This document shows positions 1 through 64,000 of a stretch of DNA of 64,000 bases, piece after piece. Made by a program: the position numbers and the translations under genes. The notes below the pieces were generated by a model. The model was given only the letters and a program-made list of their open reading frames with translations. It ran no database searches and was not told where the DNA came from. The DNA comes from an uncultured Flavobacteriales bacterium (GTDB taxonomy: Bacteria; Bacteroidota; Bacteroidia; Flavobacteriales_D; Crocinitomicaceae), in contig CAJAII010000077.1 of NCBI GenBank assembly GCA_903939755.1, positions 186,001 to 250,000 of the forward strand. The letters are read 5' to 3'. The stretch's first letter is position 1; each line of letters starts with the position of its first letter.

Positions 1-59
1 GAGAATTAAATAAAACGGATAGAGGCCAAGATGGCTTTGGAAGTACCGGAAAAAATTAA
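1..59 (+). CDS. dut: dUTP diphosphatase, C-terminal end only (5' truncated by window edge)
   Basis: In frame 3 the first bases encode ELNKTDRGQDGFGSTGKN and then a TAA stop at 57-59. RG-x-x-GFGSTG is motif V of trimeric dUTPases, the flexible arm that closes over the active site. dUTPase converts dUTP to dUMP and pyrophosphate. Only 18 residues are visible, so the call rests on this motif. The stop lies 4 nt before the ATG of the nucleotidyltransferase, so the two genes are probably co-transcribed, and this excludes an upstream ATG (position 31) as the start of the next gene. Confidence 0.8.
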   Translation, partial: ELNKTDRGQDGFGSTGKN

Positions 60-63
60 TACG

Positions 64-1074
64 ATGAATATAATAATCCCAATGGCCGGAAGAGGCAGTA
101 GATTAAGGCCACACACATTGACCGTTCCCAAGCCATTGATTCCCGTTGGTGGAAAACCAATCGTACATCGGTTGGTAGAAGACATTGTCGCGGTCTGTGG
201 TTCAGAAATCCAAGAAATTGCTTTTGTTGTAGGTCATTTTGGGGAAGAAGTGGAGCGTGAATTAATCGCCGTTGCAGAGATGTTTGGAGCACGAGGCTCA
301 ATACATTATCAAGAAACCCCATTAGGAACTGGACATGCTGTTTTATGTGCGAAGAACTTACTAAAGGGGCCTGTTGTTGTTGCATTTGCCGATACTTTAT
401 TTAATGCCGACTTTAAAATAAGTCCGGACGACGATGGGATTTTATGGGTGAAGCAAATTGAAAACCCTAGCGACTTTGGGGTTGTAAAATTAAACCCCCT
501 TGGCGAAATTGTGGATTATATAGAAAAACCCAAGGAATTTGTTTCGGACTTAGCAATGATCGGTGTTTATTATTTTAAAGAGGGAGAGAAATTACTACAA
601 GAGTTAGAGTATTTAGTAAGTAACAACATTATAAAAAGCGGGGAATATCAGCTTCCGGATGCGCTTCGACGTTTAACCGAAAAAGGCTGTTTGTTTAAGC
701 CCGGAGCCGTTAATGAATGGTTAGATTGCGGGAATAAAGACGTAACTGTCCATACAAATAGCCGAGTTTTAGATTACGACTTTCAGAAGAATCCAACTCC
801 AACACGAAAAAATGTTACGCTGTTGAATTCAATAATTATTGAGCCGTGCTTTATAGATGAAAATATCCTCATTGAGAATTCGATCATTGGGCCACATGTT
901 TCAATAGGAAAAGACTCCACTTTAATGGATTGTCGAATAACTGATTCAATTCTGCAAAACAATTGCACAATTAACAATATGAACATTACTAATTCCATGA
1001 TAGGGTCACATGTTATTCTGAGAAATACTCCATCTGTCCTTAGCATCGGCGATTTTTCTACCATTAATGAATAA
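64..1074 (+). CDS. Sugar-phosphate nucleotidyltransferase (NDP-sugar pyrophosphorylase family)
   Basis: This protein of about 336 aa should transfer a nucleoside monophosphate from an NTP to a sugar 1-phosphate, making an NDP-sugar for envelope glycans. The N-terminus carries the nucleotide-binding signature G-x-G-x-RLRP-x-T followed by PKPLIPVGGKPI (residues about 8-32). Further on is a sugar-binding region with GTGHA and a conserved D (FADTL). The C-terminal 80 residues have hexapeptide-like repeats (IIEPCFIDENILIENSIIG) expected to form a left-handed beta-helix, as in RmlA/GlmU-like enzymes. The ATG at 64 is chosen because the ATG at 31 lies inside dut. The exact sugar and nucleotide cannot be read from sequence. 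The 3' end overlaps the next gene by 8 nt. Confidence 0.85.
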   Translation: MNIIIPMAGRGSRLRPHTLTVPKPLIPVGGKPIVHRLVEDIVAVCGSEIQEIAFVVGHFGEEVERELIAVAEMFGARGSIHYQETPLGTGHAVLCAKNLLKGPVVVAFADTLFNADFKISPDDDGILWVKQIENPSDFGVVKLNPLGEIVDYIEKPKEFVSDLAMIGVYYFKEGEKLLQELEYLVSNNIIKSGEYQLPDALRRLTEKGCLFKPGAVNEWLDCGNKDVTVHTNSRVLDYDFQKNPTPTRKNVTLLNSIIIEPCFIDENILIENSIIGPHVSIGKDSTLMDCRITDSILQNNCTINNMNITNSMIGSHVILRNTPSVLSIGDFSTINE

Positions 1075-2764
1075 GCAGCTCCTTTTTATTATTTGTGCGA
1101 TAATGTTGGTCGCTTGTAAAGCTACTTCTGACATAACCAGCCCTATTAGCAGTACAAATGTTTTTAAAACAACCTTTCATCAAGGCATTAAAAACTATAT
1201 TACTGGGAACAATAACAAGGCAATTTTAGACTTTGAGGCTTGTCTTAAAATAAATCCATCAGATGATGCTGTACATTTTGCCTTGGCTCAATTATATTTA
1301 ATAAATCTACAATATGACAAGGCAGCTGAACACAGTGAACTTGCAGCAAAACTCGATCCAAAAAACACTTATTATATCGCCGAACTTGCTTATATGTATT
1401 CAGAAATGAAGGATTACAAGAAATCGGCGCTATTTTTTGAACGCTTAATCTTGATTGATCCCAGCAATTCCAATTATTATATGGGCGCCATAAATAATTA
1501 TGCTGAAAATAAAGAGTACACGAAAGCATTAAAGGTGCTTAATCGATTAATAGACCAAAAAGGCGAAGCTATTTCATTGCAAATGGAAAAATACAAGCTT
1601 TATGTATTAATGATGAAGCCAGACCTTGCAATTAAAACACTTGAGGAAGGTCGAAAATTATTTAAAGACGACCCCGTTTTTTTAGCCGTTTTAGTAGATA
1701 CATACATGGAAAATCGCGAATATGACCTCGCGTTTAATTTACTGAATGATTTGGTAGAGAAAGACCCGGACAACGGACTTGCTACCTTATTGCTGGGAGA
1801 AATGTACATGGAGAAAAAAGATTATATAAAAGGGATGGTCTTCTTGAAGTCAGCCATTAAAAAGGAAGGGCCTAGCATAGATCAAAAGATGAACATTCTT
1901 ATTCAAACTCAAAAAATAGAGGGTTGCAGTCTTGAAATGATCGATTTAGTAAACTATATGGTGGAAAGATATCCTGATAATGCAAAGTCGTATACTATTC
2001 AAGGAGATTGCTTCGTAAAAAACAATGACATAAAAGCCGCAATTAAGGCTTATCAAATGGCTGTAAATATCAACCCGGATTTATTTCCAGTTTGGCAACA
2101 GTTACTTTTACTTGAGTTTCAATCTGAAGACTGGGGGGCTTTATATAAAAATAGTTTAGAAGCTCTTTCCTTATTTCCGACGAATACATTTATAAATTTA
2201 ACAACCGGTATAGCTGCAAATAAACTAAAGAGGTATAGCGAAGCGATTGACTATCTAGAGTCAGGGCTACAATTTATTAGTAAAAATGATGGTACAGAAG
2301 CAGAAATGCTAGCACAAATAGGAGATGCAAATTTCGGCTTAAAAAAACCCATAATTGCATGTGAATATTATGAAAAAGCACTTAAAGGTGCTCCAGAAAG
2401 TGCGACAATACACGCCTATTTTGCCTTACAACTTGCGAAAAACAATTTAACACTCGACTATGCTGAGAAATTAATAGGGTTTGCAATTTCAAAGGCTCCA
2501 GAAAGCGGCTTGTTTCTTGCGATAAAAGGATTTGTTCTTTTAATGAAGCTAAATTATCTTGATGGCTTGTCGATTATGAAGGCCGCAAAAGAATTAGACC
2601 CAACGAATTCCTTAATTATAGATTGGTTGGGAGACGCTTACTTTTTTAATGGACAAACACAAGAAGCAATTATTGAATGGACAAATGCAAAATCACTCGG
2701 GTCCACGAATGAACTTTTAAATAAGAAAATTGAAACTAAAAAATATTATGCGCCTACTAATTAG
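1067..2764 (+). CDS. TPR-repeat lipoprotein
   Basis: A 565-aa protein beginning with a lipoprotein signal (hydrophobic stretch, then LVAC|K at residues 14-18), so it is expected to be acylated and exported. The rest is built of tetratricopeptide repeats, seen as recurring A-x-x-x-Y-x-x-A and L-D-P-x-N/S patterns (for example AAEHSELAAKLDPKN and AIKAYQMAVNINPDL). TPR lipoproteins act as scaffolds for envelope assemblies; no catalytic motif is visible. It overlaps the upstream nucleotidyltransferase by 8 nt and the downstream DUF4292 gene by 17 nt, so translation is probably coupled. Function within the operon is inferred only. Confidence 0.8.
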   Translation: MNKQLLFIICAIMLVACKATSDITSPISSTNVFKTTFHQGIKNYITGNNNKAILDFEACLKINPSDDAVHFALAQLYLINLQYDKAAEHSELAAKLDPKNTYYIAELAYMYSEMKDYKKSALFFERLILIDPSNSNYYMGAINNYAENKEYTKALKVLNRLIDQKGEAISLQMEKYKLYVLMMKPDLAIKTLEEGRKLFKDDPVFLAVLVDTYMENREYDLAFNLLNDLVEKDPDNGLATLLLGEMYMEKKDYIKGMVFLKSAIKKEGPSIDQKMNILIQTQKIEGCSLEMIDLVNYMVERYPDNAKSYTIQGDCFVKNNDIKAAIKAYQMAVNINPDLFPVWQQLLLLEFQSEDWGALYKNSLEALSLFPTNTFINLTTGIAANKLKRYSEAIDYLESGLQFISKNDGTEAEMLAQIGDANFGLKKPIIACEYYEKALKGAPESATIHAYFALQLAKNNLTLDYAEKLIGFAISKAPESGLFLAIKGFVLLMKLNYLDGLSIMKAAKELDPTNSLIIDWLGDAYFFNGQTQEAIIEWTNAKSLGSTNELLNKKIETKKYYAPTN

Positions 2765-3533
2765 CCTTAGTTTCGTTTCGATTTTATTTTCCTGTTCAAA
2801 AAAATTGAACGAGGTTGTAATACTGCAAAAGAGCCCCGTGATTACAAAAGAAAAAGAGCTGATTCAGCGCCTCGACAGCCTTTCTAATGTCAAAGCTAAA
2901 AGTTTTTACTCTAAATTAAATGTAGATTATTCCGACTCATCCCAAGAAATTTCTTTTAAAACAAGTTTGAAAATTATTGGGGATAGTACTATTAATACGA
3001 TAATTAGCTATCTAAATATCCCCATAGTTATAGCTTCTATAAACAAAGACAGCGTGGTGGTCGTTAACAAAAGAGAGAGGTGCTACATCGTAAAAACCCT
3101 AGAATATTTTAAAGAACTAATTGGAATTGACCTAAAATCAGAAAATTTAGAAGAACTTTTCATGGGAGCACCCATTTATTTTGATACCATAAGACCCACG
3201 TATCTTTCTTCCGAAAATCCTGTTTCCATTATAACGTCGAAAATTAGTCGAGGACAAGAAGATGGCGATATTATCATTAATTATATCTTTAATCGAGCAT
3301 CTGATAACCTTAGTGGAACGGAGATAATTAGCCCTGCAGAAGAAACAACCGTTACAATCAATTATTTGTCTCGACAGCTTGTAAATGGGTTAAATGTACC
3401 ATTGGAAACAGAGCTTTTTATTAAAACTAAACAAAATAGGATCTTTATCCGTATGCGTTATGAAAAGGTTGAAATTAATGAACCATTAGAGATAATCTTT
3501 ATAATCCCGGAACAATATGAGACATGTAATTAG
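2748..3533 (+). CDS. DUF4292-type lipoprotein
   Basis: About 261 aa. The start is placed at ATG 2748 because this gives a compact lipoprotein signal (MRLLISLSFVSILFSC, Cys at residue 16); an ATG 18 nt upstream would add a polar tail. The mature part is rich in beta-strand patterns, and length and position match the Bacteroidota DUF4292 family, usually found between a TPR protein and an M23/EnvC-like protein. The fold is thought to resemble LolA/LolB lipoprotein carriers, so a role in outer-membrane lipoprotein or lipid handling is possible but unproven. It overlaps the TPR gene upstream and the EnvC-like gene downstream (17 nt). Confidence 0.7.
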   Translation: MRLLISLSFVSILFSCSKKLNEVVILQKSPVITKEKELIQRLDSLSNVKAKSFYSKLNVDYSDSSQEISFKTSLKIIGDSTINTIISYLNIPIVIASINKDSVVVVNKRERCYIVKTLEYFKELIGIDLKSENLEELFMGAPIYFDTIRPTYLSSENPVSIITSKISRGQEDGDIIINYIFNRASDNLSGTEIISPAEETTVTINYLSRQLVNGLNVPLETELFIKTKQNRIFIRMRYEKVEINEPLEIIFIIPEQYETCN

Positions 3534-4851
3534 CCTATTTTTAATGTTGATTCTAAGCGCTTTTGTCCACGGACAAGTGAAAAGCGACAAATTACAAAAA
3601 GAACAAAAAATAATTGAGAAAAAGATATCCCAAACAAAAGCGTTGCTTAATAAAGTTAAAAACAATGCTAAAAACTCCTATACAGAATTAAAATTGTTGG
3701 ATAATCAAATTAAAAATCGAGAAGAACTTGTCCGAATATATGATGGACAAGTAAGGGTGGCTGAAATAAAAGTGATTGAAAAAGAAAATGAAATTAAGCG
3801 CTTATTAGAACGATTATCCCATTTAAAAAAGCAATATAAAAAAATGATCTTTTTTGCTTATAAAAATCGTAATAAGGTGGGTAAATTGATGTTTTTACTT
3901 TCGTCTCGGTCCTATAATGAAGCCCAGAAAAGAAATCTATATTTAAAAAAGGTTGCTGGGTTACAACGCAAACAAGTTGGTTTAATAAAGCTGCACCATG
4001 GCTTAATAGGCACTGAAATAGTAACCATCAAACAGGAAAAAACAGCGAAAGAGAACGCCTTAGACGAAAAGAAAAGTGAACGTGAAAAAATTGAAGGTGA
4101 TAAGGTTCTTAAGGAAAAAAATTATCAAAAATTCAAGGCGGAAGAAAGTAAGTTATATGCCTTACTAAAAGAAGATGAAAGAAAAAAAGAAGAATTGAAA
4201 AGTAGAATAAACGCCGCAATTCGTCAAGAAATTGCTGCGTCCCAAGAAATTGAAAGAAAAAAAGAAGCGGCACGCAAGAAAGAAGAGGCGCGCAAGCGAG
4301 AAGAGGCGGCTAAAAAAGAAATCAAAAAGGAGTTGCCAAAACCAGACGCCCAGCATCCAGAGAAGAAAAATGAACCAGTAAAAGTGGTGAAGTACGATCC
4401 TCCCGTTTCAACTGAAGGATCTATTGCGGGTAAAAATTTCGAAGCAAACAAAGGGCGACTGCCTTGGCCTGTTTCAAATGGAAGTATTACAGAAAAATAT
4501 GGCAAAAACGCTCATCCTACATTGGCGGGGGTGTACACGAACAACAATGGAATTGATATTACGTGTGCAGGAAACTCGAAAGCACGAGCCGTTTTTGAAG
4601 GCGTGGTAAGCGCAATTATTAATGTGAGTGGTGCGGGGAAGGTGGTAATAATAAAACACGGAAATTATAGATCAGTATACAGCAACTTGCAAGAAGCCTA
4701 CGTAAAAGTTGGTGACAAAATAAGTGCTAAACAAAATATTGGGACGGTAATGCTTGATGGGGGTTCCATTTCTGTATTACATTTTGAAATACATATGGTT
4801 GTTGGATTAAGTACCCAATCTTTGAATCCATCACTTTGGATTAGTCGATAA
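3517..4851 (+). CDS. EnvC-like murein hydrolase activator with degenerate LytM (M23) domain
   Basis: A 444-aa exported protein: signal peptide (MRHVISLFLMLILSAFVHG|Q), long coiled coil (about residues 25-270, extremely K/E-rich), then a C-terminal LytM/M23 fold (about 330-440). The zinc ligands of active M23 peptidases are not conserved: the first motif is NNNGIDI instead of H-x-G-x-D, the next His-x-His segment reads SVLHFEIH with Val where the first His should be, and YxH is YSN. This matches EnvC/NlpD-type proteins, which activate cell-wall amidases rather than cut peptidoglycan. It is last in the dut-nucleotidyltransferase-TPR-DUF4292 operon and meets the polymerase gene tail to tail with a 21-nt overlap. 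Confidence 0.8.
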   Translation: MRHVISLFLMLILSAFVHGQVKSDKLQKEQKIIEKKISQTKALLNKVKNNAKNSYTELKLLDNQIKNREELVRIYDGQVRVAEIKVIEKENEIKRLLERLSHLKKQYKKMIFFAYKNRNKVGKLMFLLSSRSYNEAQKRNLYLKKVAGLQRKQVGLIKLHHGLIGTEIVTIKQEKTAKENALDEKKSEREKIEGDKVLKEKNYQKFKAEESKLYALLKEDERKKEELKSRINAAIRQEIAASQEIERKKEAARKKEEARKREEAAKKEIKKELPKPDAQHPEKKNEPVKVVKYDPPVSTEGSIAGKNFEANKGRLPWPVSNGSITEKYGKNAHPTLAGVYTNNNGIDITCAGNSKARAVFEGVVSAIINVSGAGKVVIIKHGNYRSVYSNLQEAYVKVGDKISAKQNIGTVMLDGGSISVLHFEIHMVVGLSTQSLNPSLWISR

Positions 4852-6264
4852 TTGTCGCTTCAATTTTAGCGATAAAACGATTGCACATAAAGCAAAAATT
4901 GGGACCGCGGCCTTATCAGTATCTAAGAAATTATTTAGAAACGCATGAATGAAATAGGTGGATAAGGATAGGATAATAGCCATTATTAGTATCCTTGATG
5001 TCGTTTCGTTTGGTGAAGTTTGATAATATAATTGAATTGATGTGTAAAAAACAGAAAATACAAACGCAATAAAAAACAGGATTCCAGGGAGTCCCATTTC
5101 AGATAGTGTGCTTAAATATTCACTGTGGGCATTGCCTAAATCGCCGAAGTTTGTGGATATTATTGTAAGGTTCTCAGGACGTTGAAATCTAGCATACTCA
5201 AAGGAATATGTTCCTGGTCCGAAACCAAATACCGGTTTTTCTTTGAACATTTCGATTGCGCATGACCAACGGTTAATTCTTTCAAGGTTGGAGGCATCCG
5301 TTGTAACATTTCCAGCGCTTTGCATGCGTTCCCCAAAATCTTCCGTTGTGTGGTCTTGTTTGTTTCGAGACAATTCTAATTGAATGGCATCCCATTTAAA
5401 GGTAAGAAATGAAATGGCAATAATTCCTGCTCCAATAATTAGTTGTTTTTTTAGCTTAATATGGATAATGAATCCAATTAATAGCGCTATAATAACGCTA
5501 AGCCAAGCCGCACGGGTATATGAAAAATATAAGCCTAACAGTAATATAATCGCCATGAGGAGCAATAAAAATTGTGTTAAGGGGCGCTGTTTTACAAGTA
5601 ATAATAGCGCGAAAGAAATTGGAATGGATAAAGCAACTGTCGCACCATAAATTGTATGGTCCTTAAAAAATGGATACATTACCCAATGACTTTCCTTTTC
5701 TCCAAAATTATAACTGGCATGATGAATAATGGTGTAAAGTGCTGTTATAGAAACCCCAATTGTTAAAAGTGTAAAAAACCGCATGATGTTTTTTTCGTCT
5801 TGGAAGAAGGTGGTACCAAAAAATAAAATGGGAATAACAAACCAACACTTCGCTAGTAAAAATTTAAAGGAAATTAAAGGATTGGTGCTTGTAACTGATG
5901 TAACGAATACCCATGCCAGCAGGATTAACCAAGTATAGATAATGGGTTCTTTCCATATTTCCTTTCCTAAAAAAGGCGACTTTATTTGAGTTGCACAAAG
6001 AAGTAATAATAAACCAAATAAAATTGGTTCTGTTGGAATATACAACCCAATATCGCTAGTGTATTCTTCAATATTAACCGATAGTGGGGCGAATAAGGCA
6101 AGGGAAAGGAATGTTTTTTCTGTATAAAAAACTATGAAATAAACTGCTGCTAGGAACGGAGGAATAACGAAGATATAGGGTGCCTCGAAATACAATGAAA
6201 GTCCAAAAGAAGCGCTTAATACAACTCCGATTATTACTAAACTCCAATTGGTTATTGCTTGCAA
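4831..6264 (-). CDS. O-antigen ligase / polymerase family membrane protein (Wzy/WaaL)
   Basis: A 477-aa polytopic membrane protein with about 12 hydrophobic segments. The large loop before the last helices contains GFGPGTYSF and NAHSEYLSTLSEMGLPG; the H-S-E-Y motif is typical of the PF04932 O-antigen ligase/polymerase family. Such proteins polymerise or ligate undecaprenyl-linked glycan outside the inner membrane. Ligase and polymerase cannot be told apart here, but a Wzz-like gene lying 5 nt upstream favours a Wzy-like polymerase. The only start compatible with the upstream stop is TTG at 6264. Confidence 0.8.
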   Translation of the reverse strand: MQAITNWSLVIIGVVLSASFGLSLYFEAPYIFVIPPFLAAVYFIVFYTEKTFLSLALFAPLSVNIEEYTSDIGLYIPTEPILFGLLLLLCATQIKSPFLGKEIWKEPIIYTWLILLAWVFVTSVTSTNPLISFKFLLAKCWFVIPILFFGTTFFQDEKNIMRFFTLLTIGVSITALYTIIHHASYNFGEKESHWVMYPFFKDHTIYGATVALSIPISFALLLLVKQRPLTQFLLLLMAIILLLGLYFSYTRAAWLSVIIALLIGFIIHIKLKKQLIIGAGIIAISFLTFKWDAIQLELSRNKQDHTTEDFGERMQSAGNVTTDASNLERINRWSCAIEMFKEKPVFGFGPGTYSFEYARFQRPENLTIISTNFGDLGNAHSEYLSTLSEMGLPGILFFIAFVFSVFYTSIQLYYQTSPNETTSRILIMAIILSLSTYFIHAFLNNFLDTDKAAVPIFALCAIVLSLKLKRQLSTNPK

Positions 6265-6269
6265 TGTGC

Positions 6270-7259
6270 TTATTTTGACAACTCTTTATACTTCTCTAAA
6301 ATAAGAAGGCTAAATATCGATAATACAAAACCAGTAATAGTTGCAATAAATACAATTATCATTCGCTTCGGCTTTTCTTTTCGATCGGCGACCACAGCCT
6401 TTTCCACAATAAATTTATGATTGAATTTTGCATTTGCATCTGACTCTGCTTGTTCATAAGAGATCCTAAAGTCTTCCAATTTAACTGTTTTCTCATTTCT
6501 TATGTATTCAAGTCCATCATATTTTGCTCCATACTTCATGTTAATCTCTATTTTCCTTTTTAATTCTGCACGATCTGTGGCATCTTTAGAATCTACATAA
6601 GCTTGAAACAGGTTGGATCTGACGTCTAAGGCTATAACGCCCATCTCTGCTAAACTATCTAGGCAATTTAAAACTGAATCTCTCTCGCGTTCCATTTGCT
6701 CTTTCTTACGGCGGTTTACCTCAAATGCCGGGATCGTTCGCTCTGATATCATATCATTCTTTACGGTGTCGATAAGATCAACTATTTTATTCGCCATTTT
6801 AGCTGCAAGTTCTGGGTCCTCGTCTAAAACTTCAATTTTTATAGAACCATATCTTGTTCGCCCAAATGAAAAATGCCCATCATACGCTTGTGTTAGCTTA
6901 TAGTTCTTATTAACATCTGAGGTTTCTATATCATAATGCGCCATTAAGTTAAATTGTTGCACTATTTTATCCCGAATTCTAGAAGATTGTAGGATTTGTA
7001 CCAATTGTTCAGTTTGTTCTTCTTCACCAAAGTCCATGGCTGCCGATTTGGCATTTCGCTGTTCTGAAAAAGAAACGCTACTAGTCGCGGCAGGAAAAAC
7101 GATGGCAGTAGATAAATATAGAGGAGTCATTAATAAACTAGCGACAACGGACCCTAATGATATAAGGACTGTAATGATAACTATTGGTTTTCTTTTTGCT
7201 AAAAGGAAACGAAGCAGTGTTTGTCTGCTTTCAGCTAAATCTGGGAGTTTGTTTTCCAT
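6270..7259 (-). CDS. Wzz-like polysaccharide chain-length determinant
   Basis: About 329 aa with the co-polymerase layout: a basic cytoplasmic N-terminus, a transmembrane helix (IVIITVLISLGSVVASLLM, about residues 27-45), a long periplasmic region rich in helices (about 50-300), and a second membrane helix near the C-terminus (MIIVFIATITGFVLSIFSLLI). No Walker motifs or C-terminal tyrosine kinase are present, so it is a stand-alone Wzz-type protein that sets glycan chain length. ATG 7259 is preferred over the TTG 6 nt upstream. It lies between the flippase and the polymerase, which supports a Wzx/Wzy-dependent pathway. Confidence 0.8.
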   Translation of the reverse strand: MENKLPDLAESRQTLLRFLLAKRKPIVIITVLISLGSVVASLLMTPLYLSTAIVFPAATSSVSFSEQRNAKSAAMDFGEEEQTEQLVQILQSSRIRDKIVQQFNLMAHYDIETSDVNKNYKLTQAYDGHFSFGRTRYGSIKIEVLDEDPELAAKMANKIVDLIDTVKNDMISERTIPAFEVNRRKKEQMERERDSVLNCLDSLAEMGVIALDVRSNLFQAYVDSKDATDRAELKRKIEINMKYGAKYDGLEYIRNEKTVKLEDFRISYEQAESDANAKFNHKFIVEKAVVADRKEKPKRMIIVFIATITGFVLSIFSLLILEKYKELSK

Positions 7260-7309
7260 TGACAATCTTATTTTAGGCGAAGTTAATCTATTTTCAAGAT
7301 TTGTTTTAA

Positions 7310-8776
7310 CTAGTTTGCAGGATAATTATTGGATGGTGACCTAAAAAACAATGTTTTTTTTAGCTGTTTTATATCAATAAAGGATAAAACAAATAATAAT
7401 GAGCCCCCAAGTATCAATTGGACCAAGACAATAACACCATGTGATAAATCATAATATAATGATGTGGCGCCGCTTCCCAATAATATAATTATCAATACTA
7501 TATATTTATAAGTCTCTTGCCAGGAAATTCTAAGCTGAATAATTTTATAGGTAAAATAAAATTGTACGGACGCAACAAAAAACTGTGTAATTAAAGCTGA
7601 AATTGCCGCGCCCTTTGCACCGATCACGGGAATTAAAAGTGCATTGGAAAAAAAGTTTAATACGACACCGATGAAAGAAACAATATTCAATATTTTCAAA
7701 CTTCCATTGGCCGTTAATAGTGTTCCAAAAATAAAACTCATGCTAATCGGAATAAAACAAATAATTAGTAGGCAAAATGAAATAACAGCACTCTCCTCGA
7801 CATTTGTATAAATTAATGACAACAACCACTCCGCGTTGAACGTTGTAATTGCAACGATTACGATTGCTCCGCCAATTAAGAGATTTCCCGCCGTTTTTAA
7901 GAGTGAGAAAACTTCCTTAATTGATTCCTTTAATAAGCGAGAGAACATTGGAAATAAAAGTCCAGCGAATATCATCCCAAACATATAAACAGCGTCTAAT
8001 AATCGATAACCTTGCGCATAATATCCGGCCTCTACACGTCCATTAAAATGAAACCTCTCCAAAATAACAGCATCGCTACGATTATATAATAGCATAAGAA
8101 ATATTAACAGGGCATATGGAAGGCTTTGTTTAATGATGGAAATACTAAAAGGCAAGTTCCATTTTAAAATTGGGGCGTTTATTTTTCTTCTTAGCAGAAA
8201 CATCGCAACTAAAAAAGTAATTAAATAGCAACTCGTTTGTGTATAAATAAACCAATCGATATTATTAGTGTCACTTTGTAAGACGAAAAGAATCGCCCCT
8301 GCAAATATTATGAGAAGAGTCCTGTCCAAAACAGAAATGATTGCATCCGTTTTAAACAAATGCAGTCCTGCAAAATGACTTCTAAAAAATGCTATAAACA
8401 ATATTAACAATTGATTAATGGCAAGAAATGTTAATAGATAGAATTCGCGCCAGGAGTAGCCCAAGAGAAAAGAAAGGCCAACTATGAGAAGGCAATAGAT
8501 GACAAATAAGAATAGCCTAAAAGACATTAGATTTCCAAAATATTCGCTTGATTGCTGAGTGTTTTGGGCAATTGTTTTGGTCGTGTAATTGTTTATTCCA
8601 AAATCTAAAAAGATATTAAAGATTACGGTTAAATTTAAGAGTGTAAAATAAAGGCCATATTCTTCTTGACCAACCCTATTTTGTACTGTTGCATCAATCG
8701 CAAAGATAGCGATTGGCTTAATGAGCAAGTTCAAGAAAAGTGTTAAAATGAGATTGGAAAAGAATTGACGCTGCAT
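7310..8776 (-). CDS. Polysaccharide flippase (Wzx / MOP superfamily)
   Basis: A 488-aa membrane protein with about 14 hydrophobic segments. The N-terminal region contains FAIDATVQNRVGQEEYGLYFTLLN, typical of polysaccharide biosynthesis/MATE-like flippases that move lipid-linked repeat units across the inner membrane. It is first of the three minus-strand polysaccharide genes (flippase, Wzz, polymerase). Glycosyltransferases of this pathway are not adjacent and must lie elsewhere. ATG start at 8776; a TACATTTG element lies 31 nt upstream. Confidence 0.82.
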   Translation of the reverse strand: MQRQFFSNLILTLFLNLLIKPIAIFAIDATVQNRVGQEEYGLYFTLLNLTVIFNIFLDFGINNYTTKTIAQNTQQSSEYFGNLMSFRLFLFVIYCLLIVGLSFLLGYSWREFYLLTFLAINQLLILFIAFFRSHFAGLHLFKTDAIISVLDRTLLIIFAGAILFVLQSDTNNIDWFIYTQTSCYLITFLVAMFLLRRKINAPILKWNLPFSISIIKQSLPYALLIFLMLLYNRSDAVILERFHFNGRVEAGYYAQGYRLLDAVYMFGMIFAGLLFPMFSRLLKESIKEVFSLLKTAGNLLIGGAIVIVAITTFNAEWLLSLIYTNVEESAVISFCLLIICFIPISMSFIFGTLLTANGSLKILNIVSFIGVVLNFFSNALLIPVIGAKGAAISALITQFFVASVQFYFTYKIIQLRISWQETYKYIVLIIILLGSGATSLYYDLSHGVIVLVQLILGGSLLFVLSFIDIKQLKKTLFFRSPSNNYPAN

Positions 8777-8806
8777 TTAGTAAATCTCACTTTTATTAAT
8801 TAGTAA

Positions 8807-8814
8807 CAAATGTA
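8807..8814 (-). promoter_or_regulatory. Putative -7 element upstream of the flippase gene
   Basis: On the minus strand the sequence TACATTTG matches the Bacteroidota -7 consensus TAnnTTTG. It would give a 5' leader of about 25 nt. A clear TTTG at -33 was not seen, so support is modest. Confidence 0.4.
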
Positions 8815-8953
8815 ACAATTGATTTTCCTTTGTAGGAAGTTTCATTGGCGTTTTGTTAATTTAAGCGTTTTACTTGCTAGATTGAATTAAAAAATACTCA
8901 CGCGTAATAAAGATTCGTATTATTTAATCTTTGCTAGGATGTGATAACGGTGA

Positions 8954-11419
8954 TTATCGAATTAAATTAACATGGCCCGTTATTATAACGCGATCGTCAT
9001 TCTCTGGGACTTTAATATTAATACTATAAGTATACGATCCAGGTAGCGCATCTTCTCCCTCTAAACCATATGAACCATCCCAGCCAAAGTCTAAATTATT
9101 AGTCTCAAATATAATTTCTCCCCATCTATTAAAGATAACCATGTTATATTGATATATATCAAAGCCCGCAGTAAAAACTGGTTTAAATACTTGATTATAC
9201 ATATCTCCATCTGGAGTAAATGAATTTGGAATGTAATAAATTCCGCCTTGTTGAGGAGCAATAGTTAATGACGTACTATCGATACAACCCATACTTGTTG
9301 AGGCTATTAATGTAATTTCAAATCCTGAACCAGTACCCATAAATAAATGAGCTGGTGAGAATTCAGTCGAAAATTCGCCATCACCAAAATCCCATAAATA
9401 ATTTATTGCTCCCAAGCTATTATTGGAAAAAGTTACTGTTTGAGAAGTTTCCGTAAACAATAAGGTTGATGCGTCAAATTCTGCTGTTGGATAGTTTTCT
9501 ACGCAGATATAATCAATCATGGTTGAACTATCAACACAACCATTAAGTGTCCCAACAACTGACATATCATAACAGCCACCTACGGTATATAATACTTGTA
9601 CTTGAGAACCCGCACCTGAATAACCATTAGTAGAACTCCATTGGTAGGTTGTTAATGGGTTACTCACAGTTGGAGTAAATGTTACATTTAGTGGAATACA
9701 ACCATAGGTTGTGTCTGCTGTAAAACTCATTAATGGTAAAGGTTTTACCGTTACTTGTCCCGAAGCGATAGGGCTAACACATCCTAACAAACTGTATGTA
9801 GCAGAATAGTTTGTTGTTACAGATGGGGTGACATTAATTGAGTTGGTTGTTTCTCCTGCTGAAGACCAAAGAAATGTTCCTCCTGGTAGATTGGGAACAG
9901 CAGTAAGTGTAGCCGTTTGTCCAAAACATATAACCGCTGGCGCTATTGTAATAACTGGAACAGGATTTACAGTTACTGTTCCTGAAGCTTGAGCAGTACA
10001 TCCTATCAAGTTATAAATTACAGAATAGGTCGTTCCCGGAAGGCCCGGATTAACGTTAATTGAAGGAAGGGTTTGATTGTTCGACCATTGGTACGTTCCT
10101 CCAATAATTGAAGGAATTGCAGTGAGCATGGTTGTATCTCCATTACAAATCGTATCGCTATTAACAGAAACTGTCGGTTGAAGATTTACTGTTACAACTG
10201 CTGAGTCTTGTGCAGAACAACCATTCCAAGTATACGTTGCGCTATAAGTCGTCGTTTGTAAAGGATTAACCGTTATTGACGTTGTATTTTGACCTGAATT
10301 CCAAACAATCGTTCCTCCCGCTGGCGCAACCGCAGCATTTAAGGTTGTTGACTGTCCTTCACAAATTGTCACATCATTAAAACTAATCGTTGGTGTAGGG
10401 GCAACGGATACAGCAATTGAGGCGGTATCTGTACAACCTTGCGCATTTGTTACAGTTACTGTGTATAAACCTGCGGAAGAAATAGAAGCCGTATTATTGG
10501 TGCCGAGTCCGTTATCCCATGAGTAGGTTGTTCCTCCGCCTGCTGTAACATTAATAACAGGAGCGTTACAATCTATAATATTTACCCCAGTATTATTGGT
10601 TATCGTCGCAGTTGGACTTGGGTTTACAACAACTTGAGTGGTTACCTGAACAGAGCCGCAGGGTGAGTTGATCGTACACGTATAGGTTCCTGAAGCGGCT
10701 ATAGTTGGATTCTGTATTGTCGGGTTTTGAAGGTTAGATGTAAAACCATTAGGACCCGTCCAAGAGAATGTATACACACCATTTAATGGTATTGCCGGGG
10801 TTGGTGAGGCGGTGAGTGAAAGAGGATTTCCTACACATATTGGCCCAGAATTAGTTGCAACGCCAGTTGGAGGAGCACAACAATTTATATACATCGTAAT
10901 TCTACCAATATTATAAAACACCTCTGACCATATATTAGTCATTGGTGCCCCACCAGGTGTAGGGCATGATTGCATTCCACTTCTTTGAAGTGTGGTATTG
11001 AAGCCGAGAATGCTTGTTACGAAATTCGGCGGGCCATAGCTATTAACACATGCCCCACGCACACCGTATACACCAATAATTTGTCCTGCAGTAACCGGTA
11101 TATTGCACGGGACAATTCCATTGGGTGCATTGGTTATAGTGAATAATTGGACAAATGCATTTGTATTACCTGGGAAAGCAGGCGGAGCGGCGGCGTTAAA
11201 ACGAACAACACGAATTGTTTGTAACCCATTGCTTGCAGTGTTAGGTACTTCCAAACCACAAATTGTAAAATTTGTGGGGGCCGTAAAATGATACCCACGA
11301 ATCATCGAAGTAAATGTATTTTGTTGATTACCAACACTAATTGGTACTTGACTGAAGACATTGGGAGTTCCTACAATAAAAAGAAACAGGACGAAGAAGA
11401 GATTATATACAGTTTTCAA
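8954..11419 (-). CDS. Secreted T9SS type B protein with Ig-like repeats and PKD domain
   Basis: An 821-aa exported protein with an N-terminal signal (VYNLFFVLFLFIVGTPNVFSQ). Residues about 180-560 hold tandem Ig-like units, each with a GC(TS)A-type motif and a PGGT-x-x-W core. A PKD domain follows (YLWDFGDGEFS, about residue 665). The last 90 residues form a gliding-motility-associated type B sorting domain (YYIPNSFTPDGD, then IFNRWGEIIFET, ending GHVNLIR), which directs export through the type IX system to the cell surface or medium. The start is read as TTG at 11419, since no ATG lies in frame close upstream. It is similar in layout to the neighbouring 1844-aa protein and probably a paralogue. 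The ligand is unknown. Confidence 0.82.
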   Translation of the reverse strand: MKTVYNLFFVLFLFIVGTPNVFSQVPISVGNQQNTFTSMIRGYHFTAPTNFTICGLEVPNTASNGLQTIRVVRFNAAAPPAFPGNTNAFVQLFTITNAPNGIVPCNIPVTAGQIIGVYGVRGACVNSYGPPNFVTSILGFNTTLQRSGMQSCPTPGGAPMTNIWSEVFYNIGRITMYINCCAPPTGVATNSGPICVGNPLSLTASPTPAIPLNGVYTFSWTGPNGFTSNLQNPTIQNPTIAASGTYTCTINSPCGSVQVTTQVVVNPSPTATITNNTGVNIIDCNAPVINVTAGGGTTYSWDNGLGTNNTASISSAGLYTVTVTNAQGCTDTASIAVSVAPTPTISFNDVTICEGQSTTLNAAVAPAGGTIVWNSGQNTTSITVNPLQTTTYSATYTWNGCSAQDSAVVTVNLQPTVSVNSDTICNGDTTMLTAIPSIIGGTYQWSNNQTLPSINVNPGLPGTTYSVIYNLIGCTAQASGTVTVNPVPVITIAPAVICFGQTATLTAVPNLPGGTFLWSSAGETTNSINVTPSVTTNYSATYSLLGCVSPIASGQVTVKPLPLMSFTADTTYGCIPLNVTFTPTVSNPLTTYQWSSTNGYSGAGSQVQVLYTVGGCYDMSVVGTLNGCVDSSTMIDYICVENYPTAEFDASTLLFTETSQTVTFSNNSLGAINYLWDFGDGEFSTEFSPAHLFMGTGSGFEITLIASTSMGCIDSTSLTIAPQQGGIYYIPNSFTPDGDMYNQVFKPVFTAGFDIYQYNMVIFNRWGEIIFETNNLDFGWDGSYGLEGEDALPGSYTYSINIKVPENDDRVIITGHVNLIR

Positions 11420-11459
11420 AATAGTAAAGAAATAATAATATTCATATAATAAGTAAACG

Positions 11460-11492
11460 TAAAGTTACGCGTATTAAACGTACATTTTCAAA
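11460..11492 (-). promoter_or_regulatory. Candidate promoter of the 821-aa T9SS protein gene
   Basis: Minus-strand TTTG (11489-11492), a 21-nt spacer, then TAACTTTA (11460-11467), one base from TAnnTTTG. The same octamer TAACTTTA lies upstream of the neighbouring 1844-aa gene. Suggestive only. Confidence 0.3.
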
Positions 11493-11600
11493 TGATGGTT
11501 GCTTTTTGGGCATAATTCATTTAAAAAAATGACATATTATTATCTGACACTTTGCAGTAAATCTTTTTTAATGGCTAAGAAAAATGACTTGTTTTACTTA

Positions 11601-14600
11601 TTACCTTAATAAATTAACATGTCCAGCAATAATTTTTCGTTCGTCTGTTTCAGGGATTTTGACAGTAATCTGATACGTATATACCCCTGGCTGTGCATCT
11701 AGCCCTTCGATTCCGTATGATCCATCCCACCCTATCAATACATTATGGGTTTCAAAAACCACTTCTCCCCATCGGTTAAATATCAACATCGTATAATTTT
11801 GATAATCAATTCCCGATGAGAAAATTGGCCTAAATGTTTGATTGAACTTATCTCCATCTGGCGTAAAAGCATTTGGGATATAATATGAGGCCGTTTCTTC
11901 ATAACCAATCGTCATTGATGTGCTATCCAGACAACCCATTGAAGTGATCGCAATTAAAGTAACAGTATAACCATTATTGGTTCCTGAATACAAATGAATC
12001 GGATTCATTTCATTACCCAACGTTCCGTCACCAAAACTCCAGATATAGCCACTTGCACCATTACTATTGTTAGTAAATGTGACTGATTCGTTAGGTTGAG
12101 TGAAATCGTTTACAGAAGAGGCGAAATTCGCAATTGGATTTTCTTGAACACAGATGTAGCCATTGCTTGTCGTAGAATTCACACAACCGTTCATGCTAGC
12201 TGTTAAAGTGATGTCGTAGCAGCCGGTATTTAAAAATGTCAAACTTGCTTGATCACCTACTCCAGAAGCACCGTTTGAACTGCTCCATTGATAGGTTGCT
12301 AATTGATTCGTTGTGTCGGCGTTAAACTGTACACTTAATGGGGCGCAACCGCTTAATGTATCAGCAATAAAGATGGCTGCTGGAAGTGGGTTAACGGCTA
12401 CCGTTCCTTGTGCAGAAGGACTTACGCAACCATTTAGCGTATAAACAACGGAGTAGTTAGAGTTGGACTGAGGATTAACGGCTATCGTTGAAGTCGTCTG
12501 TCCACCTTGTGCCCATAAATATGTGCCTCCAGGTATATTTGGCGTAGCGGTTAATGAATCAACATCCCCTTGGCAAATCGTTATTGAATTGACACTCACC
12601 GTTGGAATTGGGTTAACCGTTACAACTCCAGTTGCTGGTGCACTAGAACATCCCGCCAACGTATATACCACATTGTAATTAGTATTTGAAGCCGGGGAGA
12701 TAGAAATAGAGGAGGTTGTTTCTCCTCCTTGTGTCCATAAAAAAGTGCCGCCTGGCGCGTTTGGTGTAGCTGTTAATTGAGCATTGTCACCTAAACAAAT
12801 CGTTGTATTATTAACACTTACAACCGGTGTTTGATTTACAGTAACCACAACATCCTCTGTCGCTGGACAACCATTGTAATTATACAAAATATTATACGTT
12901 GTGGTGGTGGTAGGACTTACTGTAATTGTAGGAGAAGATTGTGCTGTAGACCAAATTATCGTTCCTCCTGCGCCTCCAGGAAAATAAGTGGGACTTAAAG
13001 TAACGCTTTGTCCAGAACAAATTGCCGTGTCTAAAATTGTTATTAATGGCGTTGGAGCAACTGTTACTATCACTGTTGAACTATCCACACAGCCGTTTGA
13101 CGCTGTAACAACAACAGTATAGGTTCCCGCTGTAGCGATGCTAACATTTACGTTGCTTCCTAAACCATTATTCCAAGCATATTGACCACCACCGCTTGCG
13201 CTTAAGTTTATCGTGGCATTATTACAATCAATAACTGTTGCTCCTGAATTATTAGTGATTTGTACAGGTGGTAAAACAACATTTTGCGTCAATGTTATAT
13301 TTTGAGATACCGGACAACCATTGGGGTCAATCATGTTTACAGTATACTGACCCGGTAGAGTGAAACTATTTGCTGCCGTGCTTACAGAAGAACCTCCAGT
13401 CCAAGTGTAAGTTACTCCCCCTGTTGCCTGAAGATTGATAATTGGGTTAGCACATGTTAAAATCGTAGTTCCTGACAGGTTGTTTATTGCAACTGGCACT
13501 TGACTTAACGTTTGCAAAATAGTCGCAGTTGCACTTACAACACAACCATTTGCATCAGTCACAACCACTGTATAAACACCTGCTTGTAAATTAGCTAAAT
13601 CCTCAGTAGTTGCTTGATTTGACCATAGATAGGTATACCCTACTGTTCCTCCGCTTACGGTAAGATTAACTGAGCCAACACCATTCAAACATAGGATGTT
13701 TACCTGAGTTGTATTCGCTGCTAAAGCTGCCGCTGGCTCGGTGATCACTGCCGTTGCAGTTGCCGTACATCCATTAGCATCTAGTACGGTTACCGTGTAA
13801 CTTCCTGATGGTATTGTGGTGAGGTTTTGAGTGGTAGCATTATTCGACCAGCTATATGTGTAAGGGACAGAGCCTCCTGATGGGGTTGCGTTAATAGCAC
13901 CCGTACTGTTTCCAAAACACAATACATTGGTTTGAGTGGTAGCCACTGATAAACCCGTCTGAGGTTGTGTGATTGTTACACTTGCATTAGCCGTACAACC
14001 ATTTGCATCTGTTACAACAACAGTATAAGTGCCCGCTGGCAGTGATGTGAGATTTTGTGTAGTGGCGTTATTTGACCATAAATAACTATATGCAGGGGTT
14101 CCTCCCGCCGGGGTTAGATTTATTGCACCTGTACTATTTCCGAAACATAAAACATTCGTTTGTGTATTCGTTAATGTCAATGGTGCTTGAGGTTGCGTAA
14201 TGGTCGCCGTTACTGTAGTGGTACAACCATTCGCATCCGTTACGGTTACGGAATATGTTCCTGCCGGAACACCAATAGCACTTTGAGCCGTTGAGCCACC
14301 TGTCCACACATAAGTGTAAGGCGCCGTTCCACCTGTTGGTGTCATGTTTACGCTCCCTGTATTACCACCAAAACAAGCGATCATTACCTGGGTGGTCGTT
14401 GCCGCTAAAGCTGCGGCTGGCTCCGTGATTACTACCGTTGCTGTTGCTGTACAGCCATTTGCATCCGTAACGGTTACCGTATAACTTCCAGATGGTATTG
14501 CGGTGAGGTTTTGAGTGGTCGCACCATTTGACCAACTATATGTGTAAGGGGCCGTTCCTCCTGATGGAGTTGCGTTAATTGCACCCGTACTATTTCCAAA

Positions 14601-17135
14601 GCACAATACATTGGTTTGTGTAGTACTTACCGTTAAGCCAACTTGAGGTTGTGTTATCGTAATTGTAACTGCAGCAGAAGCACAACCAGATGCACTTGTC
14701 GCCACATATGTATATGATCCCGGTGCAAGGTTTGTTGTTGGTGTAGCGCCATAAGTGAAAGGAGCCGTACCGCCACTAGCACTTAAAGTAACGCTTCCGT
14801 TTCCTCCAAAACAAGCAATATTATTTGGTGTTACCGTTAATAAAGGCGTTCCATCTACCGTTACTATGGCTGTTGTTTGGCAGCCATTCGCCGAGGAAAA
14901 AGTAATGGTTGCTGTTCCGGCGCTAATTCCTGTAACTAATCCATTTGCACTTACCGTTGCTACAGCAACATTGGAACTAGACCAAGGAATCGCTGCGGGT
15001 GCAACAGGGTTCGCTAATTGAGTGGTTAGTCCAGAACATATCGTGAGGTTTCCAGTGATAGGTTGCATGGGATTAACAGTCACTGTGGCTGTTGCAGTTG
15101 CACCTGGACAACCAACAGTAGTATAGGTTACCGTATAAGAAGTCGTCGTATTTGGATTTACCGTAATACTTTGGCCTTGTAAGTTCCCTGGTGACCAAAC
15201 ATATGTGCCTCCAGGAATATTAGCATTTGCTGTTAAAGTAGCCGATTGTCCAGCACAAATAGTTGTACCTGTAAGTGTAACCGTCGGTTGTGGGTTTACT
15301 ACAACAGTTACCGGAATTATTGGAGATATACAAGCATTTCCACCCCCAACACCCCCAACAATCGTTACACTACCATGACCGGTATTAAGGCTATTTGAAA
15401 CATACGTTCCCGTGAAAAAGTTTCCACCGCCGCCGCCGCCGCCAACTCGACAAGCAGCACCACCACCACCACTATATCCACCGCCGCCGCCGCCGTTTGC
15501 CTCATAATTGCTATGTCCGCCTGCGCCTGCGCCACCTCCAAATCCACCAGGAACGTTAGATGTTACGCCCGCTGTGTACATGGTATGTGTACCACCTAAT
15601 CCCCCTGAGATAAATGACTGACCAACCGCTCCGCCGTAAGTACTTTGTGTTCCATTTCCATTTAATCCACCGCCACCGCTTCCACCATTCCCTCCGCCAC
15701 CACCGTTACCGCCTGTACCAGCTGCACCAACAGCACACCAACTACCCGGAGTAGCAAGTCCTGCCGTACCACTTGTAGAATTATATGGTGCCGCATCTCC
15801 ACCGTTTGTAATAAAATTCCATGAAGGCGAACCTTTTCCTGCGCCACCGCCGCCACCGCAAACGAGTATCGGCTGATTCGTGGTGTAATTATAAACGAAT
15901 GTGCCTCCTCCACCACTTCCAGCATAGCCAGTAGTAAACTGAAGTTGACCCCCTTGTTGTCCTACAATCATTCCTATTTGATGTCCCGCAGTTAAAGCCA
16001 CTTGAATTTGTATAACTCGTCCCTGTCCACCAAGGGCAGTATTTGCGTTACCTCCAGATGCACCCCTACCAGTTATGGTATACATACCAGACTGAGGAAC
16101 CGTCCACCTTTGTGTGCCACTTCCGGTAACCGTAACAACACCTGGACCATAAGTCGCATTACATTGTACTTGTGTTGGCCCAACATTAGACGTGGCACCG
16201 CAATTTGTAAATGTCCAGTTTCCTGGAACTTGATTTGGTGGCGCCGATGTTGCCGCTAAATAATAAGTGGTTGTCGTGGTTAATATTGGCGTAGTATATG
16301 CGGCCGTGGTGGCTAGTTGATTCGTTCCTGCGGCATTGCTGTACCATAAATAATTACCAGAGCTACCCGAAGCGGTTAAGGTCGTTGATCCGGTTCCACA
16401 AATTGTGAGGTTCCCCGAAACTGTTGGAGCTGGTGGTGATGGATTTACAGTAATTGTAACTGAAGCACAAGATGGGCTAAATTGCCCGCCACTGTTATTA
16501 TTCACATAATATGTTGTCGTTGTTGCTGGAGTCACTGATATAGAGGCGCCAGTACCTATTTGGGTTCCGCCACAAGACCCTGTGTACCAATACTGTGTCC
16601 CCATTGTACCTGTTGCGGTAAGCGTAACTGGTTGCCCTTGACAAACTGACATTGCAGATGCTGTTATACCAGTTGGTGGTTGAACTCCTGCCACACAATT
16701 GGTAGAACGATAGCCTAAGTTACGATTTAATCCGCAAGCACATGATGCTCCTTGCGCCCAATTTCCCATTTGTAAATAATAGGTTTGAGTTGCAGGAGCT
16801 GTCCATGAAATATAAGAACCAAGACCGCAGTAATCGTCGTTAGCAGCAACAGCACCCGCCATAGGACTACCACTGTTTATTGTTAAATAGGTGTCGCCAG
16901 AATAATATGCTGAAGGAGCTACAGAATTACAATAAGTAAATACGTATGTACAACCCGCTTGAGCAGGAAAAGCAACATAACCCAGACAAGAATGTTGTAA
17001 ATACTGCCACGTCATATTTGGGGAAATATTTCCAAGATTGGTGGCACAACAACATTGAGACCAAGAGGAAAAAGAACTCAGTGTTAAAAAAAATATAAAA
17101 GAGACTCTTAGAAGTATCGATTTAAGCATAATCAA
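11601..17135 (-). CDS. Giant secreted T9SS type B protein with SprB repeats and glycine-rich domain
   Basis: 1844 aa. In order: signal peptide (ending SSFSSWSQ), a Cys-rich N-terminal domain (about 27-150), Ig-like repeats, a glycine-rich region (about 330-610, many GGGG runs) resembling the ALK/LTK-type Gly-rich fold, another Ig-like part with a bacterial Ig-2 unit, about six SprB repeats (about 760-1210; core VLCFGNSTGAINATPSGG and YTVTVTDANGC), four further Ig units, a PKD domain (IWSFGDGTLG) and a type B sorting domain ending GHVNLLR. SprB repeats occur in flavobacterial gliding adhesins, so adhesion or gliding is the likely role. ATG codons at 17135 and 17129 both fit the signal peptide. 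Confidence 0.85.
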   Translation of the reverse strand: MIMLKSILLRVSFIFFLTLSSFSSWSQCCCATNLGNISPNMTWQYLQHSCLGYVAFPAQAGCTYVFTYCNSVAPSAYYSGDTYLTINSGSPMAGAVAANDDYCGLGSYISWTAPATQTYYLQMGNWAQGASCACGLNRNLGYRSTNCVAGVQPPTGITASAMSVCQGQPVTLTATGTMGTQYWYTGSCGGTQIGTGASISVTPATTTTYYVNNNSGGQFSPSCASVTITVNPSPPAPTVSGNLTICGTGSTTLTASGSSGNYLWYSNAAGTNQLATTAAYTTPILTTTTTYYLAATSAPPNQVPGNWTFTNCGATSNVGPTQVQCNATYGPGVVTVTGSGTQRWTVPQSGMYTITGRGASGGNANTALGGQGRVIQIQVALTAGHQIGMIVGQQGGQLQFTTGYAGSGGGGTFVYNYTTNQPILVCGGGGGAGKGSPSWNFITNGGDAAPYNSTSGTAGLATPGSWCAVGAAGTGGNGGGGGNGGSGGGGLNGNGTQSTYGGAVGQSFISGGLGGTHTMYTAGVTSNVPGGFGGGAGAGGHSNYEANGGGGGGYSGGGGAACRVGGGGGGGNFFTGTYVSNSLNTGHGSVTIVGGVGGGNACISPIIPVTVVVNPQPTVTLTGTTICAGQSATLTANANIPGGTYVWSPGNLQGQSITVNPNTTTSYTVTYTTVGCPGATATATVTVNPMQPITGNLTICSGLTTQLANPVAPAAIPWSSSNVAVATVSANGLVTGISAGTATITFSSANGCQTTAIVTVDGTPLLTVTPNNIACFGGNGSVTLSASGGTAPFTYGATPTTNLAPGSYTYVATSASGCASAAVTITITQPQVGLTVSTTQTNVLCFGNSTGAINATPSGGTAPYTYSWSNGATTQNLTAIPSGSYTVTVTDANGCTATATVVITEPAAALAATTTQVMIACFGGNTGSVNMTPTGGTAPYTYVWTGGSTAQSAIGVPAGTYSVTVTDANGCTTTVTATITQPQAPLTLTNTQTNVLCFGNSTGAINLTPAGGTPAYSYLWSNNATTQNLTSLPAGTYTVVVTDANGCTANASVTITQPQTGLSVATTQTNVLCFGNSTGAINATPSGGSVPYTYSWSNNATTQNLTTIPSGSYTVTVLDANGCTATATAVITEPAAALAANTTQVNILCLNGVGSVNLTVSGGTVGYTYLWSNQATTEDLANLQAGVYTVVVTDANGCVVSATATILQTLSQVPVAINNLSGTTILTCANPIINLQATGGVTYTWTGGSSVSTAANSFTLPGQYTVNMIDPNGCPVSQNITLTQNVVLPPVQITNNSGATVIDCNNATINLSASGGGQYAWNNGLGSNVNVSIATAGTYTVVVTASNGCVDSSTVIVTVAPTPLITILDTAICSGQSVTLSPTYFPGGAGGTIIWSTAQSSPTITVSPTTTTTYNILYNYNGCPATEDVVVTVNQTPVVSVNNTTICLGDNAQLTATPNAPGGTFLWTQGGETTSSISISPASNTNYNVVYTLAGCSSAPATGVVTVNPIPTVSVNSITICQGDVDSLTATPNIPGGTYLWAQGGQTTSTIAVNPQSNSNYSVVYTLNGCVSPSAQGTVAVNPLPAAIFIADTLSGCAPLSVQFNADTTNQLATYQWSSSNGASGVGDQASLTFLNTGCYDITLTASMNGCVNSTTSNGYICVQENPIANFASSVNDFTQPNESVTFTNNSNGASGYIWSFGDGTLGNEMNPIHLYSGTNNGYTVTLIAITSMGCLDSTSMTIGYEETASYYIPNAFTPDGDKFNQTFRPIFSSGIDYQNYTMLIFNRWGEVVFETHNVLIGWDGSYGIEGLDAQPGVYTYQITVKIPETDERKIIAGHVNLLR
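13510..14850 (-). repeat. SprB-type tandem repeats within the giant T9SS protein gene
   Basis: About six units of 225-230 nt are repeated in tandem; the codons for the CFGN motif recur near 13685, 13915, 14145, 14370, 14600 and 14815. Each unit encodes roughly 76 residues with a CFG motif, a GGTAPY-x-Y-x-W segment and a TDANGC motif. Unit similarity is high enough at the DNA level for recombination to change copy number. Confidence 0.8.
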
Positions 17136-17146
17136 ACAATTTTATG

Positions 17147-17176
17147 TAAAGTTACCCAAACTGACGCAAAAACAAA
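17147..17176 (-). promoter_or_regulatory. Candidate promoter of the 1844-aa protein gene
   Basis: Minus-strand TTTG (17173-17176), an 18-nt spacer, then TAACTTTA (17147-17154), close to the Bacteroidota TTTG/TAnnTTTG pattern, 11 nt before the ATG at 17135. Confidence 0.4.
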
Positions 17177-17322
17177 GAGCAAGTTGCCTAAATGATTATT
17201 TCTGCCAAATAAATTAATATTACCTTAATTTATTTAAGAAATTTAATTCTTACGACGGCACTTGTCTAATTTTAATAATCTATCCCGGAAGAGAGTTGTG
17301 ACTTAAATCCATACTGATTGTT

Positions 17323-18657
17323 TCACATTTCAAATGAATCCATGAATTTTGTGGTAAAATTCCCGGAATTAAATTCTGGGTTTTCCATTAGTTTTTGATG
17401 AAATGGAATCGTTGTTTTTACCCCCTCAATAATATATTCATCAAGTGCTCTTTTCATTTTTAGAATAGCTTCTTCACGAGTTTGAGCGACGACTATTAAC
17501 TTTGAAATCATAGAATCGTAATGCGGCGGTATAGAATATCCAGCGTAAACGTGGGTATCTATTCTAACCCCATGTCCACCAGGCGAATGATATTGTACTA
17601 TTTTTCCCGGACTTGGCCGAAAATCATTGTGTGGATCTTCAGCATTAATTCGGCATTGAATAGCATGCATAAGCGGGAGGTAATTTTTCCCTGATATTTT
17701 TTCGCCTGCCGCAATTTTAATTTGCTCCTTTATCAAATCAAAATTAATTACTTCTTCAGTAATGGTATGTTCAACTTGAATCCTTGTATTCATTTCCATG
17801 AAGTAAAAATCTCTATTTTTATCCACTAGAAATTCAACTGTACCCACTCCTTCATATTTTACTGCTTTCGCCGCTTTGATTGCAGCTGTGCCCATTCTTT
17901 CGCGGAGTTCGTCCGTCATAAATGGCGAAGGCGTTTCTTCTACTAATTTTTGATGGCGGCGCTGAATAGAACAGTCTCGTTCAGACATATGGCAGGCATT
18001 TCCGTATTGATCGCCTGCGATTTGAATTTCTATATGACGAGGTTCTTGTATGAATTTTTCCATATAAATCCCATCATTTCCAAAAGCAGCCGATGCTTCT
18101 TGCCTAGCAGAATCCCATGCCGCCTGCATCTCATCTGCCTGCCATACGATACGCATTCCTTTACCCCCTCCTCCAGCTGTTGCTTTTAAAATAACCGGAT
18201 ATTTTACCAATTCGGCATTGGATAGGGCCTCCTTAACATCTTTTATTAGACCTTTTGAGCCCGGAATACATGGCACACCCGCTTTAATCATAGTTGCTTT
18301 CGCAGTTGCCTTATCTCCCATGCCTGCTATTTGCTCGGGCAGGGCACCAATAAATTTAATACCGTGCTCTTGACAAACTTTAGAAAATTTTTCGTTTTCA
18401 GACAAAAACCCATAGCCAGGATGAATTGCATCAGCATTTGTTATTTCAGCGGCCGCGATAATGTTTGGGATAGAAAGGTATGATTTTGAACTCATGGGTG
18501 GACCAATACAAACCGCTTCATCAGCGAATCTGACTGGAAGGCTGTCCTTGTCTGCAGTTGAATAAACGGCCACTGTTTTTATTCCCATTTCCTTACAAGT
18601 ACGAATAATGCGCATAGCAATTTCGCCCCTGTTAGCGATTAGTATTTTTTTAAACAT
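17323..18657 (-). CDS. accC: Acetyl-CoA carboxylase, biotin carboxylase subunit
   Basis: 444 aa, normal length for AccC. It carboxylates the biotin carried by AccB using ATP and bicarbonate, the first half of malonyl-CoA formation. Seen in the sequence: the N-terminal [17 protein letters not shown] motif, the ATP-grasp glycine loop [10 protein letters not shown] (about residue 163), [11 protein letters not shown], and the catalytic [16 protein letters not shown] segment (about residue 290). It is last in the pdxA-to-accC cluster, 18 nt after accB. Being encoded with accB, fabH and plsX supports a fatty-acid synthesis role rather than a propionyl-CoA carboxylase. Confidence 0.95.
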
Positions 18658-18675
18658 TTGTGTATTTTATTACTG

Positions 18676-19143
18676 TTATGGCTCAACTAAAAATAAAGGT
18701 TGGTCGTACTCAACTGGAGAGGAATCGTCTATCAATACCTTTACAATTTTACCCGATACCTCTGCCTCAATCTCATTAAACAATTTCATTGCTTCAATGA
18801 TACAAATTTTGTCGCCTTTTTGAATCATAGTTCCCACTGAAACGAAAGGGTCCTTTTCGGGGCTAGTGGAACGATAAAAAGTTCCTATCATACTCGATTT
18901 TATCGTAATTAAATTACTTGCAACTTCAGCAACAGTCTCAGCAACAACCTGAGCTACAGGCGCAGGAGCTGTAATCGCCGCTTGTTGAATTACTGGTGCG
19001 TGTTGAATAACTTGCGGTGCCTCGTGAATGGAATTTGTTCCTCCATCAATTGCAATAAAAAAATCATCCCGCTCAATTTCCACTCTCCCAACACCTGTTT
19101 TCGCGACAAGTTTAATTAGTTCTCTTATTTCTTCCGTTGTCAT
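18676..19143 (-). CDS. accB: Acetyl-CoA carboxylase biotin carboxyl carrier protein
   Basis: 155 aa. N-terminal helical part, then a Pro/Ala-rich linker (about residues 42-70), then the biotinyl domain with the [12 protein letters not shown] motif; the Lys of EAMK is the biotinylation site. The full AccB layout distinguishes it from the second carrier at 35881-36348. It lies between fabH and accC and works with accC and the carboxyltransferase subunits, which are not in this window. Confidence 0.95.
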
Positions 19144-19168
19144 ATTGTTTGTGTTAAAAATTTACTGT

Positions 19169-20158
19169 TTAAGAATTGTATGCCCATTTGATATAAACCG
19201 CTCCCCATGTAAAACCACCCCCAAATGCCGATAAAATAATATTGTCCCCTTTTTTAAGTTGGTTTTCATAATCCCAAAGACAAAGGGGAAGTGTTCCCGC
19301 TGTTGTATTGCCATATTTTTGAATATTAATCATCACCTTTTCGCTAGGAAGTCCCATACGATTCGCTGTAGCATCAATGATTCTTAGGTTGGCTTGATGT
19401 GGAACTAACCAAGCAACATCATCACTTGTTAACTTATTTTTTTCCATTATTTCTGCCGAAACCTCGGCCATATTTGTCACTGCAAATTTATAAACTTGCT
19501 TTCCTTCTTGTTTGACATAATGCATTCGGTTGTCGATTGTTTCTTGAGAAGGAGGCATAGCTGAACCGCCGGCAGGCTGTATTAAAAACTGACGCCCTGA
19601 ACCGTCACTTCTTAGAATAAAATCTTGTAATCCTAATCCTTCTTCATTTGGTTCTAAGAGTACAACACCGGCACCATCACCAAAAATCACACAAGTTGTT
19701 CGGTCTTGATAATCAACAATTGACGTCATTTTATCTACACCCACAACCAATACTTTTTTGTATTTCCCTGTCTCAATAAATTGAGAGCCTGTCGAAAGTG
19801 CAAATAAAAATCCAGAACAAGCCGCGTTTAAATCAAAGCCCCAAGCATTCTTCATGCCCGTTTTATCACAAAGCACATTTGCAGTACTTGGGAAAGGATA
19901 ATCCGGAGTAACTGTACCTACAATTACCAATTCAATTTCTAAGGGGTCAATGTTTTTTTTCCGCAATAGGGCATTTACCGCTTCCACCGCCATATCGGAA
20001 GAGGCGCCATCCTTCATGATTCTCCTTTCCTTTATTCCTGTTCTAGACAAAATCCAATCATCCGAAGTGTCTACAATTTTAGACAAATCTTCATTAGTCA
20101 ACACGTCTTTTGGAACAAAACCATGAACACCTGTAATTGCGGCTGATATTTTCTTCAT
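19169..20158 (-). CDS. fabH: Beta-ketoacyl-ACP synthase III
   Basis: 329 aa. FabH starts fatty-acid synthesis by condensing an acyl-CoA with malonyl-ACP. The catalytic triad is visible: Cys in [11 protein letters not shown] (about residue 115), His in VPHQANLRI (about 255) and Asn in KYGNTTAG (about 285). The N-terminal [20 protein letters not shown] segment is typical. It is 3 nt after plsX, the usual order in Bacteroidota. Substrate preference for straight or branched primers cannot be read from sequence. Confidence 0.95.
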
Positions 20159-20161
20159 AAA

Positions 20162-21100
20162 TTAATTAAATGCTCTATTTATTTTTTTTGAAAGATTCGA
20201 TTTCGCAACATCAAAAGCAAGTAAAAGCATGTTTTTTACTGCGATATCGTTAGAAATACCATGTCCAATAATTACATTTCCCTTCACCCCTAAGATGGGC
20301 GTGCCCCCATAATTTTCATAGTTAAAGCGCTCGAAATATTCATCTTGAATACCCCTTTGCTTTAATAAAGTGTAAATGCCTTCTGCTTCTTTTAGCACAA
20401 TATTACCTGTAAATCCATCACAAACGATTACATCTGCCAACCCTTGAAAAATATCTCTGCCTTCAATGTTGCCAGTAAAGAAAATTTCTTCGGATTCCGC
20501 CAATAATTTATACGTCGCTTGAGTTACTAAATTCCCCTTCGTTTCTTCTTCTCCTATATTTAGGAGTGCAACGCGAGGCTTCTTAACACCATGAACATAT
20601 TTACTATACAACGAGCCTAAAATAGCGAATTGGTGTAATACATCCGCTCTACAATCAGCATTTGACCCAACATCTAAAAGAATCGTGTTAGCGCCATTAA
20701 TTGCCGGCAAGGTAGAAGTAATACAAGGGCGAATAATCCCTGGAATATTTTTTATTTTATAGATCGAGCCCACTAACATTGCGCCGGTGTTGCCTGTACT
20801 TGCAAAGGCGTTTAACTTTCCTTTGGACAACATTTCGAAACCGACAGAAATAGAACTTTTGGGTTTTTGAGTAAAGGCACGTGCTGGATGATCTAGCATA
20901 GTAATGACATCAGGGGCATGAACAATTTCAAATTGCAAATTTTCTGTGTTCTCTGCTTCTAAGGCAATAGAAATCTCATCTTGATTCCCAATCAAAACAA
21001 TAGAAACACTTTCTTGAAGCGTTTTTTTAGCAAGAATCGCTCCTCTTATATTTGCGAGAGGGGCGAAGTCTCCGCCGGAAATATCTATGCCTACCCTCAT
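20162..21100 (-). CDS. plsX: Phosphate acyltransferase PlsX
   Basis: 312 aa. PlsX makes acyl-phosphate from acyl-ACP for phospholipid synthesis. Motifs seen are the N-terminal GIDISGGDFAP, STGNTGAMLVGS (about residue 95) and CDGFTGNIVLKEAEG (about 220), all typical of the family. It stands between rpmF and fabH, linking membrane-lipid synthesis to growth genes. Confidence 0.95.
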   Translation of the reverse strand: MRVGIDISGGDFAPLANIRGAILAKKTLQESVSIVLIGNQDEISIALEAENTENLQFEIVHAPDVITMLDHPARAFTQKPKSSISVGFEMLSKGKLNAFASTGNTGAMLVGSIYKIKNIPGIIRPCITSTLPAINGANTILLDVGSNADCRADVLHQFAILGSLYSKYVHGVKKPRVALLNIGEEETKGNLVTQATYKLLAESEEIFFTGNIEGRDIFQGLADVIVCDGFTGNIVLKEAEGIYTLLKQRGIQDEYFERFNYENYGGTPILGVKGNVIIGHGISNDIAVKNMLLLAFDVAKSNLSKKINRAFN

Positions 21101-21115
21101 AAAAAGTTCGCGAAA

Positions 21116-21307
21116 TTAAGCCGCAACTTCTTTTTCAGCTACAACTCTTCCTTTGTAGTACAATTTTCCCTCATGCCAATGTGCATGGTGAAAAAGGTGA
21201 GGTTGTCCAGTTGTAGGACAAGTAGCAATATTTTTTGCTACTGCATTGATATGAGTCCTTCTTTTATCTCTTCTGGTTTTGGAGATTTTTCGTTTAGGAT
21301 GTGCCAT
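21116..21307 (-). CDS. rpmF: 50S ribosomal protein L32
   Basis: 63 aa with the L32 start [19 protein letters not shown]. Only one Cys (ATCPTTG) remains and the second half reads [18 protein letters not shown], so the four-Cys zinc ribbon of many bL32 proteins is absent; this is the zinc-independent form common in this phylum. It sits between DUF177 and plsX, as in most bacteria with this cluster. Confidence 0.95.
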
Positions 21308-21322
21308 AATATTAACTTATTA

Positions 21323-21841
21323 TTAATTCAACTTTTTTAATTTTTCCCATCTAGGGTCTTCTTTTTTTATTTCCGCATTTTCATCTGGCACGTTGGCTGT
21401 ATATTTTTTAAGTATATTTAACATGTCCTGATTACATTGATTTGACTTGTGCGTCGCATCCACCGAAAGAGCTATTACAATCATTTCATATATTGGGTGA
21501 GAAACATCAATTTCATACGTATCTGGGTGCAGAACTATCAATCCTTCATCTTCTTCGTCATCTGTTCCAAACTTATAAACCACGGATAAATCCGTATTTA
21601 ATTCAACTTCCACCCCTTCATTACAACGGCTACAAGCTTGAACAACATCACCTGTTGCCCAGAAATTCGCCCTCATCATGGTTTCTTTTTTTTCCAATTC
21701 AAGATGGACATAAAACTGTCCATTTTCAATTGTTAAATGCGGTACATTTTCAAAGAACGTTTGCGTAAATTCAAAATCATATTCATGAACGCCTAGCTTA
21801 ATACCTGCAAAAGGAACAACAAATTCGCTGTTTTTTTTCAT
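21323..21841 (-). CDS. DUF177 (YceD) family protein
   Basis: About 172 aa. YceD proteins are encoded next to rpmF in most bacteria and are linked to 23S rRNA processing or ribosome assembly. A C-x-x-C pair (ACSRCNEGVEVEL) is followed by an acidic segment (DDEEDEG), as in the family. Start set at ATG 21841 (MKKNSEFVVPF); a longer frame begins 18 nt upstream but lacks family resemblance there. It lies 15 nt before rpmF. Confidence 0.85.
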   Translation of the reverse strand: MKKNSEFVVPFAGIKLGVHEYDFEFTQTFFENVPHLTIENGQFYVHLELEKKETMMRANFWATGDVVQACSRCNEGVEVELNTDLSVVYKFGTDDEEDEGLIVLHPDTYEIDVSHPIYEMIVIALSVDATHKSNQCNQDMLNILKKYTANVPDENAEIKKEDPRWEKLKKLN

Positions 21842-21912
21842 ATTCAGGTGGTTAAACAAGAGGGCAAAGTTACTCTTTTTTTTTTAAAACAAAAATACTC
21901 TTTTAACCGCCG

Positions 21913-22995
21913 TTATCTTGAGTTCGCTTTATCTTTTTCTCCAACCGTAATCGGCAGGGCGTTTAAAACTATTTCCCTTTCAAACTTTCTTGTTTTATGA
22001 ATGTCTATTGCCAAATAAATAGCACTTCGCATTGATTGTGCAGAGGCCACGAATTCTGGTGCAATATCAAAGGCAGTCCCATGATCTGGAGACGTTCTTA
22101 CTATCGGTAAGCCAGCAGTAAAGTTAACGCCTTCATCAAAAGCCAAGGCTTTAAAAGCGGTTAAGCCTTGGTCGTGATACATTGCTAATACGCCATCAAA
22201 TTTCATTCGTTGATCTGAACCAAAAAAGCCATCCGCGGCAAATGGCCCATAAACGAAATGTCCATTATTTTTAGCGGCTGCAATTGCCGGGTTAATTATT
22301 TCCTGTTCTTCTTGGCCAATTTTTCCATTTTCTCCCGCGTGTGGATTTAGCCCAAGCACAGCAATTTTTGGTCGCATAATTCCAAAGTCTCTTCGAAGAG
22401 ACTTTTCAAACTCACTAATTTTATTAACTATTTTTTCTTTTGACAAATTTTGAGCGACCTCTTTAATTGGGATGTGAGTCGTTACAAGCGCCACCCGAAG
22501 TTGTGGCGATACCATTATCATTAGTGCCTCTTCTTGTCCAGCCATATCCGCCAAATACTCCGTGTGTCCTGGAAATTTAAAGCCGGCTTGTTGCACACTT
22601 TCTTTTGAAATTGGGGCCGTCACTAAAACATCTATGTCACCGTTTGCTAAATCCAACGCTGCTTTTTCTAAGGATTTTATTGCTAAGGTTGCCGACTCCG
22701 TGGTCGGGAATCCAATCTTAGACTCAATGGGTTGATCCCAACAATTGATTATATTTATTTTGTTTTTTTCTATTTGATCCGATGCTGCACAAACCTGAAA
22801 AGAGAAATCGTGCGCTTCCATCATTTTTTTACAATGTAAAATCGCTTTACTTGACCCATAGATAATAGGTGTAAATTCTTCCAACACCCGGATATCTTTC
22901 AGCGATTTAATTATTACCTCCGGCCCGATTCCGTTAATGTCTCCAATAGAAATTCCAACCCTAATTTGCTGGTGTTTTTTTTCTTCTTTATCCAT
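21913..22995 (-). CDS. pdxA: 4-hydroxythreonine-4-phosphate dehydrogenase
   Basis: About 360 aa. PdxA oxidises 4-phosphohydroxy-L-threonine in the DXP-dependent pyridoxal-phosphate pathway. The N-terminus has GISIGDINGIGPEV; the metal-binding histidines are in FPGHTEYLAD, AMYHDQGLTAFK and SPDHGTAFDIA. ATG 22995 is preferred over the adjacent TTG. It is at the head of the DUF177-rpmF-plsX-fabH-acc series, with 71 nt to DUF177. Confidence 0.93.
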   Translation of the reverse strand: MDKEEKKHQQIRVGISIGDINGIGPEVIIKSLKDIRVLEEFTPIIYGSSKAILHCKKMMEAHDFSFQVCAASDQIEKNKINIINCWDQPIESKIGFPTTESATLAIKSLEKAALDLANGDIDVLVTAPISKESVQQAGFKFPGHTEYLADMAGQEEALMIMVSPQLRVALVTTHIPIKEVAQNLSKEKIVNKISEFEKSLRRDFGIMRPKIAVLGLNPHAGENGKIGQEEQEIINPAIAAAKNNGHFVYGPFAADGFFGSDQRMKFDGVLAMYHDQGLTAFKALAFDEGVNFTAGLPIVRTSPDHGTAFDIAPEFVASAQSMRSAIYLAIDIHKTRKFEREIVLNALPITVGEKDKANSR

Positions 22996-22999
22996 CAAT

Positions 23000-24388
23000 T
23001 TAGTAGTTTTTTAAAAAATGATATAAAAGCCTAACTCCATAACCCGTTCCAGAAACTCCTTTATAGTTTTCTTTAGCGTCCAGCCATGTTGGACCCGCCA
23101 CATCCATATGAACATATGGAGCTTTAACAAATGTTTCTAAAAACTTACCGGCAGAAATCATCCCACCATTAGGTCCTCCAATATTTTTTAGATCCGCTAT
23201 TTTTGATTTCATATCTTCTTTGTATTCCTCCCAAAATGGGAATCGAACAACTCGCTCGTGCGTCTGCACTCCCGCCTTTTCAAGCTTATCAAAAACCTCA
23301 TCTTTTGCATTACCCATAACAATTGCGGCATGCGTTCCAATAGCTCTTACTGCTGCTCCGGTAAGCGTTGCGGCGTCTATAACCAATTCGGGTTTATACT
23401 TTTCTGAGTAAGAAAGCGCATCGGCAAGAATCATCCTTCCTTCCGCATCCGTATTCAAAACCTCCACAGTTGTTCCATTGAACATCGTTATCACATCTCC
23501 TGGCGTGTAGGCGTTCATTCCAGGGCGGTTATCCGTTGCAGGAATTAGGGCAACAATGTGAAGTTTTATTTTTTGTTTTGCGGCTAAGCACAGCGCACCA
23601 ATTACGGCCGCGGCACCAGCCATATCACTTTTCATACAATCCATCGAGCCAGGTGTCGGCTTCAAACTAAGCCCCCCTGTATCATAAACAACACCTTTGC
23701 CAATTAATATTATTGGTTTTTTATTTTTATGCCCCTCGGGCTTATACTCAGCAATTGTAAATGTTGGGGGGTCTATTGAGCCTTTATTAACGGAAAGCAA
23801 ACCTCCCATTTTCAACGCCTCTATTTTTGATTTTTCTAAAATATCAACCCTTACCCCTAACGGCGACAATAATTCACTTATTTGTTGTGAAAACTGCTCC
23901 GCATTTAAATGAGAAACCGGCAAATTCACCATGTCTCTCGCCCAGAATACCGCATCAGTTACGTTAATTAGTTCCTCCTTATGCAATGAATTAATCTCCT
24001 CAGGACAGTAAACACAATTAAACTTAACCTTTAGTGAGGGTTTTTTCGTCAGGAAACGATCAAACAGATAAGAGGAAAGCATTAGCCCCTCTAAAAATGG
24101 TAATAATTTAGCTTTTGCGCCTTCAATGTCCGCCTCGGCAACTTTCTCTTTTAAAAAATGGAAGATGTCGTGGCCAACAATACGAAAAGCCTCGTCGGTC
24201 ATATCATTCTCTTTAACAAGAATTTTAATCCCATTTTCATTTTTTAAATACGCCCAAGACTCCCCGCTTTCTATTAATTCGTCTACTAAAAATTTATCGG
24301 GTCCTTTTCCTTTTGCGATTTTTTTCAGGTTCTGAATCAGAATAATCGCCTTGGAATTCTTTTTATTATTTCGTTGTTTTAAAAGCAC
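23000..24388 (-). CDS. M17 leucyl aminopeptidase family protein
   Basis: 462 aa with a GTG start. The C-terminal catalytic domain has the M17 signature NTDAEGRMILADAL (about residue 318), preceded by KGVVYDTGGLSLKPT and MKSDMAGAAAV, which supply the two-metal-site Lys, Asp and Glu residues. The N-terminal domain is poorly conserved, as usual. It releases N-terminal amino acids from peptides in the cytoplasm. It ends 4 nt before pdxA and starts 24 nt after mutY, so the minus-strand genes may form one transcript. Confidence 0.9.
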   Translation of the reverse strand: MLLKQRNNKKNSKAIILIQNLKKIAKGKGPDKFLVDELIESGESWAYLKNENGIKILVKENDMTDEAFRIVGHDIFHFLKEKVAEADIEGAKAKLLPFLEGLMLSSYLFDRFLTKKPSLKVKFNCVYCPEEINSLHKEELINVTDAVFWARDMVNLPVSHLNAEQFSQQISELLSPLGVRVDILEKSKIEALKMGGLLSVNKGSIDPPTFTIAEYKPEGHKNKKPIILIGKGVVYDTGGLSLKPTPGSMDCMKSDMAGAAAVIGALCLAAKQKIKLHIVALIPATDNRPGMNAYTPGDVITMFNGTTVEVLNTDAEGRMILADALSYSEKYKPELVIDAATLTGAAVRAIGTHAAIVMGNAKDEVFDKLEKAGVQTHERVVRFPFWEEYKEDMKSKIADLKNIGGPNGGMISAGKFLETFVKAPYVHMDVAGPTWLDAKENYKGVSGTGYGVRLLYHFLKNY

Positions 24389-24412
24389 GTTTAATCAAAT
24401 TAGAGTTCAAAG

Positions 24413-25474
24413 TTAGTTAACATTCTCATCAAAGGACAAAAAAGACAAGTCATTTGTGTTTTTTAAAAAATTATCAATTAGCACAGAAACGGGATACAAG
24501 TGCAATTCATTTCTTGGAATTCTCAGCAGGTCAGTCGGCGGCATATCTATTTCAACGTTGTGTTTAAAACAAAGAAAAATGGCCGATATTCGTTGGTGAG
24601 ACAAAATGTGCGTGATTTCTACTGACTGATATAACAGCTCGTTTTTATGTTTTTCAATGTACTCAAGCTGCTCGTTTTCATCTCCAAATTCCTGTAATGG
24701 AAACTCATACAACCCTTGCCAAATGTCTTTGCCACTTCGCTTTTGAATAAACGTATCGTTTCCAACTGAAAAAACTTTGTAAATAAAAAATCGTTTTTTC
24801 GTTTTTGTTTTTTTTGATTTGACCGGCCGTTGACTAACCGTTCCCACAGAATTTGAGGTACACATATGACATAAAACACACTTATTACAATCCGGGCTTT
24901 TGGGTGTACATTGAAGAGCGCCAAACTCCATGATTGCTTGGTTAAAAATTGCAGGACTTCTTCTGTCTAATAATTCTTCCGCCAAAAATTTAAATTCTCT
25001 TTTTCCGGCAGAAGAATCTATTGGTGTATCTATATCGAAAAGCCTACTCAACACCCTAAAAACATTTCCGTCAACAACCGCTACTTTTTCATCAAATGAG
25101 AAAGAGGCAACTGCTGCAGCTGTATATTCTCCAACACCTTTCAATTTAATAATTTCATTATAACTATTAGGAAAAGTGCCTTGACAATTAGATTCAATAA
25201 CTTTTGCAGTTTCTAACATGTTCCTTGCTCTTGAATAATAGCCTAAGCCCTGCCAAAGACGAAGAACATCATCTTCCTTTGCATTCGAAAGGCTTTGCAA
25301 AGTTGGATATGCCTCCACAAATTTCAGGTAATAAGGAAGCCCTTGATTTACTCGAGTTTGCTGCAATAAAATCTCGCTTAACCAAATTTTATAGGGGTCT
25401 TTCGTTCTTCGCCATGGCAAATCGCGCTTGTTTATTTGATACCATGAAATTAAAATGTCTTGATAATTAACCAT
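24413..25474 (-). CDS. mutY: A/G-specific adenine glycosylase
   Basis: 353 aa. MutY removes adenine opposite 8-oxoguanine. Seen: the LPWRRTKDPYKIWLSEILLQQTRV start with the catalytic Glu, the helix-hairpin-helix LKGVGEYTAAAVASF, the catalytic Asp in AVVDGNVFRVLSR, and the [4Fe-4S] ligands as C-x6-C-x2-C-x5-C (about residues 190-208). A C-terminal NUDIX-like 8-oxoG recognition domain follows (about 230-345). It is transcribed divergently from the HU gene. Confidence 0.95.
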   Translation of the reverse strand: MVNYQDILISWYQINKRDLPWRRTKDPYKIWLSEILLQQTRVNQGLPYYLKFVEAYPTLQSLSNAKEDDVLRLWQGLGYYSRARNMLETAKVIESNCQGTFPNSYNEIIKLKGVGEYTAAAVASFSFDEKVAVVDGNVFRVLSRLFDIDTPIDSSAGKREFKFLAEELLDRRSPAIFNQAIMEFGALQCTPKSPDCNKCVLCHMCTSNSVGTVSQRPVKSKKTKTKKRFFIYKVFSVGNDTFIQKRSGKDIWQGLYEFPLQEFGDENEQLEYIEKHKNELLYQSVEITHILSHQRISAIFLCFKHNVEIDMPPTDLLRIPRNELHLYPVSVLIDNFLKNTNDLSFLSFDENVN

Positions 25475-25532
25475 TTAGTCGTTTCCGTCTTTTTTTTTTT
25501 TATAAAAGCGCACTTTAAATTAATAACTAATT

Positions 25533-25540
25533 TATTTTTG
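25533..25540 (+). promoter_or_regulatory. Putative -7 element of the HU gene
   Basis: TATTTTTG fits the Bacteroidota TAnnTTTG element and would give a leader of about 40 nt before the ATG at 25586. No convincing TTTG at -33. Confidence 0.45.
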
Positions 25541-25585
25541 TACCCAAAACTACTCATTGTTAAATTTATAAATCAAAAAATTATT

Positions 25586-25876
25586 ATGACCAAAGCAGAT
25601 ATTGTAGCTGACATTGCTACACAAACAGGGTTGGAAAAAACAGAGGTTTTAAGGGCGGTAGAAGCGTTTATGGGCTCTATTAAAACTTCTCTTACAAGTG
25701 GGGAAAATGTTTATTTAAGGGGCTTTGGCAGTTTTATCGTAAAAGAAAGAGCTCAAAAAACTGGCAGAAATATATCAAAAAACACAACGATAATCATCCC
25801 AGCACACAATGTTCCCTCTTTCAAAGCATCAAAAACTTTTGTAGAGCAAGTTAAAAAGGAGGTTAGAATTGGGTGA
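25586..25876 (+). CDS. HU family DNA-binding protein
   Basis: 96 aa, starting MTKADIVADIATQTGL. It has the HU/IHF fold signature: GENVYLRGFGSFIVKERAQKTGRNI (about residues 46-70), in which the GFGSF turn precedes the DNA-binding arm, and a C-terminal PSFKASKTFVEQVK. HU dimers bend and compact DNA. The start at 25586 is chosen because a longer upstream frame encodes a non-family hydrophobic tail. It is divergent from mutY and 107 nt upstream of the mS38-like gene, with a separate promoter between. Confidence 0.92.
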   Translation: MTKADIVADIATQTGLEKTEVLRAVEAFMGSIKTSLTSGENVYLRGFGSFIVKERAQKTGRNISKNTTIIIPAHNVPSFKASKTFVEQVKKEVRIG

Positions 25877-25882
25877 TGCCTT

Positions 25883-25913
25883 TTTGAAAATACAAAAAAA
25901 TATCTTACCTTTG
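25883..25913 (+). promoter_or_regulatory. Strong Bacteroidota-type promoter upstream of the 30-aa basic protein
   Basis: TTTG at 25883-25886, a 19-nt spacer and TACCTTTG at 25906-25913 match the phylum's TTTG-N19-TAnnTTTG consensus exactly. The predicted start of transcription is near 25918-25920, giving a leader of about 65 nt before the ATG at 25984. Confidence 0.7.
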
Positions 25914-25983
25914 CAAACCATTTTAACAAGTAGTTGCTTTAAAATGGACAAAAAAATAAATTCAACACGATAAACTTTATAAT

Positions 25984-26076
25984 ATGCCGAGCGGTAAGAA
26001 AAGAAAAAGACATAAAATGGCTACGCACAAGCGTAAGAAAAGATTAAGAAAAAATCGTCATAAAAAGAAAAAATAA
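25984..26076 (+). CDS. 30-residue basic protein resembling AURKAIP1/COX24 (mS38-type ribosomal protein)
   Basis: A 30-codon frame starting MPSGKKRKRHKMATHK, with ten Lys/Arg of the last eleven non-His positions nearly unbroken. The K-R-K-R-x-K-M-x-x-H-K-x-K-K-R-x-R pattern matches the AURKAIP1/COX24 family, whose mitochondrial member is the small-subunit ribosomal protein mS38. Such mini-genes occur upstream of RNase G in other Bacteroidota. A perfect promoter lies upstream and a terminator hairpin follows 12 nt after the stop, so this is a free-standing highly expressed unit. A ribosomal role is inferred from family membership. Confidence 0.75.
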   Translation: MPSGKKRKRHKMATHKRKKRLRKNRHKKKK

Positions 26077-26088
26077 GCTTACTATTTA

Positions 26089-26136
26089 AATAATGAAAGC
26101 TCAACAAAATTACGTTGGGCTTTCATTATTTTACAT
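26089..26136 (+). terminator. Rho-independent terminator / possible leader hairpin before rng
   Basis: A 17-bp stem (AATAATGAAAGCTCAAC pairing with GTTGGGCTTTCATTATT, one G-U pair), an 8-nt loop, then a T-rich stretch. It ends the mS38-like transcript. Since the GTG start of the RNase G gene lies 12 nt further on and no promoter is visible between, readthrough past this hairpin probably sets rng expression. Confidence 0.8.
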
Positions 26137-26148
26137 AAAAAAATCACT

Positions 26149-27702
26149 GTGGGCTTAGAACTAGTAGTAGACGCAAGAACTAACGGAGTTTGGTTGGCCT
26201 TGCTTCGAGATAGTAAATTAATAGAACTTCATGAAGAGCGAGGGAATTCAGACTTTGCTGTAGGAGACGTCTATTTAGGAAAAATCAGAAGGCTTTCCCC
26301 GAGTTTAAATGCCGCATTCGTAGATGTCGGTCATGACAAAGATGCTTTTTTACATTATTTAGACCTTGGTCAACAGTTTAACTCATTAAATAAGTTTACT
26401 AAAGACACGATGCGAAACAAGCAAAGTGTTCATGATTTAATGTATTTTAAATTAGAGAAAGATTTGGAGAAGTCAGGTAAAATTGACGCCGTCCTTTCCT
26501 CCTCACAATCCATTCTGGTACAAATTGCTAAAGAGCCTATTTCAACTAAAGGTCCTCGGCTTTCTTCTGAGATAACATTGGCAGGACGTTATCTCGTATT
26601 AGCTCCTTTCTCCAATAAAATTTCGATCTCACAAAAAATTAAAGAGCCAGAAGAGCGCAAGCGACTTAAAGATTTAATGGAGAGAATAATACCAAAGAAT
26701 TTTGGTGTTATTATTCGTACGGTAGCTGAAAACAGGCTTACCGAAGACTTGGAGCAAGATCTTAATGATTTATTAGAAAAGTGGAAAAAAATCCATTCAA
26801 ACACAAAAGGGTCAGAAGCACCTAAACGTGTTTTAGGCGAATTAAACACAACCACCTCTATCCTTAGGGACCTACTTAACGGTGATTTTACAAACATATA
26901 TGTAAATGATCCAAAAATGTTTTCAGAAATGAAAACATATATAATGGGAATATCTCCTGGCAAAGAAGAAATTCTGAAATCGTACGATTCTAAAATTCCC
27001 ATTTTTGAAAAGTTTGGTGTAAACAAGCAAATCAAAACCCTATTTGGAAAGAAGGTTCCTATGCCAAGCGGCGGTTATTTGATCATTGAGCACACAGAAG
27101 CGATGCATGTTATTGATGTTAATAGCGGCAATAGAAAGGGTGCTGATGGCCAAGAAAACAATGCTTTAGGGACCAATCTTGAAGCGGCAGCTGAAGTGGC
27201 ACGTGTTCTTCAATTGCGTGACATGGGCGGAATCATTTGTGTCGATTTTATCGACATGCACGAAAAAGAAAATAACCGGATTCTTTTTGAGAAAATGAAA
27301 GAGTTTATGCGTTCGGATCGTGCAAAACACAACATAATTCCTCCGTCTAAATTTGGAATTATTGAAATTACGAGACAACGAGTTCGTCCTCAAACAGAAA
27401 TAAAAACAGCAGAAGCTTGCCCGACATGCAGCGGTACAGGTGAAATACAAGCAAGTATCTTGTTTGCCGAAGAAATAGAGGCTAATCTAAACTTCCTGGT
27501 TTTAGATCGAAAAGTAAGTGGCGTTACGCTACAAGTACACCCCTACCTAGAAGGGTATTTCAAAAAAGGTGGGTTTTTACGCTCTAAACAATGGGCTTGG
27601 TACTTTAAATTTAAAAAATGGATACCTGTTATTGGGGTAAGTTCCTTAAATTTATTAGATTATTCTTTTGTAGATAAAGAGCACGAAGAAATTCCATTAT
27701 AA
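26149..27702 (+). CDS. rng: Ribonuclease E/G family endoribonuclease
   Basis: 517 aa, GTG start, the length of RNase G (no RNase E-like C-terminal scaffold). N-terminal S1 domain (FAVGDVYLGKIRRLSPSLN, AFVDVGHDKDAFLHY, about residues 37-110), then the catalytic DNase I-like domain with the metal-binding Asp residues in HVIDVNSG and ICVDFIDMHEKEN, and the zinc-link CPTCSGTGEI (about residue 425). It processes rRNA and decays mRNA. It follows the mS38-like gene through a hairpin and precedes recX by 1 nt. Confidence 0.93.
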   Translation: MGLELVVDARTNGVWLALLRDSKLIELHEERGNSDFAVGDVYLGKIRRLSPSLNAAFVDVGHDKDAFLHYLDLGQQFNSLNKFTKDTMRNKQSVHDLMYFKLEKDLEKSGKIDAVLSSSQSILVQIAKEPISTKGPRLSSEITLAGRYLVLAPFSNKISISQKIKEPEERKRLKDLMERIIPKNFGVIIRTVAENRLTEDLEQDLNDLLEKWKKIHSNTKGSEAPKRVLGELNTTTSILRDLLNGDFTNIYVNDPKMFSEMKTYIMGISPGKEEILKSYDSKIPIFEKFGVNKQIKTLFGKKVPMPSGGYLIIEHTEAMHVIDVNSGNRKGADGQENNALGTNLEAAAEVARVLQLRDMGGIICVDFIDMHEKENNRILFEKMKEFMRSDRAKHNIIPPSKFGIIEITRQRVRPQTEIKTAEACPTCSGTGEIQASILFAEEIEANLNFLVLDRKVSGVTLQVHPYLEGYFKKGGFLRSKQWAWYFKFKKWIPVIGVSSLNLLDYSFVDKEHEEIPL

Positions 27703-27703
27703 A

Positions 27704-28174
27704 ATGCCTAGCCATTCCGCCTTATTCTTGTCGGAAAAAACCAAACTGGAACGTTTTTGTGCCTATGAAGACCGTTGTGTCTTTCAAATACGAAAAAAAC
27801 TACTTACGTCATTACTCCCTGAGGCAGAAAAAGAAATGCTAATTACCACTCTTATTAACGATCGGTTTTTAGATGACTTTCGTTTTGCCTGTTCCTATGT
27901 TAGTGGCAAATCACGCATTAAGAAATGGGGTGCGCATAAAATTTATCGTGGCTTGAAATCTTATCAAATTAAACCGGACCAGATTTCTTTGGCCATGAAA
28001 GAAATTGCTTTAGATGATTATATGAATACCCTCAAAGAATTAATTGAGCGAAAAAAAGTGTTGTTATCAGACACCCAGGATCCCTATAAAAAGAAAGTGA
28101 AAATAATACGTTATCTAACCGGGAAAGGCTACTCCTTAACAGATATTTATCGGTCTGGTATTGAGGAAGATTAG
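27704..28174 (+). CDS. recX: RecX family regulatory protein
   Basis: 156 aa of three-helix repeats typical of RecX: NDRFLDDFRFACSYVSGKSRIKKWG (about residues 47-72) is the clearest, matching the family's D-D-x-x-F/Y-A-x-x-x-V pattern. RecX modulates RecA filament growth. No recA lies nearby. It starts 1 nt after rng ends and its last 4 nt overlap the 3' end of lysS on the other strand. Confidence 0.85.
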   Translation: MPSHSALFLSEKTKLERFCAYEDRCVFQIRKKLLTSLLPEAEKEMLITTLINDRFLDDFRFACSYVSGKSRIKKWGAHKIYRGLKSYQIKPDQISLAMKEIALDDYMNTLKELIERKKVLLSDTQDPYKKKVKIIRYLTGKGYSLTDIYRSGIEED

Positions 28175-29877
28175 TCCACTCGAATTACTTCCACAACATC
28201 TCCCACTTTCTGTATTTTTAACCTTCCTATTTTAACGAGATTTTTAGTGGTTGCATCCCAAGCTTTGTTGCTCATTTCCACTTTCGCGCGTAAATCAACG
28301 ATATTAATGGGGCTCTCCTGCTCCAAAATAGCACAAACTTGTTTTTCAGATTCCGACAATTGCTCCTGATGAGACGAAGTTTCAACCCTCATTTGAGGAA
28401 AAAACAGCACCTCTTGAATGGAAGGGTTATTCGTAAGCAACATCACAAATCTATCAATTCCAATACCCATACCAGAGGTTGGAGGCATTCCGTACTCTAA
28501 AGCCCTTAGAAAGTCTTGGTCAATAAACATGGCTTCGTCGTCTCCTTTTTCAGAAAGGGTCATTTGCTCTTCGAATCGCCCACGTTGGTCAATCGGGTCA
28601 TTTAATTCAGAATACGCGTTTGCGATCTCTTTTCCGTTGATCATTAATTCGAATCGCTCCGTTAGTTCTGGATTATCTCTGTGTTTTTTACACAGCGGTG
28701 ACATTTCAATTGGATAATCAGTAATAAAGACAGGTTGTATATAATTCGCCTCACATTTTTCTCCGAACAACTCATCAATTAACTTACCTTTTCCCATTGA
28801 ATTGTCCGTGCTAATTCCATTTTTTGCACATGCTTCTCGCAATTCGTCTTCATTTTTTCCATAGATATCAAAGCCTGTAAACTCAATGATTGCATCGCGC
28901 ATTGTAATTCTCTTAAAAGGGGCTTTAAGTGATATTTTATTTTGCCCGACCATAATTTCTGTGGTACCACAAACATCTAACGCAACACGCTCAATCATCC
29001 TTTCGGTAAAGTCCATCATCCAGTTATAGTCTTTGTAGGCCACATAAATTTCTAACATGGTAAATTCCGTATTGTGAGTCCTGTCTAAGCCCTCATTTCG
29101 AAAATCTTTCGCGAACTCAAAAACACCATCGAATCCTCCCACAATAAGTCTTTTCAAATAGAGTTCGTTAGCAATTCGCAAATAAAGCGGCATGTCTAAA
29201 GCATTGTGATGCGTAATAAATGGACGTGCGGCAGCACCTCCAGGAATTGGTTGAAGTATTGGGGTTTCCACCTCCAAATAATTGAATTCCTCAAAAAACC
29301 GACGCATAGACGTGATGGCCTTTGACCTTTTAATAAACGTTTCTTTTACATGCGGATTTACTAATAAATCAACATAACGTTGGCGATATCTAAGTTCTGG
29401 ATCTGTAAATGCATCGTGTAATCTTCCCTCTGCATCCGTTTTTGGAAATGGAAGTGGTTTTAGGGATTTGCTTAAAAGAACCAATTCTTTTACGTGTACA
29501 CTTTCTTCGCCAACCTGCGTGGTAAACAACACCCCTTTAACGCCTATAATGTCGCCTAAATCTAAATATCGCTTAAACAAATCATTGTAAAGTGATTTGT
29601 CTTCATTTGGACACAATTCGTCTCTATTGATATACAACTGTATTCTACCACTAGCGTCTTGGAGTTCAACAAAGGATGCTTTTCCCATAATTCGCTGGCT
29701 CATCATTCTTCCAGCCAAGCAAACCGTCTTACCCTCCTCAAAGTTTTCCTTAATTTCAGACGCGTAAATAGAAATCGGGTACGTGTCTGCTGGAAAAGGA
29801 TTGATCCCCATTTCAATGATTTTCGTTAGCGATTCCCGTCGTTGTAATTCTTGTTCGGAAAGATGTTGATTACTCAT
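28171..29877 (-). CDS. lysS: Lysine--tRNA ligase (class II)
   Basis: 568 aa. The N-terminal OB-fold binds the anticodon (VCLAGRMMSQRIMGKASFVELQDASG, about residues 52-80). Class II motif 2 is FRNEGLDRTHNTEFTMLE and motif 3 is GMGIGIDRFVMLLTN. The canonical enzyme ends after VLFFPQMR; here about 65 more residues follow (EQLSESEKQVCAILEQ onward), resembling a small winged-helix, as in other Bacteroidota LysRS. It is 24 nt downstream of mgtE and probably co-transcribed with it. Confidence 0.95.
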   Translation of the reverse strand: MSNQHLSEQELQRRESLTKIIEMGINPFPADTYPISIYASEIKENFEEGKTVCLAGRMMSQRIMGKASFVELQDASGRIQLYINRDELCPNEDKSLYNDLFKRYLDLGDIIGVKGVLFTTQVGEESVHVKELVLLSKSLKPLPFPKTDAEGRLHDAFTDPELRYRQRYVDLLVNPHVKETFIKRSKAITSMRRFFEEFNYLEVETPILQPIPGGAAARPFITHHNALDMPLYLRIANELYLKRLIVGGFDGVFEFAKDFRNEGLDRTHNTEFTMLEIYVAYKDYNWMMDFTERMIERVALDVCGTTEIMVGQNKISLKAPFKRITMRDAIIEFTGFDIYGKNEDELREACAKNGISTDNSMGKGKLIDELFGEKCEANYIQPVFITDYPIEMSPLCKKHRDNPELTERFELMINGKEIANAYSELNDPIDQRGRFEEQMTLSEKGDDEAMFIDQDFLRALEYGMPPTSGMGIGIDRFVMLLTNNPSIQEVLFFPQMRVETSSHQEQLSESEKQVCAILEQESPINIVDLRAKVEMSNKAWDATTKNLVKIGRLKIQKVGDVVEVIRVD

Positions 29878-29901
29878 AGTGTTAAAAATATTTTTTGGGA
29901 A

Positions 29902-31251
29902 TTAAATCCCATAAATTAGCATGCCAATTGTAAAGTAAATAAATAACCCAACTACATCATTTAAGGTGGTAATAAATGGTCCTGTGGCAATAGCAGGATC
30001 GATTTTATATTTGTGTAAAACCAGCGGGATAATTGTCCCGATTGTGGAAGCGAATACTATTACGGTTAATAAAGAAATACTTACCACCATTCCTAGTTTT
30101 GTATCTCCAAACACAAGGGCGAAACAGAACAAAATTGTAGAAAGCAATAAACCATTCAATAAACCGATTAGCGCTTCTTTTAAAATTCTCCTAACAGCGC
30201 CGTCTAATAGTTTATTCCCTCGTGCTAAAGACTGAACAACAATCGCTGATGCTTGCACGCCAACATTTCCTCCCATCGCTGTAATTAGGGGAATAAAAAA
30301 GGCTAGCACTGGCATTTTTGTTATTCCCCCTTCGAATCCAGAAAGCACCTGTGCTCCAAATCCCCCACCAATTAATCCGATTATTAGCCACGGCAAACGT
30401 CGCCCAGAAACCTTCCAAATACTTGCGTCTTTTTCCAGCGGCTCGGAGATACCTGTTGCAAATTGGAAATCGCTATCCGCCCCCTCTTTTATATAATCTA
30501 CCACATCATCTAGCGTAATCCTTCCCACGAGTTTTTTTTGATAATCGACAACGGGGACAGAAACCAAGTCATACTTTTCCATGACATCTGCTACTTCTTC
30601 AACCGTATCACTCGTTTTTACGAAAATTATATTTTTAAATTGATAGAGGTCTTCAATGGTAGCAGTTGGGCCGGCAAACAATATTCTTTTTAAAGACAGC
30701 ACGCCAACCAATTGATCCGTGGCATTAACTACAAAGATGTTATATACTTTTTCAACATCCTCCGCTTGTTTTCTTAGTTCAATGAGTGCTCTTTTAACCG
30801 GCCAATCAACCTGTGCTTGAAAAAACTCTTTCTGCATTAAACCACCCGCCGTGTTTTCGTCATAATTCAACAAATCAACGATGTCTTCCGCGGCCTCATC
30901 CTCCATCTGAGAGATAACCTCTTGAATTTGGGCTTTTGACAATTCCCCAAGGATGTCAGCGGCGTCATCTGAATCAAGCTTTTCTAATTGACCGGCTATT
31001 TCTTTGGTTGATAATGATGCGATAAAACGGTCTCTGACCTCTTCGTCAAGCTCCATTAAAATATCCGCCTGCGTATCTTCGTCAACTAAAAAATAAATGT
31101 ATTTAGCCTCATCATTCGATAGTTTATCTATAATTTCGGCAACATCGGCATAGTGTAATTCCAGGACATTACTCGTTAACCAAGACTCATCTTTTGTTTC
31201 GATCTTATTGCGAACAATTCCCAGAAAGTCTTTTGTTAGTTCAAAGCGCAT
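29902..31251 (-). CDS. mgtE: MgtE family magnesium transporter
   Basis: 449 aa. Cytosolic N domain (about 1-130), CBS pair (about 135-255, with DLVSVPVVDYQKKLVGRITLDDVVDYI) that senses Mg2+, a connecting helix, then five transmembrane helices. The pore motifs FFIPLITAMGGNVGVQASAI and DPAIATGPFITTLNDVVGL are present, the second holding the conserved Mg2+-selective Asp. It imports Mg2+ across the inner membrane. A TACCTTTG element lies 18 nt before the ATG. Confidence 0.95.
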   Translation of the reverse strand: MRFELTKDFLGIVRNKIETKDESWLTSNVLELHYADVAEIIDKLSNDEAKYIYFLVDEDTQADILMELDEEVRDRFIASLSTKEIAGQLEKLDSDDAADILGELSKAQIQEVISQMEDEAAEDIVDLLNYDENTAGGLMQKEFFQAQVDWPVKRALIELRKQAEDVEKVYNIFVVNATDQLVGVLSLKRILFAGPTATIEDLYQFKNIIFVKTSDTVEEVADVMEKYDLVSVPVVDYQKKLVGRITLDDVVDYIKEGADSDFQFATGISEPLEKDASIWKVSGRRLPWLIIGLIGGGFGAQVLSGFEGGITKMPVLAFFIPLITAMGGNVGVQASAIVVQSLARGNKLLDGAVRRILKEALIGLLNGLLLSTILFCFALVFGDTKLGMVVSISLLTVIVFASTIGTIIPLVLHKYKIDPAIATGPFITTLNDVVGLFIYFTIGMLIYGI

Positions 31252-31269
31252 CTATCCTTGATATTTTTG

Positions 31270-31277
31270 CAAAGGTA
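31270..31277 (-). promoter_or_regulatory. Putative -7 element of the mgtE-lysS transcript
   Basis: Minus-strand TACCTTTG matches TAnnTTTG 18 nt upstream of the mgtE ATG, giving a leader of about 12-14 nt. No good -33 TTTG was seen. Confidence 0.5.
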
Positions 31278-31319
31278 TGGAAAGTGTTTTTGAAATGAAA
31301 GGCGGGCGAGTTTTAAAGA

Positions 31320-32327
31320 TTAATCATGACAAAGCCCTTGCACAATATGAAATAGATCATGTGCCTCTTTTATCTTTTTTATTAAAACAGCATCCTTCGC
31401 CTCTTTTTCCACCAACTCATTGACTTCCTCACATTTGTTTTCTAAATTTTGAAGTCCCTCAAGAATTAATTTCGAGTCAAGCGACTTCGGTGGACGAGAT
31501 TCTTTTAGTAAAATTGCCTTGGCCAATAATTCGCCGCTTCTATTTCTGAGAGGGATTAAATCTCCGCTTTCTGATGGGTGAAATGTTTGTGCCATTGTCC
31601 GATGAAAATCCTTCATGGCAGGCCAATTGTCTTTCTCTATTTCTAGTAACAAAGAATCATTGATGGCTGAAGCATATTTTTTTGAAACCACCCCCCAGTC
31701 AATTAACGACCAAGCCGCAGAGAGATAATCCATTCGTTTATTTTGATAATTTAAATAATAAGCGTGTTCCCAAACATCAATCGCAATAATAGGAATTCCC
31801 CTGTCTTTTGTAACATCCATAATTGGATTGTCTTGATTTGGAGTACTTGTCACCATTAGTTTTTTTTCTGGCGAAACAATTAACCAAGCCCACCCAGAAC
31901 CAAATCTTGCTATAGCCGCAGCGGAGATTGCTTTTTTTAGGCTGTCCATCGAACCGAAGTCCCTGTTAATCGCAGCGGATAATTCATCTGAGATTAACCC
32001 CTGAGATGCGGGAGGCGCCATGATTTCCCAAAACATGGTGTGATTATAATGTCCACCTGCATTGTTTCTTACTGCGTCAGAACGAAAACTAACGTAAAAC
32101 ATTAAATCGAGAAGAGACTGGCCCTCCATCTTCGTTCCTTTAACCGCCGTGTTAAGATTATTCACATAGGCTTGATGGTGTTTTTTGTGGTGAATCTCCA
32201 TCGTTAAAACATCTATTTGAGGAGCGTAATCTCCATAAGCATAAGGTAAATTTGGCAGGGAAAATGATTGAGAAAAACTTGTGTTTATCATCAAAAGTAA
32301 AATCAAACAAAATAGAGTTGTTTTCAT
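31320..32327 (-). CDS. Exported Fe/Mn superoxide dismutase with C-terminal extension
   Basis: 335 aa, against about 200 for the usual enzyme. A signal peptide (LFCLILLLMINTSFSQ) predicts export. Residues about 20-205 form the Fe/Mn-SOD with ligands in MEIHHKKHHQAYV, HYNHTMFWE and IAIDVWEHAYYLNYQ. Then about 125 extra helical residues follow, rich in histidines (FHRTMAQTFHP and AHDLFHIVQGLCH) and without similarity to SODs. This part may bind metal or heme, or belong to an uncharacterised four-helix family. Metal choice (Fe or Mn) cannot be settled by eye. Confidence 0.87.
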   Translation of the reverse strand: MKTTLFCLILLLMINTSFSQSFSLPNLPYAYGDYAPQIDVLTMEIHHKKHHQAYVNNLNTAVKGTKMEGQSLLDLMFYVSFRSDAVRNNAGGHYNHTMFWEIMAPPASQGLISDELSAAINRDFGSMDSLKKAISAAAIARFGSGWAWLIVSPEKKLMVTSTPNQDNPIMDVTKDRGIPIIAIDVWEHAYYLNYQNKRMDYLSAAWSLIDWGVVSKKYASAINDSLLLEIEKDNWPAMKDFHRTMAQTFHPSESGDLIPLRNRSGELLAKAILLKESRPPKSLDSKLILEGLQNLENKCEEVNELVEKEAKDAVLIKKIKEAHDLFHIVQGLCHD

Positions 32328-32453
32328 AAGGAGGTGTTTCGGCTAAAATTACTGAAGATCGAGGAATAATATATCATTGACCATAACATATTCTTGACTA
32401 AGACAAGAATATTGTGTTATTCTTGTTATTTTTGGGCTCCTAATTCCGTAGAA

Positions 32454-35400
32454 ATGCCTGAGAAGTATAAAGAATATACTGGATTAAATTTGCCAATAAT
32501 TACTACTGAAATCTTAAAAGATTGGGATGATAAGTTAATCTTTGAATTATCCGTTTCTAGGCGAGAAGAATGTCCTCCTTTTGTTTTTTATGAGGGGCCT
32601 CCCTCAGCGAATGGTTTGCCTGGCATCCATCATGTTATGGGAAGGGCAATAAAAGATATTTTTTGCAGATACAAAACCCTTAAAGGATTCCAAGTAAAAA
32701 GAAAAGCGGGTTGGGATACACACGGCCTTCCGGTTGAACTTGGTGTTGAAAAAGAACTTGGAATAACAAAAGAAGATATTGGCAAGACAATTAGCGTGGA
32801 TGATTATAACCAAGCTTGTAAAAATGCCGTGATGCGTTATACCGATATTTGGAATGACCTAACCACTAAAATGGGCTATTGGGTGGACAAAGAAAACCCA
32901 TATGTTACCTACGAGACAAAATACATGGAATCGGTTTGGTGGCTCATCGGCGAACTATACAGGAAAGATTTAATGTACAAAGGCTATACAATACAGCCGT
33001 ATTCCCCCAAAGCAGGAACGGGACTTTCTTCGCACGAATTAAATCAGCCGGGTTGTTACAAAGATGTTAAAGACACCTCTGTTGTAGCTATGTTCAGGGT
33101 AAGGAGAGATCAGAAAAATGTGTTTGACTCATATGTAAAGGCGAATGAAGAGTTGTTTATGTTAGCCTGGACAACTACACCTTGGACATTACCCTCTAAT
33201 ACGGCACTTGCTGTTGGTGAGAACATCGCGTATTGCCTTGTTTCATCTTTCAATCAGTATACATTTAAACCCATTTTAGTTGTACTTGCTAAAAATTTGG
33301 TTCCTTATCAGTTCGGGAAGGGGTTTCACCCTGTTGAAGACCATAACGAATTTGCTACCTATACACCTGGAGACAAATCAATCCCTTATTTAATTCTAGG
33401 AAATTGTTTGGGGAAGGAATTGGTTGGTATTCAATACGAACAACTTTTGCCTTATTGTTTGCCTGCTGAAAATCCAGGAAATGCTTTTCAGGTAATCGCG
33501 GGTGATTTTGTTACTACAGAAGATGGTACAGGCGTTGTGCATTTAGCACCCACCTTTGGAGCCGACGATGCTCGAGTCGCAGCAGCCGCTAAAATACCCG
33601 CGATGCTCGTACGTGATGAACACCAAAACCTGGTTCCATTAGTAGATTTACGTGGGAAATTTCGTCCAGAAGTCACTGATTTTGCTGGAATGTATGTGAA
33701 AAATGAGTTTTACGAAGAAGCAGAAATGCCGGAACGCTCTGTTGACGTTCAAATTGCGATTAAGTTAAAAGAAGAAAACAAGGCCTTTAAAGTTGAAAAG
33801 TATGAACATAGTTATCCGCATTGTTGGCGGACAGACAAGCCAATTCTATATTATCCATTAGACTCATGGTTTATTCGAGTTAGTGGACAAAAAGAGAAAA
33901 TGGTTGCTTTAAATAATACCATCAACTGGAACCCAACAAGTACGGGACAAGGTCGCTTCGGAAAATGGTTGGAAAATGCAAATGATTGGAACCTGTCTCG
34001 TTCGCGATACTGGGGGATTCCTATCCCAATATGGGCTACGGAGGACGGTAAAGAAAGGCGCTGCATCTCTTCTCTTGCTGAATTAAAAAAGGCTTGTCAA
34101 GATGCCGTAGAGGCTGGTGTAATGGAAAGTAATCCCCTGGAATCTTTCCGGGAAAATGATATGTCTAAGGAAAATTATTCGCAAATAGATATACACAAGC
34201 ACCACGTCGATAAAATAATTTTAGTTTCGAAGGATGGTGCAATCATGAAACGCGAGTTAGACCTTATTGATGTTTGGTTCGATTCGGGTGCCATGCCTTA
34301 TGCACAATGGCATTACCCTTTTGAAAATAAATCATTCATTGATGATAACAAGGCTTTTCCCGCTGATTTTATCGCGGAGGGTGTAGACCAAACCCGTGGG
34401 TGGTTTTATACCTTACATGCCATATCAACGCTTGTATTTGGAAGCGTGGCCTACAAAAATGTTTTGTCTAATGGACTTGTTTTAGATAAAAATGGACTTA
34501 AAATGTCTAAGCGACTTGGTAACGGCATTGATCCATTTGCTACGCTAGAAAAATATGGTCCCGACGCAACGAGGTGGTATATGATTACCAATGCACAGCC
34601 TTGGGATAATCTTAAATTTGATGTGGATGGGATTGTTGAAGTTCAACGTAAGTTTTTCGGAACACTTTATAATACCTATTCCTTTTTTGCCTTATACGCT
34701 AATATTGATGGCTTCCGATACGAAGAAAAAGAAATTGAACTGGAGAAACGTCCAGAAATAGATCGGTGGATTATCTCTAAACTCAATAGTTTAATTTTAG
34801 AGGTGGATGCCGCTTTCGATTCTTATGAGCCTACAAAGGCAGGGCGATTAATACAAGACTTTGTGTCTGACCAACTGTCTAATTGGTATGTAAGGCTATG
34901 CAGGAGACGCTTTTGGAAAAGTGATGATGCAATTGACAAGCTTTCCGCTTATCAAACGCTCTACACTTGCCTAGAGCAAATAGCCATCCTTGCATCCCCA
35001 ATTGCGCCATTTTTTATGGATCGCTTATTTATGGATTTAACTAACATCACTCATAAAAAGGATGTTAGTTCAGTCCATCTCTGTGATTTCCCAATAATTA
35101 ATAAAAAGGAAATTGATTCGGCACTTGAAGGCAGGATGTTAATTGCTCAGCGACTCTCGTCCTTGGTACTCGGACTACGAAAAAAAGAAAAAATAAGAGT
35201 AAGACAGCCCTTAGCTCGGATTTTGGTGCCCGCATTAAGCGATGAATTTTCACAAAGTGTTACGGAAATCCAAGATTTGATTCTGTCAGAAGTAAATGTA
35301 AAATCCCTGTCCTTAATAAAGGATGACGGAACAATGTTAGTTAAAAACATCCGCCCTAATTTTAAATCCATTGGGAAGAAGTTTGGCGCACAGATGAAGG

Positions 35401-35870
35401 GTATTTCGGCAGAAATTGCTGCTTTTAATCAAGATCAAATTCGGCAAGTTGAGCAAGATAAATTGTGGAAAAAAGAAATTGACGGTGTGCTTGTTACCTT
35501 AGAATTAGAGGACTTTGAAATAACCGCGAAAGACATTCCGGGACTTTTGGTTGCTAGCGATGGGGAATTAACCGTTGCATTGGACATTACCATTACAGAA
35601 GAACTTCACGAAGAGGGGGTTGCAAGAGAATTCGTAAATCGAATCCAATCATTAAGAAAAGAGAAGGACTTTGATGTAACCGATAGAATTAGTGTTCAAT
35701 ATTCCTCCAGTGAATTCATCGAAGCGGCGCTGGAAAAGAACAAGGTTTATATTTGTGCGGAGGTGCTTGCAGATGCATTAACGTCCGTAAAAATGTTTTC
35801 TAATTCTACTAAAATTGATGTTGAAAATGAGGGGGATACAGAAATTTATCTAACGTTAATTTCAAAATAA
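32454..35870 (+). CDS. ileS: Isoleucine--tRNA ligase, type 2, with altered HIGH motif (GIHH)
   Basis: 1138 aa; start at ATG 32454 (MPEKYKEYTGL), since the upstream frame contains the promoter-like sequence TATTTTTG. Domains: Rossmann fold with PPSANGLPGIHH (residues 57-60 in place of HxGH), inserted editing domain with TTPWTLPSNTA and GTGVVHLAPTFGADD, the KMSKR loop (residues 683-687, KMSKRLGN), anticodon-binding helices and a long C-terminal part. Length and the GLP-x-x-H-H type signature fit the IleRS2 (eukaryote-like) class. The editing site looks intact. It is followed 10 nt later by a biotin-carrier gene. Confidence 0.95.
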   Translation: MPEKYKEYTGLNLPIITTEILKDWDDKLIFELSVSRREECPPFVFYEGPPSANGLPGIHHVMGRAIKDIFCRYKTLKGFQVKRKAGWDTHGLPVELGVEKELGITKEDIGKTISVDDYNQACKNAVMRYTDIWNDLTTKMGYWVDKENPYVTYETKYMESVWWLIGELYRKDLMYKGYTIQPYSPKAGTGLSSHELNQPGCYKDVKDTSVVAMFRVRRDQKNVFDSYVKANEELFMLAWTTTPWTLPSNTALAVGENIAYCLVSSFNQYTFKPILVVLAKNLVPYQFGKGFHPVEDHNEFATYTPGDKSIPYLILGNCLGKELVGIQYEQLLPYCLPAENPGNAFQVIAGDFVTTEDGTGVVHLAPTFGADDARVAAAAKIPAMLVRDEHQNLVPLVDLRGKFRPEVTDFAGMYVKNEFYEEAEMPERSVDVQIAIKLKEENKAFKVEKYEHSYPHCWRTDKPILYYPLDSWFIRVSGQKEKMVALNNTINWNPTSTGQGRFGKWLENANDWNLSRSRYWGIPIPIWATEDGKERRCISSLAELKKACQDAVEAGVMESNPLESFRENDMSKENYSQIDIHKHHVDKIILVSKDGAIMKRELDLIDVWFDSGAMPYAQWHYPFENKSFIDDNKAFPADFIAEGVDQTRGWFYTLHAISTLVFGSVAYKNVLSNGLVLDKNGLKMSKRLGNGIDPFATLEKYGPDATRWYMITNAQPWDNLKFDVDGIVEVQRKFFGTLYNTYSFFALYANIDGFRYEEKEIELEKRPEIDRWIISKLNSLILEVDAAFDSYEPTKAGRLIQDFVSDQLSNWYVRLCRRRFWKSDDAIDKLSAYQTLYTCLEQIAILASPIAPFFMDRLFMDLTNITHKKDVSSVHLCDFPIINKKEIDSALEGRMLIAQRLSSLVLGLRKKEKIRVRQPLARILVPALSDEFSQSVTEIQDLILSEVNVKSLSLIKDDGTMLVKNIRPNFKSIGKKFGAQMKGISAEIAAFNQDQIRQVEQDKLWKKEIDGVLVTLELEDFEITAKDIPGLLVASDGELTVALDITITEELHEEGVAREFVNRIQSLRKEKDFDVTDRISVQYSSSEFIEAALEKNKVYICAEVLADALTSVKMFSNSTKIDVENEGDTEIYLTLISK

Positions 35871-35880
35871 AAAAGGATTT

Positions 35881-36348
35881 ATGAAAAATAACAATTGGTA
35901 TTTTGACAATGAACCTATACAAAAGACAGATGGCGCCTTCGTGAAATGGCACAATCACAAGTTTTTTGATTTGGTTTTTCAAGGAAAGGTTTTCCATGGA
36001 GAAATTCAAGAAGAAAAATCAGAAGAGCGAAAGCTCGTAATAAAAATAAACCACCGTGTTTTTCATGTTCGTAAAAAGCATGAGTTAGATGATTTAATTT
36101 CCGCGTTGGGACTTGATAAGCCTAAAATAAAAAAAATAAAAGAATTTAAATCTCCCATGCCCGGACGAGTTATATCTATTAGCGTTAAAGAAGGACAAGA
36201 GGTTATAGGGGGAGATTCACTCTTATCTTTGGAGGCGATGAAAATGGAAAATGCACTTAAAGCCGACGGAACGGGAATCGTTAAACACATCTTGGTTTCA
36301 GAAGGTGCGATTGTAGAAAAAGGAAGTGTATTAATCGAATTTGAATGA
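35881..36348 (+). CDS. Biotin carboxyl carrier domain protein (acyl-CoA carboxylase type)
   Basis: 155 aa. The C-terminal 70 residues are a biotinyl domain: PMPGRVISISVKEGQEV and the biotinylation motif LEAMKMENAL (Lys of EAMKM). The N-terminal 80 residues have no Pro/Ala linker, which sets it apart from accB in this window. EAMKMEN carriers usually serve propionyl-, methylcrotonyl- or related acyl-CoA carboxylases, or oxaloacetate decarboxylase. No partner carboxylase is adjacent. It lies 10 nt after ileS, so both are probably on one transcript. Confidence 0.88.
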   Translation: MKNNNWYFDNEPIQKTDGAFVKWHNHKFFDLVFQGKVFHGEIQEEKSEERKLVIKINHRVFHVRKKHELDDLISALGLDKPKIKKIKEFKSPMPGRVISISVKEGQEVIGGDSLLSLEAMKMENALKADGTGIVKHILVSEGAIVEKGSVLIEFE

Positions 36349-36413
36349 CCTACTAGGCATTAACATTCCAGTAACATTAAACCCCTAACTTACCACACAA
36401 TTTTGTTCAACAA

Positions 36414-38465
36414 ATGAAAATAGTAAATAGAGAATTAAGTTGGCTATGCTTTAATGACAGGGTATTACAAGAAGCGTTAGATGAGAAAGTCCCCCTTATT
36501 GAACGGATGCGTTTTCTCGGGATTTACTCTAATAACCTGGATGAGTTTTATCGTGTCAGGGTAGCAAATGTCAGACGAATGAGCTTTTTTCGTCAGAAAA
36601 AAATGATTGGTTTTAATGGCAATGCGGAAGAGCTTTACAAAGAAATTCGTCGTGTTGTCTTAAAACAACAGGAAAAATTTGAAAGTGCTTATCAACAAAT
36701 TTTGGTCGGTTTAGAAAAAGTGGGGATAGATCATTTGGATGACAAGACGGTATCTGTATCCCAGAAAAAAATTCTTTCTTCCTACTTCCACAAAGAGCTA
36801 AAACACGCTATTTTTCCAATAATGCTGAGTAAAAAAAATGCCTTTCCACGATTAAGGGATTATGCAATATACTTAGCGGTAAAAATTTCACTAAAAGGGA
36901 AACCTGCCCATTATTCATTAATTCAAGTCCCACAAGAATTATCACGCTTCTATTCCATTAATGAAAAAGGCAAGCATCATGTTATAATACAAGATGATAT
37001 TATTCGCCTTCATTTACAGGAAATTTTTGCTATTTATAATTTCACAACGATTGAAGCATATACGTTTAAGTTTACGCGAGATGCTGAATTAGACCTGGAT
37101 GACGATATTGCCCTTACCTTTTTTGATAAGATTGAAAAAGGGGTTAAGGAAAGGAAAAAGGGTGATCCTGTGCGATTTGTATATGATGAAAACATGCCAA
37201 AAGATTTATTGGATTACCTTTTGGCGTCGTTGAATTTAAAACGTGGCGTAAACACAATTCCGGGAGGAAAGTACCATAACTTTAAAGATTTTATCGGTTT
37301 TCCCACATTTGACCTGCCTGAATTACAGTATCCTGTGCAAGCCCCCTGCGCACATCTATTATTAGAGAATGTGCATAGTTTGCTTGATGTAATTGGAAAA
37401 CAAGATGTCTTTTTGCATTTTCCCTACCAAAAGTTTGACTACGTAGTCGATATTTTACGTGAAGCTGCGATAGATCCCTACGTAAAGGAAATAAAAATAA
37501 ACATTTACCGTGTCGCCAAAAAATCACAGATAATGAACGCTCTTTTAGCGGCGGTCTTCAATGGGAAAACGGTAACGGTAATCATGGAATTACAAGCTCG
37601 CTTTGATGAGGCAAATAATCTTTATTGGTCAAATCGGCTTCGTGAAAATGGCGCGAGGGTTATTCATGGGACACAAAACCTTAAGGTGCATTCAAAAATG
37701 ATGCAGATTACTCGTGTCATTGATAAGAAAGAACATTTTATCAGCTACATAGGAACTGGAAATTTCAATGAAAAATCAGCAAAGACATACACCGATTTTG
37801 CTTTATTAACATCTAATGCTTCTTTGTCAAATGAAATTAAAAAGGTGTTTCGTTTATTAGAAAACAACTTAGATCGAGCCTTGTTTAGGCATTTAATTGT
37901 TTCTCCTATAAACACAAGACGTAAAATTTACAAGTTAATAGATGGTGAGATTGACAATGTAAAGAAGGGATTACCGGCAGGAATAAAGATCAAGCTGAAC
38001 AACTTAACCGACGTTCCGCTCATAGAAAAATTATACGAAGCAAGTGCCGCGGGGGTTAAAATAGAAATGATAATCCGTGGGATTTGTTGCATAAAAACGG
38101 TAGGGAAAGGCATTCCAAAAAACATAACCGTTATTAGTATAGTAGATCGTTATTTAGAACATTCACGCATGCTTGTTTTTGAAAATGCCGGGACGCCACT
38201 TTACTATATTTTAAGTGCTGATTTAATGGAACGAAATATCGACAAACGGATTGAGGTTGGAATTCCAATTTATGATGAATCAATACAAAAAGAACTCGCG
38301 CTTATTTTTGACTTTCAATGGAAGGGCAGCGTTAAATCTCGCTTAATTACCGGTGATTTTAAAAATATTTATCGCGCAACAAACCTTGCCCCTTTTCACG
38401 CGCAAGTAGAAACATACAAGCACTATTTAGCGTTGAGTCAAATCCCCACTAAATCAATTAATTGA
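36414..38465 (+). CDS. ppk: Polyphosphate kinase 1
   Basis: 683 aa, the length of PPK1. It makes polyphosphate from ATP reversibly. Seen: the N-terminal NRELSWLCFNDRVLQEA signature, the phosphorylated His in LKVHSKMM (His 426), nearby His 418 in RVIHGTQNLK, and the basic GTGNFNEKSAKTYTDF segment. The 3' end overlaps the convergent glycosyltransferase by 28 nt. No ppx or pst gene is adjacent. Confidence 0.95.
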   Translation: MKIVNRELSWLCFNDRVLQEALDEKVPLIERMRFLGIYSNNLDEFYRVRVANVRRMSFFRQKKMIGFNGNAEELYKEIRRVVLKQQEKFESAYQQILVGLEKVGIDHLDDKTVSVSQKKILSSYFHKELKHAIFPIMLSKKNAFPRLRDYAIYLAVKISLKGKPAHYSLIQVPQELSRFYSINEKGKHHVIIQDDIIRLHLQEIFAIYNFTTIEAYTFKFTRDAELDLDDDIALTFFDKIEKGVKERKKGDPVRFVYDENMPKDLLDYLLASLNLKRGVNTIPGGKYHNFKDFIGFPTFDLPELQYPVQAPCAHLLLENVHSLLDVIGKQDVFLHFPYQKFDYVVDILREAAIDPYVKEIKINIYRVAKKSQIMNALLAAVFNGKTVTVIMELQARFDEANNLYWSNRLRENGARVIHGTQNLKVHSKMMQITRVIDKKEHFISYIGTGNFNEKSAKTYTDFALLTSNASLSNEIKKVFRLLENNLDRALFRHLIVSPINTRRKIYKLIDGEIDNVKKGLPAGIKIKLNNLTDVPLIEKLYEASAAGVKIEMIIRGICCIKTVGKGIPKNITVISIVDRYLEHSRMLVFENAGTPLYYILSADLMERNIDKRIEVGIPIYDESIQKELALIFDFQWKGSVKSRLITGDFKNIYRATNLAPFHAQVETYKHYLALSQIPTKSIN

Positions 38466-39472
38466 GGTGATGTAGATTCGTTTTCAAATGGCCATAAATC
38501 CTTGAAAATCGTGTCAATGATCTGTTCTGTTCTGTTCGGATAATTTACCGCTATTTGATTTGAACTCATAAGCCAAGAGCTAATTGTTCTACGGTGTAAT
38601 AAACAAAGCTTATCTAAAATAATTACCCCTAAATTTTTAAGGCTCTGCGCATTACAAAGTTGTTCGTATTGGCCCATCATTGGTATTACTAATAGTTTTT
38701 TATTAAGAAACAATGCTTCGGCTGGTAATTCAAACCCTGCGCCGCACAACACCCCTTCTGATGTCCTTAAGCTTTCAGTGAAAGTTTTTGAATCTATCGG
38801 ATTTACCCACACATTGTTTACGCGGTAGCGACACGTCGCATATTTCGAAAAAACATGCCACTCCACTTTAAAATGCATTAAGGTTTGAACGATGAAATCG
38901 TCGTGATAAGCAGGCAAATAAACGGTGTAATGTCCACGGTTTTCCGATTCCAATTGCCTTATATTTTCTCTGATGACCGGGGTAAAAATTGATGAAGCGT
39001 AAGATTCGAAATGAAAACCATATTTGTGGGGGCTTGGGCAATAATTTCCCAAAATAAAATTTCCAATTCTGTGTTTGTCTAGCGGTTTGGGTGAATTTGG
39101 ATGAGAAACCGCCGCCTGATGGCTTAATTCTACCGACTTTACGCCATGATACTTTGCAGACCATGCAGAAATTGGTTCAAAATCACTAATAATTAAGTCG
39201 TATTTTTTAGCAGGAAACTGGCGAATTTCTTTAAAAAACGTAAAGATGTTCGTGTTAACGGCCGTTTTTATGATGTCAACCTTTCCTTTTTTTGAGGACA
39301 TAAAGCTCATCCCTCTCAGTTGATAGTCAATTGAAAAAGAAGGTGTCAACTGGGATTGCGTTCCACTCACCAAAATGTCTACTTCTGCTCTTTTTTGTAA
39401 GTGCGGGACAATATCCTCTGCCCGACTTAAATGACCGTTTCCGGTTCCTTGTATCGCATATAAAACTTTCAT
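38438..39472 (-). CDS. Glycosyltransferase, MJ1255/VC2487-type
   Basis: 344 aa. The start MKVLYAIQGTGNGHLSRAEDIVPHL has the GTGNGH donor-fold motif of GT-B enzymes in this family, and the C-terminal half has GVLCGAGFELPAEALFLNKKLLVIPMMGQYEQLCNA, the nucleotide-sugar binding region (GxGFE...P...QxEQ). Acceptor unknown; a lipid or sterol is possible. It starts 3 nt after the LpxH-like gene, and this pair commonly lies next to ppk in Bacteroidota. Confidence 0.8.
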   Translation of the reverse strand: MKVLYAIQGTGNGHLSRAEDIVPHLQKRAEVDILVSGTQSQLTPSFSIDYQLRGMSFMSSKKGKVDIIKTAVNTNIFTFFKEIRQFPAKKYDLIISDFEPISAWSAKYHGVKSVELSHQAAVSHPNSPKPLDKHRIGNFILGNYCPSPHKYGFHFESYASSIFTPVIRENIRQLESENRGHYTVYLPAYHDDFIVQTLMHFKVEWHVFSKYATCRYRVNNVWVNPIDSKTFTESLRTSEGVLCGAGFELPAEALFLNKKLLVIPMMGQYEQLCNAQSLKNLGVIILDKLCLLHRRTISSWLMSSNQIAVNYPNRTEQIIDTIFKDLWPFENESTSPQLIDLVGI

Positions 39473-39475
39473 AAC

Positions 39476-40318
39476 TTACGCTTTTACGATGTTTTGGGTA
39501 ATTTCCGCGAGTAAAACCTCTATTGAAAGTTCCTCTTTCCGAGATTTTATCAATTCACTTTTTATGTTTTTTAGTGGCCCTTGGTCCTCAAAATAAAGTT
39601 TCCAAGCACCATCATGGTATTCTAGTGCTGTTGAATTTTCAACCCAATCCCCTGAATTAAGGTACATCACCTTTTCACCATTCTTCGTTTGTATTTGTTT
39701 GATTTCTGGTTGGTGAATGTGGCCACAAACCACATAATCATAGCCATTCGCAATCGCAAGCTCAGCAGCGGTTAGCTCAAAATTACTCACGTAACTTACA
39801 ACCCCCTTCACGCTATTTTTTATTTTTTTTGATAATGAGATTCTTCCTCTGCCCAGTTTTTCGCTGATCCAATTCATGAAGGTGTTTATCATTATTAGTA
39901 TGTCGTACCCTTTTCCCCCAAGCTTTGCTAGCCATTTAGAATGTCGCATGGTGGTGTCAAATACATCGCCGTGAAAGATCCAAGCGCGCCCGGTTGGTAG
40001 GTTTAGCACAATTTTATTTACTATTTCGAAATTTGCAATTTTAAACCCCGTAAATCTCCGCAACATTTCATCGTGATTTCCCGTGACATAATAAACCATC
40101 GTGCCCTGACTTAGGAAAGAGGTTATTTCTCTAATTACTTGCATGTGCGCCACGGGAAAATAGCGCTTTGAAAATTGCCAAATATCAATAATGTCGCCAT
40201 TCAATACCAAGGTCTTTGGCTTAATGCTCCTCAAGTATTTAACTAACTCTTCTGCGCGGGAACCATAGGTTCCTAAATGTACATCGGAAATCACAACCAA
40301 GTCTACTTCTCGTCTCAT
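39476..40318 (-). CDS. LpxH-like metallophosphoesterase
   Basis: About 280 aa. The calcineurin-like metal motifs are in order: ISDVHLGTYG, LNGDIIDIW, VTGNHDEMLR, IFHGDVFD and CGHIHQPEI. The family includes UDP-2,3-diacylglucosamine hydrolase of lipid A synthesis, but many related proteins have other substrates, so the specific reaction is not assigned. ATG 40318 is chosen over an upstream TTG. It is the first gene of a two-gene minus-strand unit with the glycosyltransferase. Confidence 0.82.
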   Translation of the reverse strand: MRREVDLVVISDVHLGTYGSRAEELVKYLRSIKPKTLVLNGDIIDIWQFSKRYFPVAHMQVIREITSFLSQGTMVYYVTGNHDEMLRRFTGFKIANFEIVNKIVLNLPTGRAWIFHGDVFDTTMRHSKWLAKLGGKGYDILIMINTFMNWISEKLGRGRISLSKKIKNSVKGVVSYVSNFELTAAELAIANGYDYVVCGHIHQPEIKQIQTKNGEKVMYLNSGDWVENSTALEYHDGAWKLYFEDQGPLKNIKSELIKSRKEELSIEVLLAEITQNIVKA

Positions 40319-40376
40319 ACTCTTAATTTCCAACAAAGATGGACCTTTGATGTTTCCTGAGTTTTAAGAAAACATT

Positions 40377-40404
40377 AAGGGGTAAATAGATATTAATACC
40401 CCTT
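40377..40404. repeat. Short inverted repeat
   Basis: AAGGGGTA (40377-40384) and its exact complement TACCCCTT (40397-40404) are separated by 12 nt in the gap between the LpxH-like gene and galE. It could fold in either transcript or bind a dimeric regulator. Confidence 0.5.
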
Positions 40405-40422
40405 TGTTTAAAACTGGATTGA

Positions 40423-40471
40423 GTGCTTTCTTTAGAATAGTTATATATTCTAAACTTATCTGAGAAAGCAC
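40423..40471. repeat. Nested inverted repeat between lpxH-like gene and galE
   Basis: Outer arms GTGCTTTCT (40423-40431) and AGAAAGCAC (40463-40471) pair perfectly; inner arms TTAGAATA (40432-40439) and TATTCTAA (40446-40453) pair around a 6-nt loop. A run of A follows on the plus strand, so it is not a plus-strand terminator. It lies about 100 nt before galE and 105 nt before the divergent gene. Confidence 0.6.
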
Positions 40472-40556
40472 AAAAAAAACACCTAAGACCTTCACTTTTT
40501 TAATCCTCTGTTTACAATACGAATGAGGGGCCCTTATCAATTAATTGATTTTCTAC

Positions 40557-40564
40557 TACCTTTG
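40557..40564 (+). promoter_or_regulatory. -7 element abutting the galE start
   Basis: TACCTTTG lies only 4 nt before the ATG at 40569. Transcription would start at or next to the A of the ATG, giving a leaderless mRNA. Confidence 0.55.
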
Positions 40565-40568
40565 AGCT

Positions 40569-41597
40569 ATGTCTAAGAAGGTTTTAATAACTGGTGGAGC
40601 CGGATATATTGGCGCACATACCGTTGATGCATTAGTAAGAAGTGGCTACACACCTATTATTGTAGATGATTTTCGGAATAGTAATCCTAGTGTTATACAG
40701 GGTTTAAGTAAATTGATAGGTTTCGAACCCGTGTTTTTCAAGATTGACATCTGTGATAAAAAGGCCTTGAAAGAAGTTTTCACGAAACATGAAATAAATG
40801 CTGTTATCCATTTTGCCGCATTTAAAGCGGTAGGTGAATCTGTTCTAGAGCCGTTAAAATATTATCAAAACAACCTCATCGGGCTGCTGAATATTTTAGA
40901 ATGCATGGAAGTATTTGGTGTGAATGAGTTCGTTTTTTCTTCCTCTTGTACCGTTTATGGTGAACCAGATTCCATTAAAGAAGTGAACGAAAAAACACCC
41001 AAACAACTCCCTTCCTCGCCCTATGGCTATACGAAGTGGATGGCCGAACAGATTATTGCCGATTATGCGAAAGCACATAGTAGTTTTAAAGTTATCTGTT
41101 TACGATATTTCAATCCTATTGGTGCCCATCCCGGCGGATTAATCGGCGAATTACCCATAGGGAAACCAAATAATTTATTGCCCTTTATTACGCAAACCGC
41201 TATTGGAAAACACAGCAAATTATTGGTTTTTGGGAATGATTACCCTACGATAGATGGAACTTGCATAAGAGATTACATACACGTGATGGATTTAGCGGAC
41301 GCACATATAAAAGCCGTCGAAGCTTTTGGCAATAATTCAATTGGGTCCTGTGAATATATTAATGTCGGTACCGGAAAAGGAACCAGTGTGCTTCAAATGA
41401 TTCAAGCTTTTGAAGAAGTTAGCGGTACAAAACTTCCCTGGGAATTTGCTCCGAGGAGACCTGGAGATGTCATTGAAATATACGCTAACGTCGACCTTGC
41501 TAAATCCATGTTAAACTGGGAGGTACAATTTTCCTACAAAGATGCCATAAAAGACGCCTGGAATTGGGAGCTCTCAAATCAAAAGAAAAATCGCTAA
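40569..41597 (+). CDS. galE: UDP-glucose 4-epimerase
   Basis: 342 aa short-chain dehydrogenase-fold enzyme that interconverts UDP-glucose and UDP-galactose (or the GlcNAc forms). Seen: NAD-binding GGAGYIG (residues 8-14), the catalytic SSSCTVYG and YGYTK (Tyr-x3-Lys, about residue 151), and RYFNPIGAHPGGLIGE typical of GalE. It starts a plus-strand unit: the TatD gene begins on the base after its stop codon, and the asparaginase gene follows. Confidence 0.93.
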   Translation: MSKKVLITGGAGYIGAHTVDALVRSGYTPIIVDDFRNSNPSVIQGLSKLIGFEPVFFKIDICDKKALKEVFTKHEINAVIHFAAFKAVGESVLEPLKYYQNNLIGLLNILECMEVFGVNEFVFSSSCTVYGEPDSIKEVNEKTPKQLPSSPYGYTKWMAEQIIADYAKAHSSFKVICLRYFNPIGAHPGGLIGELPIGKPNNLLPFITQTAIGKHSKLLVFGNDYPTIDGTCIRDYIHVMDLADAHIKAVEAFGNNSIGSCEYINVGTGKGTSVLQMIQAFEEVSGTKLPWEFAPRRPGDVIEIYANVDLAKSMLNWEVQFSYKDAIKDAWNWELSNQKKNR

Positions 41598-42383
41598 ATG
41601 CAATTTATAGACACACATGCTCACACCTATGATGAAGCTTTTCTGGGTGATATAGACGCCACGATTTCTAGTGCAAAAGAGGCCGGTATTACAAAAATAT
41701 TAATGCCCAATATTGATGTGGAGAGCATTGAACCTATGTTTGCCATTCAAGAAAAATATCCAACTTGTATTCCTATGATGGGACTTCATCCCGCTTATGT
41801 TAAGGCAGACTGGGAAGAGCAATTAGAGAAAATTGAGGGTTATTTATTTGCTGATCCGCTTAGATTTTGTGCCATAGGAGAAATCGGGATGGATCTCTAT
41901 TGGGACAAATCGTTTCTTGAAGAACAAAAAATAGCCTTTATTCAACAAATTCAATGGGCAAAAAAACTTGACTTACCCATTGCTATACACGCTCGTGATG
42001 CCTTTAATGAAATCTTCGAAATATTAGATAAAGAAAATGATGACAAACTAAAAGGAGTATTTCATTGCTTTACAGGGAATACAACACAAGCAAAACATAT
42101 AAAAAATTATGGGGGCTTTTTATTAGGAATTGGTGGCGTATTAACGTACAAAAATTCAGAACTTGGAGACACCCTCAAGCAAGCTGTTTCATTAGAAGAC
42201 CTGGTACTAGAAACGGACGCCCCGTATTTGCCTCCTGTTCCCTACAGAGGGAAACGAAATGAATCCGCTTATATGCTAGAGGTGGCTTATAAATTGGTTG
42301 ATTTGTATCAGGTCCCACTTGAAGAAGTAGCTAGAATAAGCTCGCTAAATGCAGAGGAACTTTTTCAATTAAAACGATTCTAA
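41598..42383 (+). CDS. TatD family metal-dependent hydrolase
   Basis: 261 aa TIM-barrel hydrolase. Metal ligands: DTHAH (residues 4-8), GEIGMD (about residue 97), IHARDAF and FHCFTG, and the late ETDAPYLPP motif. TatD enzymes are 3'-5' DNA exonucleases/DNases or D-aminoacyl-type hydrolases; the exact activity of this paralogue is not known. The ATG abuts the galE stop (TAAATG), so translation is probably coupled. Confidence 0.92.
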   Translation: MQFIDTHAHTYDEAFLGDIDATISSAKEAGITKILMPNIDVESIEPMFAIQEKYPTCIPMMGLHPAYVKADWEEQLEKIEGYLFADPLRFCAIGEIGMDLYWDKSFLEEQKIAFIQQIQWAKKLDLPIAIHARDAFNEIFEILDKENDDKLKGVFHCFTGNTTQAKHIKNYGGFLLGIGGVLTYKNSELGDTLKQAVSLEDLVLETDAPYLPPVPYRGKRNESAYMLEVAYKLVDLYQVPLEEVARISSLNAEELFQLKRF

Positions 42384-42384
42384 T

Positions 42385-43410
42385 ATGAAAGCAAAGATAT
42401 TACTCATCTACACCGGGGGAACGATCGGAATGATCAAAGACCTTCGAACCGGGGAGCTTAAAAGTCTCGATTTTAATTATGTGTTTGATCACATACCTGA
42501 ATTGGAAAGACTCCATGTCGAATTAAGTAGTATTAGTTTTGATAAAGCGATTGATTCCTCAGACATGACTTATGCACATTGGAAACAATTGGTAGATATT
42601 CTCAGTGATAATTATGAAACGTATGATGGATTTGTGGTACTTCATGGTTCAGATACCATGGCGTATAGCGCATCCGCATTAAGCTTCATGCTGCAAGGCC
42701 TAACAAAACCAATTATCCTTACGGGATCGCAATTGCCAATTGGAACCATACGAACAGACGGAAAAGAGAATTTAATAACCGCGGTTGAAATCGCTGCGGC
42801 AAAAAACGCTGACGGATCTTCTACCGTGCAAGAAGTGGCGATCTACTTTGAGTACTCCCTTTATCGAGGAAATCGTTGCACTAAAATCTCCGCCAATCAA
42901 TTTGAGGCATTTACCTCGCCAAATTATCCGCCGTTAGCAGTTGCTGGTGTGACGATTCAATATCAACTTGGTCAAGACTCTATTAAAAAAAGACCCGTAC
43001 TTCAAGTTTATAAAAATTTAGAACCGCGTATAGGTTTGCTAAAAATATATCCTAGCATTCCTTTTGAAAACTATGCCTTTCTTTTTAATGCCGAACATTT
43101 TAAAGGTATTGTATTGGAAACATTTGGCGCTGGAAATGCACCGAATAATCAAGACATGATTGATTTGATTACCAACTATATCGCAGCAGGGGGAATTGTG
43201 CTAAATGTTACTCAATGTTCCTCCGGTTCGGTGCAACAAGGCCAATATCAAACCAGCTCGTTTTTTGAAAAAATTGGGGTGGTTAGCGGAAAGGACATGA
43301 CTACCGAGGCGGCTCTTGCAAAGTTGATGTATGTGTTGGGTAGAAATGAAAAGCACTCGGATAGTATCGCCCTACTTCAACAAAACATTGTTGGAGAAAT
43401 GAGTGTATAG
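42385..43410 (+). CDS. ansA: Type I L-asparaginase
   Basis: 341 aa cytoplasmic-type asparaginase (no signal peptide), hydrolysing asparagine to aspartate and ammonia. Catalytic threonines are in LIYTGGTIGMI (about residues 9-13) and VLHGSDTMAYSA (about 89-93), with the Lys in the TDGKENLITA segment (about 128). It begins 1 nt after the TatD gene and ends 11 nt from the convergent TSUP gene. Confidence 0.93.
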   Translation: MKAKILLIYTGGTIGMIKDLRTGELKSLDFNYVFDHIPELERLHVELSSISFDKAIDSSDMTYAHWKQLVDILSDNYETYDGFVVLHGSDTMAYSASALSFMLQGLTKPIILTGSQLPIGTIRTDGKENLITAVEIAAAKNADGSSTVQEVAIYFEYSLYRGNRCTKISANQFEAFTSPNYPPLAVAGVTIQYQLGQDSIKKRPVLQVYKNLEPRIGLLKIYPSIPFENYAFLFNAEHFKGIVLETFGAGNAPNNQDMIDLITNYIAAGGIVLNVTQCSSGSVQQGQYQTSSFFEKIGVVSGKDMTTEAALAKLMYVLGRNEKHSDSIALLQQNIVGEMSV

Positions 43411-43421
43411 CAGGTTTTTAA

Positions 43422-44159
43422 TCAGGATACATAATGCCAAATATTCTTGCCTAACATTACTATTCCTATTATTAATATTAAAAAAAGAACGAAATATTTA
43501 AATTGAAACTGAGAGAACTTACTTAGAATTTTTTTTCCTAAATAAGATCCCAAAACACTCACTACCATAAGAATAGGTATTAAATAGAGATCATGTTGGT
43601 GAAAGTAACCATTAAAAAAATACACAACACTTCGGCTACAATCCAGGCCCAAGTCAATAATTGAAGAAGTAGTAATAAAAATTTGTTTTTCAAGATCAAA
43701 TGCCGCCAAAGTCAATCCCCTTATAGCGCCACCAGACCCTAAAATTCCTGTCGTAATACCTGATAAGGCACCACCAATTATTGAGTTTAAAAAAGTGGGC
43801 TTAATGGTTAAACTTTTATATAAAATTAAACTCAAACTAATGATAATTAAAAAAACAGCATATGTAATTTCTAGCATTTTATTGTCTATATACTTACTTA
43901 AGAAGGCGCCGATAACAGCGAAAATTACCGAAGGGATTCCAATGTTGAGAATGAGTCTTTTATTAATCCCCTTCCTAAAAACAGCCAATTTTGAAATATT
44001 ACTAAAAATATGGAACAATGCTGTTATTCCTAAAACGGAATGAAAATCAAAAAACAGGCCGGCTAAAGGAACAAAAAAAAGTGAGGAGCCGAAACCACCA
44101 ACCGTTCCTAGAATTTCAGAAAGCAAGGCTAAAAAAATAAATAAAATAAGAAATTCCAC
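43422..44159 (-). CDS. TSUP (TauE/SafE) family membrane permease
   Basis: 245 aa with about eight hydrophobic segments. The repeated sequence ETLGTVGGFGSSLFFVPLAG and the later GGALSGITTGILGSGGAIRGL match the two Gly-rich halves of the TSUP/sulfite-exporter fold. These permeases move sulfite, sulfoacetate or other organic anions; the substrate is unknown. GTG start at 44159. It borders the accessory block. Confidence 0.82.
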   Translation of the reverse strand: MEFLILFIFLALLSEILGTVGGFGSSLFFVPLAGLFFDFHSVLGITALFHIFSNISKLAVFRKGINKRLILNIGIPSVIFAVIGAFLSKYIDNKMLEITYAVFLIIISLSLILYKSLTIKPTFLNSIIGGALSGITTGILGSGGAIRGLTLAAFDLEKQIFITTSSIIDLGLDCSRSVVYFFNGYFHQHDLYLIPILMVVSVLGSYLGKKILSKFSQFQFKYFVLFLILIIGIVMLGKNIWHYVS

Positions 44160-44751
44160 GCTGTAACTTTTTTATACAAATTATGTCAAATTAAATAACC
44201 CATTTAACATTTTTTAAGATTATTACAAAGATACTTGTTTTGTTTTTGACACTTCTCTCACAAAAGTACGCGTAGATTACGCGTTAAAAACGCGTGATCC
44301 CGGAAGGGGGTCGCTTCATAATAATTAAAGCCATGCCGCGTTGCGGCAGCTGTCTTTTTTTGTTCCACTTCACCTTAAAGCAAGCTTTAGGAAGGGTTTT
44401 TGGGCTAATCGTTGGTTTAGGAATGAAAAAGTGCTATTAAGCTATACAAGGATAGATTCTAAAAATGTTAGTACATGTACTTAAAATTCCATCGTGCATA
44501 ATAATGCACGATCAACACAAAACCCTTGTAAACACTTAAAATTAGGGCTGTTTAAAAAAGAATTGATTAATTCGTGAAGTTTGGATCCCTACAAAACTAT
44601 TGTGATTTTGGAATATATTTGACCAACGAAATTAATCCCATTGAACGGTAATAAATTGAGTGATAATTTTGTCTTGGATTGAAATACTTAAAGAAAAAAT
44701 TTGACTTAAACATTTCTAAACATAAAGTAGGGTGATAAAAATTTATTAAAA
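44160..44751. other. Non-coding stretch at left edge of accessory block
   Basis: 592 nt between the TSUP gene and the first small peptide frame. It holds direct-repeat copy A (44274-44390) with its terminator-like hairpin (44326-44357, AAAGCCA and TGTCTTT arms, T-run) and a TATATTTG element at 44614-44621. The frame encoding MPRCGSCLFLFH within the repeat is judged non-coding. No protein gene is supported here. Confidence 0.6.
44274..44390 (+). repeat. Direct repeat copy A (117 bp), left boundary of accessory block
   Basis: Nearly identical to 53910-54027 in the same orientation; the differences I could see are a few bases near ACGCGTT/ACGCGCC and GCGGCAGCTGTC/GCGGTAGCTGGC. It contains potential hairpins: ACGCGTT/AACGCGT, GATCCC/GGGGTC, GCCGC-GTT-GCGGC followed by a T-run, and CCTTAAAGC/GCTTTAGG. 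Nothing is transcribed towards it on the plus strand, so its terminator-like fold belongs to the repeat itself. Confidence 0.85.
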
Positions 44752-44919
44752 ATGAAAATGTTAATTTATAGCGTTTTATTCTTTGCCTCAATTAACACTA
44801 GAACTCTATCTACAATTTTTAATGTTCAGAGGACGCTTACCAAAAGTAATAAAAAAAATGTTTTTTTGACTGTCGGAAATTCTGAAACAGCGACAATAAA
44901 TTCTGAAAGTAAGACTTAA
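44752..44919 (+). CDS. Possible 55-residue secreted peptide
   Basis: A 55-codon frame, MKMLIYSVLFFASIN at its start (hydrophobic, signal-like), followed by a polar Thr/Ser/Asn/Lys-rich tail and no cysteines. It lies 17 nt before the Cys-containing peptide gene at 44937 and reads in the same direction. No family is recognised. The frame is A+T-rich, so chance is a real alternative. Confidence 0.35.
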   Translation: MKMLIYSVLFFASINTRTLSTIFNVQRTLTKSNKKNVFLTVGNSETATINSESKT

Positions 44920-44936
44920 CACTTAAATTTTTTCTC

Positions 44937-45113
44937 ATGAAAAAAGTTTTTTTATTGGGCGGTTTTATCGCTTTAATATTTTCATTCTTCAGTTTTAACA
45001 ACACAACCGAAGAAGAAGTTTGTTCTCCACGTGTAATTGAAAAACAATTACGTGATGGATGTTATGGTAGTTCAAATGTCTGTTGTGTTAGCACGGCAGT
45101 TAAACACATGTAA
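44937..45113 (+). CDS. 58-residue secreted Cys-containing peptide
   Basis: 58 codons: basic start (MKKVF), hydrophobic core (LLGGFIALIFSFFSF) and a mature part of about 35 residues with four cysteines (positions 29, 42, 49 and 50, spaced C-x12-C-x6-CC). This suggests an exported, disulfide-bonded peptide. A strong terminator follows 27 nt after the stop. The next genes encode a membrane-anchored protein and a MauE-like redox-associated membrane protein, which fits disulfide handling. Similar small peptides occur near such genes in Bacteroidota, but no named family is claimed. Confidence 0.55.
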   Translation: MKKVFLLGGFIALIFSFFSFNNTTEEEVCSPRVIEKQLRDGCYGSSNVCCVSTAVKHM

Positions 45114-45140
45114 CAATCCATAATTAAAAGCCACAGAAAT

Positions 45141-45170
45141 AAGCCCATCAAAATTTGATGGGCTTTTCTA
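45141..45170 (+). terminator. Rho-independent terminator after the Cys peptide gene
   Basis: AAGCCCATCAAA (45141-45152) pairs with TTTGATGGGCTT (45154-45165) and is followed by TTCT. The fold is nearly symmetric, so it could act on both strands. Confidence 0.8.
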
Positions 45171-45207
45171 TTCTTTAAAAAAATGCATGAATTAAAATCT
45201 TTCAACC

Positions 45208-46224
45208 TTGAAAAAAACAATAATCTATCTTTTAATTGGAATCGTTTCAGCATTTTCAATTATTGCTCTGTTAGTAAAATCAAGCAATAAAAAAAATAAA
45301 ATCGAGCTAGTTCAGAAAAGAAACATCAATAAACAACTTGTTCTAATTAAATCAATCAAATTTGAGAACATACTAGGCATGATGAAGAAAACTAAAAATG
45401 ATATTACTTTCGCATGTTTCGACAATGTTGATGGCAACTCCATTTTTTATTTCGACACAATTAGAAAGAAAATTAGAAAGAAAATTGAGTTGAATATCCC
45501 AATTGAAAAAATTGTTGTAGACAATTATTTTTATTCAAAACATGGATTGTTTATAGTAAATAGTATCAATGGGACTTTGCTGAAAATAAGCAGCGACGGT
45601 AATATTATAGAAAAATTTACATACCCAAAAAAATTCTTTCGGGTTGATAACCGGGATGATTTATTTTTAATATCAGGATGGGATAAAAATTTCAATCTTT
45701 TTCATGAAAAATTCAACTTTTCTTTGAAGAAAATCTCTAAAATCGTTTTCGAAGATGATTATCTAAAAAAATATAAATCTAACGGAATTGCCTTAGACGG
45801 TGCATATTTTAGTAATGATTATTTTACGGTTAACATGCCTTATTCAGTAAATCGAATATACATATTTAATGAAAATTTCAACTATACAAATAAGATGGAT
45901 TTAATTTACAATCCTATCACTTTTAAAATTAGAAATGGTGAAGACGGAAATATATATCCAGATCCAAATAATTTAAACCCTAATAAACATGCATATCTAG
46001 ATTCGACCAATATTTTTTATTGCCTTTTAAACGAATCAACAAAATGGGATAAATCAAATAAATGCTATATTGATATATATGATTTAAAAAACAAAAAATA
46101 TAAAGAAAGTATTAAAGTTGTTGACTTTGCAAATTCTGAACCACGAGAAATTATTGTTGCCGGTAATCGAATTTATATTTTGTTCAAATCATCACTAAAT
46201 ATTTATTTAATCAAAAACAAATGA
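45208..46224 (+). CDS. Membrane-anchored protein, propeller-like, function unknown
   Basis: 338 aa with a TTG start. One N-terminal transmembrane segment (IIYLLIGIVSAFSIIALLV) leaves the rest outside. That part has repeated hydrophobic-aromatic strands with D/N turns (GNSIFYFDTIRKK, NGTLLKISSDGNII, KCYIDIYDLKNKKYK), the look of a six-bladed beta-propeller of the kind common in Bacteroidota. It overlaps the MauE-like gene by 4 nt (ATGA). Base composition is clearly more A+T-rich than the core genes. No catalytic motif is seen, and the family is not named with confidence. Confidence 0.6.
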   Translation: MKKTIIYLLIGIVSAFSIIALLVKSSNKKNKIELVQKRNINKQLVLIKSIKFENILGMMKKTKNDITFACFDNVDGNSIFYFDTIRKKIRKKIELNIPIEKIVVDNYFYSKHGLFIVNSINGTLLKISSDGNIIEKFTYPKKFFRVDNRDDLFLISGWDKNFNLFHEKFNFSLKKISKIVFEDDYLKKYKSNGIALDGAYFSNDYFTVNMPYSVNRIYIFNENFNYTNKMDLIYNPITFKIRNGEDGNIYPDPNNLNPNKHAYLDSTNIFYCLLNESTKWDKSNKCYIDIYDLKNKKYKESIKVVDFANSEPREIIVAGNRIYILFKSSLNIYLIKNK

Positions 46225-46643
46225 TAAGATTTTATTTTTCACAATTCATTCGAATTATTCTTTTATTAATGTTTTGTTACACAACTTACCATAAATTAAC
46301 TGATTTGAATAAATTCGAAGCGACATTATTAAAATCAACTTTAATTGAAGAGTATCAAGTAAAATACTTACTCTTAATTATCCCTTCTATTGAATTAATC
46401 GCGATTTTCTCTCTACTAAGGATAAATTATCGAATTGGATTTTTTATTTCGTTTTTCTTAATGTTGTTGTTCACTTTGTATTTAGTTGCATTAAATAATT
46501 ACTCATTTTATAAAGGATGTTCTTGTGGTGGAATTTTTAATGAATTGTCATACAGTCAACATATAATAGTTAACATATCCTTCATTTTACTTTCAGGAGT
46601 GGGTATATTTATTTTTTCTGTTGCAAGAAACAAATCAGAATAA
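46221..46643 (+). CDS. MauE/DoxX-type redox-associated membrane protein
   Basis: 140 aa with four hydrophobic segments (about residues 10-25, 48-66, 72-92, 113-133). The third-fourth loop holds KGCSCGG (Cys 100 and Cys 102), matching the C-x-C(F/G)G position of MauE-like proteins that assist disulfide formation or cytochrome maturation. It overlaps the upstream anchored protein by 4 nt, so the two are translationally coupled. Substrate unknown; the neighbouring Cys peptide is a plausible client. Confidence 0.65.
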   Translation: MIRFYFSQFIRIILLLMFCYTTYHKLTDLNKFEATLLKSTLIEEYQVKYLLLIIPSIELIAIFSLLRINYRIGFFISFFLMLLFTLYLVALNNYSFYKGCSCGGIFNELSYSQHIIVNISFILLSGVGIFIFSVARNKSE

Positions 46644-46760
46644 ACATAAGTCATCCAAATTCTTAAGGCATTCTAGCCCTAGGGTAAGCTTACCCGCGTA
46701 TGTTTAAATCTCAATTTAAAAAGGCAATTTAGTATTCGCTAGGATAATTAATATTGAAAT

Positions 46761-46793
46761 AAAAAAAGCAGAATATAAATTCTGCTTTTTTTA
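46761..46793. terminator. Bidirectional terminator
   Basis: AAAAAGCAGAAT and ATTCTGCTTTTT flank a 4-nt loop, giving T-runs on both strands. It serves the convergent MauE-like gene and the response-regulator gene. Confidence 0.8.
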
Positions 46794-46864
46794 TTAGAAA
46801 CTTAGGCATTTGAACAAAGAAATTATCCTTGAGATAACAAATTAACCTAATAATTACTTTTGCT

Positions 46865-47623
46865 TTAAAAATACTTCAAACTATCCAACAAACCACCTTG
46901 CTGTCTCAATTTCTTAGCAGCAATAATATCTTCATTTTCTAATTCAATCTCCTCATTAGACCTTGGGGTATAAAATCCGTTAATAATGCTCAAGCGTATG
47001 AGTTCATTGGCGGATTTCACCGCAAACTTTTTCATAAGAATCGTTCGGAGGAGATCAAGGTTTTTCTTTGAAGTAAAAACGGCGTCAGCTATTTCTTGGC
47101 CCTTTTTACCATCGCAAATCATTCTGATTATTTTTATGTCTCGTTCATCCAAATCCAAATGTTTCATTCGACTTTGTATTTTTCGCTCTGTAGCAATGGA
47201 ATTCATAATTGCCTCGTTCATGAAATAGTTGGTGTATTTACCGTCATGATGAATCTTTGTAATTGCTTCAATCATTTCACGCGTTGAACATTCTTTAAGA
47301 AGGTATGCATCTGCGCCTCTCGAAAGTAACTCGAATGCGATATCGAGGGCGTCATGCATGGTTAAAATAATGACTTTAACTTTGGGCTCTAGCTTTTTGA
47401 GTTTTTCAAGGGTTTGTATGCCATTGAGTACGGGCATTTCTAGATCGAGCAAAACGACATCAATTGGTTTGGTGGCAAGTTGATCCAGAAAGTCTTGTCC
47501 GTTTGCAGCGCCAAAAACATATTCAAAACCTGGAATTTCAGCTAATGTTTTTCCGATTGCGTTTCTAACTAGTTCATGATCTTCAACAAGGGCTAGCTTA
47601 ATTTTTTGAAAGGTGTTATCCAT
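46865..47623 (-). CDS. LuxR/NarL-type response regulator
   Basis: 252 aa. Receiver domain (residues about 8-125): acidic pair ED at 14-15, phospho-acceptor Asp 60 (VVLLDLEMP), ILTMHD and the conserved Lys in AYLLKE. Helix-turn-helix domain of the GerE type (about 155-215: LDERDIKIIRMICDGKKGQEIADAVFTSKKN). A further 35-residue acidic tail follows. It is the last gene of the four-gene signalling operon and overlaps the kinase gene by 8 nt. Target genes are unknown; the T9SS cargo pair nearby is a possibility. Confidence 0.88.
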   Translation of the reverse strand: MDNTFQKIKLALVEDHELVRNAIGKTLAEIPGFEYVFGAANGQDFLDQLATKPIDVVLLDLEMPVLNGIQTLEKLKKLEPKVKVIILTMHDALDIAFELLSRGADAYLLKECSTREMIEAITKIHHDGKYTNYFMNEAIMNSIATERKIQSRMKHLDLDERDIKIIRMICDGKKGQEIADAVFTSKKNLDLLRTILMKKFAVKSANELIRLSIINGFYTPRSNEEIELENEDIIAAKKLRQQGGLLDSLKYF

Positions 47624-48428
47624 GTTCTACCTGAATTTTAGTGTTCAACTCAACTGTGCCGTAACTCTCATTTCGATTAAAAGTCAAATTACCATTAATC
47701 ATTTTCAGTCGATATTTAATGTTTTCTAATCCAAAACTGTCTGATTCCGCAGTAAGTACATTAAAATCGCGTTGAGTTAATGCAATTCCATTGTGCTTGA
47801 TATTCACTTTCAGTTGCCACTTCTCGTACTTCAGACTCATTTCAATAGCATTCGGATAGCTATGTTTCAACAAGTTGGTTATTAACTCACTGACAATGTA
47901 GAAATAATGCATACTGATTACATCCGGTATTACTATATCATTTGGAATTTCTGAAAGAAAAATAAACGAATCAATTAAAGATTCTGTTTTCTGCTTGGCC
48001 ATTTTTTCCAATGCTTTTACCAAGCCAAACTTCAACAAATAATGCGGGACCAAGCCTTTCGTAATCTGACGTATTTGATCAACGCTATCTTGAACATAAC
48101 TCTTCGTTAATGACACCTCGCTCAAAACTAACTGCCCCAGTTCAGCTCTATCCTCGACATTCGAAAGATTCTTCAAGACTAAAGATAATCGTGCACCCAC
48201 ATCATCATGCAGCAGGCGCGCGATTTCACTTCGTTCCTTTTCCTGGGTGGTTATTGCCACTTCGAGTTTTTCGAGTTCTTTTTTATCCTCGGTTTCTTTT
48301 ATTAATTTTTCGGAGATTTCTTTTATTTTGCGGTTTTTATTCGTTAGCAATATTATTCCACCTCCCATGAAAATAGAAAAGGACATCACTAATATTATAA
48401 ACAGACCTAATTCTTGGGCTTCAAGCAT
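47616..48428 (-). CDS. HisKA_3-type sensor histidine kinase
   Basis: 270 aa. One N-terminal transmembrane helix (LFIILVMSFSIFMGGGIILL), coiled-coil linker, then a HisKA_3 dimerisation domain with phospho-His 74 in RLLHDDVGARL, and a HATPase domain (about 165-268): N box ELITNLLKHS, and SFGLENIKYRLKMING as the G2 region. The G1 region reads IKHNGIAL where VxDxGxG is expected, so the adenine-binding Asp is replaced by His. It overlaps both neighbours (8 and 22 nt), so one transcript is certain. Sensing is probably done by the membrane protein upstream. Confidence 0.85.
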   Translation of the reverse strand: MLEAQELGLFIILVMSFSIFMGGGIILLTNKNRKIKEISEKLIKETEDKKELEKLEVAITTQEKERSEIARLLHDDVGARLSLVLKNLSNVEDRAELGQLVLSEVSLTKSYVQDSVDQIRQITKGLVPHYLLKFGLVKALEKMAKQKTESLIDSFIFLSEIPNDIVIPDVISMHYFYIVSELITNLLKHSYPNAIEMSLKYEKWQLKVNIKHNGIALTQRDFNVLTAESDSFGLENIKYRLKMINGNLTFNRNESYGTVELNTKIQVEHG

Positions 48429-49018
48429 ATTGCATATGAGAAAAGAAGATTCAATATTAAAGAGAGCATTACCATGAAATCCAGTAAGTAGTTATTTAAT
48501 TCCTTCGATTTCAAAATATTCTCCTCAAAGAATAGTAAAAATGTAAATGCAATTGTGTAAATGGATATCGAACAAAATATGATCTTTTGGAAATAATCTC
48601 CAGTAATATTGAACAGATATCGTATACCAAATCCCGAAATTACAATATAAGTATACATTGTGGAAAGATGGTTGTTTTGCAAGATACTTGACGTTACAGT
48701 CAAATCCAATATAAAAAAAACTAAAGCTAGAATTAGAAAAATTTCTTTTCGAAATTTATAGCGATGTAACGTATAAAATAGCTCTAAGATCAGAACAAAC
48801 TGAATGAGAATTGAAAAGTGGAAAACTGGCAATGAATTACTAATTACCTTTTCCGAAATTATATTTCCGAGATCTGTTAAGAATCTTGCCAATATGAAAA
48901 GAAAAAAAACTGACCTTAATCGAGTTTGCTTTGAAGTTATTCGTTGTTGGACTCCGATAAAAATCACCGGAATCAAACTTGATAATAAAACCGAATAATA
49001 GAAAAGGTAAAAATTCAT
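48407..49018 (-). CDS. Multi-pass membrane protein of the signalling operon
   Basis: 203 aa with about six transmembrane segments and short loops. The first helix starts NFYLFYYSVLLSSLIPVIFIG. No recognised catalytic motif. It overlaps the kinase gene by 22 nt and abuts the 104-aa gene with a 1-nt overlap. The tight coupling suggests it passes a signal to the kinase, which has only one membrane helix, but this is inference. Confidence 0.7.
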   Translation of the reverse strand: MNFYLFYYSVLLSSLIPVIFIGVQQRITSKQTRLRSVFFLFILARFLTDLGNIISEKVISNSLPVFHFSILIQFVLILELFYTLHRYKFRKEIFLILALVFFILDLTVTSSILQNNHLSTMYTYIVISGFGIRYLFNITGDYFQKIIFCSISIYTIAFTFLLFFEENILKSKELNNYLLDFMVMLSLILNLLFSYAICLKPKN

Positions 49019-49332
49019 TAACTATTCAATGAGTTTGAATTAGAACAATTTGGCGGACATTTTATTATTTTATCAGCTATCAAACCGTTAACCAAATCGT
49101 TTTCGTTACCATCTGCACCAACAATAACAATAGTGTTTTCATTATTTTCATCTTTGGCAAAGTAAAAACGAATACCAACACATTCATTTTGGGCTAAAAT
49201 CTTTTTGATTTTTTCTTTCCCCATAAAACCCCCTATAACCTCGCCAGGTTGAATTGTATTTCTGTAGCGTTTTGTCATTTCTGACCCTTCTCTTAGAGTG
49301 ATAAAATCACCTTCATTTCCATTAAAAGACAT
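49018..49332 (-). CDS. 104-residue conserved-looking protein with CPPxC tail
   Basis: 104 aa, no signal peptide or transmembrane helix. Mixed alpha/beta pattern with FMGKEKIKKILAQNECVGIRFYFA (about 37-60) and TIVIVGADGNENDLVNG (about 67-83), then CPPNC (92-96) and a short NS-rich end. I have a recollection of similar proteins of this size, with the G-I-R-x-Y-x-A and V-G-A-D-x-N segments and a final CPP-x-C, in other Bacteroidota, but cannot assign a name. It is the first gene of the operon. A role as ligand, adaptor or effector is open. Confidence 0.65.
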   Translation of the reverse strand: MSFNGNEGDFITLREGSEMTKRYRNTIQPGEVIGGFMGKEKIKKILAQNECVGIRFYFAKDENNENTIVIVGADGNENDLVNGLIADKIIKCPPNCSNSNSLNS

Positions 49333-49426
49333 AATATAAAATTTAAAGTTAGTCCGGCGAATTTAAAAAACGAATACGCCGAAAAGGTGTTAATCTTAAC
49401 TAATTTTTGTTGAATATATAAAAAAT

Positions 49427-49446
49427 TAGAACGAGTTCTAGTTTTG
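49427..49446 (+). promoter_or_regulatory. Inverted repeat overlapping a -7-like element
   Basis: TAGAAC-GA-GTTCTA (49427-49440) is a perfect 6+6 inverted repeat. Its last two bases start TAGTTTTG (49439-49446), a TAnnTTTG match on the plus strand, 185 nt before the subtilase gene. The arrangement looks like an operator at a promoter for either of the divergent genes; there is no matching TTTG at -33. The rest of the 299-nt gap (49333-49631) shows nothing else clear. Confidence 0.3.
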
Positions 49447-49631
49447 TTAGAATGTGTACTTAATCTGATTGACGTGGCTTGTAGAATTAGTGGGAAATTG
49501 TTTGGTTTGCATTACATCAATGCATTCAACGATAGAAAATCACTGACTTTATAAAAAACGTGACTGCACTTAATCTAAACTTGTTTAAAAAAAGTAGCTT
49601 ATAACAACTTTCACTAATCAAATTTTTAACC

Positions 49632-52181
49632 ATGAAAAAATCCTATGAAACTACTAGTCTGTTTTTTATATTATTTTCTATTTTCACTATTTCAAAATCA
49701 GTAGCACAAAATGATTTTTCCGGAGATTATATAGTAGTTCGATTAAATCATAAATTGCTGGATTTTGGTAAAATAGACAATCCAAATTTTGATAACCAAA
49801 ACTTTATGAGTTATTTAAACGAACAGGGTAAACTCGAAATTGAAAAATCAAAAGATACAATTATAAACTTGGGATCTCTAAAGCTGATAAAATTATTTCC
49901 CAATCTCAAAACGAAGGACTCAATTTCGATATCCAGATTAGGCAACCAAGTTTATATACCTCCATTTTGGGCGACTTTTAAAATTGAAGTGCCTAAAACC
50001 ATAAATTATTGGGAGGTTTTTAGTTATTTAAAAACTAAATATCCTTTTGTAATTTATGTTGACCCACCAATGGAGTTATTTTATGAAGACATTCCTAACG
50101 ATTCATTATTCCATTATCAGCAATCTTTATATGATTTTTCTAATCCAAATATTGGTATAAACTTAGATAGTAACGCATGGAACATTGAAACCGGCAAACG
50201 ATTTATCAAAGTTGGAGTCTTTGATTCTGGCATTGACGCTAGTCATGAAGATATACAGGTGCTTACTGGGCATGCATATTACGATGATTGGGTAATAGAT
50301 TCTTTAGGAAATGGATATTACTCTTTTGGTCAAGATTTGAGAGGACATGGGACTCTGGTTGCTGGAATAATAGGTGCTAAAAGAAATAATCAAATTGGCA
50401 TTGCTGGGATAGCAGGAGGAAATGGAATTGATACTTCTGGAGTAAGTCTTCTTGATTTTAGCTTAGGAATAACTGATGGAGGAACGCCAGAGAATTTTTC
50501 TCAAGCAATTATCGATGCCGCTCGTTCTGTAGGAACATATTACAACTGGAATTTTAGTCCGAATCCAGGCTTAGTTCCTAATACCATTGATCCATATTGG
50601 AATCATACATCTGGATATGGTATCCATATTGGCAACCACAGCTATAGTTATAAGGTTTATACTACACAGAGGTTTAATCCAATATGGGAAAATTTACCAG
50701 GAGACACACTCAATTGGGAGCCAATTTTAGAAACACCCTTTTGTAATTTATGTCGGGAATCTTTTTTGTTTTCATTACAAAATGGTGTTGTCAATGTAGT
50801 TTCCCGAGGAAATAATTTGGATATGAATCCAACATTAGATCAATCGTTTCCAAATAATAGATACCCTCAGAAATTTGATGATTCATGGATAATTACTGTT
50901 GGCGCATCCGGTACTGATGGAAAAAGACTTGTAGCCCCCAATAACACAGATGTTGGGGAGAATTATAAATCACCCATCGGGCTAAATTTAGATATTATCG
51001 CACCTGGTTCTAGATCAAATGTTGTATCAACTCGAAGTTCCAACTTACCAAACACAAATATTTATGGTTACTATAGAGTTTTTAATGGCACCTCTGCTTC
51101 CGCTCCCCATGCAACTGGCGTGGTTGCTTTATTACTGAGTCATTACAATAAGCCGTGTTATTCAAATATTAATTTGGATCCCGCTGATGTTGAATATATA
51201 TTACAAAAATCAGCAACTGATGTTAATCCTTATGTTTCTGAAGAATATGACGACTCAACTGGATTTGGAAGGCTTGACGCACTTGAAGCCTTAAAAATGA
51301 TTGATTTTCCCACTTTACAAATTGTGCATCCAAATGAACCTAGTACATCTATTCATCTAGCAGAAATAGATACTATTTCTTTTCATTTAAAGCGCCCTTT
51401 AAATCAGACATATGGGGGGCCGTTGGGTTCTCAATTTCCATTGGAATTACAGAAAGACTATAAAGTTGAACGAAGAAAATATGTTTTAGAATATGATATT
51501 AGCCCTTATATCCTACCAAGTACAGAATTATTGGATACATGGATAAGACACAGTGAAACAAATTCGTTAGGCTTTATTTCGGATACAGTCGGAAGTTTAG
51601 AACTAATAGGCCTAACCGGTCAATACCATTGGGTGTCACGTCCGGACACTTTCAGAATTGAGCCGTATTGCTTTATTGACACAATAATTAACAACTCTAC
51701 TATTTTATTAAGTGGTTATTATTATCATTTCATTAAAAAACATACGGGGCAAATTGAAGATAATGTGTTTGAACCAATAAATTTGGATTTTTGGTACCCA
51801 ATTAATCCAAATATAGACACATTAAATATGGCTTTTAGTCTTTATATAAAGGATACAACGATTGATCGATATGATTTTCCGTGTTACGCAGAAAACCCTC
51901 CTTTTGACACACTGCTGACCACAAATCAAATATTTACACATGATTTTAAAATTTATCCAAATCCGTCAAATGGAGAATTAAATATTATATTTGATAAATT
52001 ACAGAATGAGGGACTACTCGAAATTTTTGATCTTTCTGGACAATTATTGTATTTAAAAAAATTACAACCCGGAAATAAAATTAATTCAATCAACGCGACA
52101 AATTTATCGACAGGGGTTTACCTGGTTAAATTTTCAGGGCAGAATGCAAAAAGTATAACAAAAAAATGGATGAAACTATGA
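49632..52181 (+). CDS. S8 subtilisin-like serine peptidase with T9SS type A tail
   Basis: 849 aa. Signal peptide (residues 1-26, ending SKSVAQ), a propeptide-like part, then the subtilase domain (about 190-560) with the triad Asp 198 (VFDSGID), His 239 (RGHGTLVAGI) and Ser 488 (NGTSASAPHATG). A beta-rich segment follows, and the last 75 residues are a type A (Por) sorting tail starting FKIYPNPSNGELN and ending in a basic segment. It should be a surface or secreted protease. It overlaps the next gene by 4 nt (ATGA). Confidence 0.9.
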   Translation: MKKSYETTSLFFILFSIFTISKSVAQNDFSGDYIVVRLNHKLLDFGKIDNPNFDNQNFMSYLNEQGKLEIEKSKDTIINLGSLKLIKLFPNLKTKDSISISRLGNQVYIPPFWATFKIEVPKTINYWEVFSYLKTKYPFVIYVDPPMELFYEDIPNDSLFHYQQSLYDFSNPNIGINLDSNAWNIETGKRFIKVGVFDSGIDASHEDIQVLTGHAYYDDWVIDSLGNGYYSFGQDLRGHGTLVAGIIGAKRNNQIGIAGIAGGNGIDTSGVSLLDFSLGITDGGTPENFSQAIIDAARSVGTYYNWNFSPNPGLVPNTIDPYWNHTSGYGIHIGNHSYSYKVYTTQRFNPIWENLPGDTLNWEPILETPFCNLCRESFLFSLQNGVVNVVSRGNNLDMNPTLDQSFPNNRYPQKFDDSWIITVGASGTDGKRLVAPNNTDVGENYKSPIGLNLDIIAPGSRSNVVSTRSSNLPNTNIYGYYRVFNGTSASAPHATGVVALLLSHYNKPCYSNINLDPADVEYILQKSATDVNPYVSEEYDDSTGFGRLDALEALKMIDFPTLQIVHPNEPSTSIHLAEIDTISFHLKRPLNQTYGGPLGSQFPLELQKDYKVERRKYVLEYDISPYILPSTELLDTWIRHSETNSLGFISDTVGSLELIGLTGQYHWVSRPDTFRIEPYCFIDTIINNSTILLSGYYYHFIKKHTGQIEDNVFEPINLDFWYPINPNIDTLNMAFSLYIKDTTIDRYDFPCYAENPPFDTLLTTNQIFTHDFKIYPNPSNGELNIIFDKLQNEGLLEIFDLSGQLLYLKKLQPGNKINSINATNLSTGVYLVKFSGQNAKSITKKWMKL

Positions 52182-53428
52182 AAAATGTTATTATATTCTT
52201 CGCATTACTTATTTCTAATTTCGGGCAAGCACAAAGTTGGCATACGTACAATGCTAATATTTTTCACCCCTATTACTATTGGTCATCTTTTGGATATCCG
52301 TATAAACAGTTCAAGATCAATCCATATGACAACTCCTTCTGGTTTGCGCAAGAAACAAATATTTTTCGCTTAGCAAACAACGGTCAATTTACCGTTTTTA
52401 ATGACGGAAACGAACCTGCTTTACAAGGTTATTATGCGTTTGAAGACATCACGTTTACGCCAACAAGAACGGTGCTAATTGATCGTTATTTTGGCTTAGT
52501 CAATTACGATGGCTCCAACTGGAGTACCATTCCAAATGGTGTAGATGGCGTTCATTTATCTTCAGATGTTGATACCATTTGGTGTGCTCGAATAAATGAA
52601 AATTACTTGGTAAATCATCCGCAAGGTTCTCAATTAGGCAATGTTAGTTATCTGAGAAGGATCGAATCCAAAAACGGAAATCATTGGGCAACTTCAGGAG
52701 TTGACCAAGGTGCATTATTTCATTTTCAAAATGGAATGCCAACCATGTACAATGCAGACACCATTCCATTCATGCTTGAAAATCAGACGTATCACATGAA
52801 ATTTTCTAAATATTCAGACACCCTTTATAAATCAGGGGACTTAGGCATTTCATTGGCAGTGGGTAATTCATTCGTTGATACGATAACACCAAATAATTCT
52901 ATCAACATGCCCACAAACCTCATTATTAAAGAATTTGAAATTGACCCAAACAATAATATTTGGGCGGTTTTTGGTGAATTTGGCGTTTTGAATCCTGCTA
53001 AAAAAATCGGGTTTCTTAATCGAAACCTCAATGCCTGGACGCTCTATGATGCATTGAATACACCGATTGTTTTTTCCAACGAAGTAGGAATAGAATTAGA
53101 TACACTCGGGAATTTATGGGTGGTGAATAGACAATTACTACATGTTTTCACTACCGGAATTGAACCTGCTTGGTTAGGAACTTCTGAATTGGCTAACGAT
53201 AATTCCTCAATTGTAATATATCCAAACCCAACAAAAAATGAATTACATATTCAAAACATTGGGTTGAACGTCGAATTAATTGAAATACTTGACATCAACG
53301 GCAAAGTTTTAATGAGTTTAACTTCTTCAGAAAATATTTCAGTAGAAAATTTAGATGCAGGATTATATTTTGTTCAAGTCAAATACCATACAGGCACTAT
53401 TTTAAAGGAGAAGTTCGTCAAGGAATGA
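52178..53428 (+). CDS. Secreted propeller-like protein with T9SS type A tail
   Basis: About 416 aa. ATG 52178 is chosen because it gives a good signal peptide (MKNVIIFFALLISNFGQAQ) and overlaps the subtilase stop in the ATGA fashion. The body (about 20-330) has repeated strand motifs with NSFWFAQETN and NNIWAVFGEFG segments, typical of two-component-regulator-like propeller blades. The C-terminus, from SIVIYPNPTKNELHI, is a type A sorting tail. Coupling with the subtilase suggests a joint role (substrate binding or partner), but this is inferred. Confidence 0.75.
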   Translation: MKNVIIFFALLISNFGQAQSWHTYNANIFHPYYYWSSFGYPYKQFKINPYDNSFWFAQETNIFRLANNGQFTVFNDGNEPALQGYYAFEDITFTPTRTVLIDRYFGLVNYDGSNWSTIPNGVDGVHLSSDVDTIWCARINENYLVNHPQGSQLGNVSYLRRIESKNGNHWATSGVDQGALFHFQNGMPTMYNADTIPFMLENQTYHMKFSKYSDTLYKSGDLGISLAVGNSFVDTITPNNSINMPTNLIIKEFEIDPNNNIWAVFGEFGVLNPAKKIGFLNRNLNAWTLYDALNTPIVFSNEVGIELDTLGNLWVVNRQLLHVFTTGIEPAWLGTSELANDNSSIVIYPNPTKNELHIQNIGLNVELIEILDINGKVLMSLTSSENISVENLDAGLYFVQVKYHTGTILKEKFVKE

Positions 53429-53797
53429 TGTTTTTTTGAGCTTAAAAAAAGTTCTCCAATCCTCCCATCTTGAGGGGAAAATCTATTTTTTGTAAATAAT
53501 AAGCTTCTCGTTTAGACCTTGCAACAGGTGGTTTTTCATACCCATTGAATTTGGTGTATGCTAAGATTATCTGAAAGATCAATCGCTAGCATCCAAATTT
53601 GGTGGGGATTAAAAATACTTCGAACCTATTCATGGTTGAGAAAAAATCACGAGGCTTCGAAGTAAAGCGCATTGCTAAGTCAGCTCCTTTTTTTGTTGCT
53701 TTTTTTTGAGCTAAAAAAAAGTAAAGAACTTCTTCATCCTTCAGAATTTCTTCGCTTTAAATAATAAAGAATAAGCTCGCTTAATTCATCGAATTAA

Positions 53798-53818
53798 ATT
53801 GCGGAGAGAGGGGGATTA
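53798..53818 (-). repeat. tRNA-Ser 3'-end vestige, copy 1
   Basis: Contains GCGGAGAGAGGGGGATT, identical to the 3' end of the nearby tRNA-Ser (54078-54094). A 21-nt string including it is exactly repeated at 53894-53914. Confidence 0.75.
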
Positions 53819-53893
53819 TCTCAACTTCCGTTCGGAAGTATTCGATGGTCTTCGGCACGAACCCAGGGTTCTCATGCCATCTTCCTTCATTTC

Positions 53894-53914
53894 ATTGCGG
53901 AGAGAGGGGGATTA
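53894..53914 (-). repeat. tRNA-Ser 3'-end vestige, copy 2 (abuts direct repeat copy B)
   Basis: Same 21-nt string as 53798-53818; it includes the 17 nt shared with tRNA-Ser. Repeat copy B starts within its last bases. Confidence 0.75.
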
Positions 53915-54027
53915 CGCGCCCAAAAACGCGTGATCCCGGAAGGGGGTCGCTTCATAATAATTAAAGCCATGCCGCGTTGCGGTAGCTGGCTTTTTTTGTT
54001 CCACTTCACCTTAAAGCAAGCTTTAGG
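53910..54027 (+). repeat. Direct repeat copy B (about 118 bp), right boundary of accessory block
   Basis: Matches 44274-44390 almost throughout in the same orientation, 9.6 kb away. Its inner hairpin has perfect outer arms AAAGCCA/TGGCTTT followed by a T-run. It ends 49 nt before the tRNA-Ser gene. Confidence 0.85.
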
Positions 54028-54035
54028 TTCATTTA

Positions 54036-54066
54036 CAAAAAAAGCCATGCAAAAAATGCACGGCTT
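54036..54066 (-). terminator. Terminator of tRNA-Ser
   Basis: On the minus strand AAAGCCGTGCA pairs with TGCATGGCTTT around a short T loop and ends in a T-run, 9 nt beyond the tRNA 3' end. Confidence 0.75.
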
Positions 54067-54075
54067 TAATGATTT

Positions 54076-54163
54076 TGGCGGAGAGAGGGGGATTCGAACC
54101 CCCGTTACGTTACCGTAAACACGCTTTCCAAGCGTGCGCGTTCAGCCACTCTGCCACCTCTCC
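54076..54163 (-). tRNA. tRNA-Ser (anticodon GGA)
   Basis: Read on the minus strand it starts GGAGAGGTGGCAGAGTGG, has the anticodon arm CACGC-TTGGAAA-GCGTG with anticodon GGA, a long variable arm (TTTACGGTAACGTAAC) diagnostic of tRNA-Ser, a T arm GGGGG-TTCGAAT-CCCCC, and an encoded CCA end. It decodes UCC/UCU. 88 nt including CCA. Its 3' end is the source of the two vestiges to its left. Confidence 0.95.
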
Positions 54164-54306
54164 TCTTATTTTTAAGAGCGCTAAGTTAATGCTTTTTTAC
54201 CTTTAAGAAAGGGCTATTGTCGGAATTGTTTTAAAACTCATTCGGATCCTGAAATTGGAAATTGCTGGTTTTTTGAACTTGCTGAAGTCAATTCTATAAG
54301 TAATTG

Positions 54307-54314
54307 TAATTTTG
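54307..54314 (+). promoter_or_regulatory. -7 element abutting the pth start
   Basis: TAATTTTG lies 4 nt before the ATG at 54319, so the mRNA would start at or next to the ATG. Confidence 0.55.
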
Positions 54315-54318
54315 CACT

Positions 54319-54882
54319 ATGAAATACCTCATCGTTGGTTTAGGAAATCCTGGGATTGAATACGAAAACACACGCCATAATGTTGGTTTTCGTGTCCTTG
54401 ATAAAGTTGCTGGCGAATTAGCCGCTACTTTTGAGCTTGACCGAGCGGCTTTCGTTTCATACGCTAAATATAAAGGGCGAACTTTGGTTTTAATCAAGCC
54501 GATCACTTTTATGAATTTATCTGGAAAAGCAGTCAATTACTGGATGCAAAAAGAAGGGGTTTCCATTGAAAACGTTTTGGTAATCACGGACGATTTAGCG
54601 CTGCCCTTTGGTAAATTGAGAATGAAAGGAAGCGGGAGCGACGGGGGGCACAATGGCTTAAAAGATATTCAAGCAACACTTGGAACCAATGCCTATTCGC
54701 GCTTGCGCTTTGGCGTTGGGAGTAATTTTCCGAAAGGACGGCAATCGGATTATGTGTTGGGCAAATGGGAAAAGGACGAGGAACTTGCATTACCGGAGCG
54801 ACTTAGCACCGCGAATTCGTTCGTTTTGAGCTTCTGCACCGCAGGGCTTCAATTAACAATGACTACTTGGAATGGTAAATAG
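54319..54882 (+). CDS. pth: Peptidyl-tRNA hydrolase
   Basis: 187 aa. Pth frees tRNA from stalled peptidyl-tRNAs. Motifs: GLGNPGIEYENTRHNVGFRV (residues 7-26, with the catalytic His), PITFMNLSGKAV (Asn), DDLALPFGKLRMKGSGSDGGHNGLKDI (about 93-120). It overlaps nothing and stops 9 nt before the convergent T9SS gene. Confidence 0.95.
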   Translation: MKYLIVGLGNPGIEYENTRHNVGFRVLDKVAGELAATFELDRAAFVSYAKYKGRTLVLIKPITFMNLSGKAVNYWMQKEGVSIENVLVITDDLALPFGKLRMKGSGSDGGHNGLKDIQATLGTNAYSRLRFGVGSNFPKGRQSDYVLGKWEKDEELALPERLSTANSFVLSFCTAGLQLTMTTWNGK

Positions 54883-54891
54883 TTCGTTTGA

Positions 54892-57279
54892 CTAACGGAT
54901 AATCTCGAAGAAACCGGTATAATTCAAGTCCTTTTCTTCGATACGCAGCATGAAAAAATACGTGCCATCCGTAAATCCATCGCCCGTCCAATCATTTTGA
55001 TAGCCCGTTTTCTCGTATATTAAATTCCCCCAACGATTAAATAACAGTAATTGATTGTCAGGATAAAATTCTAAAAATTCAAACGATAGAAATTCATTTA
55101 ATCCATCATTGTTTGGTGTGATAACATTGGGTACGTGTACTTCGGCTGGTATGGCTTGAATAATGGTACAAAGGGAATCAACGCATCCAAAATTATCTTG
55201 AATAATAAGGCATAGTGGGTGACTTCCTGGTGTATTAAATGTTTGTCCCCAATCTTGTAAAAAACTGGCCAAGGTGTCATTTAAATACCAATTCCACGAG
55301 ACAATATTAGAAGCGGGGGCGGTTGATTCGTCCAAGAACATGACTGGAATTTCTACAATTATTGATGTCGGATCTATGGAATAGTTGGCGATTGGATTCG
55401 GTTGAATATATACATTGAAATTCGTCGTGTCAGACGTACAATTATCCAAGGTGGCATAGGCCGAATAAGAGAACATAAGAGGAGTGGTCGTTGTCGTTTG
55501 TAGGTCAGAAAAGGACCCCTGACCTGATTGGTTATTCCCCCAATAATAAACAGTTCCCCCTGGCAGACAAGAAGTCAAGGAAACGGTATAAGGAGTGCCT
55601 GAACAAATTATGGAATCATATACCAAGTCTACATTCGTCGCTGGAATTAGAGGAACTGTTTCAGGTGGTATTCCCGAGACAATCGTTCCACAAGCATCCA
55701 CAATAACAGGAGGTGGAATTGTTAACACCGTATTATTGGAATCGCAATAATCAGGGCAATTGGGTATGGTAAGTACAAATTGATGACTTGTTGCCCCAGA
55801 GCTACAGCCGTTGTTTGTTCCCAAAGTAACTACTTGAGTAGTCCAAGGATGCGAAAAGGTATAGGGCGCAACTCCGTAGCGCGCATAGGCTGTTGCATTT
55901 ACCGTACACTTGTTTGTGCAGAAAGGTGTTTGTGGCGTAAACCATTGATTTCCGTATGATTCCGGTGTTTTTCCATACACAATAACTTGAAAAGGCCAAA
56001 GGGTAGAAAATGGGTCGTATCGAATGTAATTTTGATTACACCCTGCTCCCCACGCGTTTCTACCAAGGTGCATGCGCACATAAATAGTTGTCGGGGAACA
56101 AGATTCTGGATAGCAACAAGTCAAGGGTGCCATCATATTAAAACTGTCTAAATAAGCCGTTCCAGCAAAATTAGCCGTCGCTCCCGTAACGGTAAATGTT
56201 TGTGAGCTGCCACAAACGGTACTAAAATACATAGCGCCATTACTCATGGTGGCAGGCGTAAATGGATCGGCATAAAAGCTAGCGGAAACATACAAACCAG
56301 AAACAGAGATGCCCGCAGGTATTGTAACAAGAACGCTATCCATATTATAAGATGGCATGAAGCAAGAAGGCATATATCCTCCACCCCAATTGGCCATTGG
56401 ACCAGCGACTAAAGGGTCAATTACAACAGGATAATTTCTCGTTGGATCGTTTAACCAACTTGTCGGTATGGCCAGCTGAATTGCGGTGCTGCCGTCTGCT
56501 TTTTGTATTATTTTGTGTGAGCCCAACAAGCTTGATTTATTGGCATCATAATAAAATGGAATGAAAATTTTACCTGTTGCTGCACCGTTTTGATTATTAA
56601 TAATAATGTCCCCTTGAAAATAACCATCCGATAAAGCGACCGATTCTTCTTGCATCGATAGCATATACCCTTCCGGTAATTGAATGTTTTCTTCGATAAT
56701 TAAATACTCCCCTGTGCCCTGAGGTGGACTTTGGAGAATAAAATTGCTCTTAATGGCATTCTCAAAAAAACTTACTTCTTTTCTTAGTTGATCATTATAA
56801 ATTAACTGTGCCTTATTACCTAAAACGGTTAGATTTCCCGAAGCCAAAACACCGTTTATCCATACATGATCTGCGAAATGAATTTCTTGACCATCGCTTG
56901 AAGAAATAGCATACGACCCATTGGGAAATAATTTAGTGGGATAAGGTTGCTGGGCAGCAATCCAATTCCCTGACTCATTATCCTTTATTAAACTTGGACT
57001 AATAGGAATTAACTTTCCATCCTTTCCAATGTAATTTATCGGTTTTTTACTAAAAATGCTCTTCGTATCGCCATTCGTATTGGTAAAAGAAGTGGAGAAA
57101 ATGGAACGCATGTTAATGGTTTCATTCCACATGCCGGTATCTAGTGCCGCTAACTTTTTTGTTTGGTCATCTGAAAATAAAGGAGCACTGAACCCCGCTA
57201 ATTGCCCAAAAGTAGTTATGCCTATAAAAACGGAAATTATGCTTAACAGAATACTTCTATTGGCTTGATGGAATTTCAT
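54892..57279 (-). CDS. Secreted T9SS type B protein, third copy
   Basis: 795 aa with a signal peptide (SILLSIISVFIGITTFGQ). The N-terminal 300 residues are strand-rich with no recognised family; a PKD-like part (WNWYLNDTLASFLQDWG) follows near residue 660. The C-terminal 85 residues are a gliding-motility type B sorting domain (HVPNVITPNNDGLNEFL, then LFNRWGNLIYEKTGYQNDW). It resembles the other two type B proteins only in the tail and in Ig-like passages. Role in adhesion is inferred. Confidence 0.8.
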   Translation of the reverse strand: MKFHQANRSILLSIISVFIGITTFGQLAGFSAPLFSDDQTKKLAALDTGMWNETINMRSIFSTSFTNTNGDTKSIFSKKPINYIGKDGKLIPISPSLIKDNESGNWIAAQQPYPTKLFPNGSYAISSSDGQEIHFADHVWINGVLASGNLTVLGNKAQLIYNDQLRKEVSFFENAIKSNFILQSPPQGTGEYLIIEENIQLPEGYMLSMQEESVALSDGYFQGDIIINNQNGAATGKIFIPFYYDANKSSLLGSHKIIQKADGSTAIQLAIPTSWLNDPTRNYPVVIDPLVAGPMANWGGGYMPSCFMPSYNMDSVLVTIPAGISVSGLYVSASFYADPFTPATMSNGAMYFSTVCGSSQTFTVTGATANFAGTAYLDSFNMMAPLTCCYPESCSPTTIYVRMHLGRNAWGAGCNQNYIRYDPFSTLWPFQVIVYGKTPESYGNQWFTPQTPFCTNKCTVNATAYARYGVAPYTFSHPWTTQVVTLGTNNGCSSGATSHQFVLTIPNCPDYCDSNNTVLTIPPPVIVDACGTIVSGIPPETVPLIPATNVDLVYDSIICSGTPYTVSLTSCLPGGTVYYWGNNQSGQGSFSDLQTTTTTPLMFSYSAYATLDNCTSDTTNFNVYIQPNPIANYSIDPTSIIVEIPVMFLDESTAPASNIVSWNWYLNDTLASFLQDWGQTFNTPGSHPLCLIIQDNFGCVDSLCTIIQAIPAEVHVPNVITPNNDGLNEFLSFEFLEFYPDNQLLLFNRWGNLIYEKTGYQNDWTGDGFTDGTYFFMLRIEEKDLNYTGFFEIIR

Positions 57280-57373
57280 TCGTTTGTTTCATTTTATTGC
57301 ACTAATGTAATAAATCCATTTTAATTATCTGCTTTTTGAGATAATTCAATGGGGCTTTTTCTTTGAAATACAT

Positions 57374-57381
57374 TATTTTTG
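57374..57381 (+). promoter_or_regulatory. -7 element abutting the asnS start
   Basis: TATTTTTG lies 5 nt before the ATG at 57387. No TTTG at the usual spacing; the nearest (57362-57365) is too close. Confidence 0.5.
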
Positions 57382-57386
57382 CATCT

Positions 57387-58835
57387 ATGAGTCGCATAAA
57401 AATAAAACACATTTTAAGTAATGAAGGGCAATTGCTCATTGGACAACGAATTACTGTCAAAGGGTGGGTAAGAGCATTTAGAAGTAATCGTTTTATTCAA
57501 ATTAACGATGGTTCGTGTTTATCAAACATTCAAGCTGTCATTGACTTTGAAAAGTATGATGAAGGAATAATTAACCAGATCACAACAGCAGCTGCCGTTT
57601 CCGTTTCGGGAATATTGGTCGCTTCGATTGGGACGGGACAATCCGTAGAATTACAAGCAGATGCCATAGAAATTATAGGCGCTGCGCATCCAGACGAAGT
57701 TCAAAAGACCGTACTGCAACCAAAAAAACATAGCCTGGAATTATTAAGAGAACAGGCCCACTTGCGCTTCAGAACCAATACATTTAGTGCGGTATTTAGA
57801 ATTCGACACAACGTCGCCTATGCCATTCATCATTATTTCCATGAAAAAGGGTTTTATTATTTACACACACCTATAATAACAGGATCTGACGCTGAAGGCG
57901 CTGGAGAAATGTTTCATGTGTCTACCCTAGACCCCTTGTCGCCACCGCTAGATTCCGATGGAAATGTGGATTACAAACAAGATTTTTTTGGAAAGCCTGT
58001 AAACCTAACCGTTTCAGGACAATTGGAAGCAGAATTAGCCGCCTTGGCGCTTGGGCAAGTGTATACCTTTGGTCCTACGTTTCGTGCAGAAAACTCTAAT
58101 ACTTCAAGGCACCTTGCAGAATTTTGGATGATTGAGCCCGAAGTTGCTTTTAATGACTTAAAGGACAATATGGATTTAACAGAAGATTTTTTAAAGTATA
58201 TCTGTTCCTATGTTATTGAAAATTGTCAAGAAGATTTACAGTTTTTAGATCAGCGTGAAAAGCAAGAGCAAAGTCAAAAACCAGAAAGTGAACGCAATGA
58301 AATTGGATTAATCGAACGGCTAAATTTTGTCATAGAAAATCCATTTAAACGATTGACGTATACCGAAGCAATTGCTATCTTATTAAATTCTAATCACCAC
58401 AAAAAGAAAAAATTTAAATTCCCAATTCAATGGGGAATTGATTTACAAAGCGAACATGAGCGTTATTTAGTTGAAAAAGAGTTTAAATGCCCCGTAATTT
58501 TAAGCGATTATCCGGCAGAAATTAAAGCTTTTTATATGCGCCAAAATGACGACAATAAAACCGTTGCTGCCATGGATGTTTTGTTTCCTGGAATAGGAGA
58601 AATTGTTGGAGGCTCACAACGGGAAGAACGATACGATATTTTATTAGAAAAGTGTAAAGCTTTCAATATCCCAGAAGACGATCTTTGGTGGTATTTGCAG
58701 ACTAGAAAGTTGGGAACGGTTCCTCATGCCGGTTTTGGCCTGGGATTTGAAAGAATGATCATGTTCGTAACAGGAATGACCAACATTAGAGATGTTATCC
58801 CCTTTCCACGAACACCATTAAATGCCTCATTCTAA
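57387..58835 (+). CDS. asnS: Asparagine--tRNA ligase
   Basis: About 482 aa class II synthetase. OB-fold anticodon domain at the start ([21 protein letters not shown], about 20-45), motif 2 in [23 protein letters not shown] (about 230) and motif 3 [15 protein letters not shown] near the end. The start at 57387 is chosen since the preceding in-frame codons cover the -7 element. It is followed by rpoN with a 10-nt gap. Confidence 0.95.
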
Positions 58836-58845
58836 TAACTAATAT

Positions 58846-60288
58846 ATGGCACTAAAGCAATATCTTGCGCTAAAAACGGAACAGCGGCTTTCTCCTCAAC
58901 AAATTCAGTTAATGAAATTATTACAGGTGCCAACATTGGAATTAGACCAACGTATTAAGCAAGAATTGGAAGAAAATCCTGCATTAGAAGAAGGTTCAGA
59001 TGATGAGGAAGATTTTCAAGAGGAGAATGAGTTTGAAGATGATAATGAGGAGGAGGAGGATTTTGACATATCTGATTATTTTGATGAAGATGTTGCCGAT
59101 TACAAAACTCAAGCAAATAATACCTCTAAAGATGATGAAGAGCGCGTTGTTCCTCTATCTGGGGAGCAAAGTTATCAGGAAAGGCTTAGCGAACAACTTC
59201 ATCTACTAACGCTTAACGATAAGCAATTTATGATTGCTGACATTCTTATTGGGAACTTGGATGAGTCTGGTTATTTAAGCCGAGATATTACCGCTATTGT
59301 AGATGACCTGGCCTTTTCGTTAAATATTGATGCCGACATAAGTGAAATTGAGGCCGTGCTTTTTTTAATACAATCTTTAGATCCTGCTGGAATTGGAGCG
59401 AGAAATTTACGGGAATGCTTATTAATTCAAATTAATCGCCGACAAGACAAATCCCTCAACCGGTCTCGGGCGAAACGAATTCTTGAACAATGTTTTGAAG
59501 AATTCACTAAGAAGCATTACGACAAAATTGCCAAGAAATTAAATGTAGATGACGAAGAGTTAAAACAGGCAATTAACGAAATCTTAAAGTTAAATCCTAA
59601 GCCGGGGGGATCCATGAAAGAATCCGCTAAAAATTACCAACAAATCATTCCCGACTTTCTTTTGATTGAAAATGAGGGCGCTTTAGAGCTTACACTCAAT
59701 AGTAGAAATGCACCTGAATTAAAAATAAGTAAAGAATACGAAATGATGTTACGCGCATATGCGGAGGGCGCTAAAACATCCAAAACCGACAAACAAGCAG
59801 TTACATTTGTGAAGCACAAATTGGACAGTGCGCTGTGGTTCATAGATGCCATTAAACAGCGGCAACAAACCCTTTTACTTACCATGAATGCCATCATGCG
59901 CTACCAGGAGCGATTTTTTCTCTCTGGTGATGAAACGAAATTAAGGCCGATGATTTTAAAGGATATTGCTGAAATTGTTAGCCTTGATATTTCAACTGTT
60001 TCTAGGGTTGCAAATAGTAAATATATCCAAACGAATTTTGGCGTTTTTCCGCTGAAATATTTCTTTTCAGAATCCCTTTCTACCGATTCGGGCGAAGAGG
60101 TGTCCACAAGGGAGGTGAAGCAGATTTTATTAACCGCCATAGAAAATGAGGATAAACACAACCCGCTACCCGATGAAAAGTTGATGGCGATTTTGAATGA
60201 AAAAGGATACAATATTGCACGACGCACCGTTGCCAAGTACCGAGAACAATTAAACCTTCCCGTTGCGAGAATGCGTAAAAAACTATAA
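58846..60288 (+). CDS. rpoN: RNA polymerase sigma-54 factor
   Basis: 480 aa. Region I is Gln/Leu-rich (LSPQQIQLMKLLQVPTLELDQRIKQELEENPAL), region II is acidic (about 50-90), then the core-binding part (about 110-290) and the DNA-binding HTH and RpoN box (ARRTVAKYREQLNL, about 460). Sigma-54 recruits polymerase to -24/-12 promoters with activator ATPases. No sigma-54 activator is seen in this window. Confidence 0.95.
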   Translation: MALKQYLALKTEQRLSPQQIQLMKLLQVPTLELDQRIKQELEENPALEEGSDDEEDFQEENEFEDDNEEEEDFDISDYFDEDVADYKTQANNTSKDDEERVVPLSGEQSYQERLSEQLHLLTLNDKQFMIADILIGNLDESGYLSRDITAIVDDLAFSLNIDADISEIEAVLFLIQSLDPAGIGARNLRECLLIQINRRQDKSLNRSRAKRILEQCFEEFTKKHYDKIAKKLNVDDEELKQAINEILKLNPKPGGSMKESAKNYQQIIPDFLLIENEGALELTLNSRNAPELKISKEYEMMLRAYAEGAKTSKTDKQAVTFVKHKLDSALWFIDAIKQRQQTLLLTMNAIMRYQERFFLSGDETKLRPMILKDIAEIVSLDISTVSRVANSKYIQTNFGVFPLKYFFSESLSTDSGEEVSTREVKQILLTAIENEDKHNPLPDEKLMAILNEKGYNIARRTVAKYREQLNLPVARMRKKL

Positions 60289-60290
60289 GT

Positions 60291-60938
60291 ATGAGGACGC
60301 TATCACATGTATTTTCTTGGGTTTTTTTACCATTATTCATGCCTGCATACGGTTTGCTAATAAGCTTGTACTATCCTTCCGAAGAATTGGTGTATTCGGC
60401 CATGTCAATGTTTAACCTCCCCAACGATGTTAAAACTCAATTGTTTTGGGTGTTTTTCATCTTCAGCTGTGCCGCACCAGGAATTTCTTTTGTCATGTTA
60501 CACCAACGTAAAATCATTAGCACCATCGATATGGAAAATGCAGGGGAAAGAAATATTCCCTTGTTAATTATGTTTGCCTATTGTGCCTTGATGTTTGGCC
60601 TCTTTCTTTATAAAGCGCCCAACGGACTTTTACCCAAGTATTTTTATGCGCTTCCCCTTGCTGGAGCCATTGTGACTATTTTTTTTATCTTTATTAATCG
60701 CTGGATTAAAATTTCCATGCATGCCGGTGGGGGAGGAATTTTGTGTGGCTACCTAGTTGCTTTTTTTATGACACAAGCGCAAGTTCCTGTTTTATTGATC
60801 GCTCTAGCTATTCTTGTTTCAGGTCTCACGATATCAGCTCGGTTATATTTAAAAAAACACGAGCCAATAGAGGTATACGCTGGGTGGTTATTAGCCTTCG
60901 CAATAACCTTTTCTTGTAATTGGTTTTATCCGTCTTAG
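60291..60938 (+). CDS. PAP2-like integral membrane protein
   Basis: 215 aa with about six transmembrane helices. The KISMHAGG segment (about 142) and the ARLYLKKHEPIEVYAG segment (about 182) resemble motifs 2 and 3 of PAP2 phosphatases (SGH and SR-x5-H), and ENAGERNIP resembles motif 1, so it may be a lipid phosphatase, but Ser/Arg positions are partly altered. It begins 2 nt after rpoN. Function unproven. Confidence 0.55.
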   Translation: MRTLSHVFSWVFLPLFMPAYGLLISLYYPSEELVYSAMSMFNLPNDVKTQLFWVFFIFSCAAPGISFVMLHQRKIISTIDMENAGERNIPLLIMFAYCALMFGLFLYKAPNGLLPKYFYALPLAGAIVTIFFIFINRWIKISMHAGGGGILCGYLVAFFMTQAQVPVLLIALAILVSGLTISARLYLKKHEPIEVYAGWLLAFAITFSCNWFYPS

Positions 60939-60945
60939 GGTGACC

Positions 60946-62790
60946 CTACTCTACCGTTACCGACTTAGCTAAATTACGAGGCTGGTCGACGTTACAGTTT
61001 CGCATTACAGCAATGTGATAAGAAAGTAATTGGAAGGGAATGGTCGCCAGTAAAGGAACTAATATTTCATTCGTTTCTGGGATTTCTATGACGTGGTCTG
61101 CCATTTCCCTAACCTGAGTATCGCCCTCTGTTACAATGGCTATTATTTTTCCCTTTCGGGCCTTTACTTCTTGAATATTAGAAACTACTTTTTCGTAGGA
61201 ATTCCCTTTGGTTGCAATTACAAAGACAGGCATGTTTGCATCGATAAGGGCAATTGGACCGTGTTTCATTTCGGCTGCAGGATATCCTTCGGCATGTATA
61301 TAAGATATTTCTTTGAGTTTTAACGCGCCCTCTAATGCTACTGGAAAAGAGCTCCCTCTCCCTAAATATAAGGCATTGGTGGCATCTTTGTATTCCAAGG
61401 CGATTTGCTCGATCTTTGCGTTTGTTTCCAGTACTTTTTTAACTTTTTCTGGTATCGCTTCTAATTCAGTTAATAAGATTCTGAAAGCGGTTTCTGATAT
61501 AGATCCTTTTTTATGCGCCAACGACAAGGCCATAAGTGTCAGAACGGTTACTTGTGCCGTAAATGCTTTTGTTGATGCAACACCTATCTCAGGCCCTGCG
61601 TGTGTATAGGATCCTGCGTCAGTTATGCGAGAAATGGAAGACCCCACCACATTACAAATCCCTAAAATGGTTGCTCCTTTGGATTTTGCTAATTCCAATG
61701 CTGCCATCGTATCGGCGGTTTCTCCTGATTGTGAAATCGCAATTACCACATCATTTTCACTTAATATGGGATTGCGATATCTAAATTCGCTGGCATACTC
61801 CACCTCTACATTTATTCTTGCCAGGTCTTCTATTAAATATTCTCCCACTAGCGCTGCGTGCCATGAGGTGCCGCAAGCAACCAGAATTAAGCGATTCGCT
61901 TGGATCATTTTTTGTTCATAATCCTTTATTCCACCCAAGGTAACTCTTCCTTCTTGTGCATTTAAACGGCCACGCAAACAATCCTGAATAGACCTTGGCT
62001 GTTCGTGTATTTCTTTTAACATAAAGTGTTCGTAACCACCTTTTTCCAAGGCCTCCAACTCCATTTCTAATTGCTGGATATAAGGTGTTTTTTCTTCGTC
62101 ACTAATGCTGAATAATTTAAGTTCTTCACCATATTTTATTACAGCAATCTCTTCGTCTTCCAAGTATACAACTTGTTTGGTGTATTCAATTATCGGCGTT
62201 GCATCAGAGGCTAAGTAAAAATCTCCATCCTCTCCTATTCCTACAACAAGCGGGCTGCTCTTTCGGGCTGCTACCATTTGATTGGGGAAGTCTTTTGAAA
62301 TTGCAACGATTGCATAGGCACCAACGACATGAGAGAGAGCCATGCGAAGGGCTTCACCAAACCACACTTTTTCTTTTTTGCTAATATTATCAACTAGGTG
62401 AACAAGTACTTCGGTGTCGGTTTCGCTCTTGAAAACATACCCTTGTTTTATTAATTCTTGCTTAAGTGCATCGTAGTTCTCAATTATTCCGTTGTGAATA
62501 AGTGCTAAAGACCCATCCATGGATACGTGGGGGTGAGCATTTACATCCGTTGGAGGACCATGTGTTGCCCACCTGGTGTGACCTATTCCTATCGTTCCTT
62601 CTTCGTTTTTTTCCGAAATAAATGCCTCGAGGTTGGCTACCTTGCCCGCGCATTTATAGATGTTCAATTCCCCTTTGTCAATTAGGGCAACCCCGGCACT
62701 ATCATATCCACGATATTCAAGGCGTTTTAGTCCTTTAATTATTATTGGAAACGCGTCATTTTTTCCAATGTAAGCAACAATTCCACACAT
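60946..62790 (-). CDS. glmS: Glutamine--fructose-6-phosphate aminotransferase
   Basis: 614 aa. N-terminal glutaminase domain starting MCGIVAYIGK with the nucleophile Cys 2, and GHTRWATHGPPTDVNAHPH typical of class II amidotransferases; then two SIS isomerase domains (LVACGTSWHAALVGE about 300, ALYLGRGSSFPVALEGALKLKEISY about 470) and the final DQPRNLAKSVTVE tail. It makes glucosamine-6-phosphate, the first step to UDP-GlcNAc for cell wall and LPS. No glmS ribozyme-like leader is seen. Confidence 0.95.
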   Translation of the reverse strand: MCGIVAYIGKNDAFPIIIKGLKRLEYRGYDSAGVALIDKGELNIYKCAGKVANLEAFISEKNEEGTIGIGHTRWATHGPPTDVNAHPHVSMDGSLALIHNGIIENYDALKQELIKQGYVFKSETDTEVLVHLVDNISKKEKVWFGEALRMALSHVVGAYAIVAISKDFPNQMVAARKSSPLVVGIGEDGDFYLASDATPIIEYTKQVVYLEDEEIAVIKYGEELKLFSISDEEKTPYIQQLEMELEALEKGGYEHFMLKEIHEQPRSIQDCLRGRLNAQEGRVTLGGIKDYEQKMIQANRLILVACGTSWHAALVGEYLIEDLARINVEVEYASEFRYRNPILSENDVVIAISQSGETADTMAALELAKSKGATILGICNVVGSSISRITDAGSYTHAGPEIGVASTKAFTAQVTVLTLMALSLAHKKGSISETAFRILLTELEAIPEKVKKVLETNAKIEQIALEYKDATNALYLGRGSSFPVALEGALKLKEISYIHAEGYPAAEMKHGPIALIDANMPVFVIATKGNSYEKVVSNIQEVKARKGKIIAIVTEGDTQVREMADHVIEIPETNEILVPLLATIPFQLLSYHIAVMRNCNVDQPRNLAKSVTVE

Positions 62791-62793
62791 AAT

Positions 62794-64000
62794 CTAATAA
62801 GTTGTATAGGTGACTACTAAGCGGGGCGCAAATTTATTATTGGTGTTTTTTCCATTAAAAACAATCCTTTCTGATGAATTAATGAAGAACCTTGGTGATA
62901 AAATAAGCCCCGTGTTTTCAATATCTTGATTTAAAATGGCTTGTACATATTGCTTAATGTCTATTTTAAATTCTTTATTGAAATCGTCTAACACTCCCAA
63001 CACTCCCAAGCTGGTATAGGTGCTCTCTGTTTCTTTTATGCGAGTGGCCACCGAAACATTTACACCCGGTTTGTAACGATAAAAGTTCTGAAACTGAATG
63101 GGTAAATGCAGTTCTGCTCGATGAATTATCTTGTCGTTTTTGAGGGCGCTTAGTCCTGGTATTTTAACTACAGCTCGTAAATTAAAGGCTTGTGCATAAA
63201 AGGCATTGTTGCCAAGGGTACTATCTTGCAGGATTTGTTCAATTGGTGTACCCGTATAATCTTTATCGATATGGGTAAAGTCTGCACAAGAACTGTTAAT
63301 GAGCAAATCGAAGGTTTTTTGAATGCCGCCTTGATGAAAATAAATGGTCATTTTAGATGCGGGGTCACTCAAATTGAAATAAAAAGCCCCACCATTTCCA
63401 GGAGACTGTGAGCCATTGTTGGTCTTGATTTTTATCCCTTTAAAATAACTCAAAAAAGCTTCGTTGCTGCTAAAGGTCGCGCTACCGCTCGTTGCTTCTA
63501 AAATGAGTGATCTAGCTAAATTAGTGTCCAATGGAATTCTTAACTGTGGATTAAGGCTGTCTCCACCTACGATTGTTTTATTGATCGGGTCGGGGGTGAT
63601 TGTTCCGAGACCTAATGGAACCAAATTAGTTGGCTTTGTCGTTTTTGTTGTGAAAGCATAATAGGTAGAATCAATGTTAAGGTCCTCGTTTAATTCATAA
63701 ACTTCGAACGTTTGAGGCTGCAGGTCACCGTAATAACCGACATACTTCAATGCTAAAACAAAAGAGTCAATACTAATCGTAGAAGGGTCACCAAAATTAG
63801 GGTTAATTCCTGCTAGGCGTATTTGAGTATAAAAAGAGGCATCAAATTTACCAAATACTGGATCATTATAACTTCCTAAAACGACATTTGCGGCATTATC
63901 CGTAATTATAGAATCCTCTTCAATCGTATAAGAAAGAATGTCAAATGTATCTGTGGTGGTGCCATATAAATAGGCATCATTATCTAAGATATCTTTCCCC
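62794..64000 (-). CDS. DUF4270 family lipoprotein-like protein (5' end beyond the window)
   Basis: The frame is open to the window edge; the visible 402 residues are the C-terminal part. The segment DPVFGKFDASFYTQIRLAG is characteristic of DUF4270, a Bacteroidota exported family, and the end (NGKNTNNKFAPRLVVTYTTY) is typical too. A TTG at 63750 is inside the gene, not the start. It stops 3 nt before the glmS ATG, so the two may share a transcript. Function unknown. Confidence 0.8.
   Translation of the reverse strand, partial: GKDILDNDAYLYGTTTDTFDILSYTIEEDSIITDNAANVVLGSYNDPVFGKFDASFYTQIRLAGINPNFGDPSTISIDSFVLALKYVGYYGDLQPQTFEVYELNEDLNIDSTYYAFTTKTTKPTNLVPLGLGTITPDPINKTIVGGDSLNPQLRIPLDTNLARSLILEATSGSATFSSNEAFLSYFKGIKIKTNNGSQSPGNGGAFYFNLSDPASKMTIYFHQGGIQKTFDLLINSSCADFTHIDKDYTGTPIEQILQDSTLGNNAFYAQAFNLRAVVKIPGLSALKNDKIIHRAELHLPIQFQNFYRYKPGVNVSVATRIKETESTYTSLGVLGVLDDFNKEFKIDIKQYVQAILNQDIENTGLILSPRFFINSSERIVFNGKNTNNKFAPRLVVTYTTY

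Follow-up and report, generated by a model that had tools for sequence, protein, structure and literature searches.

The window analysed here is the whole stretch of 64,000 nucleotides from an uncultured Flavobacteriales bacterium, and the part that concerns us is centred on a rightwards-transcribed isoleucyl-tRNA synthetase (IleRS) gene. The genes around it, and the features within it, are as follows.

28171-29877, minus strand: lysyl-tRNA synthetase with a tRNA-synt_2 domain (Pfam)
31320-32327, minus strand: Fe/Mn superoxide dismutase (Pfam)
32454..35870, plus strand: ileS, isoleucyl-tRNA synthetase type 2, 1138 amino acids from ATG 32454 (TIGR00392, Pfam, open ORF)
32622..32633, plus strand: GIHH at residues 57-60, an altered form of the class I signature HxGH (codons, ungapped alignments)
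33171..33194, plus strand: TTTPWTLP, threonine-rich editing-domain motif, residues 240-247 (sequence; aligns with E. coli TTTPWTLP)
33525..33569, plus strand: GTGVVHLAPTFGADD, second editing-domain motif, residues 358-372 (sequence; aligns with E. coli GTGAVHTAPGHGPDD)
34500..34514, plus strand: KMSKR, second class I signature, residues 683-687 (sequence)
35271..35831, plus strand: C-terminal DUF5915 domain, residues 940-1126 (PF19302, 181 bits), downstream of Anticodon_1
35881-36348, plus strand: small protein with a biotinyl domain, immediately after ileS across a 10-base gap

The ileS open reading frame ends with a stop at 35870 and has two possible starts, TTG 32394 (1158 amino acids) and ATG 32454 (1138 amino acids). 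The ATG, which is residue 21 of the longer version, is favoured because the full-length matches in relatives start mostly at residues 15–24 of that version. The complete protein product matches the TIGR00392 ileS model with 952 bits, passing the curated cut-off of 621, and contains the Pfam domains tRNA-synt_1, Anticodon_1 and DUF5915. Scans for promoter-like and terminator-like elements flanking the gene gave counts not above those of shuffled controls, and there was no Rfam match between positions 31000 and 37000. As for the neighbouring genes, the biotinyl-domain protein resembles the C-terminal carrier part of pyruvate carboxylase subunit B, the superoxide dismutase has a probable N-terminal signal peptide, as judged by eye, and about 115 additional C-terminal residues without a Pfam match, and the lysyl-tRNA synthetase has about 70 C-terminal residues past its tRNA-synt_2 domain that likewise have no Pfam match.

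The altered signature is encoded by GGC (G) at 32622, ATC (I) at 32625, CAT (H) at 32628 and CAT (H) at 32631, numbered as residues 57–60 from ATG 32454, and the frame that contains it is complete, in agreement with the sequence-only reading, which had reported GIHH in an otherwise complete IleRS; the range it gave, 32619–32633, holds these four codons and also spans the preceding proline codon, CCT at 32619. The same reading proposed that positions 1 and 3 of the class I signature have changed places, and several observations bear this out. First, alignments with the E. coli IleRS1 set each residue of GIHH against its counterpart in HIGH, free of gaps. Secondly, a phmmer search of the Protein Data Bank places ANGLPGVHH of its top chain, 8c8w_A from Priestia megaterium IleRS2, ungapped beneath ANGLPGIHH, and the corresponding columns of the second and third chains read ANGLPHVGH. 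Thirdly, a search of the whole IleRS protein found no HxGH at any other place, so that this ground for refuting the exchange falls away. The segment thus has the G/AXHH pattern, its first residue being G and its last two H, in register with GVHH, HVGH and HIGH, and the ungapped alignments show that positions 1 and 3 are truly exchanged. The KMSKR signature and the editing motifs had been described as intact, and they are: KMSKR is at residues 683–687, and TTTPWTLP and GTGVVHLAPTFGADD, which we take to be editing motifs, begin at residues 240 and 358. Among 112 aligned rows (three of them the own gene) the second signature reads KMSKR in 107 and KMSKS in five.

The C-terminal DUF5915 domain is presumably a mark of type 2 IleRS proteins, and the comparison with solved structures points in the same direction. 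Four chains of P. megaterium IleRS2 (8c8u, 8c8v, 8c8w and 8c9d) are the closest solved sequences, at 758–771 bits, whereas 8c9e reaches 306 bits and 8c9f 315 bits (phmmer, Protein Data Bank). According to the data section of Brkic et al. 2023 (PMC10485003), 8C8W is a GVHH mutant of P. megaterium IleRS2, 8C8U and 8C8V are the wild-type HVGH enzyme, and 8c9e and 8c9f are P. megaterium IleRS1. The window enzyme shares both register and flanks with these IleRS2 chains (SANGLPGIHH, compared to TANGLPGVHH in 8c8w), although the natural P. megaterium enzyme has the canonical HVGH and 1032 residues, compared to GIHH and 1138 residues. With E. coli IleRS1 the class I fold is common and the KMSK and editing motifs align, but the E. 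coli enzyme has the canonical HIGH and a different C-terminus, and shares 26% identity over 854 columns. Judged by sequence, the window enzyme is an IleRS2, being nearer to the solved IleRS2 than to IleRS1 and having a C-terminus unlike that of IleRS1.

The genome to which the window belongs (2.9 Mb in 78 contigs, 99.79% complete) yielded 11 candidates with the ileS model, all of which were scored. Seven match at E ≤ 0.001 and one of these, the window gene, is over the cut-off; the earlier suggestion that this might be the only IleRS therefore agrees with the search for a second ileS. The remaining six matches fall in four frames, which curated models identify as ValRS, LeuRS, MetRS and CysRS, with the signatures HMGH, HVGH, HLGH and HLGN, respectively, and the exchanged signature is present in none of these four. 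HLGN-like forms such as that of the CysRS (L007:580-2145, C77) are known in cysteinyl-tRNA synthetases. As the sole IleRS found in the assembled genome, the window gene would set the sensitivity of the cell to mupirocin.

The distribution of the motif was surveyed at two levels. A search of 60 genomes of relatives, the own genome included, gave an IleRS match in 54, with the best piece in the other 53 being 60–92% identical to the window enzyme. The signature is readable in 51 of the 60 (own genome included) and is GIHH in every one; in the other nine (G008, G010, G023, G024, G031, G032, G035, G047 and G059) there is either no IleRS match or a match without the motif. One of these nine, G008, is of the same genus and 94% complete and has no IleRS match, its only matches being as low in score as those of other synthetases; the absence is probably an assembly gap. 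When 31 loci (two of the own gene and 29 from relatives) are combined with 80 named records, the 111 rows comprise 92 with GIHH and 19 with GVHH. All 80 named records have GxHH, in a set that leans to close relatives because it holds the best 80 of 592 confirmed matches.

At the second level, 148 genomes were drawn evenly from the phylum, each at least 90% complete, and GxHH is present in all 148. The 146 loci L118–L263 comprise 105 with GIHH, 40 with GVHH and one with GMHH, the other two genomes being the own genome and G020. Together with 48 further relatives the phylum sample makes 196 distinct genomes, none of which has the canonical form. Two matches to the ileS model are found in 23 of the 148 genomes. 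In two of these (G114 and G160) they are one gene in two pieces, and in each of the other 21 the valS model identifies one ValRS over its cut-off and one weaker match in the IleRS frame, with no third match at E ≤ 1e-60, so that no second IleRS is apparent in these 21; five candidates were scored per genome in the phylum sample, which leaves room for an additional IleRS gene elsewhere in the phylum. We considered whether GIHH arose by chance or from a sequencing error and rejected both, because the G, H and H are identical in every IleRS read in the phylum survey.

Signatures of this kind have been described. Brkic et al. 2023 (PMC10485003) report that natural G/AXHH IleRS2 enzymes exist and that the motif is a cause of hyper-resistance to mupirocin, which corresponds to the link between GxHH IleRS2 and mupirocin resistance that the sequence-only reading had pointed to. 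The G/AXHH form is present in 86 IleRS2 among 379 IleRS sequences and in no IleRS1; GXHH is inferred to have arisen at least twice in IleRS2, and to have reverted naturally in Deinococcus-Thermus (PMC10485003). The published G/AXHH IleRS2 enzymes are catalytically active; the natural ALHH enzyme of Deinococcus radiodurans has a mupirocin Ki of 6.6 mM, and making its motif canonical lowers the Ki 823-fold (PMC10485003). In IleRS2 the tip of helix alpha1, and hence the motif, is shifted such that a histidine is accommodated at the third position, where its nitrogen takes the place of that of the missing first histidine and where it clashes with mupirocin, raising the Ki, to millimolar in the natural example (PMC10485003). 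The IleRS2 proteins of Streptomyces griseus and D. radiodurans are, like the window enzyme, of type 2 with positions 1 and 3 exchanged, although the D. radiodurans signature is ALHH rather than GIHH. Table 1 of the same paper lists enzymes from Deinococcus, Thermus and Priestia, and its main text nowhere uses the word stem 'Bacteroid', so that we see no measured Bacteroidota enzyme in the part of PMC10485003 available to us; nor does its text there state that GXHH is fixed across a phylum, although its tree may well show this. In literature listings we found nothing direct on mupirocin insensitivity of Bacteroidota or Flavobacterium.

The window gene is thus very probably a housekeeping gene, encoding the type 2 IleRS, with the published non-canonical GXHH motif, of a bacterium of the Flavobacteriales (Bacteroidota) that resembles the Crocinitomicaceae, and we found nothing in the sequence that speaks against this. 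The motif is both lineage-wide and published, and the gene is a housekeeping orthologue rather than something special to the strain; nothing in GIHH is strain-specific, as the phylum sample shows GxHH throughout, and the motif appears to have been inherited from the ancestor of the phylum rather than to be a recent adaptation of the strain. The enzyme is predicted to be active, to charge tRNA-Ile, to edit, and to be hyper-resistant to mupirocin. A shifted helix alpha1 tip in the type 2 enzyme would let the third-position histidine fit; this histidine would supply a nitrogen in place of that of the absent first one, and its clash with mupirocin would raise the Ki. By analogy with the published enzymes, insensitivity to mupirocin at the level of the target is to be expected.

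A broader proposal is that GXHH has been fixed in the Bacteroidota IleRS since the ancestor of the phylum, with no surviving reversion, that the whole phylum is hyper-resistant to mupirocin at the target level, and that the motif is held by something other than present-day exposure to mupirocin; we consider the chances for and against this proposal to be evenly balanced. Coupled active-site residues are an example of what could hold GXHH in place. A related explanation is that the motif is kept by structural entrenchment or catalytic tuning, mupirocin resistance being a by-product without a present selective role in the lineage. The lack of a canonical form in 196 distinct genomes, most of which are presumably unlikely to meet mupirocin steadily, favours this. 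However, exchange of the motif in IleRS2 is tolerated, at a cost, and the Deinococcus-Thermus reversion is natural (PMC10485003), so entrenchment is not general, and we lean slightly against it. It is compatible with the housekeeping type 2 reading, as it concerns the cause of retention and not the identity of the enzyme.

A MupA/MupB-like mupirocin-resistance gene, gained recently, confined to the strain or acquired horizontally, is a very unlikely alternative. The window protein does match the MupA and MupB models, with 698 and 724 bits, respectively, although this would be expected of any IleRS2, and these scores are far under the cut-off of 1900 bits of each model, which speaks against an acquired gene of this kind. 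Unlike the related acquired enzymes, the window ileS is the single ileS found in its genome and has orthologues throughout the relatives, at the identities and with the uniform GIHH given above. That the protein is a dead or repurposed paralogue, in which loss of HxGH means loss of catalysis, is scarcely credible: mutation of the first histidine slows activation about 1000-fold in several class I enzymes (PMC10485003), but the published G/AXHH enzymes are active, the editing and KMSK motifs are retained, and the sole IleRS found in a genome that is 99.79% complete should need an active role, with no other over-cut-off IleRS to make this one a second copy or pseudo-enzyme.

Returning to the housekeeping type 2 IleRS with GXHH, the window gene alone matters little, being a standard gene with a published motif. 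The motif type is already known, and its apparent fixation across the phylum sample, without reversion, looks to be a small addition: throughout a sample of one phylum, only the rearranged form of the class I catalytic signature was encountered. Should the fixation hold, Bacteroidota would be insensitive to mupirocin at the target level, which bears on the use of mupirocin as a selective agent and on resistance-gene scans that flag Bacteroidota ileS genes, and GXHH could stay stable through the history of a phylum.

The named records, within the best 80 of 592 confirmed matches, are mostly Flavobacteriales by title, and the nearest is a Crocinitomicaceae metagenome-assembled genome (MAG) with an IleRS that is 92% identical (L038); on this basis we take the sampled phylum to be Bacteroidota. 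Two others are titled as MAGs of Chitinophaga pinensis (L042) and Chryseobacterium gleum (L043), and we note that their IleRS proteins, 69% and 68% identical, respectively, rank amid Crocinitomicaceae records; these titles may be misassigned.
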